A stretch of DNA of 64,000 nucleotides from Selaginella tamariscina (Eukaryota; Streptophyta; Lycopodiopsida; Selaginellales; Selaginellaceae). Location: positions 563,336-627,335 of the forward strand of contig PUQB01000086.1 in assembly GCA_003024785.1 (NCBI GenBank), read 5' to 3'. This document shows positions 1 to 64,000 of the stretch, piece by piece. A program made the translations under genes and the position numbers. The stretch's first letter is position 1. Every line of letters starts with the position of its first letter. The notes under the pieces are model-generated. The model was given only the letters and a program-made list of their open reading frames with translations, was not told where the DNA came from and ran no database searches.

Positions 1-2070
1 TTTGTATGTGAATTATAGCCCAACATAATACACAGTTCTGCATGGTCTGAATCTTTTATCGACGCTCATCAGGAGAAACAAAAGCAAACCCTGGACTGCC
101 AAACACACAAGTGAGAAACAAAAGGAATAGTGCCATACCAGAATTGATAAGGAGTAGCATTCTGAACAGCTATAATTGAAAGTAGATTCTGTAAATAAAC
201 AGAAGTGGCAATTACTTCTGCCCAAAAACCACACGACATATTCTTAGCTTTCATCATACTCTTAACACACTCTTTCACAGTTCTCATTTTCCTTTCCACA
301 ACACCATTCTGACCTTTATCATATGACACAGACTTCTCTCTAAGTACACCTCTTTTAATAAGTAAGCTCTCAAACTCTTTGTTATTAAATTCAAAACCAC
401 AGTCAGATCTCATAGACTTAAGAACACATCCAGTTTCTCTCTGAACTAAATCAATCCAACTAAAAAATGTAGCAAATGTCTCGGACTTCTTACTTATAAA
501 TTTAACTGACACAAAACGAGAATAATCATCAACCATTAATAGAAAGTACTTTCTACCACTAATAGACACACATCTCATCTCACCTGATAAATCTACATGT
601 ACAAGTTGTAACACACAGTAGCTCTACGTGAAGCTTTCTTTGGTAGTGGTTTCTTACTCATTTTACCTAAAGCAGATCCTGAACATAGAATACTAGTGGG
701 AACAAACTTAGGCATTTAAGGTCTTTAACTAAATGGGCAACTTGCTTAACCCGAGAAATACTAGCATGCCCAAGTCTTAAATGCCATATTTTAAGAATAT
801 CTACATTTTGAACAGACACAGTACATGTTATAACTTTTGAATGTGGCACAAAATATAAGTCACCACTTCTAGAAGCTTTATACAAACACTTATCAAGTAA
901 AGATACACATGCATAATCTCTCTCAAATGAAATATATATACCGATTTCAAATAACTTACTAACAGACAAAAGATTACGAGAAGTTCTGGAACTAGCAATA
1001 CATCACAAAGCTCTTGCTGAAGTGGGGGAACATACACAATGCCATATCCAGACATTGCAATTGCATCACCACTAGCAGTGCCCACTTTCTATGAAATAGA
1101 CAAACATGTTAGATTCGTAAGCCAAGAAGCAAACCGAGTCATGTGGTGTGTGGCCCCACTATCTAGCCACACACCATTACAAGAAGAAACACCACGTGTG
1201 GCTAAGTGAGCAAAAACTCGAGAAAAACGCGGAGAAATAGGTTCTTTTCTGATTTTTGAACAGGATCTACAGCAGTAACACAATGAGCCTTGGTCTAACA
1301 CCACGAGTTGAGTTTCCACTAGAAGCATGAACAATAGCACATCTCTTTGGTTTAGAAGGACAATGCCCAATACCATCACAATTGTAACAAATAACATCCT
1401 CAGGAGCTTTGTATGGTCTTTAAAGGGAGCACGGGTAGCAAAGGCTTCAACATTTGAAGATGGTTCTCCCACCAGCTTGTCATGGATCTTTCGGGCTCGA
1501 TCAATTGCCTCTTGCTCTTGGAGTTCTTTGGCAACTTCATCAAGGGTTGGTGATATCTTGAAACTCACTCGTACATGATCATATTCCTTAGGAAGCCCAA
1601 TGACAAGGTACTCTGCAAGCTCCTGGGAAGTTTTTGGAGATCCGAGAACTACTAGCTTAGATGCAAGTCATTTGATCCTAACAATAAATCTGAAAGTGTC
1701 TCTCCCTCAGCTAAGACGGCATGGTTAAGCTCAGTAACTAAGGCTAGCTTAGAAGCCCAAGTAACCTACGCATAATTAGCTTGAATCCTGCATGCAATGC
1801 TCACATTAACATTGTTAGAGACAGTTTGCTTATCTTGATCATGAAGTCGTTTCATGATGACATTGCGAGCCTGATAATCGAGCTGTTGATACTTTGAAAC
1901 TTGCTTGTCATGTTCGGCCTTCTCTTCAGCAAAGGCATCTTCCTATGGTGGAAAGGTGCGGGATACTTGCCCTCCCCAAAGATTGAGCTTTGCAGACAGC
2001 TTATACCTCATGTCATTGAACCATGTATGTGCGTTGTCGTGAGAGAGTTTCTCTTCTTATGAAATCACCA
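1..2070 (-). pseudogene. Ty1/copia gag-pol fragment (gag, protease, integrase)
   Basis: Minus-strand remnant of a copia polyprotein that enters from the left window edge. Read from high to low coordinates it shows a gag-like helical region (about 2070-1250), a degenerate zinc knuckle beginning CYNCDGIGH near 1390, the aspartic protease motif LDSGATHHMT near 1170, the pre-integrase motif WHLRLGH near 770, and an integrase core (614-69) with HVDLSG, RSDCGFEF and VVERK carrying the three acidic residues. The blocks lie in different frames, so several frameshifts break it. Reverse transcriptase and RNase H would lie outside the window. I found no LTR or primer-binding site upstream, so its 5' boundary is unknown. 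Domain assignment follows conserved copia motifs. Confidence 0.85.
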
Positions 2071-2072
2071 TG

Positions 2073-2179
2073 TCTAAGATACAAGAATATTCACTGACTT
2101 GTTTATATCTAAGATACAAGAATATTCACTGACTTTGTTTATATCTAAGATACAAGAATATTCACTGACTTTGTTTATA
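2073..2179. repeat. Three-copy tandem repeat, 35-36 bp unit
   Basis: Units begin at 2073, 2108 and 2144 with TCTAAGATACAAGAATATTC. They are nearly identical, the first lacking one T. Each holds one GAATATTC palindrome. The repeat lies directly upstream, in minus-strand sense, of the gag remnant, so it may belong to that element's leader. Confidence 0.85.
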
Positions 2180-5100
2180 TCTAAATGATTTTCAGGCGGT
2201 GTACACAGGCACTCAATTAGAAACTAAATTAACTTATTTTGATAATGCAGTAAATCTATAAACTACTATAAACAACATGGCAAGCATGCAGATCTAAGAT
2301 CTACTACAAAAAAACATGATGGAATACTCCCTGTGTGAGAAGCCATGGAGGATTCTATCAAGAGAAGACACAATGGGATGTTCTTTCTCATGGGAAAGCC
2401 ACTTGAGGAGTTGTTGTGTCAATTGCCAATAGGAGAATGGAAGCATTATAGATGTGAGGAATTCTGCCTGTCCACTAGAAGATGCAATATTTGTGGAACG
2501 ATGCAATATGAGATATCTGTATGGAAGTTGGTGATTCCTGGTGAGCAGAACCTTGTGCAGCACTGGATATTGAGCGTCTCCCTCTCCCTTATCCAGCTCT
2601 CTTCTCCAAATCAATGCAGGAGACACAATTGCCTTTTGGAGAGAATGTCTAAGAACCTAAAAAATGTTGAGTAGATGAAAATTGAATATGTTTAGGAAAT
2701 AAACATGTGTATTATGCCTTCCATACCATGTTGTATATGGAGAAAGAAAGATTATATTCATATGCTAAATGTCTTAGTACAACATATATATATCACTAGC
2801 CTCCCGTAATCCCTGCTGACCTGTTGTCCACCTAACACGGGGTGTCGTCTGGTAATCTTAAACGTAAAACTGGTGCTAAAAGAAACACTACCGCCAGGCT
2901 TATAAACCAACCTCATCCTTTACCCATACACCGTGCGTCCCACTTCCGACCGATTATTCGAAGTTAACAGCAAGCTTGTATAATTCGTTTTTTGAGCATT
3001 ACCCAGACAAGAATGTCATTAAACGGAGGAGAAATCTAGAAACTAAAAGCTGATATATTCATATAAAACTGCATAAATATGAATATGACAAAGAATATAG
3101 GAAAATGTAACGAGGCCATTCTTTGTCTTTCCATATGCAACTACAGATTTTTAAGTATTTGAAGTGGAATGTTCAACACGTTAACAAGTCTAGTCAATGC
3201 GACAGGTCTTGCTTTTGTTCGTATTGACTACGGTGGTCAAGGTCGAGCACGGATTGTCGTGTGTGTGTGTGAGAGAGAGAGTGTGTGTGTGCACATAGCC
3301 ATGCATATCCGTACATACATATACCACGTACCTATACATATATATTAGTTTATTGTTTCTTCGATTGTCATCACAATGCTGCTCAAAGGTGCACCTTCAT
3401 TGAGTGCTCTAGGCACGGCCTTGTGAACGTGTTGGTATTCTTTTAAAAGATTGAAAGCCTGTAAAACTGCCCAACGGGCTTGGTTTTCCCTCTGCATATG
3501 GATCTAGTTAAGTGTGTTTGTGTGTGTGCGCAAGCATACATATACATCAACATCTACATGTTAACACTTTCAAGTATGCGTCATTCACGCACGCACGCCG
3601 CTGACAATCATTTTCTCAGTTACACTGAATCTCTTAGGTTTCAAGTCATCATAGAGTTTGAAAATTTCTTCATTACCTTTGCTTGAATCGTTCTATCATC
3701 AACTCTTGAGAAAAATCTAGTTGGTGTGCAATAGACCACTCCCTTGCATGCTCCTTCTTAGTCTTCTTAGTCAATGCCTTGTCAATAGAGAACGCTTCAC
3801 TGGTGATTCAACTTCATGCAGATGGAGCTACCATTCCTAACACTTCAAATCTTTGAACAATTTCAACCAATTGCTCAACCATGTTTGCATCACCACGCTT
3901 GCACCCCATAGCAATCCAATCTTGTTTTGCACAATCAAGTGCTGTATGCTTTCATCTTCAATCGCAATGAGAAATGATGAGAATGATCCCCATACATACT
4001 TTTCTATCATAGGCTTCCTCATGTAAGCTGCAAATTCCTTTGCATTGAAGGCTTTGAATTCATCCAGAGAGACTGCAGCCGTAGCTCAAACACGAAAAAA
4101 AAAGGATATAGCTATTTCAACAACTATTTAGAAAAACTAACTTATCTCGATTCGACTGCAATGTGTAAGGCAATGACGACGGATTGCAAGGCGGCAGCAA
4201 AAGTCCTAAACCATGACCCTAAACAATAACTCAATGGTTCCATCTAAGCGTAGATTACTTCATTGTTACATGTGGTGGCTTTCACTCTTACACGGAGGAT
4301 CATCTTGCAGCTATGGAAGTGAAAGAATTCATGTTGGGGTTTTAGTTGTAGCAACATGCCATACAATTGTTTATGCTCAAGATGCAAAAGGGCATTAGTA
4401 AGCCGAGGAACATATCAATGGCATAATCAACTTCAAACAAACACCACAAAGGGAGAAGTTTATTTGTGAATACACAGTATGTGTGTCATTCACTGTGTCT
4501 TAACATGGTCCTTTAGGAAGACATTTCTTAAGAAGTGATTTTTATTATCATGTAGAGTAGATGATTAGGAGGATAAGTGGTCCACATGGCTCTACAGGTG
4601 TGATAGTTAGCTCTAAAGATGAGGTTTTAGAGACTATTTAAATGCATCAAGGGCAAGAACAGCTAGCACCAATGACAAATTGATGAGGATGCTGTTATTC
4701 AACATCTTCTAAATCTTAATTTTCTTTAAAATGTTCACAATGGTGATAAGTTGCTAGAAGCTGTAATATAAGACAGTTCCAAGATTGGTGTTGAGAATTT
4801 TGTTAGTGTAGTGGTTGTGGGCAATACACAAACAAAGTAGTGTAGGATGTACAAGCTCATTTTCAAGCTAGCTAAAATCTTTGACCATGCTCACACATCT
4901 GAAGAAGCTCAAATAGATATATTATGCTTATTACATTCTTTTATCAAAATTTTGTATGAAGATTGGGATGGAAAAATTAGAACTTTCAAGGTTCTCAAAA
5001 ATAGCAATGCACTTCACTGAATGTTTGAGAGGCTTGGAATGCCCATGCTTTTTAAAGCTCGAGTTTGCATCCATGAATTTAAGTCAGTTCATATTTTCAA

Positions 5101-6419
5101 GAAAAGATGCCTTTGTGTCAGGTAAGTTACAATCTTATCTAAACATTTTATATATTGTTATTTCCCATTACCAATTGCATATCCCTTTCAGTATCTATGA
5201 AGTATATTAAACTTATATATATACATATATATATATGAATTCAAATATATGTATTATAATGTATAGTCAATACTTAATATATCCACATAATAATAGTATA
5301 TGTATATAAATATAAATACTAGTGTTCTAGGTGGTTTTTTTGTAGTTTTTTGAGGTGCTTAATTACTTGTGTTTTATAGGAATAGTAGCATGGTTCAAAG
5401 GAGTTGTGAATAATGCATGCAAGTATGTCTTACATGAGAGGGTTCAATTGAACATGCTATTTTGTTAAGCTACATCCCATTAACATATGGGTTGAAGTCA
5501 AGAGCTTTAGTCCAATTGCTTTGTTGGGAAGACTCAAGGCTATGGCGAGCAAGGGAGAATTGGCAAGGCAGAGCAATTTATGATCCACCCAATGAGATCA
5601 GGGAAGTTTGGGATGGGGTTATACGGATCTAAATCATACTTACCAACTACCACTTGTTTGCATTTGATGTGAGAAACGAATTGCATGTGGCTATAAGGTC
5701 GAGAGGACCCTTGCTTGCAATTTGCATAATTTAATATGGATGCAGCAATGGTTGAACTGAATTGCCCAAAGTGTGGTATTCACTTCACGGGAAATATCAT
5801 CTCCTTAACAGGGGATATGAAGAACCAACTACTTCTAATCCATTGGGATGGGTTCAACTCTACAAGGACAAGGCAATGAAAGAGCGATGCTCTTAATGCT
5901 AGAGTGCTCAACCCAGGATTGTTTGGATCTGTTGCTACTACAGAGACAATGGCTTGCGCCTATGTTTTGATGGAGCAAGTGCAGGTTGGTCAAGACGCAC
6001 TTGATCCATTCCTTGACATGTTGCTAGATGAGGTGCAAGAGCTTTTTGAAGATGGAGTATGGACACCAATTGACAATTGAGAATGATGAACATATGTTAA
6101 AGAGGTTCAAAATGCATGCCATATGCCTTGTTGTTTATGGTGATCATCCTGCCCAATGTGAAATATTGAAAATGTCAAATGGTGAGTATATATATATATA
6201 TATATTTTAAATAGTTGAATTCATTAAAGATCATTTCTTATGCCTTGTTGCAGGTGTCTTACTCCAATGACAAAGCTTGGCACCAACTAGAAACGCTCAA
6301 ACATCTTAGAAAACTCCATGCAACCAGCTCCAACAAGAACTCATGCATCACTAAAGTGAGATATTGAGCAAGTCAAACAAGCAGAACAAAGAAGTGTAGT
6401 AGCTTTGCAACAAGCTCAA
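2180..6419. other. Decayed AT-rich sequence, no supported gene
   Basis: Only short open frames without recognisable domains. Around 4700-5150 and 5480-6250 the plus strand shows stretches of protein-like sequence broken by stops, with an intron-like GTGAG...CAG interval at 6182-6253. These may be exons of a decayed gene or DNA transposon, into which the copia element at 6425 inserted. A purine/pyrimidine microsatellite sits at 3258-3292. I do not recognise any family here. Confidence 0.5.
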
Positions 6420-6424
6420 CGGGA

Positions 6425-6638
6425 TGTTGAGATATCCAGCGTGGAGTCCAAGCTGGAAGAGTTATATATGGTTTAGGCCATATATATCTTATGCCGTACA
6501 TACTTACGGAGAACTACCATATATGGAGAATTACCATATATGGTTATAAAGAAAATTGTATAAATAGGATTCAAAAATACAAAAACATAGGTTAGTTGAT
6601 ATTCGGCTCGGCTCGTGTTTTAACACCTTTTCACAACA
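6425..6638 (+). repeat. 5' LTR of copia element 1 (214 bp)
   Basis: Starts TGTTGAG, ends CAACA, and carries a TATA box TATAAATAGG at 6559-6568. It is almost identical to the first part of the 3' LTR. The preceding CGGGA is the target-site duplication. Confidence 0.95.
6559..6568 (+). promoter_or_regulatory. LTR TATA box
   Basis: TATAAATAGG lies about 80 bp before the 5' LTR end, the expected place for the retrotransposon promoter. The 3' LTR has it twice because of an internal duplication. Confidence 0.6.
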
Positions 6639-6725
6639 TGGTATCAGAGCCAAGAACAACAGTAGTTCAAGGGTCATAGGAAGAAAACCACGAGCAAGCG
6701 AATTGAAGAACAAGGCAATCAGCGG

Positions 6726-9692
6726 ATGGCCCTCATGGTAACCACTAACCTCAGTCCTTTCAAGGAAGAAAATATCCTTTGGTTGGACAGTTGTGCCAAT
6801 GTTCACTGTACTCCAGTATTTGCCGCTTTTAAGACATATCAGGCAATCCCAGTGGGAGAAGGAGTCTACACGAGAGATCATCGACCATTGAGCATTGCAG
6901 GAGTCGGGACAGTAGAGATTCAACTCCAGAATGGTGAGATTGTCGATCTTCGACAGTTCACTATGTCCCCACACTCAGCGAAACTCTTATCTCGGTTGGG
7001 AAGATAGTAGATGCAGGTTGGAAAGGTCAGATCGATAAGGACAAGATCACTTACACTGACAAGCAACCAACCAAGGCATCATCGGTTGGAAGACAGCATA
7101 GGCAACCATTCCCCAGTAAGGGCATCTGCTGTAAGACCACTCAACCTCTAGAATTAGTGCACACAGACGTGTGTGGACCAATGCATGTTCAGTCATTGAA
7201 CAGAAGGAGGTATTTTGTGACGTTTATAGATGATTATACTCGTTACACAGTGGTGAAATTCTTGATTAACAAATCAGAAGTAGCAGAAATGTTTCGGTTA
7301 TATAAGATTGCTGCAGAAAACGTGTGGCAGAATTTGAAAATCCGCGTACTTAGGAGTGATAGAGGTGGGGAGTATCAAGCAAGTGTGCTTAAGAAGTTGT
7401 GTGAAGAATCTGGGATTCAACAGCAGTTTACAGCCCCATACTCAGCTCAGCAAAATGGAGTGGCGGAAGAATGAATCGAACTCTAGTGGAGACGACAAGA
7501 TGCATGCTTATGCATGCAGGAACACCGCTCAATTATTGGGCAGAGGCCTTAAGCACAGCCAGCTACATCCGGAATCGACTTCCTGCAAGTAGCATTGGTG
7601 GAGAAGTTCCATTCACCCGATGGACTGGGAAGCGAGTCAGTTTGAAACACCTTCGTGTGTTTGGGTGCTTGGCATATGCACATGTTCCAAACGAACTCCG
7701 TCGTAAGTTGGAACAGAAGAGTAACATGTATATCATGGTGGGATATTGCCATGAGAGCAAGGCATATAGGCTTTACGATCCCACTCACCAGAAAATTGTT
7801 GTGAGCCGAGACGTTAAGTTTAATGAGGATATGCTTTACAAAGATAGGTTTACAGTTCAAGTTAATCCGACAGCTTATATTCTTGAGGAAGAGCAACCAC
7901 AGGATCCACCAGCACATGGGCATGATCCAGGGCAGATTGGGGAAGATCCAGGACTGCAGATTGCAGCAGATACAGATCTGAGTGAGGAGGAGCATGAAAG
8001 CGAGGAGGAGATTCCTCCACTTCAGCAAGCACCTTCGCAGGTACCTAATCCAGACCGACCCATCAACACAATCACGAGAAGTGGGAGAATTAGCTACAAG
8101 TCACGAAAGGCAAGAGAAGCTGATGAGTCTTCAACCTCCTTCTTCACCTCCAGGTATCCTCGGGAGCCCCGGACAGTGCATGAAGCTATGCAATCACAAG
8201 AGGCAGCAGAATGGAGGGCTGCCATGGAGGAGGAATATGCTTCTCTCCTCAAGAACCAGGTTTGGGAGCTTGTTACTCTTCCCCACGGTCGTCGCACTGT
8301 AAGTACCAAGTGGCTATTCAAGAAGAAGCTGGATGCACATGGCGAAGTACTCCGATACAAGGCTCGGTTTGTTGCACGAGGATTCTCACAAATCGCTGGA
8401 GTTGACTTCTATGAGACGTATTCACCAGTGGTGAAGATGGCTTCCATTCGTCTCATTCTTCGGATAGCAACTAGCTTGAATCTGGAAGTTCACCAGCTTG
8501 ATGTAAAGACTGCTTTCCTGTATGGAGAGCTGAAGGAGGAAGTCTACACTACACAGCCTGAGGGATTCGTGGTACAAGGACAAGAACACAACGTTTGTCG
8601 TCTTCGAAAGGCCCTGTATGGCTTGAAGCAGTCACCACGAGCCTGGTATGATCATGTAGACAGGTTTCTCACCTCCATCGGTTTCCAGAAGTCCACTGCA
8701 GATGGAAACGTATATGTCTTTCGACAGGGAGTGGACTTTGCATACCTGGCATTATATGTTGATGACAACATCATGGCTGCAGCCAGTTTCGGCTTGTTCA
8801 ATTCTTTGAACACCAGTTTCGATCTCAGTTTGAGATCTCCGCAGCCGGCGATCTATGCTATTGTTTGGGCATTCAGGTGTTCCGGGATAGAGCTGCAGGG
8901 GTGATTCAGCTATCTCAAGCACACTATGTGCAAGAGATACTTCAGAAGTATGACATGGCCGACAGCAACCCTGTCAGCACCCCCATGGACATACACACAC
9001 AACTTTCAAAAGATCAACAGCCGACGTCTGAGGAGGAGAGACGAGTCATGGCACAGGTTCCTTATAGGCAGATAGTTGGTTGTTTGTTATATCTAGCCAT
9101 TTCGACTCGACCAGACTTGGCTTTTGCAGTCGGAGTGGTTTCCAGGTTTGTAGAGAATCCAGGAGAGGCTCATTGGACAGCAGTCAAACGTATCTTACGA
9201 TACTTGCGAGGCACAGTCGGGTTTTGTCTCACATATTCAGCTAGTGGGAGCTCTACAGGAGATCACATGGTAATGGATCTAGTGGGTTTCACAGATTCAG
9301 ATTGGGCAGGAAACAGGGAGACTAGGAAGTCCACTTCAGGATATGTGTTTCTTCTGGATGATGGGCTTATCAGTTGGATGAGCAGACTGCAGCGAGTGAT
9401 TGCACTCTCCTCGATGGAGGCCGAGTACATTTCAGCAACAGAGGCAGCCAAGGAAGCAACATGGTTAATGAAGTTGTTGAAGGACATGGGAATTTCATTT
9501 CCAAGGCCAATCACAATATACTGTGACAGCACTAGTGCCATAGCTACTTCAGAGAACCCCAGACATCATGACAAAGTCAAGCATGTCGATGTGAAGTATC
9601 ACTTCATCCGACAAGAGGTTCGAGCCGGGAATATCAAACTCAAACATGTGTCTAGTATCGAGATGGTTGCAGATATTATGACCAAGCTTTGA
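6726..9692 (+). pseudogene. Copia pol: protease, integrase, RT, RNase H (frameshifted)
   Basis: Domains in order: a protease remnant LDSCANVHCT (the usual DSGA is DSCA); an integrase core starting HTDVCGPM, with RSDRGGEY as the second acidic motif; reverse transcriptase with KARFVARGF, VHQLDVKTAFLYG and YVDDN; RNase H with DSDWAG, SSMEAEY and CDSTSA, ending DIMTKL. A 1-nt shift at about 7470 interrupts the integrase at its third acidic residue. A second at about 8810 breaks the frame after the RT YVDD box. Gag and most of the pre-integrase zinc region are missing, which makes it shorter than an intact copia polyprotein. Inactive as it stands. Confidence 0.92.
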
Positions 9693-9757
9693 GCAGGGAT
9701 AGTTTCCAACGACACCGGTCTCGAATGACATCTTGAACTCTCACGGCTGAGTGGGAG

Positions 9758-10055
9758 TGTTGAGATATCCAGCGTGGAGTCCAAGCTGGAAGAGTTATAT
9801 ATGGTTTAGGCCATATATATCTTATGCCGTACATACTTACGGAGAACTACCATATATGGAGAATTACCATATATGGTTATAAAGAAAATTGTATAAATAG
9901 GATTCAAAAATACAAAAACATAGGTTAGTTGATATTCGGCTCGGCTCGTGTTTTAACACCTTATTAAGAAAATTGTATAAATAGGATTCAAAAATACAAA
10001 AACATAGGTTAGTTGATATTTGGCTCGGTTCGTGTTTTAACACCTTTTCACAACA
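9758..10055 (+). repeat. 3' LTR of copia element 1, with internal tandem duplication (298 bp)
   Basis: Matches the 5' LTR but is 84 bp longer. The segment from the TATA region to TTTTAACACCTT occurs twice, so TATAAATAGG appears at 9892 and 9976. The second copy differs at two positions. It is followed by the target-site duplication CGGGA. Confidence 0.93.
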
Positions 10056-10060
10056 CGGGA

Positions 10061-10898
10061 CACATGTGTTGGAGGAAAATCTAGATTGTAGAGATGGCAA
10101 ATTTGTATGTGTAAGTTCAACATTTTCTAGCTAGACTCTTGTGTAGTTGCTATAATATTTTCGTTTTTGTTTTGCAGTTTCTGTGTCATTCATCAGTGCA
10201 TCATTGATATTATGCACATGTTACTTCTTAATGCTTGCAAAAAAATCAACAAGCTCATTTTCCAGATGATCACAAAGCTAGGAGAGGAGAGAATTAAAAG
10301 CATTGTTAACACAGATCATGCCTAATGATGACTACTCAAGTTCCACTTGCTTCGGTTATTGGCAAGCTTCAAAACACAAGTATTTGTCGAGTGGTATCTT
10401 CAATATGTAGTTGTTGGGATGGTTTTAGAGGAGAAGATGCAAGTTACAAAGGTGCTAACTCAATTCGTGCATTTTTTTAAATTTTTTTTAAGGTATTATG
10501 GATGGATTAAGGAACTACTTTGTGTAACAAGTGAGTTATGCAATATAATATAGAAACATACATATGAGCATTTTAAAGCATGCTCTCAAGAGAGGCCATG
10601 TAGTGGATGATATGTACAACTTTGGAGATGCATCCAACACATGGTGATATGGGTTTGAAACAGGCTTTAAAGTTCTAAGCAAATCTAAGCAAAGCGGCAC
10701 ATGAGGTATGTTTTTATATTTCTCTCTTTTAGTTTGCATAAGAGTTTTTTTTTTAATCAATCTTGCAAATGATTTAATTGCAAGATGCCAATAATATATT
10801 GCCTCTAGAAAGGTTAAAGCGAGAACTCACCGAAGCTTTTGTGAAGCCAAAGGAAGTTAAAGCTTCTATATAAGCAATGGCATCCTTATTGTTAACAA
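10061..10898. other. Decayed sequence between two copia insertions
   Basis: Continuation of the sequence interrupted by copia element 1. Short plus-strand coding-like stretches are broken by stops, with poly-T tracts at 10470-10490 and 10745-10755. It resumes at 29582 beyond the nested insertions. No domain recognised. Confidence 0.5.
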
Positions 10899-10903
10899 AG
10901 GAT

Positions 10904-10994
10904 TGTTGAGCTGAAATCAAGGAGATGACAGCCTCAATCTCCGGCAGCTTCTTCGGCCGCTTTCAAGGCTTAACAGTCGCCAAGATATTTTCAA
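10904..10994 (+). repeat. 5' LTR of copia 2, left part (split by DNA transposon)
   Basis: Matches 29399-29489 in the intact 3' LTR. It ends with TATTTTCAA (10986-10994), the left copy of the 9-bp duplication made by the inserted DNA transposon. The LTR resumes at 18862. Confidence 0.95.
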
Positions 10995-11040
10995 GAGTCC
11001 CGACAAAAAGAGGGCTTCCGGGCTTCCGGGCTTGGACCCG

Positions 11041-11100
11041 GAATATTCTAAAGAATCTACCAGAATATTCTTAGAATATTCCTAAATATTCTTAGAATTT
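11041..11100. repeat. Left subterminal GAATATTC cluster
   Basis: GAATATTC palindromes at 11041, 11063 and 11074, plus partial copies, within about 60 bp of the left end. A similar cluster lies at the right end. Candidate transposase-binding sites; they also fit the heat-shock element pattern GAAnnTTC. Confidence 0.7.
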
Positions 11101-11213
11101 AGGATTTTGGCTCAGTTGGCAATTAACAACAAAAAATATTTAATCATAGCCATGTTTATACTGTATTATTTAAAGTTTTATTTCAACACCAAAGAGTTAC
11201 AATTCAACACTTG

Positions 11214-14200
11214 TCACTTCTTCTTACGATTGAGCAATGCTGCAATTCGTGAACCACCAGTCCTACTTGACGTCGCTATTGGTTGGGTTGGGATTTCCTC
11301 TGGCTGGATGTTCTCTTTAATCCTGTTCATAGCAATTCTCCCGAGCTCAGGGTTCTTCTCAGTCCCAACAATGTTTCTCCCCAGCTCGATAGCTGCAAGC
11401 ATTGAGGACCCCGTACCACTGCCTATATCCCAGATAAGATCACCTGGCCGGGTGAGTCGTTCTATCACGAGCTGCATCAATCGAGTGCTCTTCGGTTGGT
11501 AGTCCATCCTGCATGTGAAGATAATGGTAAATACTTAAATTGTTGAAATGAAATGCCTACCATGTTCTTGGAACCGCTCAGGATTATCAACAAGAATTGT
11601 TGATGACAAACGCAGCGGATTATCGCGCAATCCTCTAGATGCATCTTGGAAGACAAGAAGGAGCAGGATGCTCTCCTGTTAAAACATCAAAAATCATTAA
11701 TGAACTTCATGAATAAAGAAAAAAGTACCTTCATCTTGTTGCGGTAGCCCCAACCACGCCCTCTGTAGATGTAGTACGTTGCAGCAAGTTGAAGGTCCAC
11801 CACACTTGCAGCTCGGACAACTTGATCCCAGGTGTTTGCTGCAGCAAACACAACCAACCAACCATTTGCAGCCATATGCATACCTGCAAACTGGAGTGCT
11901 TCATCGAACTTCACTGGATCAAGGTAGAGGTATGGCGTATCACTCGTTGTATTTCCTGGCAAGGTCCCATTTGGAAGGTCGAAGATCACCAAGTTGAAAC
12001 CATATTCTCCCGCAATATGCTGGTAGCGAGTCTGGCTGTCAGCTGTATGGTACCTGGCCACCTGTGTCTGAACTTTTCTATAAGGAACCAGTCTAGCGTC
12101 AGGAACCTCCTCTTCCTTCTCATCCGTGAGCACGGCCTGTTGCATCTCCTCGATGTCATCAATCGCCAAGAAATTATCACCTCGAGTTGTAGCAAGTGAA
12201 GGGACGAATGTGACCAAGTCATCCTTGATGTCCATGGTTCCCTGCGATGGTAGCACTTCAGATAAATTGATAAGGCAGCTGGATCGCGAGTAGTGGAGGT
12301 GCCAGCTACTGTATCTGAGGTCTTCTTTGACTGCTGCACAGGCTGACGCCGCTTTGCCTTGGCCTTTGTCTTCTTAATGAAGTCGACCTCTGCCGGATCC
12401 CATGAGATGCATGGGAGATCTTTTGAGTGTTCATTGTAGAGATCCTTCTCCCATGTTGGTGGTTGCCCAGGTGGATAATCAAGCCAGAACGGTACGTTAC
12501 ACGTTCGAACTCTGTCAGGCCAGATCTTGTCTTCGACCACATGTGTGGTGCTTCCATGTAATCTGACCAGAATACCATAGTCTGTGTGTGAGGCACCTTT
12601 CTCGCTGCGACATACCTGTAATGAACATATAGTAGTGTCAGAATGTAACAATGTCAAGAAGATCATCCTTACCTCCAAATCATCCTTCTTGCTGTCTCTT
12701 CGTGTTCGAGGAACTCTTTCGGCTCTATGGAGTAAGTGAACTTCACACACTCATGGAATGGCTGGAACATCACGTTCTTGCATTTTACCCGCACTTCATC
12801 GTACCAAGTCGTGAAATCTGTAACCGGCCTGCTCCACTCGCCATCCTCGATGAGTCCCGTGAGAATCTGTACTGCCTCCTCTCTGATCGCCGCCAATACA
12901 AATCGATAGTAAACCACCTTATCCACTCCTTATCCTGAACACCCGGCAATCCAAGTGTCTCTTGCTCTCTCTTCAGATCGAGACGTACCAGTTTATTGAA
13001 GTACATGATTCTCGTCTCGTTTGGAATTCTCGCCCTTGAAAGCGCGTACAGCTTTTCCAACCCCATCCATCTGCATTGTTTCCATGTGATTTGGGTCACC
13101 TTGTCGAACCACTCTTCACCCAATGCAGGATCGATGATGGCTAAGATCTTCATCATGCGCTTGTCATGCTTAATGTAGACCTGTTGTTGCTCCTGGTATT
13201 TGTTGCCTTTGGATGCCCTTGCAGCCTTCTCAAGATCATCCTCAATCTCACTCTGTAATTCACAGACGTAATCAACTAAGTAATATAAGTGTGAGACGTG
13301 GTACCTCAAAAAAATCTTTGCACAGATCAAATTCGGAAGTGGATGCCAAGCTTGTTGTCCAGTGCGCTTTCCTTCCACTTTCTTATGTCATCTCGTTCCT
13401 TGTCACTGAGCCTGGCCAAGATCTTCGCTGTGCCCTCCTCACTGGTGCAACATGTCTTCACAGATAGCAGAAGATGTGGCAGTGTGGTTTGCACTGCCGT
13501 TGCGGAGGAACTGCATATTTGAAAATCTCGAAGTTAGTTAATCCTATGATCTAGAGGTCACTATGTTTACCTATTAATTTGCTGAAACATTGTCACAAGC
13601 TGAAGATTATCCATGACCCCAGCACGGATGAAGCCTGAACGCACTCTCACTGCCCACTGATTCTTATCTTCCGTGTCTTCTGTGTACAGCTTCTGAAGCA
13701 CCTTTAGCCTGTGATTACCATCCCAACAGATGAACTTCTTCATCGAAAGCATTGGTGCCCATTGCCGGAACATGTCAGACTGAAGCTCCTCCTCAAAAGC
13801 CAAATGCTGAGCATACATCGCTTCATCGCTTCTCAATGCTGCCAGATCTGCATCTGTCATGGGGTCCCCAACTTGAAGGATGAACTGAGTGGTGTTGCGC
13901 AAATAACCAACTGCCTTCTTGAAACTCCTAGTCAAAGATTCCAGATCCGCTGGATTGACTCTCCGCACCTGCTCATTTCCCAGAATTCGGCAAATAGGGA
14001 CATCCGGTGCCTCTCCATATTCTCGGATTGTGATCTTCGCACTGCACTCTCCGAATGCATGCTGGCTGCAATGTTGTAAACTTCCTCATTATCTGGCACT
14101 TCTGCTTTACCCTTCTTCTTCTTCTTAGCAGCCTCTGAATCTCCAGCAGCTTTGCGTCGTCTCTTCTTGCTTGGGTTCATCCTCTTCGTCACTCGACAAA

Positions 14201-14517
14201 GTCACTGCGCATGAGGCTTGTGTGCCTTCTGTCTGCTCCTGTGTCTCCTGTGGTAAGACATCATCCTCAACTTCTTCAACAAAGTCTGATTGTTCTTGTT
14301 GGGGTTGAACTACATCCTCTTGCTCTCCTGACCAGTCCTGCTGGCTTGCCTGTTCAACTGGAGCATCACTTGAAGGTCCTTGTTCCTGAACCACAGCCAG
14401 CTTCCTACTTCCTCTCCCACGACCCCGACGCCCTCTCTGAATTGCAGCTCTAGCTTCTGCTTCTCTCTCAGTAGGCTCCTTCATCTTCTTTTCTTGTAAA
14501 CGTTGTGAAGAGCGCAT
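11214..14517 (-). CDS. ParB-like domain plus beta-class DNA methyltransferase-like protein
   Basis: Multi-exon minus-strand gene starting with ATG at 14517. The N-terminus is acidic, Gln-rich and basic (GRRGRGRG, KKKKKGK), suggesting a nuclear protein. A ParB-like segment follows (about 14060-13571): VRRVNPADLESL, then FICWDGNHRLKVLQKL, matching the ParB/sulfiredoxin-type (D/E)G.HR box. A long middle region leads to a methylase-like end: FNLVIFDLPNG in the place of motif IV (12010-11960), then QPKSTRLMQLVIERL and WDIGSGTGSS...LGRNIVGTEKNPE, a clear SAM-binding motif I (11500-11330). Motif IV before motif I is the beta-class order of bacterial N6A/N4C methylases. The canonical (D/N/S)PP(Y/F/W) is absent. 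Likely introns include 13511-13570, a 52-nt intron at about 13257-13308, and ones near 12610-12670, 11640-11690 and 11515-11565. At least five 1-nt frame changes remain, so it is a decaying copy or carries assembly indels. Function is inferred. Confidence 0.72.
13511..13570 (-). other. Intron in the ParB/methylase-like gene
   Basis: GTAAAC donor (read on the minus strand at 13570) and a CAG acceptor at 13511. Removing these 60 nt joins FQQIN in frame to a long conserved-looking exon (SSSATAVQTT, then LSDKERDDIRKWK). This shows the gene was spliced as a eukaryotic transcript. Confidence 0.7.
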
Positions 14518-15490
14518 CTACAAAAGCAATAAGGTTTAACAAAAAACTGTAATAAATGTTCAAAGATGTTTAATAAAAATTAAAAAAACATACTAGCCCT
14601 CACAGTCGGCGTGCCGACTGAGAGAGCAGTTGCTGTAAGTCCCAGTCGGCATGCCGACTGGACTGGCAACAAAGGGAGTCCCAGTCGGCATGCCGACTGG
14701 GACTGGCATCAAAGGGAGTCCCAGTCGGCATGCCGACTGGGCCTGGCAACAAAGGGAGGCCCAGTCGGCATGCCGACTGGGACTGGCAACAAAGGGAGGC
14801 CCAGTCTGGGACTGGGAACGAAGCAAGGCCCAGTCAAAATGCTAGGTGGGACTAGAACAGTCAACCCTAGTCAAAATGCTGACTGGGGCTGGAACAGTCA
14901 ACCCCGGTCAAAATGTTGACTGGATCTGGAACAGTCCACCCCAGTCGGCCTGCCGACTGGGACGGACAACGAAGTCAGTCCGAGTCGGCAGGCCGACTCG
15001 GATTTCTTGCAACTGTGAAGAGATGTAAAAAGATGAACAGATCATGAAAAGATCATGAGCAGATCATGAAGAAATCAGAAAATACTCACCCCCTCAATGG
15101 AAGCCTATTGTGATTAATCCCTGGAGCCACACTTGCTCCACGCTATGCCCCCAAATGCCCCTGCTCCACGAAAACCTAGCCGCCCTAGCTCCTAGCCGCC
15201 CTAATTGCAAAACCCTAGCCGCCCTAAATCAATTAAAAACCAACCTAATTTCTGTAAACATATTGCATGCATGATCGCCACTTGTACATAGTAAAACTTT
15301 TTAATTTACAAAAAACCTACCCAGACGCAGTAAATTAATTTCACTCTTCTACCCAGACGCACGCAATTAATATTATTTTTAATATTTGTCAATGAAATGA
15401 TTGCCTCACGACTAACAAACACATTAACCATCGTGTGTAATATGTTCATTGTCTTTGAATTTTAACTTTTGTTTGTTCCATTTTTGCTAC
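14518..15490. promoter_or_regulatory. Bidirectional intergenic spacer of the MULE
   Basis: 972 bp between the start codons of the two divergent genes. It holds the palindrome array (14603-15000) next to the methylase-like gene. A pyrimidine/CCTAGCCGCC-rich stretch (15110-15240) and an AT-rich stretch (15250-15440) lie next to the transposase. No single TATA box stands out. Confidence 0.6.
14603..15000. repeat. Palindrome array CAGTCGGCATGCCGACTG, about 40-bp period
   Basis: Perfect or near-perfect 18-bp palindromes start at 14603 (GT centre), 14643, 14682, 14722, 14762 and 14942, with a variant at 14981-15000 (CGAGTCGGCAGGCCGACTCG). In between, about four degenerate copies (14802-14925) have lost the GC-rich core. 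Period is 39-40 bp in the intact part. Spacers share GGACTGGCAACAAAGGGAG-like sequence, so the array grew by tandem duplication. It lies just upstream of the ParB/methylase-like gene start. The array may be the operator or parS-like binding site of the neighbouring protein (inference). Confidence 0.9.
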
Positions 15491-18400
15491 ATGGCAAGAA
15501 TCAGCTACAATGGTGTTGACAAGGACTTCCCTGCAGATGAAGATGGTATTGCATTTGTCTTTGAAACAGATCTCAGGTCTGCATTTGACATTCCACCTTG
15601 GCAATCTTTTAAAGTGCTGCATTTGATGTCTGTTGTTGGTGGAGATGCTGCGAATGTTGAGGTAGAACCAGAAGGGGCAAGAGCTAGCAGTTTTGTGTAT
15701 TACACACTTCTTCCTTCCAAAGGACCGCTATTCCGGTTGGAGACAACAGATCGGGACAATTCTATGGTAACAATACTTCGCAATAGTCAGAGATGTAGGA
15801 TTGGGAAGCAACTGGTGGTCTCGTCATCGATTCAGCAAGTTGCTGAGGTCCCAGAAGATTGCAACGGAAATGTGATTTACGAGTTGCCAGCACACGAAAC
15901 AATGAAGGACAAGTACAAAGGGATGAATAGGAAGGATGGGTGTGATTACTGGACTCAACGCTGCACAACACATTGGAATGTTCCAGCTCGTGTTAGTCGC
16001 AGTTCATGTATTGGCCACATGAAATGCGTAAAGGAAACATGTCCGTTCATCAGCTTCAGTAAGAAAGCAAATGACTGCCAATTTAAGGGCACCATTGATA
16101 AAGTCCAGTTATCTTCAGATGGTAGAGTGCTTGGAATGAAGTGTGTGCATTGCAACAATGAGCCCCTTCTAGTGCAGACATGCTCCGTTGTTGCATATTA
16201 CATAATTCCAGATGATATCACATGCACGAGGCTTTTCATCCATCTTGGAGAACATCAACACCCACGTAGACCACCCGAATCCATGGTCTCTAAAGACAGA
16301 GCTAAGGAGACAATCAACAAAGCAGTCGCTGCAACCCCAAGAACTAATCAACGTGTCATAGAGTTTCAAGCAGCACGCAATATAATTTTGGAAAAACTGG
16401 TAACAGATTCTGGAGATGTATCATACGACAAGGTTCTGTCAGATCTACTACCACTCACAAATCACCGCCGGTAAGCAAAAAAATTATTATTTCCTTTTGG
16501 AGATGCTTAACCTTTCCACTGTAGAACAAGAGAATGGATATCTCAGGCTAGAACAAGAGACACTCGTTTCAAAGAAGGTTACGAAGGACTTCTGCAGTTA
16601 AAGAAGAAGCTATCAATCCCATTCATACATGTTATCCACATACCCGGAATGGACCTCAACGGAGCTGAAGAGCAGCCTTTAATCTTCAAAATGACGGTTG
16701 CCGGCCCAGGATCCGGAATAGACTACATTAGAAGGTGTCAATCTGGAGGTGATCTCGAACAGCAGTGGGTGGTGCTAGACCACACATATCGTATTGATGA
16801 TTGGTGTACACTGGGAATACATCTCTATGATCCATTGTAAGTATTAACATATCTATGTTTTAAAATACTTACTAATATAATGCACTTATGTTTGTGTAGT
16901 TTAAGGTCGATGGTGACACTTGCTTATGGTGACATGATCAGGGAGGATAGTGTGGCGGTGATCAAATTTTTGAACACTATGCTTCAAGTGTGCAGCAAGC
17001 AAGGACTTCATAATGTGAACTTTGCGGGGTTCATGTCAGATGAGTCAGGTGCAATTTGGTTAGCATTGCGTCAAGTTTTCAACAATGGGTCAAAGATGAG
17101 AGGAAGAGAAAGGAGTTGTTTGTTCCATTACATGCAGTCAGTGCGTCAAGTTACAAAGAAGTGGATACTTGAGGAACACAGGGAGGAGCACATGAACCTT
17201 GCACGCTCATGGCCTGCAGCACTAACCAACCAAGATAAGTTGGAACGACGAGTAATGTTGGAGTCATTTTGGGAAGGCAGGTCCAGTAACGTTAGCGCTT
17301 TGCAAACATGGCTGTCATGGTGGGCAAGACATGAAGATCATATTTCCATGACAGAGATAATTGACTTGACAGAAGATGGTGTTGCGAATGTGCCTACCAC
17401 TAACAACTCCGAAGTTGTTCATGCAAGAGCACGAAGAGCAAGGCTGACGAAGCGTGTTCCTTTGTTGGAGGCAACAATGTTAGATTTAACAGATGCTGTT
17501 TTCCAAAGTGCAAAGGTCAAGGCATCATTTGAAGGGAGATATTCAGGCACAGGTCCTTCCATGGAAACTCTTCTGAAACGTGCACAGCAGAAACTTTCAG
17601 CGGGAAAATCAGTGTCTCCAACAACTTTTGCAAATCTTGTTAGTGATGAAGAGCATCTTGCAAGTCCAGAGTTTGCCTCTACAACAAATGTTCGTGTTCG
17701 AACCGTTCGTCAACCGTCAACTGGGGACCATGGGATTGATGCACTTCGTACACATAGACATGACACACAATATGCAGAACAAGTCATCCCAAATGCACGC
17801 AGGAAAAAACTCAAGTTTCAAGATGTCAATGTCACTGAAAGAGAGACGTTGATGACTCAGTGGGCCATCAGACGCATTGGGGAGGCAAGTCAGGTGAAAT
17901 GTCTAGGTCTCACTCAGGACGGTAACAGCAAGTGTGGCAGACCCATAGGATATCCACATCGTGTACCGGCACCAGGATTTCACGGTAGACGGCAATATAC
18001 AAATGCATTTGGGAACATTGAGTTCACTCATCAGATGTTATGGTTCTGCCCACGCGATTCTTGTTGCTTCAGACGACCATATGCAGGGATTCCTCCTGAG
18101 AGTATTCCAGAAGTTCCAGAGGTTTGGCCAGTTCAAAAAGGAACAAACTTGAATGCAAATGAGGTTGAAGCTCTTCTGAAAGCAGGATTCAAGTTGGAGG
18201 GATTTGAAGAAATGGTAGACGACAGTAGTAGCCGAATGGATCGAACACCATCACCACCAAGAGGAGAGGGAGCACATAGAGTACCAACATACCATGGACG
18301 GAGTGTGCGAACACCAACAAGAATGTCCAAGGAACATGAGAAACATTACAACCAGGCAAAGATTCTTCAAGGTCGGATCAACAACGTGGAGGTGGTTCAA

Positions 18401-18664
18401 AGAGGGAAGACTGAGGCCTTCATTGTCTCTGCAGGCATGCAATCTGCTAAGGTAACAATTTCTACTGTTCCGTCATGCACTTGTGCAACTTTTCAGAAAG
18501 CCAAGAACTGGAGCCCCTGCCAACACATGTATTTTGTGTACACTCATGTTCTTGGATTGGACCCAACGATTACTTACTTCTTACAGAGGCGGACCCTTAC
18601 TCCAGCAGAAGTGCATCGGTTATTGGTTGATTGCAAGCGCAATGTCGAACCTGCGACTTTTTAA
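15491..18664 (+). CDS. Mutator-like transposase with Cys/His finger and SWIM domain
   Basis: Three exons: 15491-16470, 16525-16836 and 16900-18664, with introns of 54 and 63 nt bounded by GTAAGC...GTAG and GTAAGT...GTAG. Joined, they give about 1018 codons with no internal stop, so this copy looks intact. Start chosen at the first ATG (MARISYNG). The N-terminal half has a Cys/His-rich region with pairs of cysteines and a GEHQHP ending, like WRKY/GCM1-type fingers of MULE proteins (about residues 180-260). The DDE core has the first Asp in WVVLDHTYRID (about 411) and the second in GFMSDESGAIW (about 479), followed by CLFHYMQSV, the MULE C..H signature. The third acidic residue is not certain. 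A SWIM zinc finger, CTC...CQH, sits near residue 960. The enzyme would cut and join the element ends in the nucleus. Confidence 0.88.
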
Positions 18665-18760
18665 GTTTAGTCGGTATAGTAAAGTCTAGTCGGCAAATAA
18701 TTAGCGTTTTTCACTTGTTGGTCGGCATTTTATATTGAAAGTTAAAGATAATCTACTTGG

Positions 18761-18824
18761 CAGAATATTCTAGAATATTCCCGTTTATTTGACAGAATAT
18801 TCCTGGATATTCGGGAATATGCGA
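18761..18824. repeat. Right subterminal GAATATTC / phased GAAnnTTC cluster
   Basis: GAATATTC at 18763 and 18773 gives four GAA/TTC half-sites in perfect 5-bp phase. A second run, 18795-18820, has six further phased units with one mismatch. This is the consensus of heat-shock elements, but it also mirrors the left end of the transposon and lies downstream of the transposase stop. A role as transposase-binding sites is equally possible. Confidence 0.7.
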
Positions 18825-18861
18825 AAAGCCGTTGTACGAAGCCCGGTTTTTGCTAATCCTC

Positions 18862-18956
18862 TATTTTCAACGTAGAGTTGTATATATGCTATGTGTGAAC
18901 TAATAAGCATTACAGTTGTTTCTTTTCTTTTTGATTAAAGATCTTTCATTCTGTCA
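18862..18956 (+). repeat. 5' LTR of copia 2, right part
   Basis: Begins with the right copy of the TATTTTCAA duplication (18862-18870) and continues to CTGTCA at 18956, matching 29481-29576. It is followed at once by the primer-binding site TGGTATCGGAG. Confidence 0.95.
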
Positions 18957-18979
18957 TGGTATCGGAGTAGGGTCAGAAA

Positions 18980-21900
18980 GATGGAGATGCTGCTACCGTC
19001 ACATTCTCCAATGGCCGTTCCATTACCATTTTTGATGGTTCTGGAAATTTCTCAAGCTGGAGACGCCAAATGGAACTCATCCTCAAAGGCGAGGGAGTTT
19101 GGGGCGTGGTCAATGGAGACGAGCTCAAACCAGGAGCCGATGCTGGATACCAAAAGCTGGACACCTGGAGCGGCGAGAGGATAAAGGCACGGCAACGATT
19201 GAATTAGCTGTGACGGAGAGTGTGTTAGATGATCTCAATCTCGAGGAGAACTACACCAGCAAAGATCTGTGGAAGAAGCTCTGCGACAAGCACAAGTTGC
19301 AGACTCATGTGCAGATTGGACACCTCTACACAGAGATGGTCAATATGCGGTGGTCCGAATCGAGAACTTTGACCAGTTCGTGGACAACATGAAGAACACG
19401 TACAGGTAAATTGAGGAGTCCGACAAAGACAACAAGCTTCCTCCTTCCCTCCAAAATTACTTCTTTCTTCGTTCTTTACCCAACTCTTTTCACTCCCTTC
19501 AAAGCAATTTGATGCAGGTTGAGAAGCTTCAACTTAGCCGTGCAATACTTGCCGTTAAGGAGGAGATAATCATGCGGAAGGATGTGGGAATTCGCAGCTC
19601 AAATTCTGATCAAGCCTTGTTTGTAGGAACTTTTAAGCAAATTGCAAAGAAGAAAAAGAACAAGAAAAAATCAGAAGGGGAGTTGAACACGTCCAAGCTG
19701 AAGGAGAATGGGAAGGATAAGAAAAAGAAAAATTGTGATTACTGTAACAAAGCTAACCATGATGAGAGTGAATGCAGATTGAAGATGAAACATCTTCAAA
19801 AGCAATTGGAGGAGATCAAGTCTAGGAAGACATCAGCTAACTATGGACGCCTACTTGAGGAGGCTTGTGTTGCTGAGATCAAAACCGAAGCTTGCAACAA
19901 CACAACGATAAAAGGTTCTTTTGTGATAGATTCTGGTGCTACTACTCACCTAACTTGGCATAAGGATCATTATGTTAAGTATCGTGACTGTTTGGCCAAA
20001 CATGCAGTTCAACTGGGAGATAATAGTGAGCATCACGTGCATGGAATCGGTGATATCAGCATTCACACATTTGAAGGGGATCTCACACTCGCTGGGGTAA
20101 TGTTTGCTCCTTCCTTACGCAAAGATTTACTTTCTGTTGCTAAAATAACTGATATGGGTAATACGGTCGTTTTTAACGATACGACTTGTATTATCCAAAG
20201 AAAGTATTCTAACAACGTGGTTGCCGTAGCACCTAGGAAAGGAAATTTGTACCATCTTATGGATAAGGTGTCAACCAATTCCTTAATTCTTGCCTCAGTT
20301 GGCAAAGGTAGTTGTGACCTTTGGCACAAGCGACTAGGTCATTGCTCAATTTCCGGGATTGAAAGTTTGAGACCAATGGTAAATAGTTTGAATGTATCTA
20401 ACGATTTGACTCTTTCTCCATGCGAGACATGTGCTCTTGGCAAGCATCATCGCCAACCATTCAAAACAATCGGGAGTAGGGCACATGAACTGTTGGAGCT
20501 TGTCCATAGTGACGTCTGTGGCCCAATCCGTATTCCATCTTTTAGCAAGGCTAAGTATTTCCTAACCTTTACGGATGATCTTAGTCGAAAAACTTGGGTT
20601 TATTTCTTAAAAACTAAATCTGAAGTTTTGGATTGCTTTATAGAATGGAAAGCATTGGTGGAGAACCAAACTGGTTGCCGGATCAAAAAGTTGAGGACTA
20701 ATAATGGTGGTGAATTTGTGAATCGCAGTTTCAATCAGCTGTGTTCCACTTCTGGGATTCAACGCCAACTCACTGAACCATATACACCTCAACATAATGG
20801 GGTCGCTGAAAGAAAGAATCGTTCTATCGTGGATATAGCAAGATGTCTTCTTGCACATGCAAATGCTCCTGAGAAATTTTGGGCAGAAGCCGTAAGGTAT
20901 GCAGTTTTTTCTTCTTAACCATCGTCCCACTGTCGCAGTTAGAGGGAAAACTCCTGAAGAACGATTTACGGGAATTAAGCCTGATGTGGCTAATCTACGT
21001 ATTTTTGGGTGTACTGCTTATCGACATATTCCCTCAAATCTACGTTCAAAATTTGAACCTTCTGGACAACGACTAATGTTTGTAGGCATGTCAGAGACAA
21101 GTCCTCATGCTTACCGTTTGATGAATCCATTGACTAGCACTGTTCACGTCTGTAGGCAGGAAGAGGTACAATTTTTGAGGAAACTTCTTATTTTGAGACA
21201 GCTTCTATTCTTGACCTTGATTTGTGACGTTTCCACGTGAGTGGCTCTGGGACGACAACATTCTTGATGCAGATGTTTGGAATGATTATCCTGCTGTAGA
21301 GTCTCTTGATCAAGGAGGAGCTGACTCAGTGATCCAAGCTAATAATGAACCAGTTGAATCCACGTCTCCATCTCCAGTGATAGTTGATCCTACACCAGCA
21401 ATTGAGGAGCTAGGAAGAGGAAAGCGGATAAAATTCCAAGCAAGAAAGCCATTGAAAATGCAGAGTGCTCGTATGCTTTTACCTCTAATCTTTTAGAATT
21501 TTGTGCAGCTGCCTGTGTGCTAGAGCCAATATCTTTTAAAGAGGCTATGGCTAGCTCGGATAATGTTCACTGGAAGGAAGCAATGGATAGGGAGATTGAC
21601 TCTATCACTCACATGGGAACCTTTGAGGTCACAGTTTTACCAAAGGGAGCCTCAGCTCTTGGCTGCTGCTGGGTCTATAAGACTAATTTGAATGCAGATG
21701 GCTCCATCAATTGTCACAAAGCACGGCTCGTGGCACAGGGTTTCAAACAACAGTATGGCATTGACTATCTCGAGACTTACTCTCCGGTGGTAAAAATGAT
21801 AAGCATTCGAATTTTACTTTCTTTTGCTGCTCATTTTGATCTTGAGATTCATCATATTGACATTAAAACAGCATTTTTAAATGGAGATTTACTAGAAGAA

Positions 21901-22735
21901 GTTTATCTCCAACAGCCCGAAGGTTATGTTGTTCCTGGAAAGGAGCACCTTGTATGGAAACTCAAGAAAGCTCTTTATGGGCTTAAGCAAGCATCGCGAG
22001 CTTGGTGGCAAAAAATTAATGCATTTTTTCAAAGCGGACGGTTCACACCCATTTCTCCAGAATCCAACGTCTACATTAAAAGGGAAGGAAAGTTTTACTT
22101 ATAGTTGCTCTTTACGTAGATGATTCACTTTTGATTTGCAATAGCATTGATTATTTGAAGTGTTTTAAGGCAAAACTTGGAAAGGTTTTTGCTATGGAGG
22201 ATCTTGGGGAAGCACGGTATTTTCTAGGATGGAGATTTACCGTGATAGGAAACGACGTCTACTTCATGTATCTCAAAACAGTACTTGACCAAAGTACTTG
22301 AGACGTATGGCTATGCTGATTGCAATCCATCTCTTGTACCTATGGAACCTGGTAACATCAAGTTCTTAACCAAGCTGAATGTCCTTCTAGCAAGGAGGAG
22401 CAACATGCCATGCAAAAGGTACTGTTTTGAAATCTACTTGGAAGTCTAATGTATGCTATGGTGTGTAGCCGCCCTGATTTAGCCTACGTGGTCATTGCTC
22501 TTAGCCAGTTTTCCGCTAATCCAGGTAGAAAGCATTGGGACATGGCTAAATCGGTGATGCGTTATGTAAAGCAGACGCTTGGTTATGTGTGTTATACCAA
22601 CCTAGCGAGATGTTCACGTTAACTGCCTACAGTGACAGCAGCTTGGCAGATGACCGTGACAGTTACAAGTCCACTACAGGTTTTTGTTTCCAGCTTGGAA
22701 GCAATCTGGTTCTATGGAGCAGCAAGAAGCAAGTT
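18980..22735 (+). pseudogene. Copia 2 gag-pol, 5' part (gag to RNase H)
   Basis: Gag begins with ITIFDGSGNFSSWRRQM and is broken by frame changes near 19185 and 19353 and a stop near 19410. The long frame 19509-20918 carries a zinc knuckle (CDYCNKANHDESEC), the protease DSGATTHLT, the pre-integrase WHKRLGH...CETC, and the integrase core HSDVCGP...RTNNGGEF...VAERKNR. The second catalytic Asp of the integrase appears as Asn (RTNN instead of R(S/T)DN). A shift near 20905 leads to the integrase C-terminus. Reverse transcriptase (21517-22200) has KARLVAQGFK, DIKTAFLNGDL and YVDDSLLI. RNase H begins at about 22610 (YSDSSLADDRDS) and is cut by the gypsy element at 22735. The rest is at 28905. Confidence 0.9.
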
Positions 22736-23260
22736 TGTCACAACCCGATGCAGGATACAGGTTTCCGGATACAGGATACAGGATGCAGGATTTCGGATAC
22801 AGGATACGGGTTACAGGATATGCCTGCAGGATATTCCTACAGGATATACCTATAGGATATTCCTATAGGATATGCCTATAGGATATGCTACAGGATATGC
22901 CTAGAGGATAAGGGACACTATTCTTAGCTCATGACTAGATTAGACTCATGACTAGATTAGCTTGGAGTTGTGAGCATAAAAGCTCCGACCTAATTGTTGT
23001 ACAATCAGTTACTATCAACACCAGTCATTCTACGATTATTCTTGTTTCCTTGTTCTTGTCTTACTCTTTGCCTCCTGCTCCTGTCTTGCTCTTGGATCCT
23101 GTCTAGTTCTATTGTTCCTGGATCCTATCCTGCGCTTTCCTGTCTTGCTCCCGTATCCTATCCTGATCCTGTCTTGCTCTGGATCCGTCCTGTTCCTGAG
23201 TCAAGCCTTCCTGTTCCCGGAATCCTACTCGCTTCCTGGTTCCTGGATCGTGGCTTGACA
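22736..23260 (+). repeat. 5' LTR of the gypsy chromovirus (525 bp)
   Basis: Starts TGTCACAACC at 22736 and ends GGCTTGACA at 23260. The first 180 bp are made of degenerate AGGATA(T/C) units, many joined as CAGGATATGCC. A TATA-like CATAAAAG (22974-22981) lies 25-30 bp upstream of CAGTTACTATCAA (23006), the probable start of R. Confidence 0.9.
22974..22981 (+). promoter_or_regulatory. TATA-like box of gypsy LTR
   Basis: CATAAAAG lies about 30 bp before the segment complementary to the primer-binding site, which fits a transcription start near 23004-23006. Conserved in the 3' LTR at about 28602. Confidence 0.6.
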
Positions 23261-23262
23261 GT

Positions 23263-23275
23263 TTGATAGTAACTG
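23263..23275 (+). promoter_or_regulatory. Self-priming primer-binding site
   Basis: TTGATAGTAACTG starts 2 nt after the 5' LTR and is the exact reverse complement of CAGTTACTATCAA at 23006-23018 inside the LTR. No tRNA-like TGG primer site is visible. In Tf1/sushi elements the transcript's own 5' end folds back to prime reverse transcription, and this pair of sites fits that arrangement. Confidence 0.75.
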
Positions 23276-23358
23276 CTTTCATAGCTCTTCGTTTCCTAGC
23301 TACTTTTTTTTCCTTGATTCTTTTCCTTCGTTTTTCTCCTTTTTTCTTTCATAAGATC

Positions 23359-24420
23359 ATGGCTGATTTTGAGCACTTCCAACGCGAGCACCAAATGTTG
23401 CTCATGAGCTGGCCACTTTGCGCCAAGTGGTCACCGATTGCAAGGCTCCACCCATGCGGCACATGCAGCTGCTGATGCATCCTCCAAGGCTGCTGCGCAG
23501 GCTCTCTCTCAGGCATCGGTGGTTCCTTCTTCATCGAACTTTTCTCCGGAGCCGAAGATCAGCATGCCAGAGAAGTTCAGTGGCAACCGTGCCGATTTCC
23601 AAGGTTTCCTGAATCAGATCCGGCTCTTGATCCGCATGCAACCACGCGCTACTCGACGGATGCACAAAAGGTTGGCCTTTTGGCATCCTTACTAAGTGGA
23701 TCTCCACGAGCTTGGGTTGCTCCCTTGCTGGAGCGTGACGACCCATTGATGGAAGACTTTGAAGGTTTCGTGGCTGCCTTTGAAGCCTGTTTTGGAGATC
23801 CTGATAAGTACCGTTCTGCATGCACAAAGTTACGGAGGCTCACACAAGGATCCAGACCAGCTTCCGTTTATGCATCCGAATTCCAGCAATTGTGCACGAA
23901 CATTCCATGGGACGAGACTGCATTGATCGAACATTTCCGTTTTGGGCTGAGGGAAACGTGAAGGACCTTCTCCTTACGTTACCGGATGCTCAAACGTTAG
24001 CGGAGATCATGCAACAGGCCGTTCGCTGCGACAACCGTTTGTTCGAGCGCCGTCAGGAAAAATTCCGTCAGCAGTTCCTGCCAAGCCAATCCTGTAGCCG
24101 TAGCACATGTTCCTACGACACCTTCTGGAGCAGTTCCTATGGAGGTTAACAAATCCAAGCGTGGCCCACTTTCAACTGCTGAGAAGCAACGTCGACGGGT
24201 GAGAACCTATGCTTGTATTGTGGTGCAGCAGGACACAAGGTGGCGGAATGTCCTAATAAAGCCAGAAGTTCAAGACGTGAAGCCGAAGCTGAAGTTCAGT
24301 CGGAAAACTTCAATGTCCACTTCGTCTAGGAGCCGCGAAGTTGGACGTAGGTGCAGGCTCCATTGGTGCTGCTCATACCATTCCATCACTCAAGTTTCCT
24401 GTACACATTCGCCTCAATAA
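23359..24420 (+). pseudogene. Gypsy gag with CCHC zinc knuckle
   Basis: Begins MADFEHFQREHQ at 23359. The capsid-like region contains MPEKFSGNRADFQGFLNQ and, after a frame change near 23670, LLSGSPRAWVAPLLERDD, EGFVAAFEACFGDP and a RETVKDLLLTLP-like block, all typical of gypsy retrotrans_gag. A zinc knuckle CLYCGAAGHKVAEC lies near 24210 but in another frame. About four 1-nt frame changes split the gene. Product would form the particle and bind element RNA. Confidence 0.85.
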
Positions 24421-27400
24421 TCGAGAGCTCAAGGAGTTTGCCCTGTTAGACACTGGTGCAAATGCATGTTTCATGGATGACACTTTTGCAGCTCAGCATG
24501 GCATTCCGGTGGTGAAGTTGAAGCGTGCAGTTCCTGTAGAGGTGGCCGATGGTCGTTTGATTGCTTCTGGCGCAGTTACCCACGCTACCACACCTCTCTC
24601 TTGCAGTCATGGTGCATTCAACTGTTCGATTTCCTTCAACTTGATCAAGACTCGGTCGACTCCCATCATTTTTGGCATGCCATGGTTCGTTGTTGCAAAT
24701 CCGCAGATCGACTGGAGGTCTAGGACGCTCACGTTTCCTCTCCAGCAGCCAGGATCAATCCTGTACCTTCCTGCGTGCAGGATACATCCTTGGTGTCTGA
24801 GGCAGTACAAGCTACAGGATTGACCGTGCCTGTTCCTGTACCAGTGTTGAAGACTCTTCCTCGACAGGATTCACCTCATGTCAGTTCCTCAGCACATCCG
24901 CAGGTTCTCTCCACTCCTGTAAGTTTGCGGATTCCTGTACAGGGTTCTTCCAATCCTGTATCAGTGTCGAAGGTTCCTCCTCAACAGGATCCACCTCCTG
25001 TTGGTTCGTCAGCACACTCACAGGCTTCCTCACTCCTGTGCAACCACGGACTTCTGTACAGGATTCTTCCAATCCTGTACACTCGTCAACATCCACACAG
25101 GTTTCTCCCAATCCTGCCTCCTTTTGTTACTCTGCCTCTGTTCCACCCCCCAAGATCCTTCCTCTTTTTCAATCACAGCTCCCTCCTGCTCCTCTCCGAG
25201 TTCTTACCACTACCATGCATGAACTTACCACTGATCCTGCTCCTTTCCACCTTTTTGCCTTTCAAGTAACTCCTACGTCCTCTTCTACCTTTCCTGTGTT
25301 GACTCTCCTGTTTTCAATCTCCTTCGCCTACTCCTCTCCTTCTCTACTCTTCTCCTTCGCCTACTCTTCTCCTTCTCCTCCTTCTTCTCTACCATCCAAG
25401 TACCACGACTTTAAGGACGTTTTTGACAAGCACAAGGCTACAGTTCTTCCTGTTCACAGGTCCTACGACTGTCCTATTGATCTTGCAGAAGGAAAGACCC
25501 CACCGTTCGGACCGATTTACGCATTGTCACCCACAGAGTTGGAGGTTCTTCGCCAGTACATCGAGGACAACTTGGCATCCGGCTTCATTCGTCACTCAAA
25601 GTCCCCTGCAGGAGCGCCAATCTTCTTTGTCAAGAAGAAGGATGGGAGCTTACGTTTGGTTGTGGACTACAGGGGTTTGAATCAAGCTACCATTCGGAAT
25701 CGGTACCCGTTGCCATTGATCCCGGAACTTCTCGATCGGCTGCGAGGAGCAAAGGTGTTCACGAAGATCGACTTACGAGGGGCCTACAACCTTGTACGGA
25801 TTCGTCCCGGCGATGAGTGGAAGACTGCCTTTCGTACAAGGTATGGACACTTCGAGTACACGGTGATGCCTTTCGGCCTTACCAATGCCCCAGCCGTGTT
25901 CCAACACATGGTGAACGACATCTTTCGTGACTTCTTGGACCAGTTTGTGGTGATCTACCTCGACGACATTTTGATTTTCTCCAAGGACCAGGCGGCACAT
26001 GACAAGCATGTACGGTTGGTTCTACAGCGGCTTCGTGAGCATGGCTTGTATGCGAAGTTGGAGAAGTGTTTTTTCGATAGGGATTCTGTGGAGTTCTTGG
26101 GCTACATCGTCTCTCCTGCTGGCGTTTCCATGGACATGCACAAGGTGAAGACCATCGTGGAGTGGGAGAGGCCCAAGTCTGTACGAGATGTACAATGTTT
26201 CCTTGGCTTTGCAAACTTCTACAGGCGATTCATACAGGACTTCTCCAAGCGTGTACTTCCACTCACGGAACTCACCAAGCGCACAGAGGTTTTCTCTTGG
26301 TCCGACAAGGCGGAACATGCATTCACAACACTCAAGGACACCTTCACGACAGCTCCGATTTTAGCACATCCTGATCCTTCTCGTCCTTTCTTCGTTGAAG
26401 CAGATGCCTCGGATTTTGCAATAGGATCCGTCCTATCGCAAGTTGGAGAGGACAAGTTGCTTCATCCTGTAGCTTTTCACTCTCGTAATTCCTGTCGGCG
26501 GAGATCAATTACGAGATTCATGACAAGGAACTCAAGGCCATTGTGGATTCGTTTGAGGAGTGGCGGCATTTCCTGGAAGGTGCTGCACATCCTGTACAAG
26601 TTCTTACGGATCACAAGAACCTGGAGTACTTTCAAACGGCTCGAGTTCTCAGTCGGCGACAGGCTAGGTGGGCGGAGTTCCTATCACGTTTTGACTTCGT
26701 CATCGTCTACAGGCCCGGTTTTCGGAATGGCAAGGCGGACGCATTGTCTAGGCGCTCTTACCTTGCACCAAGCCCGGGCGATCCTGCATTTGACTGTCAA
26801 AGGCAAGTGTTGTTGGGTCCTGATCGATTCCGGCTTGCGGCACTGCAGGTTCATCAGGCTCCAGCAAATTCAACTCTCCTACAGGACGTCCGTTCGCAGT
26901 TGGCTACAGACGACTTGGCAAAGAATGTGTTCTCACACATTCATCCTGACGTTGCAAGTTCCTCTTCCTCCAGTTCCCGTCCAGACTACAACCTGTTCAC
27001 CATACAGGATGGACTCCTGTACCGGGAAGGTCTCCTGTACGTTCCTGTTGGTGTTTGCAGGACTCGTGTGGTACAGGATTGTCATGATACCCCGGCTACA
27101 GGACATTTTGGTGTGGCCAAGACAGTTGAGTTGGTGACTCGCAACTATTGGTGGCCTGGGTTGCGAGGTTTTGTGGAAAGGTTTGTACGGAGTTGTGACA
27201 CCTGCAACAGGTCGAAGATGCCTGTCATGCACCTTCTGGTCTTCTTCGTCCTCTTCCTGTTCCTTCTGCTCCTTGGAGATCCATTTCTATGGATTTCCTC
27301 ACAGATCTTCCTCCTTCTCGTGGATTCGATGCAGTTCTTGTGGTGGTTGACCGTTTCACCAAGCAGGCTCATTTCCTACCCTGCAACAAGACAGCTACAG

Positions 27401-28369
27401 GTCAGACAACTGCCGAGTTGGTGATCCGTGAGGTGTTCCGACATCATGGTCTTCCTGAGAGCATTGTTTCCGATCGAGGTCCACAATTCATGTCCAAGTT
27501 TTGGCGAGAGCTTCTTCGGAGTCTACAGGTTAAAGCGGATCTTTCTTCAGGATATCACCCGCAAACTGATGGACAGTCAGAACGCACAATCCAGACCTTG
27601 GAGCAATATCTTCGTTGCTTCATCAGTTACCAACAGGATAATTGGTTGGACCTTCTTCCTATGGCGGAGTTTGCCTACAACAACTCCATTCACGCATCTA
27701 CAGGCCAGACACCTTTCTTTGCTCTTACAGGCCACCATCCACGTTTTGACTTTGCTTCTCCTGCTTCTCCTGCTTCTCCTTCTTCCGCTCCTGCAGTACA
27801 GGATCGTCTCAGCATCTTCGTCAGGTACAGGATGATCTCCAGGTTCATCTTCAGCAGGCACAGGAACGTACAAGCATCATGCTGATGCTCATCGTCAGCC
27901 GGCACCTGCATACAAGATTGGTGATCTCGTGTGGCTTCTTCGTCGACACATTCGCACCAACAGGCCTTCTTCTAAGTTGGATTTTCAACGATTGGGCCCT
28001 TACAGGATCGTGGCGGAGGTAAATCCTGTAGCTTTCCGACTCGAGTTACCATCCACGGTGAAACTTCATCCTGTGTTTCACACCTCCTTGTTGGAGCCGT
28101 ATCATCCTTCTTCTCTTCCTGGTCGTGCTTCTTCTCCTCCCCCTCCTGTGGTCATTGCTGGTGAACCTGAGTACGAAGTTGCAGCCATCCTTGATTCTCG
28201 TCTTCATCGCCGCCAACTTCAATACTTGGTGGATTGGAAAGGTTATTTGCCTACCGATCGCACTTGGGAACCTGCATCCAACTTACTCCATGCTTCTTCC
28301 AAAGTTGCTGCCTTCCATCGGCATTATCCTGCTAAACCAGGTCCTAAGACTCGTGGAACTCGTCCTTAG
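24341..28369 (+). pseudogene. Gypsy pol: protease, RT, RNase H, integrase, chromodomain
   Basis: Protease with LLDTGANACFMDD (about 24450). A Pro/Ser-rich, CCTGTA-rich linker runs to about 25390. RT has [28 protein letters not shown] and the YLDD box (about 25960). RNase H follows ([23 protein letters not shown]) and is interrupted by a frame change near 26495. Integrase zinc-binding [10 protein letters not shown]...CDTC precedes the catalytic core, with [15 protein letters not shown] and QSERTIQTLE (frame changes near 27235 and 27815). The C-terminus (28150-28330) is a chromodomain with EYEVAAILDSR, YLVDWKGY and RTWEPASNL, so the element is a chromovirus that targets chromatin marks. It ends 12 nt before the 3' LTR polypurine tract (GGGAGGAGG). 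Confidence 0.92.
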
Positions 28370-28380
28370 GGAGGAGGTGC

Positions 28381-28899
28381 TGTCACAACCCGATGCAGGA
28401 TACAGGTTTCCGGATACAGGATCAGGATGCAGGATTTCGGATACAGGATATGCCTGCAGGATATTCCTACAGGATATACCTATAGGATATTCCTATAGGA
28501 TATGCCTAGGATATGCTACAGGATATGCCTAGAGGATAAGGGACACTATTCTTAGCTCATGACTAGATTAGACTCATGACTAGATTAGCTTGGAGTTGTG
28601 AGCATAAAAGCTCCGACCTAATTGTTGTACAATCAGTTACTATCAACACCAGTCATTCTACGATTATTCTTGTTCCTTGTTCTTGTCTTACTCTTTGCCT
28701 CCTGCTCCTGTCTTGCTCTTGGATCCTGTCTAGTTCCTATCTTGTTCCACCGAGAAAGGGGCCGAGGGTGAGGTGGTGTCACGACACACGTATTAGGTCT
28801 GGAGCGTGGTTAGGTGTCATCCTGATCAATGTGGCCTTTTGGTCCAAAGTCACGCCTACTACTCCAGAGGTAGGGGGTTCAAATCCCTGGAACGTGACA
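28381..28899 (+). repeat. 3' LTR of the gypsy element, with foreign 3' tail
   Basis: Matches the 5' LTR up to TCTAGTTCC (about 28738), then diverges completely for about 150 bp before ending CGTGACA at the duplication AAGTT. The divergent tail contains GGTTCAAATCC, a good RNA polymerase III B-box match. One 14-bp unit (ATACGGGTTACAGG) present in the 5' LTR is missing here. Confidence 0.85.
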
Positions 28900-28904
28900 A
28901 AGTT

Positions 28905-29331
28905 CACGTTGCTCTCTCTTCTACAGAGGCAGAATACCTTGCTACCTCTACTGCCTCACGAGAAATTCTTTGGTTTCAGGATTTCCTTGGAGCTCTTGGC
29001 CAGGAAATATCATCATCTTGGCCAGGAACCTCACGAGAAATTCTTTGGTTTCAGGATTTCCTTGGAGCTCTTGGCCAGGAAATATCATCAACCAAGCTTC
29101 ATGTTGACAACAAAGGAGCTATCAATTGGTGTAACAGTGAGGTAACACACTGGAAGTCTCGACATGTTGCCAAGCATTATCATTATGTTCGAGATTTGGT
29201 AAAAGCAGGATTGTTGAAAGTTGAACACATTTCTTCACGTCAGCAGCTTGTAGACATTTTCACAAAGCCATTGGCCAAAGAATTATTTATTGAGCATCGG
29301 TCAGCAATTGGAGTCGTGGCAAGGCCTTAAC
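28905..29331 (+). pseudogene. Copia 2 RNase H, 3' part
   Basis: Continues the RNase H frame cut at 22735: VHVALSSTEAEYLA, VDNKGAINW, SRHVAKHYHYVRDL and QLVDIFTKPL, ending with a stop about 70 bp before the 3' LTR. A 75-bp in-frame tandem duplication (28954-29028 and 29029-29103) repeats SREILWFQDFLGALGQEISS, which lengthens the domain by 25 residues. Confidence 0.9.
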
Positions 29332-29398
29332 TGAGGAGGAGGTAAAGTACAGATGCAAAGCAGCCGCAGCAGCAGTCATCACCCTTGTTTAGGAGGAG

Positions 29399-29576
29399 TG
29401 TTGAGCTGAAATCAAGGAGATGACAGCCTCAATCTCCGGCAGCTTCTTCGGCCACTTTCAAGGCTTAACAGTCGCCAAGATATTTTCAACGTAGAGTTGT
29501 ATATATGCTATGCGTGAACTAATAAGCATTACAGTTGTTTCTTTTCTTTTCTGATTAAAGATCTTTCATTCTGTCA
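29399..29576 (+). repeat. 3' LTR of copia 2 (178 bp, uninterrupted)
   Basis: TGTTGAGCTG...TTCTGTCA, preceded by the polypurine tract AGGAGGAG and followed by the duplication AGGAT. It holds the single, unsplit TATTTTCAACG site that shows what the DNA transposon hit in the 5' LTR. Confidence 0.95.
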
Positions 29577-29581
29577 AGGAT

Positions 29582-32500
29582 TTGTGGATAGCTTCAAGAT
29601 GTTTCATCTCTAGGCTGAAAGAAGCATTTGGAAGAGGTCGGCATTCTCATTGGAAAATAAAAGAATCAACAAGCAAGTGTCTATGAGAAACAAGTCATTG
29701 GTGAAGCAGATGATGATATCACACCTTACAGATCGGTTTGTTTGCACTCAAGCATCTTCAAAAGTGGTATAAACATTGTTGTGCATGATCCAAGTCACGA
29801 GGGTATGATATCAATTATTTTATTTTAACCATTATGGTGAGATCACCAAAGTTTTTCTCAACTGACCTTGGCCAACGCATTACTTTGTTACTAAATATTA
29901 CATGTTATAAAATTGATAATTCATTCATGTAAACTTAGATTTAATTAGTATGTGATTGCAAAATACCATTACACTTCTTTAAATAGCCAATATGAATTGG
30001 ACAACCAAACCGACATGCACATATTAGCACCATGGCAACACCATTTTGATTAAGTAGCATTTTACCAGTTAATGCTATCAAACAATAGGTATGCATTCTC
30101 TCACATTATGAATTTATTATGGCAAGAAGGGGTTTTCAAATAGCTTTAGAGGTAGTTAGCTTTAAGTTTCCAAGAGAAGAACAAATCCAAGAGACTCCCT
30201 TACGGCTAGAAGTGGGGATACAATGGACATATTTAAAGATTCTAGACTTCATGTGTCATTACTTTGGATTCAAAGCGCCAAATTATGCTTATCAATTAAT
30301 TTGATCTAATTAAAAATATTCATGCTTATTAGCTATCTGAAGTAGGTTGCCATGATTTTCTTTCCTTACAGTAGTGTTGCAGGCTTCACTTTTCTTCTTA
30401 ATATCTCAAATCATTTAAACATGTATAGGTTTTCACAACTTCACATTCTAGAGAGATGAAGTCAAGCCAAGGATTTAACTTCAAGTATGCATTAGTTTTC
30501 ATCTTGTTCATTGTCAAAAGTATATATTAGTTCAGTTTTTGGAAGACTCTTGTGCCACATACTTCATGGGCCAAGTGAAGTATCACGTGATTGATAAGGC
30601 TTAAGAAATAACAACTTTATTTATTAACAATATGTTTTAATCACAAAATAATCTAATAAATTGATATAAGGTAAAGACTGTCTTATACACCATCTCATAA
30701 ACCACTTTCTTTGTTATTGCCAACGTTAAACCATATCACCACATTAATAACCATAACTAAAACAAAAACCACATTTTTGATAAGTGGCTTTCTTGTAAAA
30801 AAAAAATCATATATTTTCAAGAGTCACATCCATGAAGCCTTGTAAAAGTCTAAAAGGGTTTACAAAAAATGGTGTATAACTTAGAAGTATTATAATGAAT
30901 AAGAATTAGAGCATTTATGAATGTCTTTTTTAAAACTTAACTTTTAAAAATTTAAGTGAAAAGAGTCTCCTTAATTGTTAACTTTATTAATGACAAAACA
31001 AATTTGAAGGATTCCTTTCTAAAATAATGATAAAAATTGATAAATTCAAGAAAACATTGCTCATTATGAACACATGTGGGATAATTCCATTCCAAGATTG
31101 TATAAGCTTTAGTTAGATTTTTTTACTAAAATCATGTAACTCACAAATTTCATTGAAGGTTAATTAAAAAAATACTTATCTAATTATGTTCCTCTTGAGA
31201 TTTGAAGAAAGTTTTCCAGTAATAAATCATTTATAAATAATTGTTTTGGTTATAACGAAAAGTTATATAGGGCGGCGGGTCCTTTTAGCACTGTGGACTT
31301 TTGTATTATTTCTTCAGCCTCCCCTTACCCACCTATTTACACCTCCTCAGGATAAGTCATGTGTGTATATAATACGCATGCATATAGTACATTCATAAAA
31401 TTGTGTATATAACATATATGGTAATAGTATATTATTATAGTAGTACATGGGAAATATGTCTATATCTTATAATTTTGGTTTGTTTATGTAGTACATGTGT
31501 ATAGACATATGTTTCTAATTCATATATTCACATAAATAATATAATGTGTGTATGTATAAGTTCTTATTCATGTGTAAAATTCTCATTTATTTATAAACTT
31601 CCCATATACCATGTGCATTTCATTCCTTTTATAATCTCATTTTCATGTGTGTTTTATATCTTTTTTCTTTATATGTATATATATAGACACACACACTAGT
31701 ATTATGTATATATCGGCAGTCAATTGATGAGAGTTAATGTTTTAAAATTTAAACATAAATAACTTAAATCCAAAATTCAGTTTAAGTTCAATAGTATAGA
31801 TTAAATTATTTATAATCATTGATAGGCTCACTCATGGTCACTTAATAATTTTATAATTACTTTAATATATATTTTATTTTGTAATTCCATATACTATAAG
31901 ATATAATTCTCATTGCTACTGTTAACAAGTTTTTCGAAGATGTGCATTCCACTATATTTGTAAAATTGCATTAAAAGAATTGCTCAAATGATTGATTTTT
32001 AAGAAAATCTCAACAATTAAAATTTCACTAATGAGAAAGAAGGTTGTAGAAATTATGTGCAATTTGGAGTTTTGCTCTTTCAATAGTGTTTATGACTCCA
32101 CATGTTCACTATATTGTACATGTAGTTGACCAAGTGGAATGTTTAAATCCACAATAAACAATGTGGATATTATTAAACGGTTTTTTTAACTTTAGAAATG
32201 AATAATGAAACAATAACTAATAAAAAAAATAAGCATTGCCGAGAACTTCCCTTTGTACGAGTAACTCTCATTTGCATCAAAATTTATAAAGGGACTTAAT
32301 TATAAATCTCCAAGATTATTGAATTTTCAACTAATATTGAACGAATATCGTGACTTGGTAAGCATGAATGACAACTTTGCATACCAATTTAAAGATTGAA
32401 CAAGTTTGCACATATGCATTAATGAATAAACACTTCTCATTGAAATATGTTACACATGTACAAAGTTGTTCAAAGGCCCTTGATTAGTTCAACAAGGAGA

Positions 32501-33390
32501 TTCAAGCAAATATCTTATTAAGAATTAATTATATTCAAGAACAAAATGACATGTTTAAAAGTGTGATACAATCTTTAAGTTCATTTATCCCATATCTAAA
32601 TGCATGACTCTTCAAAACAATATAATTGATATGTTTAAAACAAAATCAAGGTATTCCAATTTATTCATTCTCTTATATTCACAAATAAAATTTTGTTCTT
32701 AATTTTGGTTTTTGACACATACAAAATAGGACTCAAAATTTAAAATATCCTTGATATCACTATATTCTTATTTATATGGTTAATCTTTTATTATAATAAT
32801 TATTTCAATTTTATCCATAATATAATCTTATAACATTCTTGTTCATTTGGATTCGTACTATGAATTCAATTAAATAAGTTTTAACCTTACTTTTGGATTT
32901 TCTTAATATATATTTATTTTTGTATTTTATTATAATAAAAAATTAGAACATTCTTATTAATAGTAAGATCTTAAACCGTTTTCATATTATAACATGCACA
33001 CACATGAATATGTTATTAACAATAGGTATATTCATAATAAATTTGGTAATAATATTTCATTAGACTTTTCAGCCTTCACATTTATTTAGTTTAATAACAA
33101 AACAATATAACATACATTTTTATAATATGATAAATAAGATAATATAACAATATTATTATTTTATATTACTACTAGTATACATGCTCACCATTAGTGGGCT
33201 TAATTATTTAAAAATAATTTATTAATTAATAGATTTTAATTTAATTATTATTTTAATCTAGTAAATTTATTCCTAATCTAAACTCTTAACCCAATTGCTA
33301 ATCTTAACTTAGTGAGTTTATTTATGAATTGAATCTTTAACATGGTGAATTTATCCTTAAACTCTTAATTTAATTTATACATATTTTAAT
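29582..33390. other. AT-rich intergenic DNA, no supported gene
   Basis: The first 700 bp continue the decayed sequence that copia 2 interrupted (see 10061-10898), with short coding-like pieces at 29590-29810 and 30119-30304. Neither matches a family I know. From 30300 the DNA is very AT-rich, with no frame over 60 codons and no clear repeat ends. Confidence 0.5.
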
Positions 33391-35038
33391 TGTTATAGTT
33401 TTTATTATGATTCGACCCTTTATTTTTGGAGGTTGATTATTGTTACCTACTGTACTATATTGATGACGGACCCTAAATGTAGTGAGAAACAGCCCCGTTT
33501 AATGCACTTAGGTGTTTATGGGTAGTCCGGTCGGGTATCTTTAGATGTCACAATAAATTTTAAGCGAATGTAGCACTTACCTTTTAGAAAAACCCACCCA
33601 TGATTTTGACGTCCTAGTTAATATGAGTTTGACATGTTAAATAGGGTTAGGAACACCCCTAGGGTTGCCCTAACCCACACCCTAAAACCCCCACCCCCCT
33701 TGGGTAGGGTTTAGGGGTAGGGGTTAGTGTGCAAACTCATCTCATTAACTAAGGGGCTGGCATTCCGTGCCAGCCCACTTACACATGTGTAGAAGTGAGG
33801 GTTCTCCATCACATAAATAAGGTAGAGTATGTAGAAGTGAGGGTTTATGGGTTCATGACTGAGCTCATTACTCTTCTCCCGATACAAGCTCTAGCTTGTG
33901 TCGTCAAGGAACCCTTTGTTGTGCCACCCTAACTTTTAGATAATAGGGATAAACCCTAAATCCTAAACCCTGCATGCCTAGGAGGTCTTGTGGGAATGCA
34001 CGTTCCAAGAGGTATAGGTTAAGACTTGTCTCCAGCTTCCTCCTCCACGTCAAGTTAAGAGCAACACTCACAGCTAAGCAAGGCACGTTCGTGTCCTTAT
34101 CCAACTGTGGTCGTGGGTTCTTGATTAACATGGTATCCTTACCAAGTCCTGAGGGATAATTGAGGAGTTCTATAGTTGGCATTTAAGAGCCACATTTGTG
34201 GCACTTGGTGCAACTCTTGAATTTAAAGGCTGTGGCATGATAGCCCACATCATGGAAGGTAGTGTCACATGAAGATGTGACACTGGGCTAAACGTCATAT
34301 GATACAACGGAGGCACGCTCTTTGAGGTTGTGTCATGAGATTGTTGCCAAGGGGTTGGATTTAATAAACATACATGCTTAAGCCTTGGGCATTTGCTCAA
34401 GGGGAGGTTAGGTCTCGTAACTAGGTGTGCTTTAACACACTTGGCTAGGGAGTGTTTTCCTTAGATCTAGGGGTTGAACAACCTAAGCTTGTTAGCAGAA
34501 GCCTTTTCGTAAAGCACTCACAAAGTTATGTACTTAGGGTTATCCAAACCTAGTCTTAGAGAGTTTATTTAGTAGAACACTCATGTTCACCAATGGCACA
34601 TACTTGTGTCCTCACTAAATACTAGCCTTAAGTCTAGGGCATAACTTGGCCACTCAAACCCTTAGGGTTAGTCGTGGTTCATGGTACCCCTTGTCGCTTT
34701 AAAGGGTTGTACTCTCGGATGAGGGTGATTCTTAAGGGGTAAGTGATGATGCCTTAGCTTTGTAACGGGGCATGTGTGAGACACATATCCTTTGTGGGGT
34801 TAAGGCATGAGCTTATCTAGGTCTATTGGGATAGGATCTTAAAGTTTACTCGGATATCCTTTAGGGTTCGGGGGATGGTCATTCTAAGGGACTTAGAATA
34901 GAACTCTAAGTCTTCTGTTTAATTAGGCATTTGAGTTTAAATTCTTAAAGTTGTCTTGGAAGATTTAGTGTTGTGTCGGAAGGCTACTTGGTAGTCACGT
35001 GTTGCCACATGTTAGCCTTTCGGGTTAAAACTCTGACA
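33391..35038 (+). repeat. Solo gypsy-type LTR (1.65 kb)
   Basis: Begins TGTTATAG and ends ACTCTGACA, with a TAAT duplication on both sides (33387-33390 and 35039-35042). No internal coding region adjoins, so it is a solo LTR. Homologous copies lie at 48990-50582 (plus), 47711-48985 (minus), about 50583-50825 (minus) and 56173-57128 (minus). The family carries telomere-like CCCTAA/TTAGGG runs near its start and a conserved hairpin (GTGTCACAT/ATGTGACAC arms at 34262-34283). Confidence 0.8.
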
Positions 35039-36061
35039 TAATAATTCTTAATTAATTAATATTTATATTATTATCCTCAACATAATGAGTTTAAATAAAC
35101 TCATTACCCAAATCTTTAACCTCAATTATTATGTTTAATTTAATCAATTTAATCACTCATTAAATAAATGTTATACATGGTGATGAATAATCCATGTTGA
35201 TCTAGTAATGGTTGTTGATTGAGCATTTATGACAAACATAAGAAATAGACAAAATGTAAAATTAAAATTTAAGATGGTTATTGGATTGGGTTATGAATTT
35301 AAAATTTAAGATAACCATTTACATGATTATCATTTTTTTAATATATTTTCTTTATAAAATTCAGATACTGTAGGCACTGGAAAAAAATAATTTATATAAA
35401 TTTATGAATATAAAATGTAATTATTTATTAAAATACTCAAGTTCTACATATGATATATTAAATTCTTTGTGTCTACTTAAAAACAACAGGTTACAAAACC
35501 AAGAATTCATGCTATATTATTAATGTTATGCGTTAAATATCCCTATGAAAGTATATAGGACAGTGTATAATGGGAAAGACATTCTTAAGTATCAGGATTC
35601 ATTGTCTCGCTTTAATTTGGATGTTAATTTACACATGTTCAGGATATGGACCGAGAGATTAAGATTAAATAATAAAAGATTTAGTAGTGAATTTTGATAT
35701 ACACATTCCCATTACTTATGTAGGTATGTATGTATGTGTTATTGATTTATTGCATGTATATGAGGTAAACAATTGTTATCTAGAATGTAAAATATAAATT
35801 TATATAAATGTTAAATGTAAATATAACTTATAAAGATATTATGACAAAAACGCAAGTACTTGACTTGAATGGTATTATAGGTTGTATACGTTTGATAGAT
35901 AACCCATGTGCTAGTAGTAAATATTTAATTTCTGCATAAACCTGCTCATCTTACATTAGAATTACGTATAACAAAATGAATTAACAAATTCTAATTTATT
36001 GAGTTTTTCTTCTTCATAGGATACAATAATAATAATTAAAACGAAAAGAAAAAGAAAAACC
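35039..36061. other. AT-rich 3' flank of the LEA-like gene
   Basis: No gene or mobile element signature. AT-rich DNA that probably includes the 3' UTR of the gene ending at 36062. Confidence 0.5.
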
Positions 36062-36514
36062 TCACTTGGGAGGTACATAAACACACTTGTTTCCCAGCAC
36101 AGTAAGGAACTTAAGCTGGCTCAAATGAACTTTGAAGTCAATAGAAATGAAGTTCTGTACTTGGGCTTGACCAATGGGAATACGTATGCTCTCGACTGAA
36201 TTGTTCCTCCCACTTGCAAAGGCACGTCTCCACCCGCATCTGTGTATTGTTGCAGGTCAGGTCCAGCTCCATATAATGGCTCCTTAATCGCCTCCACGTT
36301 CACTGGGAATGTCTTTGAACTGCTTCTTACGTTGATAGAACTTTGCAACCTGTAACATATTAAGTTTCAGAACGCGTGTGTGTGTGTGTGTGCGTGCGTG
36401 CGTGATAGCGAGAGAGGAGCATATAATTATCATGTGTGTTCATAAACAAATCATATCTGCAGTATATCTATCTACAGTAGTCTATGTTATATAATATCCT
36501 AATGTCATCTCTCT

Positions 36515-36553
<39 letters not shown>

Positions 36554-38063
36554 TCTGCATATGCATTCTGTCATTAATCATGCCTTATAATATTCAGTCA
36601 TTTCTTACTCAGACAAACATATAATATACAGAAAGCTGCTATGATTAGAGAATGTAATGGTAGCAATCCCAATACAGTGCTGGCTTACTAGCAGACTTTG
36701 GTTGATGCAAATATTATTATATATGTAAAACTAATTCAAGGTAAAGACGCGTGTGTACAAGTGTGCGTGGGTGTAGTAATATGTATGTATGCACAAAACG
36801 ACAGCGTAAAGACGCGTGTGTACAAGTGTAGTAATATGTATGTATATGCACAAAACGACAGCTCTTAACTAACAAGGCCGGAGTAATGAAGAGAAAACGC
36901 CACAGAACTAAAGAGGAGTTAGTAAGTATTCCGCTGCTGCGTGTGCGTGTATTGTAGAGCGAGACAGTTTTTAAGTGCAAAGGACGGTGTAATGAGGAGA
37001 AAACGCCACACAACAGAGTCTGACGTGTTCAGTTAGATACCTGGCCACTAGCAATTGGCAATCCATTGAAAGCAAGGTTGATGTCTGCCACATGCACATG
37101 AAGTCCGAAGTACTGGGATGGATTCTTGAAGTGTAGCATCACCGTGCAATTGGAAGTGAGTACCCGCGTTGGTACACCAGCGTTACTCCCTGCTACCACA
37201 GTGAACTCCTGGAACATTATTTTCTGCAGCCCATACACAACTTCTTACGTTAGTAACGCCTGTGTGTGGTCGCGTGCGTGCGTGTGTGTGTGAGAGAGAG
37301 AGAGATCCAAGGTTGCATGAGCTGTATATAAGTTTACGAAAACAACAAAAGACGCATGAATGGCTATATGCAGTTTGTCAAACTAAGTGACACACCATTG
37401 AGAGACAAAGTCCACATAGACCACGATGGAGTATTAGAAATATTTCTCATTCAATATCCTGTACTAATATCTACAGAAGCATTCAGTACAAAATGTTTCT
37501 ATAACAAAATCCATATATTATACTTGGTATAACACACATACCACATGTCTAACACACACACGCACACACATATACACACACCTTGACTGAGAGCTTCGGG
37601 GCATGTGGTTGGCAAACAAGCCAGAAGATCAATCCACCAAAGCAGAGAAGGAGAATGCAGGAGAGAACACTGAGCCAGAACATACAGCATCTGGAGAGCT
37701 GCTTCCTCTTGCCGGATTCCCCTTGCTGTTGGCCCTCTTCCTCCTCCATGATCGTTCCAGGAACCCATTGCTTGTATCCCTTCTTGTGAGCCGTCCGTGG
37801 TGGGTCGGAACATGGGGGAGAACCCTGCGCGAACCCGGCTTTGGTGCAGGCGGCACGGAGCTCGCCTCGCTCTGTAGGCTCCCTGAGTGTTTTATGAACG
37901 ACTGGTGGTGCAGAGGGGACGCCATGGGGCTCATCACGGGCGTCGAGTGGAACGAAGGCTTCTCGTCATGGGAATCACGAAGAAGGACTCTGCACAAAGT
38001 AAACTGGATGCCTCGGCGGGGACTGTGGAGGGGACAGACCGGAACTTGCACCCTCCGAGTCAA
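36062..38063 (-). CDS. LEA hydroxyproline-rich glycoprotein / NDR1-HIN1-like membrane protein
   Basis: Three exons on the minus strand: 38063-37582, 37223-37041 and 36349-36062. The N-terminus has HPVYFVQSPS, a SHDEKPSFHSTPVMSPMASP block and KPGSR, the conserved cytosolic head of this plant family. A single membrane helix follows (CMFWLSVLSCILLLCFGGLIF), then an extracellular LEA-14 type beta domain: FQEFTVVAGSNAGVPTRVLT, FKNPSQYFGLHVH, GLPIASGQ, then EPLYGAGP and, at the end, CVYVPPK. Such proteins sit in the plasma membrane and are linked to stress or wall contact; the precise role is unknown. At least four 1-nt frame changes (near 37975, 37790, 36320 and 36180) break the frame, although splice sites and motifs are well kept. 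Either a recent pseudogene or assembly indels. Confidence 0.82.
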
Positions 38064-38692
38064 ATGACGATCTCATCTTCCCATAGTACCTCGCCATTGT
38101 GGAAACCTGTTCAAGACTGCAAACACATGACCCAATGGCTAGATGAAACCGCTACAATGCAGCCTTGCTTCAGCTCGTAGTCCCGCAGCAAAAATCTCAC
38201 AGATTGTGAAGAAAGTACCTGTTTCCTACAGCGATTTCCTGCGATTTCTTGAGGAGAACAGCGATTTTAGAGTGCATCTAGCTTGATAGAGTACGCATTG
38301 TACAGAAAGAAACGCGCTAAACATAGAGTACGCGGCGGTGCGCATGCCTGTTCTTGCCACTCGATCTCACAGGAAGAACAGGGGAATGGGGATCCGGAGG
38401 GATGAACTGGCCCCAGCGAAGAATGCGGAGAAGCCGGGGCCGTCGATACAGCCGTATCGACGGTGGGGCCAGGCTTACGTTTCTAGCCGTTAGATGATAC
38501 GACTCCGCGGTATCCGGCCGTCCAAATATCAATATTGTTGGATTTAAAACCCCCATGTGCACGGCCACCACATGTGCTCTGAAGCTTCATAGTACCTGAC
38601 ACCACGAATGTTCTTAGAATATACCATAGGCGATCCAAGAATATTCTTAATGCATAAAAAGGGTTCCTGCTCTCCTTTAGGGTTCAAGTAGG

Positions 38693-39102
38693 ATGAGGGC
38701 TCTGGGACATTGGTTGATCTTTGTGGGTTTACTGCGATTATCTGCTGTTTGGTTTGGATTTTTCGATATATGGAACTCCGACGAGCTGTGTTCTCCAGAT
38801 CTCCAAGTGGGTAGTTTTAAATTTGGTAAATTGTAATATTTTAAAAAATTATTATTATATTTTTGGCTGGATAATTAATTTTGTTTTAGTGACTGAAATG
38901 CATGGTCGGACATTTGGAATATGGACACTTCTAACATGTACACTTTGTTTTACTTGTGCTTTTAATTTGGAGAATACCGAACTCTACTGGGTCACATTTG
39001 CTTCGTTTGTATTTGCTTTTATTCACTTCCTCACTGAGTTTGTTATATATAAAACCATGGCCTTGTCAAAACCTTGCAACAGTTTCTATATTTGCAGGTA
39101 AC

Positions 39103-39143
<41 letters not shown>

Positions 39144-39220
39144 GAAAATATACTTGTGTATATAACACGTTGTTTTGTTCAGGTGGTTCCATTGTTTGGA
39201 TGTTATTGGACAGATTGTGA
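38693..39220 (+). CDS. ERG28: ERG28-like sterol biosynthesis scaffold protein
   Basis: Three exons: 38693-38806, 38890-39097 and 39183-39220. The product starts MRALGHWLIFVGLLRL and contains MHGRTFGIWTLLTCTLCF, the hallmark of plant ERG28, then AFNLENTELYWVTFASF, FIHFLTEFVIYKTM and, in exon 3, GSIVWMLLD. It is a small four-helix ER membrane protein that tethers the sterol C-4 demethylation enzymes. Two 1-nt shifts (near 38777 and 39070) separate otherwise perfect matches. The tail is shorter than in the Arabidopsis protein, stopping soon after WMLLD. Its start is 630 bp from that of the divergent LEA-like gene. GAATATTC/TTCTTAGAATAT motifs occur at 38610-38650 in the promoter. Confidence 0.88.
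39102..39143. repeat. (CA)n(TA)n microsatellite in ERG28 intron 2
   Basis: About 13 CA units followed by about 7 TA units directly after the GTAACC donor. Likely length-polymorphic. Confidence 0.9.
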
Positions 39221-39367
39221 CAAGTTCATAGGATAAATTTTTAAAATTTTGAATCGCACAATAACATTTACGAAGTGTTGATTATTTGGTTTTTAATACA
39301 ACAAAGGTATGTATTATTAATTTTAATAAAAATTTAAATTAGATTACAGAATATACAAAATGATTTT

Positions 39368-39623
39368 TTACTGTTGGAAAAAAGGATATTTAATACAATG
39401 ACAAAATTTTAAACTTGCTTGAACATTGAGGTTAACCTCTTGTTTAAGAGGTTGAGCATGGTTAAACTCCCTCCTGAGCTTCTCAACAGCCATAAATGTA
39501 AATGCGGATGCTGGACACCACCACATTACTCTCGGCCCTGCCCCTCTGAATAACCCTGCTACCCTTCCTCCATGAATATCTTCTGCATCGCGTCCCACCA
39601 CCCTTTATACTGCATAAAACAGC

Positions 39624-39662
<39 letters not shown>

Positions 39663-41908
39663 GCGGCAGCGTGTGTGTATGTTATATATAAGCATACACA
39701 CGATTTCTTTATGATTTGAAAAACATGCTAATAGAAAACAACAGTGTGTATGAGTATACATTGGTATATCGATGATCTATATATATAAACTACATATACA
39801 CAAAAAACGCGTGTACGTTAGCTTGGTATCTATCGACAAACAGATCTCAGTGTATACATTAGTATATTAATATCATTCTCTGCTAGGGCTTTAATAAACA
39901 GATCAAATCATCAGCAATGTTATATACAAGCATATAATCACTGTAAGTATATCATTATGGTTCGTTATAATCGTAATGGTTATAAACAAATAACATCATT
40001 AACATGTGATATCTAAGCTTCAGCATTATTATGTGTAACAACCTCGATCAGGAAAATAATGTGTATTCTTTCTTCATGATAACGTGCCGTAGTTTGCCAT
40101 ATGCAATATATACACACGCACATGCACACACATTAAATACCTGGTATTTGTGCTTTGCACCTGCATCCGTGTTTTGATAACATCAAAGGGAGTTGTGAGG
40201 AACGCACTCGTACCTGGAAGTAAGCACTAATCGTGATTAATCACTGTTTAATTAATCTCCAGATTTTTATAGTAAGCTTTCATTGCTTTTTTTCTACGTT
40301 ATAGACACGAGGCATGTGCAAGGTGTCAATGTACTGATAAAAGAGCTGCTACATTATAATGTCCGAACTCTGTAATCGTTATCCACTGACATTATACTCT
40401 TCTTTATTTATACTGATTATTAAACTATTAGTATATTATATCAATAAGTATATATAATATACTAAATAACATTACTATGGTTTCAAAGTAAATAACAATT
40501 TAAAAGTAATGTATACTTCACCTCCTGCAGCTCCACCCAGAAGAAAGTCCTGTGAAGAACTGAGCTCGTTGTTAGACAATCTCAAGGCTGTCTTTCTGAA
40601 TGCCTCATACAGGACAATCTGCAAAAGAGAGAGTATATATACAAACATACACGTGGTGGGTGTGGACATATTATACGTATATGGAAAAAAAAAAAGAAAA
40701 ATGCATACCTGAAGGCCTGCAAAGGGAATGTCACGCACAATTGTGGAGAGAAGACTGCCATATTGGTGAAATGTCAATATTAAGCATTAAGTGCACACCT
40801 ACGACCACACACACAGAGAGAGAGAGAGACCCGGCGTAAAGGCCTCTAAAGCCTTCGTGTTGGGCAATAGCACGAGCAGCGTGGAACATTCCTGAATAAT
40901 ATTGAAAAGCAGGCTTTTTAACAGACTCCCATGTTTTCCTTGAACCTTGTACTTGCATTCGCTGCTTGATAACTTCACAAGGTACATAGACCACTGCCCC
41001 AAGTGCATCTCCTACAATAATAATATCTCCATAATTCCTCAATCTATATGCCGCTCTATACATTTTATGTAAAGGCATATATCTGTTTCAAGTATAGATT
41101 GACTTTTGAGTGTCACACACACGCACACACAAACCTGCGGCTCCAGCTACAAAAAGAGCCCATGGAGAAGGCAAGTTCGGCTGCGTATGCTGTAGCCAGT
41201 CTTTTGTGGACTCTATGAAGCCGAAATATGTTGCACCTATTATCAGTACATTTTAGTAAAATATACAGCCTAGTAAAAGACACACAGGCACGCACGCACG
41301 CGCGCACACGCACACATGTACATCTTAATAATGAAATATATAAAACTGTCACCTGTTACAAACGAGCCGGTCACCCCGGGAGAAACTCCACGGTAAAGTC
41401 CTGCATGTCTTATATGTCTTAACAGATTCATACAACAGATGTATCTGACACACACACACACATATAAGGCTTTAAACTACCTCGAACACCATCCCTGGCA
41501 AATATGCATTTGAATACTTGTCCAAGATTGGTATTCTGCAAAAGAAATTAAGATGTACAGGTGCATAGTTAACTCATTATAAAAAGTTGATTATGCTATC
41601 GTATGTTTCCAGAAAATTTCCCATCTGTTGTTCACACCAATACACATGAGCGCGCACGCGCACGCACACACACACAAGACCTGTCCAAAGCCACTCTGGA
41701 GGCGAGTCTTCAGAGTATCCACGGGGTGCATTATCGTTTCTCCAAATCCACAGGCCAACCCACCCCATAGAAACTCCTTCCATGCTGCCACCAGACATGC
41801 ACACATAATGTGATAAGTATAATACAATAAACATTTAATATTAATCACGTATGTTATATATGAGACTTACGAGCAGTAGAAACCTCTAGTTCCTGAATCC
41901 GTAATCAT
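39368..41908 (-). CDS. Mitochondrial carrier family protein (At1g74240-like)
   Basis: Ten exons on the minus strand, approximately 41908-41873, 41784-41681, 41535-41481, 41400-41353, 41236-41135, 41011-40831, 40754-40709, 40618-40522, 40213-40141 and 39613-39368. Carrier signatures of all three repeats are visible: HPVDTLKTRLQS; YVPCEVIKQRMQVQG; TTPFDVIKTRMQVQ. Other family blocks are EFLWGGLACGFGE, LYRGVSPGVTGSFVTG, ATYFGFIESTK, IVRDIPFAG and RVMWWCPASAFTFMAVE. The protein would span the mitochondrial or plastid inner membrane six times; the substrate is not known. The last exon has an in-frame TAG where Trp is expected (about 39556) and frame changes. The exon 1/2 join is off by one. A possible 5' UTR exon lies at 42205-42300 (donor GTAACT). 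Confidence 0.85.
39626..39659. repeat. (GT)n microsatellite in carrier intron
   Basis: Uninterrupted TG run of about 17 units within the last intron of the carrier gene, next to the acceptor. Confidence 0.9.
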
Positions 41909-42204
41909 TCTGTCAAATGTTTTCAAAAATTATTATCTTTTCAGGAAAAAGAAGAAAAATATAAAAAACCCAACAAGAAACCAAGCAGCTTCTCAATGAA
42001 TAAATTGGCAAACTATACAATAGTAGTGACGTTAGATATGAGCGTGTATCTGTGCATGTATATATACACACAATTTCGATGTTATTCTAATTTCATACAC
42101 AATCTTTCAGCTATTATAAAGAAAAACACACATTGACACAGGGATTTTAACACAAACCCCTTGATCATATTGTAAATCAGAGAGGAGAGAAAAAGAGAGA
42201 GTTA

Positions 42205-42404
42205 CCTGAAGCCTGCGCCTCCACAGCGCCTCGGGCAGAGTTCACTAAGCCCTAAACCCTAGGGCTGAAAGGACGAATATCCCCAGCGCAGGAGTATATT
42301 CCTTCAGACAACTATATTCTCCAGCGGGGAGTATATTCCAGCAGGTATATTCACCTCCATTAAGGGTTTGTACATCTGTATTAGGGCTTTTCCAAGCAGC
42401 AGCC
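42205..42404. promoter_or_regulatory. Bidirectional promoter between carrier and KH genes, with telo-box
   Basis: About 200 bp separate the probable first 5' UTR exon of the carrier gene (minus) from the KH start codon (plus). It contains AAACCCTA (42254-42261), the plant telo-box, and a TTAGGG-type copy near 42382, common in promoters of growth-related plant genes. Confidence 0.5.
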
Positions 42405-44958
42405 ATGGCAGACAGCGGGCGAGGTGCGTATGACGACTACGACTCGCCGCCTCGGAGCAAGCGGAAATTTGAGCCGGAGACGACGAGCAGGCATCAGCGC
42501 CATGATGGTAATCGCCATAGTTCGGATAGCAATCGTCATTCGGACAGTAATCGCCATAGTTCCGACAGTATTCGGCATGGCGATAGCCATCGTCATGGTT
42601 CGGACAGTAATCGACATGGTTCGGATGGTAATCGACATGGTTCGGACGGTAATCAGCGCTCTTACAAGAGTGTTCCTCCTCCTCTCTCGGATTTCGAGCT
42701 CGCCAAGCAGAGAGCCGAGCAGATTGCTGCGCGGCTTGTTGGTGGTGAATACAAAGAACTCGGACAAGCTCTTCCGATGACAATGACGGTCCCGGAAACG
42801 ATGTGGAGCGCGGTGGTCATTACGGACATGGTAAGCTCTACATTTGATATATGAAAATCCCTTTTTGCCTATTTATAATGTCTATAACAGAAGATGTTAT
42901 ATGATATGAAATATCAAGTTGTAATAGAGAGAGAGAGAGAAGAGTATGGATAATCTCATAAGAGGATATTAACAGCTGTTTGAGAGTAACACCATTGAGA
43001 CTATTGTTTAACTTGGTTTTCATATTTAGTTTTGGAAGAGCGGCCTTCAAATGACTTTTACAGAGAACAACAACAGACGAAGAAAGTCGATGTCCCAAAT
43101 ACAAAGGTATTGATTTCAATGAAAAATGTGCATGCATGCGTGTGTATGTGCGTATGCTATGCGAATATGATTATAAAAATGGTTTTGCCATTCAGGTGGG
43201 ACTTGTAATTGGTAAAGGTGGTGACACTATAAGAACCTTGCAGCAACAGTCAGGGTGTAAGATCCAAGTGACCAGAGATTCAGAAGCCGACCCCAATGCT
43301 CCGACGAGGCAGGTTGAACTTACTGGTACCCCGGATCAGATACAAAAAGCTGAGCAACTCATTAAAGAAGTAGTTGGAGAGGTAAGTCTTTAGTCATATA
43401 TACACATTCACGTGTTATGTATGCGAGTGTATTGTGTATATTTTTGTTTTGACACTAAAACAGTCTACCGATTGCAGCAAGGTATTTCTGGAACGCCTCC
43501 TCTTGCAAGCAGCGGACCAAATGGGGAACAACCAATAGTTATCAGGGTTCCTAATAACAAGGTGCATATTCTGTCTGTGAATCTTCAGAACGATGCTTAG
43601 TCGTAGTGTTGTGTGTGTGCGCGCGTGCGTGTGAATCTCTTGAATTGGGAGTGCAGGTTGGTTTGATCATCGGTAAAGGTGGTGAGACGATAAAGAATCT
43701 CCAACAGAGCTCTGGTGCCCGGATCCAGGTATTTACTCTACTATGTTAGTATGAAAGTGCATTTATCTTTGTAATAGATATAAATTCGGATAGGGGTTCA
43801 TACACTAGACTTCACATTACCAGATAGATAGATAGATAGATAGATATATAAGTTATTATAGGACTATATAAGAAAGAGTGCTACTACTTCTCTCCTTTTC
43901 CATATGTTATTCCCACACACATATATATATATATATAGATAGATAGATAGATAGTTCGATAGATAGATAGATAGATAGATATAGATATATAGATACATAC
44001 ATACTACATACATAGAGAGAGAGCATAATTCATACTTAATGCAGGTGCAACACGATAGAGAAACGGAGCCAGGTGCAACGGAGAGGATCGTGACATTATC
44101 AGGAACTAAACAGCAGATCGATGTTGCAACGGACATGATCAAAGATGTCATTGGAGAGGTATTGTATATAACTTTACCAGGTTTGCTTAACTGCATGTAT
44201 CTGGGTCATATGTCTTGCTTTTTTGTTGCGAAATACACTGTCCAGGATTGCCACTTTGCTCTCTGTGCAATTCTAACCTTGACAGTTATTATAAAACTTA
44301 CAAAAGCATTAGGAGTACAAAGTTCGTCCAAAAGAAATGGTATGTCCTTATCTTTCATCCGTCTCATTTCTGTTTTTCCCCTCTTTTTTTTAATTTCATG
44401 TTTTTTGTGCATATCTGATTATATTATTCTCTATTTCTCTCTCTCTCTCTCATGATGTTTGTGTTATCTAGTGCTATACATATATATTGAGTATATACAC
44501 ACATTGGAATTTAGCAGGCACGAGGAAAGGGTGGTAATGCTGCAGGCTTCCAGCAGCAAAACTTCCGTCCACAACAACAACAGGATTGGGGACCGCAAGC
44601 AGGATACGGATACCAGGGTTACGGAGCCCAGCCGCCATACGGGGGGTACTGGGACCCTCAACAACAGCAGCCGGGTCCGTATGGCTACTACCAGCAGGCA
44701 GCTGAGGGGCAACAGAACGACTACGGTCAGTACTACTACGATCAGCACAAGGCTTACGAACAGCAGTATGGGCAGTACGAGCAGCCAGGTTATAACCAGG
44801 AGTACGGGTATAATTACGAATATGATCCGTCGTATTACGAGCAAGGGCCGAATGCTCAACAAGGAGACGGTGAAGAGGGCGATGAAGGGGCTGCTAATAC
44901 GGAGTACGAACAGCCTCCTGCTGCTAATACTTCGTCCCCTCCAGCGGCCCATACCTGA
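42405..44958 (+). CDS. KH-domain RNA-binding protein (FUBP/KSRP-like) with Tyr/Gln-rich tail
   Basis: Seven exons: 42405-42830, 43030-43106, 43196-43381, 43478-43561, 43657-43728, 44045-44158 and 44518-44958, all GT-AG. Exon 1 encodes a charged head with NRHGSDS/NRHSSDS repeats, then DFELAKQRAEQIAARL. KH1 (exon 3) has GLVIGKGGDTIRTLQQQSGCKIQV; KH2 (exons 5-6) has GLIIGKGGETIKNLQ and ARIQVQHDRE. The last exon encodes a prion-like tail of 146 residues rich in Tyr, Gln and Gly (YGYYQQ, QYYYDQH), ending PPAAHT. Domain order resembles plant relatives of FUBP/KSRP proteins that act in splicing or mRNA control. One 1-nt frame change near 42750 in exon 1 is the only defect. The head-to-head neighbour is the carrier gene. 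Confidence 0.9.
43821..43998. repeat. (GATA)n tracts in KH gene intron 5
   Basis: Two GATA/AGATA blocks (43821-43850 and 43930-43995) in one intron, the second interrupted by TTC. Likely polymorphic. Confidence 0.9.
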
Positions 44959-45388
44959 TTTTTCATTTCTTTTTTCTTTTTTCTTTTCTTTTATAGTTTA
45001 TAGTGTTTGCTCGTAGTAGTCAAAAGTTTTGGCTGGTTTTTCTTTGAGATGCTCTTAAAAGCACAGAGTTTATATATGAAGAATTGGAAGGTACTCACGA
45101 TTTAACTTGTTAACTTTTGGTATATAGTTATATGGAGTGTTTTGATATCAATATTAATTAAAAACTATATTTATTAAAGTTTTTATTTAGTAAATTAAAT
45201 CAATTAACTTCCAAATATCATATATGACAGTAACGGGAAAGCCGAGATAACCTAACTTCACTAAAAAATTTATTAAATAAAAAATAAAAATCGACTGGCG
45301 TGTATAATTCAACCTAACGGACAATATGGTGGAACATGTATAGGTATCAGGCATTCTAGGGTATCGTGCGTGTGCACAGATCTCCTCC

Positions 45389-47313
45389 ATGGCGCCGCCC
45401 ACAGCATCCTCCTCCCTCAAGCGCAAGTTCGATCTCTCCTCAGCGGCGCACGGGGATCTCGAATCCCATCCCAACCCCAAGCATCCCCGTATTGAAATCC
45501 CCAGGAATCCCCATCCCGATCCCCATCCGCTCCTTCCCATCACGACGATTCCTTCGACGAGGACGATCCCAAGCGGATTAGGGTCCTTCCCTTGTCCGTC
45601 TCCACAATTGACGCCGGCGAGCAGGATATGCAGAGGTGAACGTCCTTACCAAGGGCTTCTTCTACTCCAAAGGCTCCGATCTCCGTGCTGGGTATTGGGT
45701 GTATTACAGGAACCATATTGTTGCTAAAGCTCTCATATGGAATGACGAATTTGATGAAATCAGGTATGCATATACATATGGTGTGTATACGTCACAATCC
45801 TTGCTGTATGTGTATAACTACTTACACACATGCATGGAATTGGTCATAGTATACATGTTTAGAAATGGCGTGCGCGTGTACATCCTTTGCACCGTATCTC
45901 ACTTCTCTCTAGTTAACATGTGTTTCTAAGGAACATACAGATATTATATACCTGAAAATAAAATGCACGGTGAATAATGTATACGTATAACTATGAGAGA
46001 GATCACGAAGGACATTTAGAATTTGAACATCAATAAAATATGGTATATCGTTAATATAGCTCAGTAGTAATTATTCAGCTCTCTATATACATAAATATCT
46101 ACAGACCAGTTCGAATATTTTATGGCATATATAATCTGATTTTACATGGAATACATAGTGTGATTCGTGCATCTCTCTCTCATATTCTGTGTAGTTAACA
46201 TGTGTTCCGATGTACGTTCATTCACTCCATCCTTATTTGTATATATTAATTACGTGTAACTCTGAGAAGGAACATATAGATATATGGTAATAAACATGTG
46301 TATCAGACAGAAATATAGATATATATAATTATATATATAACTCGAATACTATGATAGTACTTATACGGCTCTATACATATATATTTACAGAACACGCATA
46401 TTTTATGGCATATATAAGCACTGTAGTTTTAAATGGAATACCTTTGGTTTCTCTCTTAGGTCCTATGTTTGTCTAACTATATACACATGCATTCACTATG
46501 CCGCTAGATGAATGATAGTAGCTGTATAACAACTAGCTATGATCGACAGAGCATTCACATCACCTCTTTTGAATCGGTATATATATATATATTGTTGCAC
46601 ACATAATATGCATGTAGCAATGTGTGGGTGTATAGGTGTGTGTGTGACAACTAACATTGGTATGTGATTAGGTATGATCATCAGGGCTACTCCCCAGGTA
46701 TGAGGGGATTAAATAAGGCGAATGTCTCCCCTGTTTCGATTGGCCTCATGGCGATACTGGATGCAATAGCATGGGCAAGGAGTGTAGTTGGCTTTGCCCA
46801 CTGGTATATTTACTCGGACAATTTAGACTCTCTCAAGCTCGTGGATATGTACCAGAGGAATATGCAGTTTATGAAGTTTCACCACGAGAGGCCACTGCTG
46901 GATTATATATTAGATGCTGCACACGCGGGAACATACACTTGCATAGGAGGTGAGCGTGCGTGGGTGTGCGTTTTTCGTTTAGTCAATTTCTTTTATTTAA
47001 TTTCCGGAAGCGGAAAAAAAGGGAAAAAAAAGATCGTTTTTTTTAATTTTATTTATTTGACTTAGTTGAGTCTGGAGAAAGCTTGGTTTTTATAGTGAAA
47101 ACCTTTCGGCTTTTTCCGTGTATATATGGGGGGTTAATCTTCTCGTCCATACATTTGTCCAGGAGAGCAATACAACTTCACGGTTTAGTAGTTTAAGCCT
47201 TGTTGCGTGTGTGTGTGTGTGTGAGTGAGAGGGGGGGGGGGGTGTATATGGGACATAATCAATTGTAAGCATGTTTTGCCACTTCAGGTGTTGAATATGT
47301 ATCTTTCATTTGA
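45389..47313 (+). CDS. Uncharacterised plant protein with possible RNase H-like fold
   Basis: Three exons: 45389-45763, 46672-46949 and 47288-47313. The N-terminus is low-complexity with a basic stretch (SLKRKFD) and an acidic DDSFDEDDPKRIR patch, suggesting a nuclear protein. The middle reads TKGFFYSKGSDLRAGYWVYY, then ILDAIAWARSVVGFAHWYIYSDNLDSLKLVDMYQRN. The strand-helix-strand pattern with a late SD is reminiscent of plant RNase H-like (RVT_3) domains, but I cannot confirm the catalytic set. It closes GGVEYVSFI. Two 1-nt frame changes in exon 1 (near 45540 and 45635). The 0.9-kb first intron is rich in TATA and microsatellite sequence. Confidence 0.6.
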
Positions 47314-47710
47314 AGTAAAGTTACTTTCTATTTGTAACTAAATTTAGCTAAATAATTATTAAATCAAACTTCTTTAAATACATAACGTATTTAACATAAA
47401 AGCATTTCAGAACATCATATAAAGCAATCAATCAAGAACTTTGATTGCAAAATATACTAGAATGTAGTGTGATTAATAAAAGAGATTCCAAAGTTTGTCT
47501 TAAATTTATTTATGTTAATTCAAATCTCTTTAATCTTTTAATTTTAATTTAAGATAAATTCAAACCCGGGATGTCACAATTCTGAAGGTTAATTATTAGG
47601 TAAAAGAACAGTTATTTATTTAGATTCCCCTTATATATCATGTATGTTTAGACTTCAGAATATTTTTTTCAAAATTGTTTTACATACATTTTACATATAT
47701 TTTAAAGACA
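47314..47710. other. AT-rich spacer
   Basis: No gene, repeat end or regulatory motif that I can support. Probably the 3' flank of the preceding gene. Confidence 0.5.
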
Positions 47711-48985
47711 GATGTTAGGACCAATACATGGTTAAAGTGATTATTTAATCGGCATTAACACTCTGTGTGAGCATTAAGTTTTATAAAATTACCTCAAGAA
47801 TACGATTCGGACGAAGATTTTATTTTTAGCCCTTTAAAATGATTCTTCCTCGAATTCTAGAGGATATCCCCAGAAGACTTTAGGATTCAGCCCTAGTAAA
47901 CATAAAAATGTTCATGCCCTCGTTCCATTGAGGAGACATGTTTATATATATATATACCTCATCCCTTAAAGAATCATCATCATCATCATTCAAGAGTGCA
48001 ACCTAGGGGATGACTAAACCATAAAGGTTTGTGAAGCCAAGCTATACCCTAATACTAAAGTTAGTACTTAGTGTTAACACAAAGGTAGACATGCTAAGTG
48101 TGTGACTATGCAAGTGCCTTACGAAAAGCATTTATTAATGAATTTAGGCTGTTCAACTTTTGTACATGTTCACACACCCCAAAGAGAACACCCCTAGCCA
48201 AGTGTGCTAACTAACACACTCAGTTATGAGATATAATTTCCCTTGAACAAATGCCCAATGCTTAACACCCTGTTGTGAACACAAGCATGCATGTTTACCA
48301 AAGTATTTAACCCCTCAACTTTAAAACCCATGACACAATCCCAAAGGGTGTGCCTTAGGTTTATACTGTGTGTCATCTAGCCTAGTTATATGAACATATG
48401 ACATTGTTTCCCAAGATGTGGCTATATCATCATAACCTCTCAGACTCAAGAGCTACATATGGTGATAAAACATGGTTCACAAATGTCAACTCTAAAACCC
48501 TTTGTGAATCCTTAAGAACATGATAAAGAAAAACTTGTCAATCAAGATCACATCTACATTTGTCTAATGACCAAATAGGATAAGATCAGGCACCTAAGAC
48601 TCGGGGGGGCATGGCCCACTCCGAAAATGGGGATAAGAACATAAACATGCCCTACTTAACTGTGAGCACTGCTCTAATTTAACATGGAGGAGGAGGCTAG
48701 AGACATGTTCAATCTTTGACTCTTAGAACGTGTACTCTGACATGACCTCCCATGTACAAATTCACTAACGATAAGGTTGGGCTACCTCTAGGGTGTGACA
48801 TACCCCTATTGACTAAAGTTAGATAATATGGGTATGAATTTCACTACATTATACTCTATCTAATTTATGTGATGGAACCCTCCCCTTTTTTCCTAATTGC
48901 TTAAGTGGGTTGGCACGGAGTCTTGTTCCCAAAGTAAATGACTTAGTAAGTTTTTAACTTAATCATTTGCTTACCCTAAACCCTA
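47711..48985 (-). repeat. Diverged gypsy LTR, minus orientation, truncated
   Basis: Reverse-complement relative of the LTR at 33391. It shares the reversed CTCTGTGTGAGCATTAAG block, the telomere-like CCCTAAACCCTAACT at its upper end, and TTGGCACGGAG. The first 300 bp of the LTR are missing. It meets the plus-oriented LTR at about 48990, making an inverted pair. Confidence 0.65.
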
Positions 48986-48989
48986 ACTC

Positions 48990-50582
48990 AAGTTTTTACT
49001 ATGACTCGACCTTTTACTTTGGAGGTTGATTATTGTTACTTACTATACTATGTTGATAAGTCCTAAGTGTAGAAACTCTGGGTGAAGTTAACACTTCTAT
49101 CTAGAAAATTCTTACCCTAGTTTTTCATGTCTTGGTTTAGTTTTGGGTGGTTTCGGTGAGTTCAGCATGTCGGATATGGGTATAAACACCCTTAGGGTTG
49201 ACCTAACCCTAGGGTTGCTTTAGCTCCACGCCCTAAACCCCTCAGGTTAGGGTTTAGGGTTAATGGGTCATTAATTAACTCACCAACTATATTCCCTCTA
49301 GGAATGAGATTCCGTGCTAGCCCACTTATGTAAATAGGAAAACGGGACGGGGACGGGGACGGGGACGGGGGGGGCTCTGTCACATAAATAAGGTAGAGTA
49401 TGTAGGAGTGAGGTTCCTAGGTTCATGATTGAGCTCGTTACTCTTCTCCCAGTGCAAGCTCTAGCTTGTGTCGTCAATGCACAACCCTCTGTTGTGCCAC
49501 CCTAACTTCCATATGACAGGGGTACGTCCCACCTTCAGGGTAACTTACCCTTAACGTTAGTGAATCCATGCCTAAGAAGTCTTGTCGAAATGCACGTTCC
49601 AAGAAGCAAAGGTTGAGGCTTGTCTCCAGCCTCCTCCTCCACGTCAAGCTAGGTGTAGCACTCACAGCTAAGCAAGGCACATCCGTGTCCTTGTCCAACT
49701 GTGGGTGTGGGATCTTGTTTGACAGGTTCATGTTGCCTAGTTCCTGAGGGTTTACTAAGGGGTTCTAGAGTTGGCATTTAGAACCACGTTTGTGGCACTT
49801 GGTGCAACTCTCAAATATAAGGGCTATGGCATGATAACCCACATCATGGAAGGCAGTGTCACATGAAGATGTGACACTGGGCTAGACGTCACATAATACA
49901 ATGCCCGAGGCATGCCCTTTGGGGTTGTGTCTTGGGTTTGTTGCCAAGGGGTTGGATACTCTAAAACAGGCATGCTTGTGCTCGCACTAGGGTGCTAAGC
50001 TTTGGGCATTGGCCCGAGGGATTGAACAACCTAAGCTTGTTACCAGGAGCCCTTTCGTGAGGCACTCGCAAGGTCATGTACTTAGGGTTATCTAAACCTA
50101 GCTTTAGGGAGTTTGCTTAGCAGAACACTCATGTCCGCCTACGGCGCACACTCGTGTCCTCACTAAGTATTAGCCCTAGGTCTAGGGTATGACTCCTGGT
50201 ATGACTAGGCTGTGGTTTAGAGTACCCTTGTCGCCCTAAAGGGGTTGTACTCCTGGATGAGGGTGATTCCTCAAAGGGTAAGTGACGATGCCTTAACTCT
50301 ATCATGGCGGTATGTGTAAGACACATCTCCTTGATGAGGTTAGGGCATGAGCTTGTCTAGGTCTACTAGGACAAGATCGGGTTATCCTCTAGGGTTCAGG
50401 GGATGGTATTCTAGGGGACTTAGGGTAAGACTCTAAATCTTCTGCCTAATTGGGTCTCTGAGTCAGACTCTTAGGGTTATCTTAGAAGACTTAGTGTTGC
50501 TCACACAGGGTGCTGACGCCGGACGACCACTTGGCAGCCCACGCGTTGCCACGTGTTGGCCCTTTGGGTTAAAACTCTAACA
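48990..50582 (+). repeat. Gypsy LTR, plus orientation
   Basis: About 1.6 kb, homologous along its length to 33391-35038. It shares TTTGGAGGTTGATTATTGTT, CCTAGGGTT runs, the GTGTCACATGAAGATGTGACAC hairpin (49857) and the end GGGTTAAAACTCTAACA. The first bases (TGTCATAG) are not preserved. Contains a short (GGGGAC)n tract at 49345-49365. Confidence 0.75.
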
Positions 50583-51540
50583 GGTTAGGTCAACTTTAGG
50601 GGTGTTTTTAATCATGTTTGACATGCCAAACTCATCAACTAGAATGTCAAAATGAGGGAAGAGTTTCTTAAATGGAAGTGCTATTTTTGCCCAAAATTTC
50701 TTGTAAATATATACAACACCCAATCGAACCATCACTATATACCCAAGTGCACTAAACGAACATGTTTCTTCTACACCTAGGGAACGTCGACATAAGTAAC
50801 AAAAGTCAACTCCAAAGTATCATAATTAGAAACTCAAATGTCAACATCCTTGTTGACAGATAAACTCTAACTCTAAGACTATATAATGTTAGAAAAACAA
50901 ATAATCGATTTTCCAGTGTATTTTCGACTACATTGATCGTCTGATAACTTGCACCTTAACATGAATGGTATCATTCACCTGTGCTTCCATCAGGAGGTCC
51001 AGCCATCACCTACTACTTTGGACAAGGAAAACTAACATATCACTCTATGTAGAGTCAACAAAAGTTACATAATTTTATTACCCCTTACATTATGTGAAAC
51101 TAAGTACTTCAGAACCGTCATTCACTAAGTCGTAAATTTAGTTGTTGGAGGCATCACGTGCAACATGAAGTTACATGGAAAACCTTTTGCATGTCAATAA
51201 AATCTATCGCCCAAATGCAAACAACATAATGATTAATTTTTTTACTTAATTATAATTTATATTGAAGACTTTTAGTTGATGTTGACCACCAGGCCCCTAG
51301 GTTAACAAGAAATAAAGCCATGCTTCATTCCTTAACATTAAATGTAGTTAATGACCTTGTCATTAAGCACACAATAAACAATTTGAGTCCACTTAACCTA
51401 ACACCTTCATGTTTTTTTGATTTTCCACATTTTCACTTAATAAAGTATTCTCATTGCCTCCCTCGATGCTTTAGCAAACTCATCACTTCTTCAAAAAGGT
51501 TTTGCTACTATACCTACTCAGACTTGTCATAAGTCCCCTT
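50583..51540 (-). mobile_element. Gypsy remnant: LTR start and untranslated region
   Basis: Minus-strand fragment homologous to 56900-57520. It has the LTR beginning (to about 50825) and then the non-coding stretch that precedes the 3' LTR in this family (shared TACTTCAGAACCGTC, CCTTTTGCATGTC and GGCCCCTAGGTTAA). No coding sequence survives here. Confidence 0.65.
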
Positions 51541-52799
51541 ACCTTCTCCTAGGTTAGTATATATCTACACCAGACAGGTCTGAGACTTATATCGGAATCA
51601 CTAAATTTTTTTTTATTAACTAACTCATATTGACATATCAATCTGGCCAGAGGCGATCATAGAGCCACATGGATATACACATGTATATGAGTCGTAAGGA
51701 TTAGTCTCTTCATGATGTTATCAAAAGCTTTATCTTATGGGGAATGAAACTATGTTGTCTTCCAATATCAAGTGCCATAGCATTATCCCTCATTTTGCAC
51801 TCTTTTTGCATCTCCAGCTAGTTCAGGGAACAATGTAAAAGAAGACTTTTCTAGATGCTTCACATCCTATAAAACAATTTGTATAACTTACGTGAAAAAT
51901 TGCAACTTATATATAGTGCCTCAATCAATGATTTATAGATGTCATGTGTCTTAACTAACACTCTTACATTAACTCATTCCCCAATGAGCACAACAATTAG
52001 TTCATTCAATAATTTATAACTTTTTAGCTCACAATGAATTTTAAAACTTAATTCCCACAACCTTAAACTCGTAATACTACATGCCTTTATAGCATATTTT
52101 CGTTTTCAATTCCCAAACTGATTATGTAAATGACTATCATAGTATAACATTTTCATTAATCAAATAATTAGTGTTTTAACAAGCACTTTTAAATTAATCT
52201 TTATTCCATAAACAACTATATCTTCAATATTGATATATTCGAGCTCATGTATATTGACTAACTTTCAAATCCAAAATTTTTTTGACAAGTTGTTACATTT
52301 AATTGTTATTACATTCATGAACTTAGAGAAATCATAAATCAAACATTTCATTTTTCAAGTAACTTGATAATGCATTTCAAACTACAATCATCTACCAAAG
52401 GGTTAGACTTAAATCCATTTGAGTCTTTATATCTCATGGGTATAGCCATTTCATGTGATCCTAACCAAATTGCAATATTAAGTTTTCCTATCTCAATATT
52501 CAATAGATATTATACTATATTTTGCTAAATCATTTATAACCAATCTTAAAAATATTGTTATAAATATTTTTAAAGTTTAAAGTTTAAATATTTCAACATA
52601 TGAAGTGATAGGAAACTTCATGTTTTCGAATCAAATATCCGAATGTACACTAAAGACTTTAAATTGCAATTATTAAGAAGGCACAATGGTTATCACCACT
52701 CGTGATTATACCAAAAAGGATGAAAAGTTAAGAATATGAGTTAACTTTAAAAAGTTAAATGATGCTACAAAGAAGGTCATCAAATGTATTTTTTTCTAA
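51541..52799. other. AT-rich DNA without supported features
   Basis: No domain or repeat end seen. It may be decayed internal sequence of the flanking gypsy remnants. Confidence 0.45.
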
Positions 52800-53700
52800 A
52801 TGGGTTTTCATGATCTTATCAAGTTATGGTTACTCTTGAGGATCAATATATTTATTAGCATGTGGGTGCTTATGCATATAAAGTAGCCCTTTGGCTTTTA
52901 TAATGCACCATTCACGTTTTAAAAAATAATTATTAATAAAGAATACCTACTAATTTTATGAAGGTGTTTATGAATGATTTAATGTGTATAGCACTAAGGA
53001 AAACCATCTCCAATGTCTTAAGAAGTGTTTTGAGAAGTGTATAGACCTAAATCCTTAAAAATGTAATTTCTTCTTGGACATGTGGTCTGTAGAGAAGATA
53101 TCATTGTGGATCAAGACAATGGTCATCGACAAATATAAAAGAATTAAGAAGGTTTTGAGAAAAATAGGTTATTATAGATAGTTTATAAAAATTATGCAAA
53201 AATAATTAAACCTTTAACTAACCTTCTAAAGGTAGATTTTCCATATTAATAGACTTTTAAATGTTAATTAGCATTCGATAGGCTAGGGAAATCTCTTATT
53301 AAAACCCAAAGAGGATAGGCCTTTTCATATGTATTTTGATGCTTCGAATATGGCAATAGGAACTCTCTTACACAAATATAAAATGCTGGAAAAAATTGTC
53401 CTTTATTAAGGTTATCTTTTGTAGAGGTAAACTATACTATTGAAAAAGAAGCTTTAAAAACGGTTTATGTCATTCTAACACTATTTATTAGTTAATAAGG
53501 TTAAAATATTTATAAATCATAAAACTTTATTATACCTTTTAAACAAACCAGTTCTAAAATGAAGGTTAATCAGTCTTTATGTTACAGGAATATGATTTTT
53601 AAATAATATATAAACTAGGTAGGCAACATGAATAGGCTAACCACTTGGAGTCACATTAAAACATGAGAAGTTCCAATTTAGAATATAAATTCTCAAGAAT
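52800..53700 (+). pseudogene. Ancient gypsy RT / RNase H remnant
   Basis: Plus-strand translation, with many stops and shifts, still shows the gypsy order: MKVFMNDLM after the RT palm, KNVISSWTC and GYYR-like blocks (the C-terminal part of RT), then HMYFDASNMAIGTLLHKYK, an RNase H start. Very old copy; nothing functional. Confidence 0.6.
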
Positions 53701-55639
53701 AAACTTGAATTTAAAACCTCGTTATTCATAAGATATTTATCATATTCTTATAAATCAATTAAGTAAAGAGATAATTGTATACTTAGATCTTCATTTCAAT
53801 TATAATTAACCATGATGTGTAATAAAAATTCATCATTTATCAAAATGCGACAAGGATAGATATTAGACCAAAGACATAATAACAAACTCATACAAATTAA
53901 AAAGAAGTTTAAAATAACATTTTGAAATTATTTTTTAAACACTCTATGAACAAGACCCAATTTTTATATATAATTGACTTATCAAACTATTATATTTTGC
54001 AAGGGATAATTATTAAGTTTTGTAATAACATTTACCAATTAATGATCTATTGTGAATGTGAATCATCATATAAATCTATTAGCTTTATTTATTAAATGTG
54101 ACTATGATGTACAAGGATTAAAATGTCATTATTTTTCCAATAAATCTGACATACATTAACACATAATAACCAACTTTTACAAAGAATGACATATAACAAT
54201 AATTTTACATTTCTTAATAGTTTTTAAACCTTAATTTCACACTCTTAGTCACACTTATTGAAGCTTTTTGTCCACCCCTCACAAATTTGGAAAAAAAACA
54301 ACCTAGACTTTATGCATAAGAAAAGATGAATAACATGGGAACACTAATTATCAAAATTTAAATTGATAGTTAACTTAGCTAGTGTAGACGAAATAACACA
54401 AGTGCAATTGTTTCCGTATAGAATGTGGAAAGGTTATCTAGTTGGTAGCATCATCAATAAACAACACAAACCCGTCTTCCCAAATTAAAAAAATACCAAA
54501 ACATATATTAATAAGAATAATTACAAGAATATTTTTGATGAAGGCTTATAATATAAATAAAAACAATTATATTCTTTTTTTAAGCCTAACATAAAACAAA
54601 AGAAGATAATAAATAGCTTAATAAAAATGTTGAGTACCTCTTTGTTACACACTTAATTGTTTCTATTTATGGACAACATCCAACAAAACAACATCATAAG
54701 ATTTGTAAGCCTTAGCAAATTTTGATCGAAACATACCTTTATTTAAAAACTATCAACACTATTGATATGTAGAGTTTTGAAAAAATCTAGCAGGTAATGT
54801 AATCTTATTGCAAATTTTTTTACTACAAATCATTAAGGCAAAACAAGGGCTATATTTAACCTAGCCAAAAGAATATTCTATATATTATTCTTTATAATAT
54901 TCTATGTATCACGTAGGCAAATAATAAACTTTGCATGAACATTTAATAAAGAATTTTGTGAATAATAAATGTTAACGTGAACATTTAATGATTTGGTAAG
55001 AAAAAATTTTGTGAGTTCAACAATAGGGTTTGAAAGATGAGGAATCTAGCACTCCATAGAAATGCAAAACAATTTAAATTATTATTGACTAGTGGTAGAA
55101 GTAATGTGGCTAAGGGGGAAAATAATTGCAAAGACTGTAGTCACAAAAGACAAGATTAATAAGGTTTTTAGGGTTTGACAAGATAAATGGGAAGAAGAAT
55201 GGTTATGATTGGAGGTTTTCTATAAGATATGTAAACTTAATAAGCAAAACAATAGTCTCTTTGTCAAGGGGAAGCACTAATCTACTTTTAGCGAGCATGC
55301 TCAGAGTGCAACATATGAACATATTGCCTAGGCTATTACAAAGTAAGTACAACCTTAGAAAAATGCAATCAACATGCACATGAAAAATCTGAGTTAAATA
55401 TAATGAAGCAATTTAGATGTGCCTATTGATTAGCCAAAGAAGGCTTAGCAATAAGAAAACATAGCAATTTGCTTACTCTTACAACATTAAACAGTTTTGA
55501 GAAGATGCTTACCCATTACAACATTGGTAAAGCTTGTGTAGAACTTTAAGAATGCATTTCCAAAGCTTTAGAAAAAGTCTCATTAACAAAATATAAAAAA
55601 CCCCATTTTGGGGAATAATATTTGATGGGAGTACATATG
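53701..55639. other. AT-rich DNA, no supported gene
   Basis: Nothing recognised in either strand apart from short low-complexity frames. Confidence 0.45.
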
Positions 55640-56030
55640 TTAGTGTGACAAACAATTGATTATGTATGTTGTTTATTTGGATGGTCTTGAAGTGACAATG
55701 TGTTTTGCATAAAGAAGATGAAAGTGCTTATTTATTATAAATTCTATTTTAACATGGGTTAAAAGACATGATTTATATAGAAAAGAATTAATAGAATTTG
55801 GCTCATATAGGGCATATGTGATGACTGGAATAAGAAATGGAGTTGCAACAAGGCTTAGTAAAATAAATTCTTACATGACAAGTCTTTATTGTGTTGCCCA
55901 CAAAGTTAATTTATGTGTATCATATGTAACTAAATTAGACAATTGTAAGGATTTGAGTTTACAAGTTAACAATTTAGTCAACAAGAATGTTGCTTTCTTT
56001 TTATGTCTTTTACAAGGCAAAATGCTCTAA
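55640..56030 (+). pseudogene. hAT transposase remnant (DUF4371/ZMYM6-like)
   Basis: After a few stops, the frame VMTGIRNGVATRLSKINSYM is followed by YCVAHKVNLCVSYV and NCKDLSLQVNNLV. This matches the central part of hAT transposases of the type with a (G)xxSVMxGxxxGVxxxL and HCxAHxxxL pattern. Only this portion remains; termini and target-site duplication not found. Confidence 0.65.
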
Positions 56031-56172
56031 TAGCTTTTGGAAAAAAATTAAATTATAATATTTTAAAATGAAGGGAATTGAGATGGCTCAATAGCCATGG
56101 AGCAATAAATAAGTTATATAAATTTTAAAACCTGTTGAAGAGAAAAGTAATTTTTATGACAATATATTCTAT

Positions 56173-57128
56173 CAGTGTTTTTACCTGGTGCCACAAATGC
56201 GGCTTGCCAGGTGCCAACCCTGGAATCCCCTCTCTAGAAACCCCACGGAATCTGGTAAAATAACATGTATTAGGAATCCAAACCCTAGGAACTCAAACCC
56301 CTAGCTGACTAAGTCCACGAACGAGACTCACCTTGTGAATCAGGATACACTGACTAGCCGAGCTTTAGGTGTCGTTCCTAGCTTGGCGTGGTTGAGGTGG
56401 TTGGAGCAAGGCCTCAACCACTAGTTTTGCATAACGTGAACTCGAGCAATGCCTTTGAGCTTGCGAGCAGGTTTTCGGACCAAGGAATCTGACTAACTCC
56501 TTGAAAGTGACGTGCCCCTATCTCAAAGGCAAGATCCTGCCAACGATAAGGATAGTCCAACCCTAAGGTGGGTTGTACGCCTTCATGTGGAAGTTTGGGC
56601 GGCACAACGGAGGGTTGCACCTTGATGACACAAGCTTAGCTTGCGCCGATAGGAGGTTAACGAGCTCTATTTTGAACTCAGGAAGCCTCACTACATATAC
56701 TCTACCTTATTTATGTGACGGCCCCCCCCCCCCGTTTACCTAAGTGAGTAAGTGGGCCCTTAGAAAAATGGTTGTCCTAACCTAACCCTAAACCTAACCC
56801 CTAGGGTGGGGGTATTAGGGCGTGGGGTTAGGGAAACCCTAGGGTTAGGTCAACCCTAGGGGTGTCCCTAACCCTTTTTAACAAGCTATATTTAACGGAA
56901 AACCTATCTTTGTAATGTCAAACTGGGGGAGAGTTTTCTAGAGGGTAAGTACTACTTTCGCCTAGAGTTTCTTGAGGTACTTAGTGACAGCCGGCCGGAC
57001 TACCCCTAAACACCTAAGTGCACTAAGCGGGGTTTTTTCTTACTACAATTAGGTTCGCCACACAACTTGGTAGGTAACAACAGTCAAACCCTAAAGTAAA
57101 GGGTCGAGTCATAGTAAAAACTATGACA
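56173..57128 (-). repeat. 3' LTR of a minus-strand gypsy element
   Basis: On the minus strand it starts TGTCATAGTTTTTAC (57128), preceded by a purine-rich GGCGGGGAGTG tract. It carries the family's CCCTAA/TAGGGTT blocks (56760-56880). The 3' end near 56173 is approximate; the copy is shorter than the 1.65-kb relatives. It contains a C-run of ten at 56725. Confidence 0.65.
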
Positions 57129-57660
57129 CACTCCCCGCCTTTGGAAATGTTAACGTCCTCATTGACGTCTAACTCCAAGACTAGACTAGGTTAGGAAAAA
57201 ATTAACTAAATTAACGCTAATCACTCTATACGGAGTCAGCAAAAAGTTCACAAGTTTTATTACTCCCCTTGCATTACGTGAAGCCAAGTACTTCAGAACC
57301 GTCGTTCACTAAGCGACAACTCAACTGCCGGAGGCACCACCTGCGACAAGAAGTCACTTGGAGACCTTTTGCATGTCTGAAAAGTCTATCACCTGACACG
57401 ACAATAAATTAGTTAATTTCTTTAAGTTAACTAAAATTTATATTGGAGGCCTCTAGTTAAGGTTGTATGTCGGCCCCTAGGTTAATAAGAAATAAGTTCA
57501 CTTTATTTCTCATCATCATTACTAATAGTTTGAGACCTTGCCTCAAACTCCTTCACTATCTCCATCGCGTTCTGTAGATTATTAATGGTTCCCATGTTGA
57601 CTCGCATGCCGGGTAACCTTTCCACTTAACAAGATATTCTCGTTTATGTTTCCGCGTCCC
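57129..57660 (-). other. Untranslated 3' region of the gypsy element
   Basis: Lies between the pol stop and the 3' LTR. Homologous to 50826-51540. No frame of note. Confidence 0.55.
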
Positions 57661-58280
57661 TCAACGTTTAATATCCTTTGCATCCAAAATCGACTCAACT
57701 TCGAACTCCTTCGTATCGCTGACTAGCTTAGGAAGCGGACGTAAGTTTTCATATCTTTGCGGATGTTTCTCATCCTTGTGGAATGGCTCGAGTAAATTAA
57801 CATAAAACACATTGTGTATTGTTCCCAACTCTGGAGGAAGATCTAACTCATAAGCCACTTTCCCTACTTGCTTCACCAGCTTGTATGGACCTATGTAGTG
57901 CGATAGAAACTTCCTCAAAAGAGTCGTTGGAACCTTCAGGTTTTTGGTATTCAACAATACCATATCCCCAACCTGATACTCTACATCCTGCCGATGCTTA
58001 TCGTACTACTGACGATACCTTTCATGTGCTGCAGCCATCGCTTAACGAGCAGCTTCCCATGTCCGATACAATTGTCCCGTGAACTCTGCTACATATGGAA
58101 CTTTATTGCTATCATCTTTCAGTAACACCATACTCTGAGGAATACCACCCTTATTCTCAATTAACACTTCCATTGGGCTACATCCGATTGTAGTGTGTGT
58201 CTTATTGTAACATATCTCAGCCATATTCAAGTGTTCAGCCCAATCAAGTTGATCACCTTGAACATAGCATCTATGCACGT
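57661..58280 (-). pseudogene. Gypsy integrase C-terminus (5' truncated)
   Basis: Minus-strand remnant: QLDWAEHLNMAEICYNKTHTT is the end of the integrase core, and GQLYRTWEAAR and VLLNTKNLKVP precede GPYKLVKQVGKVAYELDLP and HNVFYVNLLEPFHKD, the usual C-terminal fold. The end, EFEVESILDAKDIKR, resembles a chromodomain start. The upstream part of pol is cut at about 58280, where the second DNA transposon begins. Confidence 0.8.
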
Positions 58281-58754
58281 TGTAACTAAAGTGGGCATGA
58301 TACGTGAAAATGGGAATATAAAATAAATTACTAATTAATACTTAAGTTTTAATTATTATTAATCATTTAATTAATATGTAATTAAGCCTTAAATATTAAT
58401 TAATTAATTAATTAATCCTTCAATAACCTTACTTAGTAAGGAATATTCCTAAAATATCTTAGAATATTCATATTATTCTAAAAATAGTTTACAATAATGA
58501 GAAATACTATCAAACATAATTACAAATGAAATCATTTTCTTATCAACATGTTAATTTTTATAAATACTTTCTTTCTATCATACAAAGAAATCTTTTCATT
58601 TTGTCTAAATCATCACTCTCCGGATTAATCAAATCATTTTGGTCAATATCTTGATGTTGTTGCCACCACTTAACACTCTCACGAATGCAATTGGGAGTTG
58701 CCATCCTTGTTAATACATAAGATATGATAAGAGAAGGTCTGCATAAAGGCTCAT

Positions 58755-59740
58755 CTAAAAACTGACGTTCTTAAGAATAATATTATAAAGCGCCCGGTTG
58801 CTATCCTTCATTTTATAAAATTCAATATCACGAGAAAGAAAAGCTTCAGGAAATGTATGATACGGTGGATACTGTTCACAAAATTTTTTGAGATTCTTCT
58901 TTCTGAGGCACGTATCCAAGTAGTTCACTAGCTCATCCATGATATCGATATCAGAATATGATCGAAAGTGATTGGATGAATACAAGCAATGTTTGGTTGA
59001 GCATAGCCTTTCTGAGGAGAGTCGTCTACTACTAAGATATGTGCATTCTTCGTTATCCTTAAGCGACTGATCTCCCATGAGTCCCAATTATTCTTTCATT
59101 CTTAAAGAAGTATGGCTTGCTTTCCTTTTTATTGTGAAATTCGAGAGGTTTATGACACATTCGCTGGTCAAAAATCCAATCTTTACGAATCACCTCTCTG
59201 CAACACTACAATGTTTCTTAAGTAAACTCAACAGCGGTGTTAAGTTATGAATCTGCATGCATGACCAAATCCCCACAAGCGCACCCATCTCCTTAAGCTT
59301 TTGAAAGAGACGATCCAACCCTGGACGAAAAATAATATCATATCGAAATTTACCATGACAAGGAATGAAATCTCCTTGTTTGATTTCTGTTTTTCTATCC
59401 TGGGCCTTTGTCGATGAAGCAGAACACCATTGACATCCAACAACACAATATGGCCATGAGTAACATGAGATAGCGTTGCCTCTTGAATACTTTGCAAATC
59501 ACTTGTTTGCTCCCTTTCACATTTATCCGTTGCCACTATTTCGTTGCCTATCCCTTCATCATTTAATTGTACATCATCCTTACAAGATTCAGATATTGCA
59601 TGCGCTGAAGAAATTGATTTCGGAACTGAAGCCAATAAAAATGATGATGCAAAAACTGAAGTGGCCCCCATGGTAACGATGTTTTGAGCTGCATTATTAT
59701 CCATTTCCTGCATGAACTCTGTCATTCTGACATGTGGCAC
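58755..59740 (-). CDS. FCP1-like HAD phosphatase gene carried by the transposon
   Basis: Minus-strand gene in several frames. The N-terminal part (from 59725, MTEFMQEMDNN) is low-complexity and acidic. HIVLLDVNGVLLHRQRP corresponds to the FCP1/NLI-type D-x-(D/N)-G catalytic start, and LFQKLKEMGALVGIW-like sequence follows in a second frame. Near 59000, ILVVDDSPQKGYAQPN matches the DDSP..A..P motif of FCP1 C-terminal domain phosphatases. The end reads KNLKKFCEQYPPYHTF. The second Asp of the DxD pair is Asn, which may reduce activity, though plant relatives often read DLNG. Introns or 1-nt indels separate the blocks. Probably a captured host gene or an element-encoded regulator. Confidence 0.65.
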
Positions 59741-59997
59741 AAGAAATTGTCGCCAAACCCCTCTCTTACCTCATGGCAATGCTGAAAATCCATGTTCTCA
59801 ATTATTTCATTACATCTGCAAAATGATAATTAGCTGACCTTAAAATTATCAAGGTATATTATTTACCTTGTTAATGTGTGACCCATGTTTGAACTAAAAG
59901 CTTCATTAATCCTTGAGAATTTATTTTCTGTACAAATATAAAAGAAATATACAAAAATGCCTTATGTTACACTCATTTACAACTATTCATCACTCTA

Positions 59998-62110
59998 TCA
60001 ATTCATTATCAATTCTTCTTCGCTATTACCTTCTGAATGAGGCGAAGAAGGTCTAAGCCGCTTGTGAGATGGTTCAAGATCTTCTGCATCTTCTATTGAT
60101 GTTTCCATGGGTCCTGGAGTGTGCGAATGTTCTGTACTCCTCGAGATAACTTCCGGTCTAATATCTGATTGATGTTCGTTCTCAGACTCCGAGATTGAAC
60201 CAGATTCACCTTCAGAGCTATCGCACTTATCTGGAGGGAACTTTCTCAAATACGCCTTTATGGATTCGTTGGGGTACTCAGTTGAGACCCAATCTATCCA
60301 CTTGTTCAGGTCCTCAACCATGGTCTTATCCTTTCAACGGCAAACACACATGTATGCCGAAGGTAACACTCCTTCAAGACGGACCCCCTAGTGCAGTAGT
60401 CAAAAACCCACGCATCACTGTGAGGACCCCTGATCAAGTTGACGATGCTCCGTGCCGCTTGACTTGTAATGTTTGGATAACGTACATTGCCGAATACGTC
60501 ACTCATACCTATCGGTGTATCGGATGGAGGTTCAGGGCCGTTGGAGTGCAAACAGATGCCTGGCCAGTCATTTGGAAGCTTGAAATTGTTTGGCGCATTC
60601 CTAACAACCAAGTGAACAACGTATCAATGCACTTGGGATTAGCATCGTTCATATAAAATCCTGTCCAACGATGTCTATTCTTCTTGGCGAAGGCGAAGGC
60701 AAAAGTATCGGTGACATGAGCAAGAATCAAGAAATAAATACCTGAAAAAGTAGGTATCAGTGAAGAGCGCAAGCATGAATTCAATAATAAATACCTTCTA
60801 TGTATATGCTTGCACGGCTAAGTTTCTCCACCAGATCCTCTAGTGCCCTATCTGTCGAAAGATTTTTTGACACCCGCCGATCCATCACGAACAATTGAAA
60901 CGGTTTCCTACAAGCAGTGATGTTACCCCATAAAGTCTCCGAATCTAACAACAAACATCTGTAGGGCTTGTCGTGATTCGTAGCATCCTCCTTTATAAGG
61001 TTCAATTCGGTTCTCCGCTGCTGAAGGACTGCCATAAGAGAAGGCGTCATCCCAATGTTCTCCTTTTTGGCGTTGGCGTGCAATAGATTCTTGCCTAGAT
61101 CTTCCGATTGGTTCACCCATTCGACAAGCATATCATCGTTCGTCACATGCAAATATTTGCTACCTCTTCATATGTTGAAGTCGAGGTCCAACCCAGTTTG
61201 TGGCAGTGTATTCCCAACCACTCCTTGAAATGCCTGACCGTCTTCAACTCCATTGCCTTGAGATGAAAAGGAGAGGTTGGGCTGCTGTTATTAATTTGTA
61301 GTTTGCCATCGATCACCAAATCAGCCAAGACTTCCATCTCCTCCATCGTTGTTCCATTTAAAGGCTTCAACCATGTGAGCTTGAAATCGTTGTCTACATC
61401 CTTTGTAGATTGAACAGACTTAGCCTTCGGCGTCTTACTGGGTTTCTTTGCAGACTTTTCTGAGGGCTCCCCTTCACTTGTCTGCTTCTTCTTCAGTGTT
61501 CCTTTTGAAAAGGATTCCATAATCCCCAACCATTTGGCAAAGATCCTATCTTCGGGGCAAGAAATCAACATCATCAGAAATGATGTTTCCTTCCCGCCCA
61601 CCTGGGCAAAATCAACTGCTGCAATTTCTTCAACTCTCTGAGGAAAAAGACAGATTAATATACCGGCGAGATAAATCCCGCCCAAACAATTTGCTTACCC
61701 GGTATTCCGCAGATTGTGTATTCCCTGCGGTAGCTCTTTGTGGTCGCTGAAGAGATTCCCACACGGCTCGCGTGTGTTTAAACTTCTCCCATATTTTGCT
61801 GTTGTAGTGGTTGGTGTCGGCAGCGTCCCATTCCGCCGATAACTTATGGTACTGCTCGATTGTGAGATTCGGCTTAGCTAAAAACGCCGATCTTTTTGTC
61901 AGCTTCTCACGGGTATGCTCGGAAAGTTTTGTTGCCATCGTTCCTTTGTTGTGTTCATCGAGAAGTCGTTGGGCTGCCGTTATTGTGTGCTGGCCACTAA
62001 TGATGTAGTACTTGATAGATCTTTTATTCTCCGTCTGAATCTTCATGAGTTGTTCGGTGTTGTATCCAGACTTTGTCAGCACTCTTCCTTGTCGGAGGGA
62101 GTCCAAGGCG
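59998..62110 (-). CDS. ParB-like / degenerate DNA methyltransferase-like protein, second element
   Basis: Minus strand, about 700 codons in several exons. The N-terminal part (62110-61700) has GGINPALDSLRQGRVLTKSG, then YYIISGQHTITAAQRLLDE, a ParB-like SGQH box equivalent to DGNHR in the first element. A lysine-rich linker follows (61520-61420). The C-terminal half aligns in layout with the first element: PFQLFVMDRRV in place of motif IV, YFLILAHVTDTF as the next strand, ITSQAARSIVNLI then AWVFDYCTRGSVLKE and TCVFAVER in place of motif I. Neither methylase motif is canonical. The tail (60321-59998) is acidic and Ser-rich, ending EEELIMN. At least three frame changes (near 61150, 60600 and 60310). 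One intron at about 60730-60785 is visible. A start codon is not obvious; the frame runs into the palindrome array. Confidence 0.65.
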
Positions 62111-62391
62111 GGATTAATCCCGCCGACTCTCTCCGAAGGGGTTGAGTCGGCGGCGGGATTAATCCCGCCGGACTCCCTTCCTCGTCGGAAGAGCGGCGGG
62201 ATTAATCCCGCCGGACTCCCCCCGAGGAGGAAGAGGCGGCGGGATTAATCCCGCCGGCTCTTCCTTGTCGGAGGGAGTCCCAAGGCGGGATTAATCCCGC
62301 CGACTCTCTCCGAAGGGGTTGAGTCGGCGGCGGATTAATCCCGCCGGACCGTTCCTCGTCGGAGGGATTCGTGGGCGGGATTAATCCCGCC
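62107..62391. repeat. Palindrome array GGCGGGATTAATCCCGCC, 43-46 bp period
   Basis: Seven copies start at 62107, 62152, 62195, 62238, 62284, 62329 and 62374. Six are perfect 18-bp palindromes; the sixth lacks one G. A higher-order unit of about 177 bp (62090-62266) has begun to repeat, including the ACTCTCTCCGAAGGGG spacer. Spacers carry smaller inverted repeats such as GGAGGGAGTCC. Position and layout match the array in the first DNA transposon although the sequence is different. Confidence 0.93.
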
Positions 62392-62533
62392 CATCAGTTG
62401 TATTAATCAAACATGAGATATTATCTTAAACATAATTATGTATTATTGCATATGCCATATTATTAAGTAACCGTAATTCAGATTTCTTAGAAATATTGCA
62501 TAAACAGATATCATAAATAATACAATTATTTAT
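62392..62533 (+). promoter_or_regulatory. Putative transposase promoter region
   Basis: AT-rich 140 bp between the palindrome array and the first coding-like frame. No certain TATA box; TATTTATGTGCAG just before 62540 could be a splice acceptor rather than a start region. Confidence 0.35.
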
Positions 62534-64000
62534 GTGCAGGACAATATGTTTAATACTGGAGATAAAGTATGTCTTCTTCGGAACAACGAGATAGTTGGCA
62601 CTGGAACTGTGGAAGTTCGAGATAATAATGCATCATGTCACAATATTGCCCAAGGATCTTGTGTGTACGTATGGGTGACACCATTTACAAGTATGTTGAG
62701 GTTCTGGGAATGGAATTTGAGGAGGGTTCTCCTGTATTGTGGAATTTGGATGAAGTTAAGGCTGACACAGAATATGCAGAGTCACAAACAAATAGTAGCA
62801 CGAGTTTACCAGATGATGGCTTGCCTGCTGTAATGGATGAGGTGATTCTCTTTCTTCGTGAGATTGAAGTCGGAAGAGGCATCATCACAGCTATAAATCC
62901 AATGGAAGCAGTGTCAGAAGAGAAACTAGGGTCCGACTTCGTGGGTGTAGTTGTGACAGAGGTTTCACCTAATGGCACATTGTATCCTGGATCCTCGTGA
63001 GGTGGCGAACATCTGAATTAAGACGGCAAGATGGTTCAATATTCTGGGTTGGATTTCAATAATAACAACCCGGAAAGAACAACTCATATTTGAAGAGGTT
63101 CCTTGCATTGGTCCTATTGTAAGAAAAAGGCGATTCATGGGTTGTAGATCTTCCCTTGCAAGTTTCAGCAAGAGGGTAAAGATGGATCCTACATCTTCCG
63201 AAAGTGTTACGAGCATTTCCACGATTGACTGTTGCAAGAAGAAGTGTTGTCAGATGGCAGACCCGAATGAAATTACCCAATGTAGACATGTCTTTCGTAT
63301 GCTCACCCAAAAGCAAAGGCATGAGTTTGTATATGCTGCACTAACTGGGTGTATTGATGGAATGGCCTCGAACACAGGTTATCAGAGTACATCCATGGTA
63401 TTTAATAAGGTGGCCATCTGCTTCAAAGCTTGGTACAGTATATACGGGATCCCAAAGACCACGTTCTACCGTTGGAGGGATGAGTGGCTAGATGGAGCGC
63501 GAACCTCAGTTATGGGACACTGGCTTGGTCAAAACCCGCTCTCACATCATGGCACCATAGAGATACTCAAGGCTTTTGTGGAAGCAAATGCAGACAGGAT
63601 GCCTCACAAATGCCGAACCACAAATGCAGGGTTAGGGAAAATCTCAAGGTTTTACCTTCAATCTACACTCAATTGAAACTGTGTGAACATGTGAACAAGT
63701 GCCTCAGTTTGATGGGGCTCCAAGCAATCTGCACTGGTACCTTCAACAACATATGAATACTCATTTTAAGGATGTGGAGATTGCAAAACACTCTAGCTTT
63801 TTAAGTGTGACACTTGTACATCATTGAAGGCTGCAGAGGCTTGTGCAAAAAACCTTGGTGGAGATCACTACCATTCAAAGGAAGATGGAGGCCACATGAT
63901 TGCACAACAAATTTGCCGGTCTCAGTACTATGCACACCGCATGCTTTCTGTGTCACGCCCATCAGAGTACCTGTGCTTGATCCATGACAAGATGGATCAT
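62534..64000 (+). CDS. DDE-type transposase of the second element (partial, runs off the window)
   Basis: Plus-strand coding blocks: MFNTGDKVCLLRNNEIVGTG and IYKYVEVLGMEFEEG (62545-62760), a beta-rich module like the one found in plant transposon proteins (DUF8039-type resemblance, tentative). Next comes an acidic stretch to 63000, then EEVPCIGPIVRKRRF and a Cys-rich DCCKKKCCQ (63230). FKAWYSIYGIPKTTFYRWRD is a helix-turn-helix-like segment, followed by ANADRMPHKCRT. After frame changes near 63640 and 63800 it reads VCDTCTSLKAA, SQYYAHRMLSV and YLCLIHDKMDH at the window end, where the IHDKMDH Asp looks like the first catalytic residue. This family is distinct from the MULE transposase at 15491; I do not assign it to a named superfamily. 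Confidence 0.65.

Follow-up and report, generated by a model that had tools for sequence, protein, structure and literature searches.

A DNA transposon of 7,867 bp has inserted into an LTR of the Selaginella tamariscina genome, splitting the LTR in two, and carries both a transposase gene and a divergent accessory gene with a methylase-like region. It lies within the 64,000-nucleotide stretch of DNA that was analysed, here called the window. Our best overall explanation, which we put just short of an even chance, is that this is a member of a high-copy, apparently recently active or amplified Mutator-like family with these two genes as its standard equipment, and that the accessory product is a two-part DNA-targeting protein that would act at palindromes to protect or guide its own element. 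The features are listed in Table 1.

Table 1. Features of the transposon and its insertion site (window positions).
Feature	Position	Strand	Basis or details
Whole DNA transposon	10995..18861	.	Perfect 9-bp duplication, empty-site LTR copy, closely similar ends in fetched copies
Target-site duplication, left, TATTTTCAA	10986..10994	+	
Target-site duplication, right, TATTTTCAA	18862..18870	+	
Left end, GAGTCCCGACAAAAAGAGGGCTTC	10995..11018	+	Imperfect inverted repeat relative to right end
Right end, read inward, GAGGATTAGCAAAAACCGGGCTTC	18838..18861	-	Closely similar end in fetched copies
Interrupted LTR	10899..18959 (10899-10994 + 18862-18959)	.	186-bp match of joined flanks to 29394-29579
Accessory gene (methylase-like; candidate ParB-like part)	11214..14517	-	Introns 13570-13511, 13304-13253, 12672-12616, 11728-11676, 11560-11509
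Candidate ParB/Srx-like segment, CWDGNHRL box	13570..14046	-	No library match; hhalign marginal with loop left out
Beta-class N6/N4 methylase-like region, three exons	11214..12271	-	Motif I (DIGSGTGSS) within 11214-11507; FDLPN, resembling motif IV, around 11980
Seven palindromes AGTCGGCnnGCCGACT and degenerate units	14604..14998	.	Between the two gene starts; spacing mostly ~40 bp
Transposase	15491..18664	+	Exons 15491-16470, 16525-16836, 16900-18664; 1018 aa; open

The sequence TATTTTCAA abuts both borders of the transposon as a perfect 9-bp duplication. A second copy of the LTR is 97.3% identical to the joined flanks over 186 bp and contains TATTTTCAA only once, at 29481, so that the empty site is seen. 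The borders and the duplication within an LTR, as claimed in the earlier note, are thus borne out. The ends of the element are inverted repeats in which 16 of the 24 terminal bases are identical, and an equally good match arose in 1 of 20000 shuffles. The subterminal alignment scores 39, and none of 500 shuffles exceeded 26, but GAATATTC repeats abound on either side. Closely similar ends occur across the fetched copies. Both ends were located in 19 of the fetched copies; the duplication is perfect in 13 of these, and two more have one mismatch.

Both of the divergent genes that had been proposed are present. The transposase frame is open from the ATG to the stop codon, interrupted by introns of 54 and 63 nt, in agreement with its description as intact-looking. 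Four homologues were found (P0001-P0004), one of them from the fern Adiantum nelumboides. Is the element a MULE, as had also been claimed? The transposase has a DHTY...SDES...CLFH layout, which we take to be MULE-type, and a SWIM finger that falls below its Pfam cut-off (E=0.016). The Pfam MULE domain, on the other hand, matched neither the last transposase exon of the window nor the four homologues, and no Pfam family matched the earlier exons. Terminal inverted repeats, which some MULEs lack, are present in imperfect form, and the 9-bp duplication lies inside the 8-11 bp given for MULEs in the available part of a published account (PMC6446971). Mutator-like is used here as a working label.

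The accessory gene has 150 matches among those listed for the genome, counting that of the window. Whether the two genes are linked in other copies had been set as one of two tests of the proposed pairing. Among the best 74 transposase matches, which are one close family, at least part of the accessory gene adjoins the transposase in all 73 that could be tested (own copy counted); within that family, therefore, the minus-strand gene belongs to the element. The distinct changes between copies are G>A or C>T in 148 of 199 cases, an excess that is expected of cytosine-methylated, silenced copies.

The minus-strand gene is spliced, as predicted, with five introns of 52-60 nt that are all GT-AG. 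In the window it is not intact, since it has 8 frame-disrupting indels relative to the majority of copies (7 under a stricter column rule); the reading of these breaks as mere introns was rejected. The majority frame of 19 copies is open over 1015 codons, yet none of the 19 has an indel-free accessory CDS, and the mean number of frame-disrupting indels per copy is 9.1 in the accessory CDS versus 4.0 in the transposase CDS. This load may be due to assembly error, relaxed selection or both. Indels outnumber substitutions in four of the 19 copies (L026, L027, L028 and the window), which points to assembly error. The pN/pS of the gene among copies is 0.64, which is only weak constraint. Residues 150-1010 of the conceptual protein returned nothing among 8000 scored candidates in a protein-database search, nor did a query with rearranged motifs.

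The C-terminus of the accessory protein is strongly supported as a beta-class N6/N4 methylase fold by sequence comparison, in line with the domain claimed for it. Pfam N6_N4_Mtase matches at E=7.5e-10, its 39.6 bits lying well above the cut-off of 26.7, and the PDB sequence of MboIIA matches at E=7.8e-5. In the hhalign profile comparison the probability is 98.4% with E=7.9e-15, and the score of 100.2 compares with at most 18.8 in 40 shuffles. SAM-binding motif I and the next strand are present (DIGSGTGSS...GRNIVGTE); 16 of 20 copies have IWDIGSGTGSS and L013 has a variant of it, while the motif was not detected in L010, L021 and L022. Motif IV, placed by eye outside the hhalign alignment, reads FDLPN in 19 of the 20 copies and FDLSN in the other, and departs from the canonical (D/N/S)PP(Y/F/W). 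Catalysis is uncertain because DLPN stands in place of DPPY, and methylase activity of the protein is, from its sequence, doubtful. For the window copy, the non-canonical motif, together with the disrupted frames, speaks against an active enzyme. Among the enzymes used for comparison, one from a phage that carries an N6 methylase annotation is also non-DPPY (DLPY). In its fold, its motif I and its C-terminal SAM-binding half, the accessory protein resembles MboIIA, CcrM and the phage and plasmid enzymes of the beta class, but it differs in its motif IV and in being eukaryotic, spliced and inside a transposon. Those phage and plasmid methylases that were fetched and have an annotation (L054 has none) consist of a single domain, and none showed a fusion to ParB; viral contigs scanned with the last exon gave no relative.

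Does the N-terminal part resemble ParB? The ParB-type DGNHR box that had been reported is indeed in this segment, but the segment has no ParB match in Pfam, PHROGs, NCBIfam or PDB sequences. Nothing significant was found by tblastn against phages and plasmids. The whole segment aligned to ParB with hhalign scores 3.0 globally, the level of shuffles, and 17.1 locally, through an unrelated piece and out of ParB register. With the loop left out, a query chosen after the whole segment had failed, the score is a marginal 20.8 (E=0.0098), and the alignment keeps the ParB register, G..R box included; two sets of 40 shuffles reached at most 15.5 and 20.6, so 0 of 80 attained it. Structure prediction was the second of the tests set in advance; AlphaFold2, given a single sequence for lack of relatives, reached a pLDDT of 36.7, which speaks neither for nor against the fold. 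Judged on the profile and library comparisons, ParB identity is unproven.

Between the two gene starts, the 16-bp palindrome AGTCGGCnnGCCGACT has seven matches against 0.00 expected. It is found in all 20 copies examined (19 fetched and the window), 2-12 times in each. These palindromes were not described in the earlier note, although an array was mentioned there. We regard the array as a candidate binding array and its AGTCGGCATGCCGACT as a candidate target of the N-terminal half of the accessory protein. Such an array fits the proposed self-marking or anti-silencing role.

Another region, at 60.3-64 kb, resembles the element by eye: it has a palindrome array, and its minus-strand gene contains ISGQHTITAAQRL as well as a methylase-like string. 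In this region Pfam detected neither ParB nor methylase, tblastn with the proteins of the main element found nothing, and hhalign scores were inside the shuffle range. It is therefore not claimed as a second element.

A cargo of this kind had been thought new for a plant MULE. Our literature search found no report of ParB plus methylase in a plant Mutator-like element, but the available text of one paper describes, from the brown alga Ectocarpus, a DNA transposon of the Sola1 type in which a ParB-like and N4/N6 methyltransferase gene lies on the other strand from the transposase, cites red and green algal transposons as its relatives, and suggests self-marking there also (PMC12477816). Sola1-1_Ec32, as described in that text, shares with the plant element an accessory gene opposite the transposase, of about 1,000-1,100 aa, with an N4/N6 methylase domain. 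It differs in belonging to the Sola superfamily and in its 21.5 kb and brown algal host (PMC12477816). The plant element is 7.9 kb, Mutator-like, flanked by 9-bp duplications and equipped with a palindrome array. A ParB-like domain is reported in the algal protein and only a candidate in the plant one (PMC12477816, available text); the orientation and the methylase match agree with the Ectocarpus type, while the ParB half is without a library match. This suggests that the plant element is a variant of the algal transposon-borne methylase arrangement already published.

Two further systems bear comparison. In Arabidopsis, VANDAL elements are Mutator-like too; they also encode an accessory protein, and short motifs are repeated in tandem in their non-coding DNA, such repeats being the targets of VANC (PMC5735166). 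VANC is known to bind DNA and to counteract silencing; the portion of that source available mentions no methylase fold. A VANC-type protein binds short tandem motifs and lowers the 5mC of its element; here the array, as a candidate target, is present. The N4 methylase of bdelloid rotifers provides a bacterial-type N4-methylcytosine mark in a eukaryote, but the accessible part of the report does not present it as cargo of a transposon (PMC8885841).

How might such a protein work? If it is the two-part DNA-targeting protein that we infer, its N-terminal half, perhaps ParB/Srx-like and dimeric, would recognise the palindromes, and the methylase fold would then mark the bound element or, if inactive, serve as a further module for binding DNA or SAM. 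Bound at the array, the protein might keep the promoters of the element free of host silencing, or direct the transposase to its own ends. By analogy with VANC, which does likewise for VANDAL elements by means of a different protein, the accessory gene may have a self-marking or anti-silencing role. New insertions would multiply while the protein is made, and silenced copies would later decay through cytosine deamination.

Parts of this reading may be otherwise. It is quite possible, though somewhat less than evenly probable, that the N-terminal part is not ParB-like, that the palindromes are binding sites of the transposase itself or promoter elements, and that the methylase acts elsewhere. 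The lack of a ParB match across four libraries and the whole-segment scores, at shuffle level or through an unrelated piece, favour this; the loop-less alignment in ParB register speaks against it, with the best shuffle close behind and the query picked post hoc. Alternatively, is the accessory protein a dead methylase turned DNA-binding transposition factor, one that leaves no mark and assists the transposase at the palindromes or at the ends? We consider this unlikely, if worth weighing. The near-universal DLPN and the fixed linkage with the transposase agree with it, as does maize mudrB, since according to the available part of PMC6446971 integration apparently depends on additional MULE ORFs of this kind. 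Yet the SAM-binding half is well kept, with its motif I intact in most copies, and the phage enzyme with DLPY is annotated as a methylase all the same.

Might the gene instead be captured cargo, as in Pack-MULEs, with no role for the element and now decaying? Frame-disrupting indels in all 19 copies and the weak constraint would be consistent with this, but we think it improbable: the majority frame is still open, the gene is at least partly kept in every testable copy, the indel-rich copies point to assembly error, and, from the text available, the same pairing recurs in the brown-algal Sola1 transposon (PMC12477816). The self-protecting or self-guiding family remains our preferred reading, and it has a bolder form, which we hold to be distinctly unlikely. 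In this form, the plant transposon would have its own ParB/parS-like targeting, with an element-encoded dimer that reads the array of 16-bp palindromes in the control region of the element and a fused methylase module of bacterial type that writes 6mA or 4mC, or blocks 5mC, on the element itself, and would so escape silencing.

If true, a transposon would here be making an epigenetic mark addressed by sequence, and the case would be one from a land plant. An algal-type transposon-borne methylase gene is suggested also in a high-copy, apparently recently active plant family. The plant element adds a candidate target, the palindrome array, and many near-identical copies, neither of which is mentioned for the algal cases in the portion of their description available, and self-marking may therefore be directly testable in this family.

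The DNA transposon at 10995-18861 pairs a plus-strand transposase gene with a divergent minus-strand accessory gene encoding a methylase-like region (Table). Its borders, placed by the earlier note at a perfect 9-bp duplication within an LTR, are confirmed by TATTTTCAA on both sides and by an empty site. A stretch matching the joined flanks (97.3% identity, 186 bp) carries a single TATTTTCAA and is another LTR of this type, uninterrupted by the element. The two ends are identical at 16 of 24 bases, which was equalled by 1 of 20000 shuffles, and the subterminal stretches align in inverted orientation with a score of 39 against a maximum of 26 in 500 shuffles, although both of them are rich in GAATATTC repeats. 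Two repeat pairs are also present in the window: a direct pair between the two LTR copies, 94.6% identical and containing short tandem units, and one of about 580 bp, 81.6% identical.

Features of the transposon and its surroundings (window positions)
Feature	Position	Strand	Details
Target-site duplication	10986-10994 and 18862-18870		TATTTTCAA
Element ends			GAGTCCCGACAAAAAGAGGGCTTC left; GAGGATTAGCAAAAACCGGGCTTC right, read inward
Accessory gene	14517 to 11214	-	five introns: 60, 52, 57, 53, 52 nt
Candidate ParB segment	13570..14046	-	CWDGNHRL box
Transposase, exons	15491-16470, 16525-16836, 16900-18664	+	1018 aa, no stop
Palindrome, 20 bp, perfect	11832-11851		GTGTTTGCTGCAGCAAACAC, inside methylase-like coding region
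LTR without insertion	29394-29579		single TATTTTCAA
Direct repeat pair	22736-23118 / 28381-28748		GATACAG, TACAGGATATGCC
Repeat pair	33809-34360 / 49380-49957		
Array, period about 43	62081-62391		CGGCGGGATTAATCCCGCCG

The transposase has homologues, among them one of the fern Adiantum nelumboides, and these together with the short introns are indicative of a non-seed plant. It had been described as an intact-looking MULE transposase. The open frame bears out the first half of this description. As to the second, Pfam returned only a SWIM finger under its cut-off (E=0.016), and its MULE domain matched none of the five proteins scanned (the window transposase and homologues). The element is nevertheless likely, though not proven, to be Mutator-like because of the 9-bp duplication, the inverted ends, the SWIM finger and a motif order that we take to be that of Mutator-like transposases.

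Searched against the genome containing the window (300.7 Mb, 1,391 contigs), the exon of the ParB segment gave at least 151 matches; 150 listed matches were parsed, the window's own included, and most of those listed are 96-99% identical. Twenty regions were fetched as a non-random sample, part best and part most diverged matches, and a script located both ends in 19, the other (L011) being truncated by the region borders chosen. Among these 19 copies, 13 have perfect 9-bp duplications (L009, L012, L014, L016-L019, L021-L023, L025-L027), two have one mismatch (L015, L024) and one has three (L020, which has one flank in common with L022, so that the two are possibly non-independent); none was found at L013, L028 or the rearranged L010. 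MULE target-site duplications are given as 8-11 bp (PMC6446971). Copy length is 7,252-8,126 bp in 18 copies, L010 excluded. L010 (G000:C531:71235-80111) is a derivative in which the half with the accessory gene (element positions 1 to about 3670) is present as two inverted copies, and a transposase match is absent from the fetched stretch.

Do the two genes travel together? Scoring the best 74 of 2,693 candidate transposase matches, which include the window's own copy and are all of one close family, we found a listed accessory-gene match on the opposite strand within 6 kb at 54. The expected place was inspected at the remaining 20; in one case it lies beyond a contig end, and accessory-gene sequence is present in each of the other 19. 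Linkage, which the earlier note had put forward as a check, thus holds in 73 of 73 testable copies of this family. Some of them keep just part of the gene: L034 sits at a contig edge, a contig end truncates L043, and L047 carries an internal deletion.

The accessory gene is spliced and divergent from the transposase, as had been claimed, and its beta-class methyltransferase-like domain is equally well founded. The last exon matches Pfam N6_N4_Mtase over its cut-off (E=7.5e-10) and, among PDB sequences, MboIIA (E=7.8e-5), CcrM and DpnA, as well as L11 and rRNA methylases. Profile comparison with nine phage and plasmid beta-class enzymes gave a probability of 98.4% (E=7.9e-15), with a score of 100.2 against a maximum of 18.8 in 40 shuffles. 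Sixteen of 20 copies have IWDIGSGTGSS as motif I; the motif IV site, placed by eye, reads FDLPN in 19 and FDLSN in one.

The ParB-type box reported earlier is present, and the ParB identity of the N-terminal segment is a lead, not a result. Every library searched left the segment unrecognised, and single-sequence structure prediction gave no usable fold. Compared with seven ParB-like sequences from plasmids and phages, the whole segment scored 3.0 in global mode, within shuffle level. Its local score of 17.1 exceeds all 40 shuffles (best 16.3), yet that alignment runs over a short, unrelated piece out of ParB register. Removal of an internal loop, chosen after the first result was seen, gave an alignment in ParB register (20.8, E=0.0098, probability 4%; shuffle maxima 15.5 and 20.6).

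Is the accessory gene intact? Against the majority of 19 copies, that of the window has one substitution and eight frame-disrupting indels (seven under another column rule). Such indels average 9.1 per copy in the accessory CDS (median 8) against 4.0 in the transposase CDS (median 2), and an indel-free CDS occurs in 0 of 19 copies for the former and in one, the window's, for the latter. Indels outnumber substitutions in 4 of 19 copies, a sign of assembly error; relaxed selection is indicated as well, by the two-fold difference between the genes and by indels common to several copies. The majority reading frame stays open over 1015 codons. The accessory CDS of L009, L012-L028 and the window shows 199 distinct single-base changes: 60 silent, 125 altering a residue and 14 creating a stop (pN/pS 0.64). 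G>A and C>T account for 148 of the 199, as expected where copies undergo cytosine methylation and deamination.

The stretch separating the two gene starts holds AGTCGGCnnGCCGACT seven times in perfect form, where chance would give none, together with degenerate relatives with differing arms, spaced mostly at about 37-40 bp. Across the 19 fetched copies and the window there are 2-12 such palindromes per copy, with AT, GT, CT or AG as the central two bases; the search pattern set the arms, whose constancy is thus not a separate finding. The parS sites of bacterial ParB are likewise 16-bp palindromes, and a dimer may read the two half-sites. Another palindrome array, of CGGCGGGATTAATCCCGCCG, separates a minus-strand gene, in which the strings YYIISGQHTITAAQRLL and VFDYCTRGSVLKECYLRHTCVFAVER occur, from one on the plus strand; L059 shows this array type and the start of the plus-strand gene again, inverted. 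By eye 60300-64000 resembles a second element of the main plan, a candidate rejected for want of support from Pfam, tblastn and hhalign.

Two main rivals bear on what the accessory protein does. Given the motif IV reading, an active enzyme cannot be assumed, and a dead methylase might act as a DNA-binding helper of transposition. Alternatively, the array might belong to the transposase and not to the accessory protein. We consider that the accessory protein probably binds the array and, once bound, would mark or shield the element. The comparison with VANC is one of mechanism and not of kinship; VANC targets are described as tandem repeats in VANDAL elements (PMC5735166).

Proteins of this kind are already known. 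Dinatale and co-workers (PMC12477816) describe a 21.5 kb Sola1 element of Ectocarpus in which a 1,104-aa protein with ParB-like and N4/N6 methylase parts is encoded opposite the transposase, and cite green and red algal examples. Both elements have a methylase-domain gene opposite the transposase, whereas the ParB-like part is established only in that account of Ectocarpus. The claim that such cargo is new to plant MULEs stands in so far as searches of the open-licence literature returned no plant MULE report, and is narrowed by these algal precedents. Dinatale and co-workers further raise the possibility that proteins of this type bind, and modify, the transposon that encodes them (PMC12477816). 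As far as our searches of the open-licence literature show, what is new here is the plant host, the likely Mutator-like carrier and the palindrome array.
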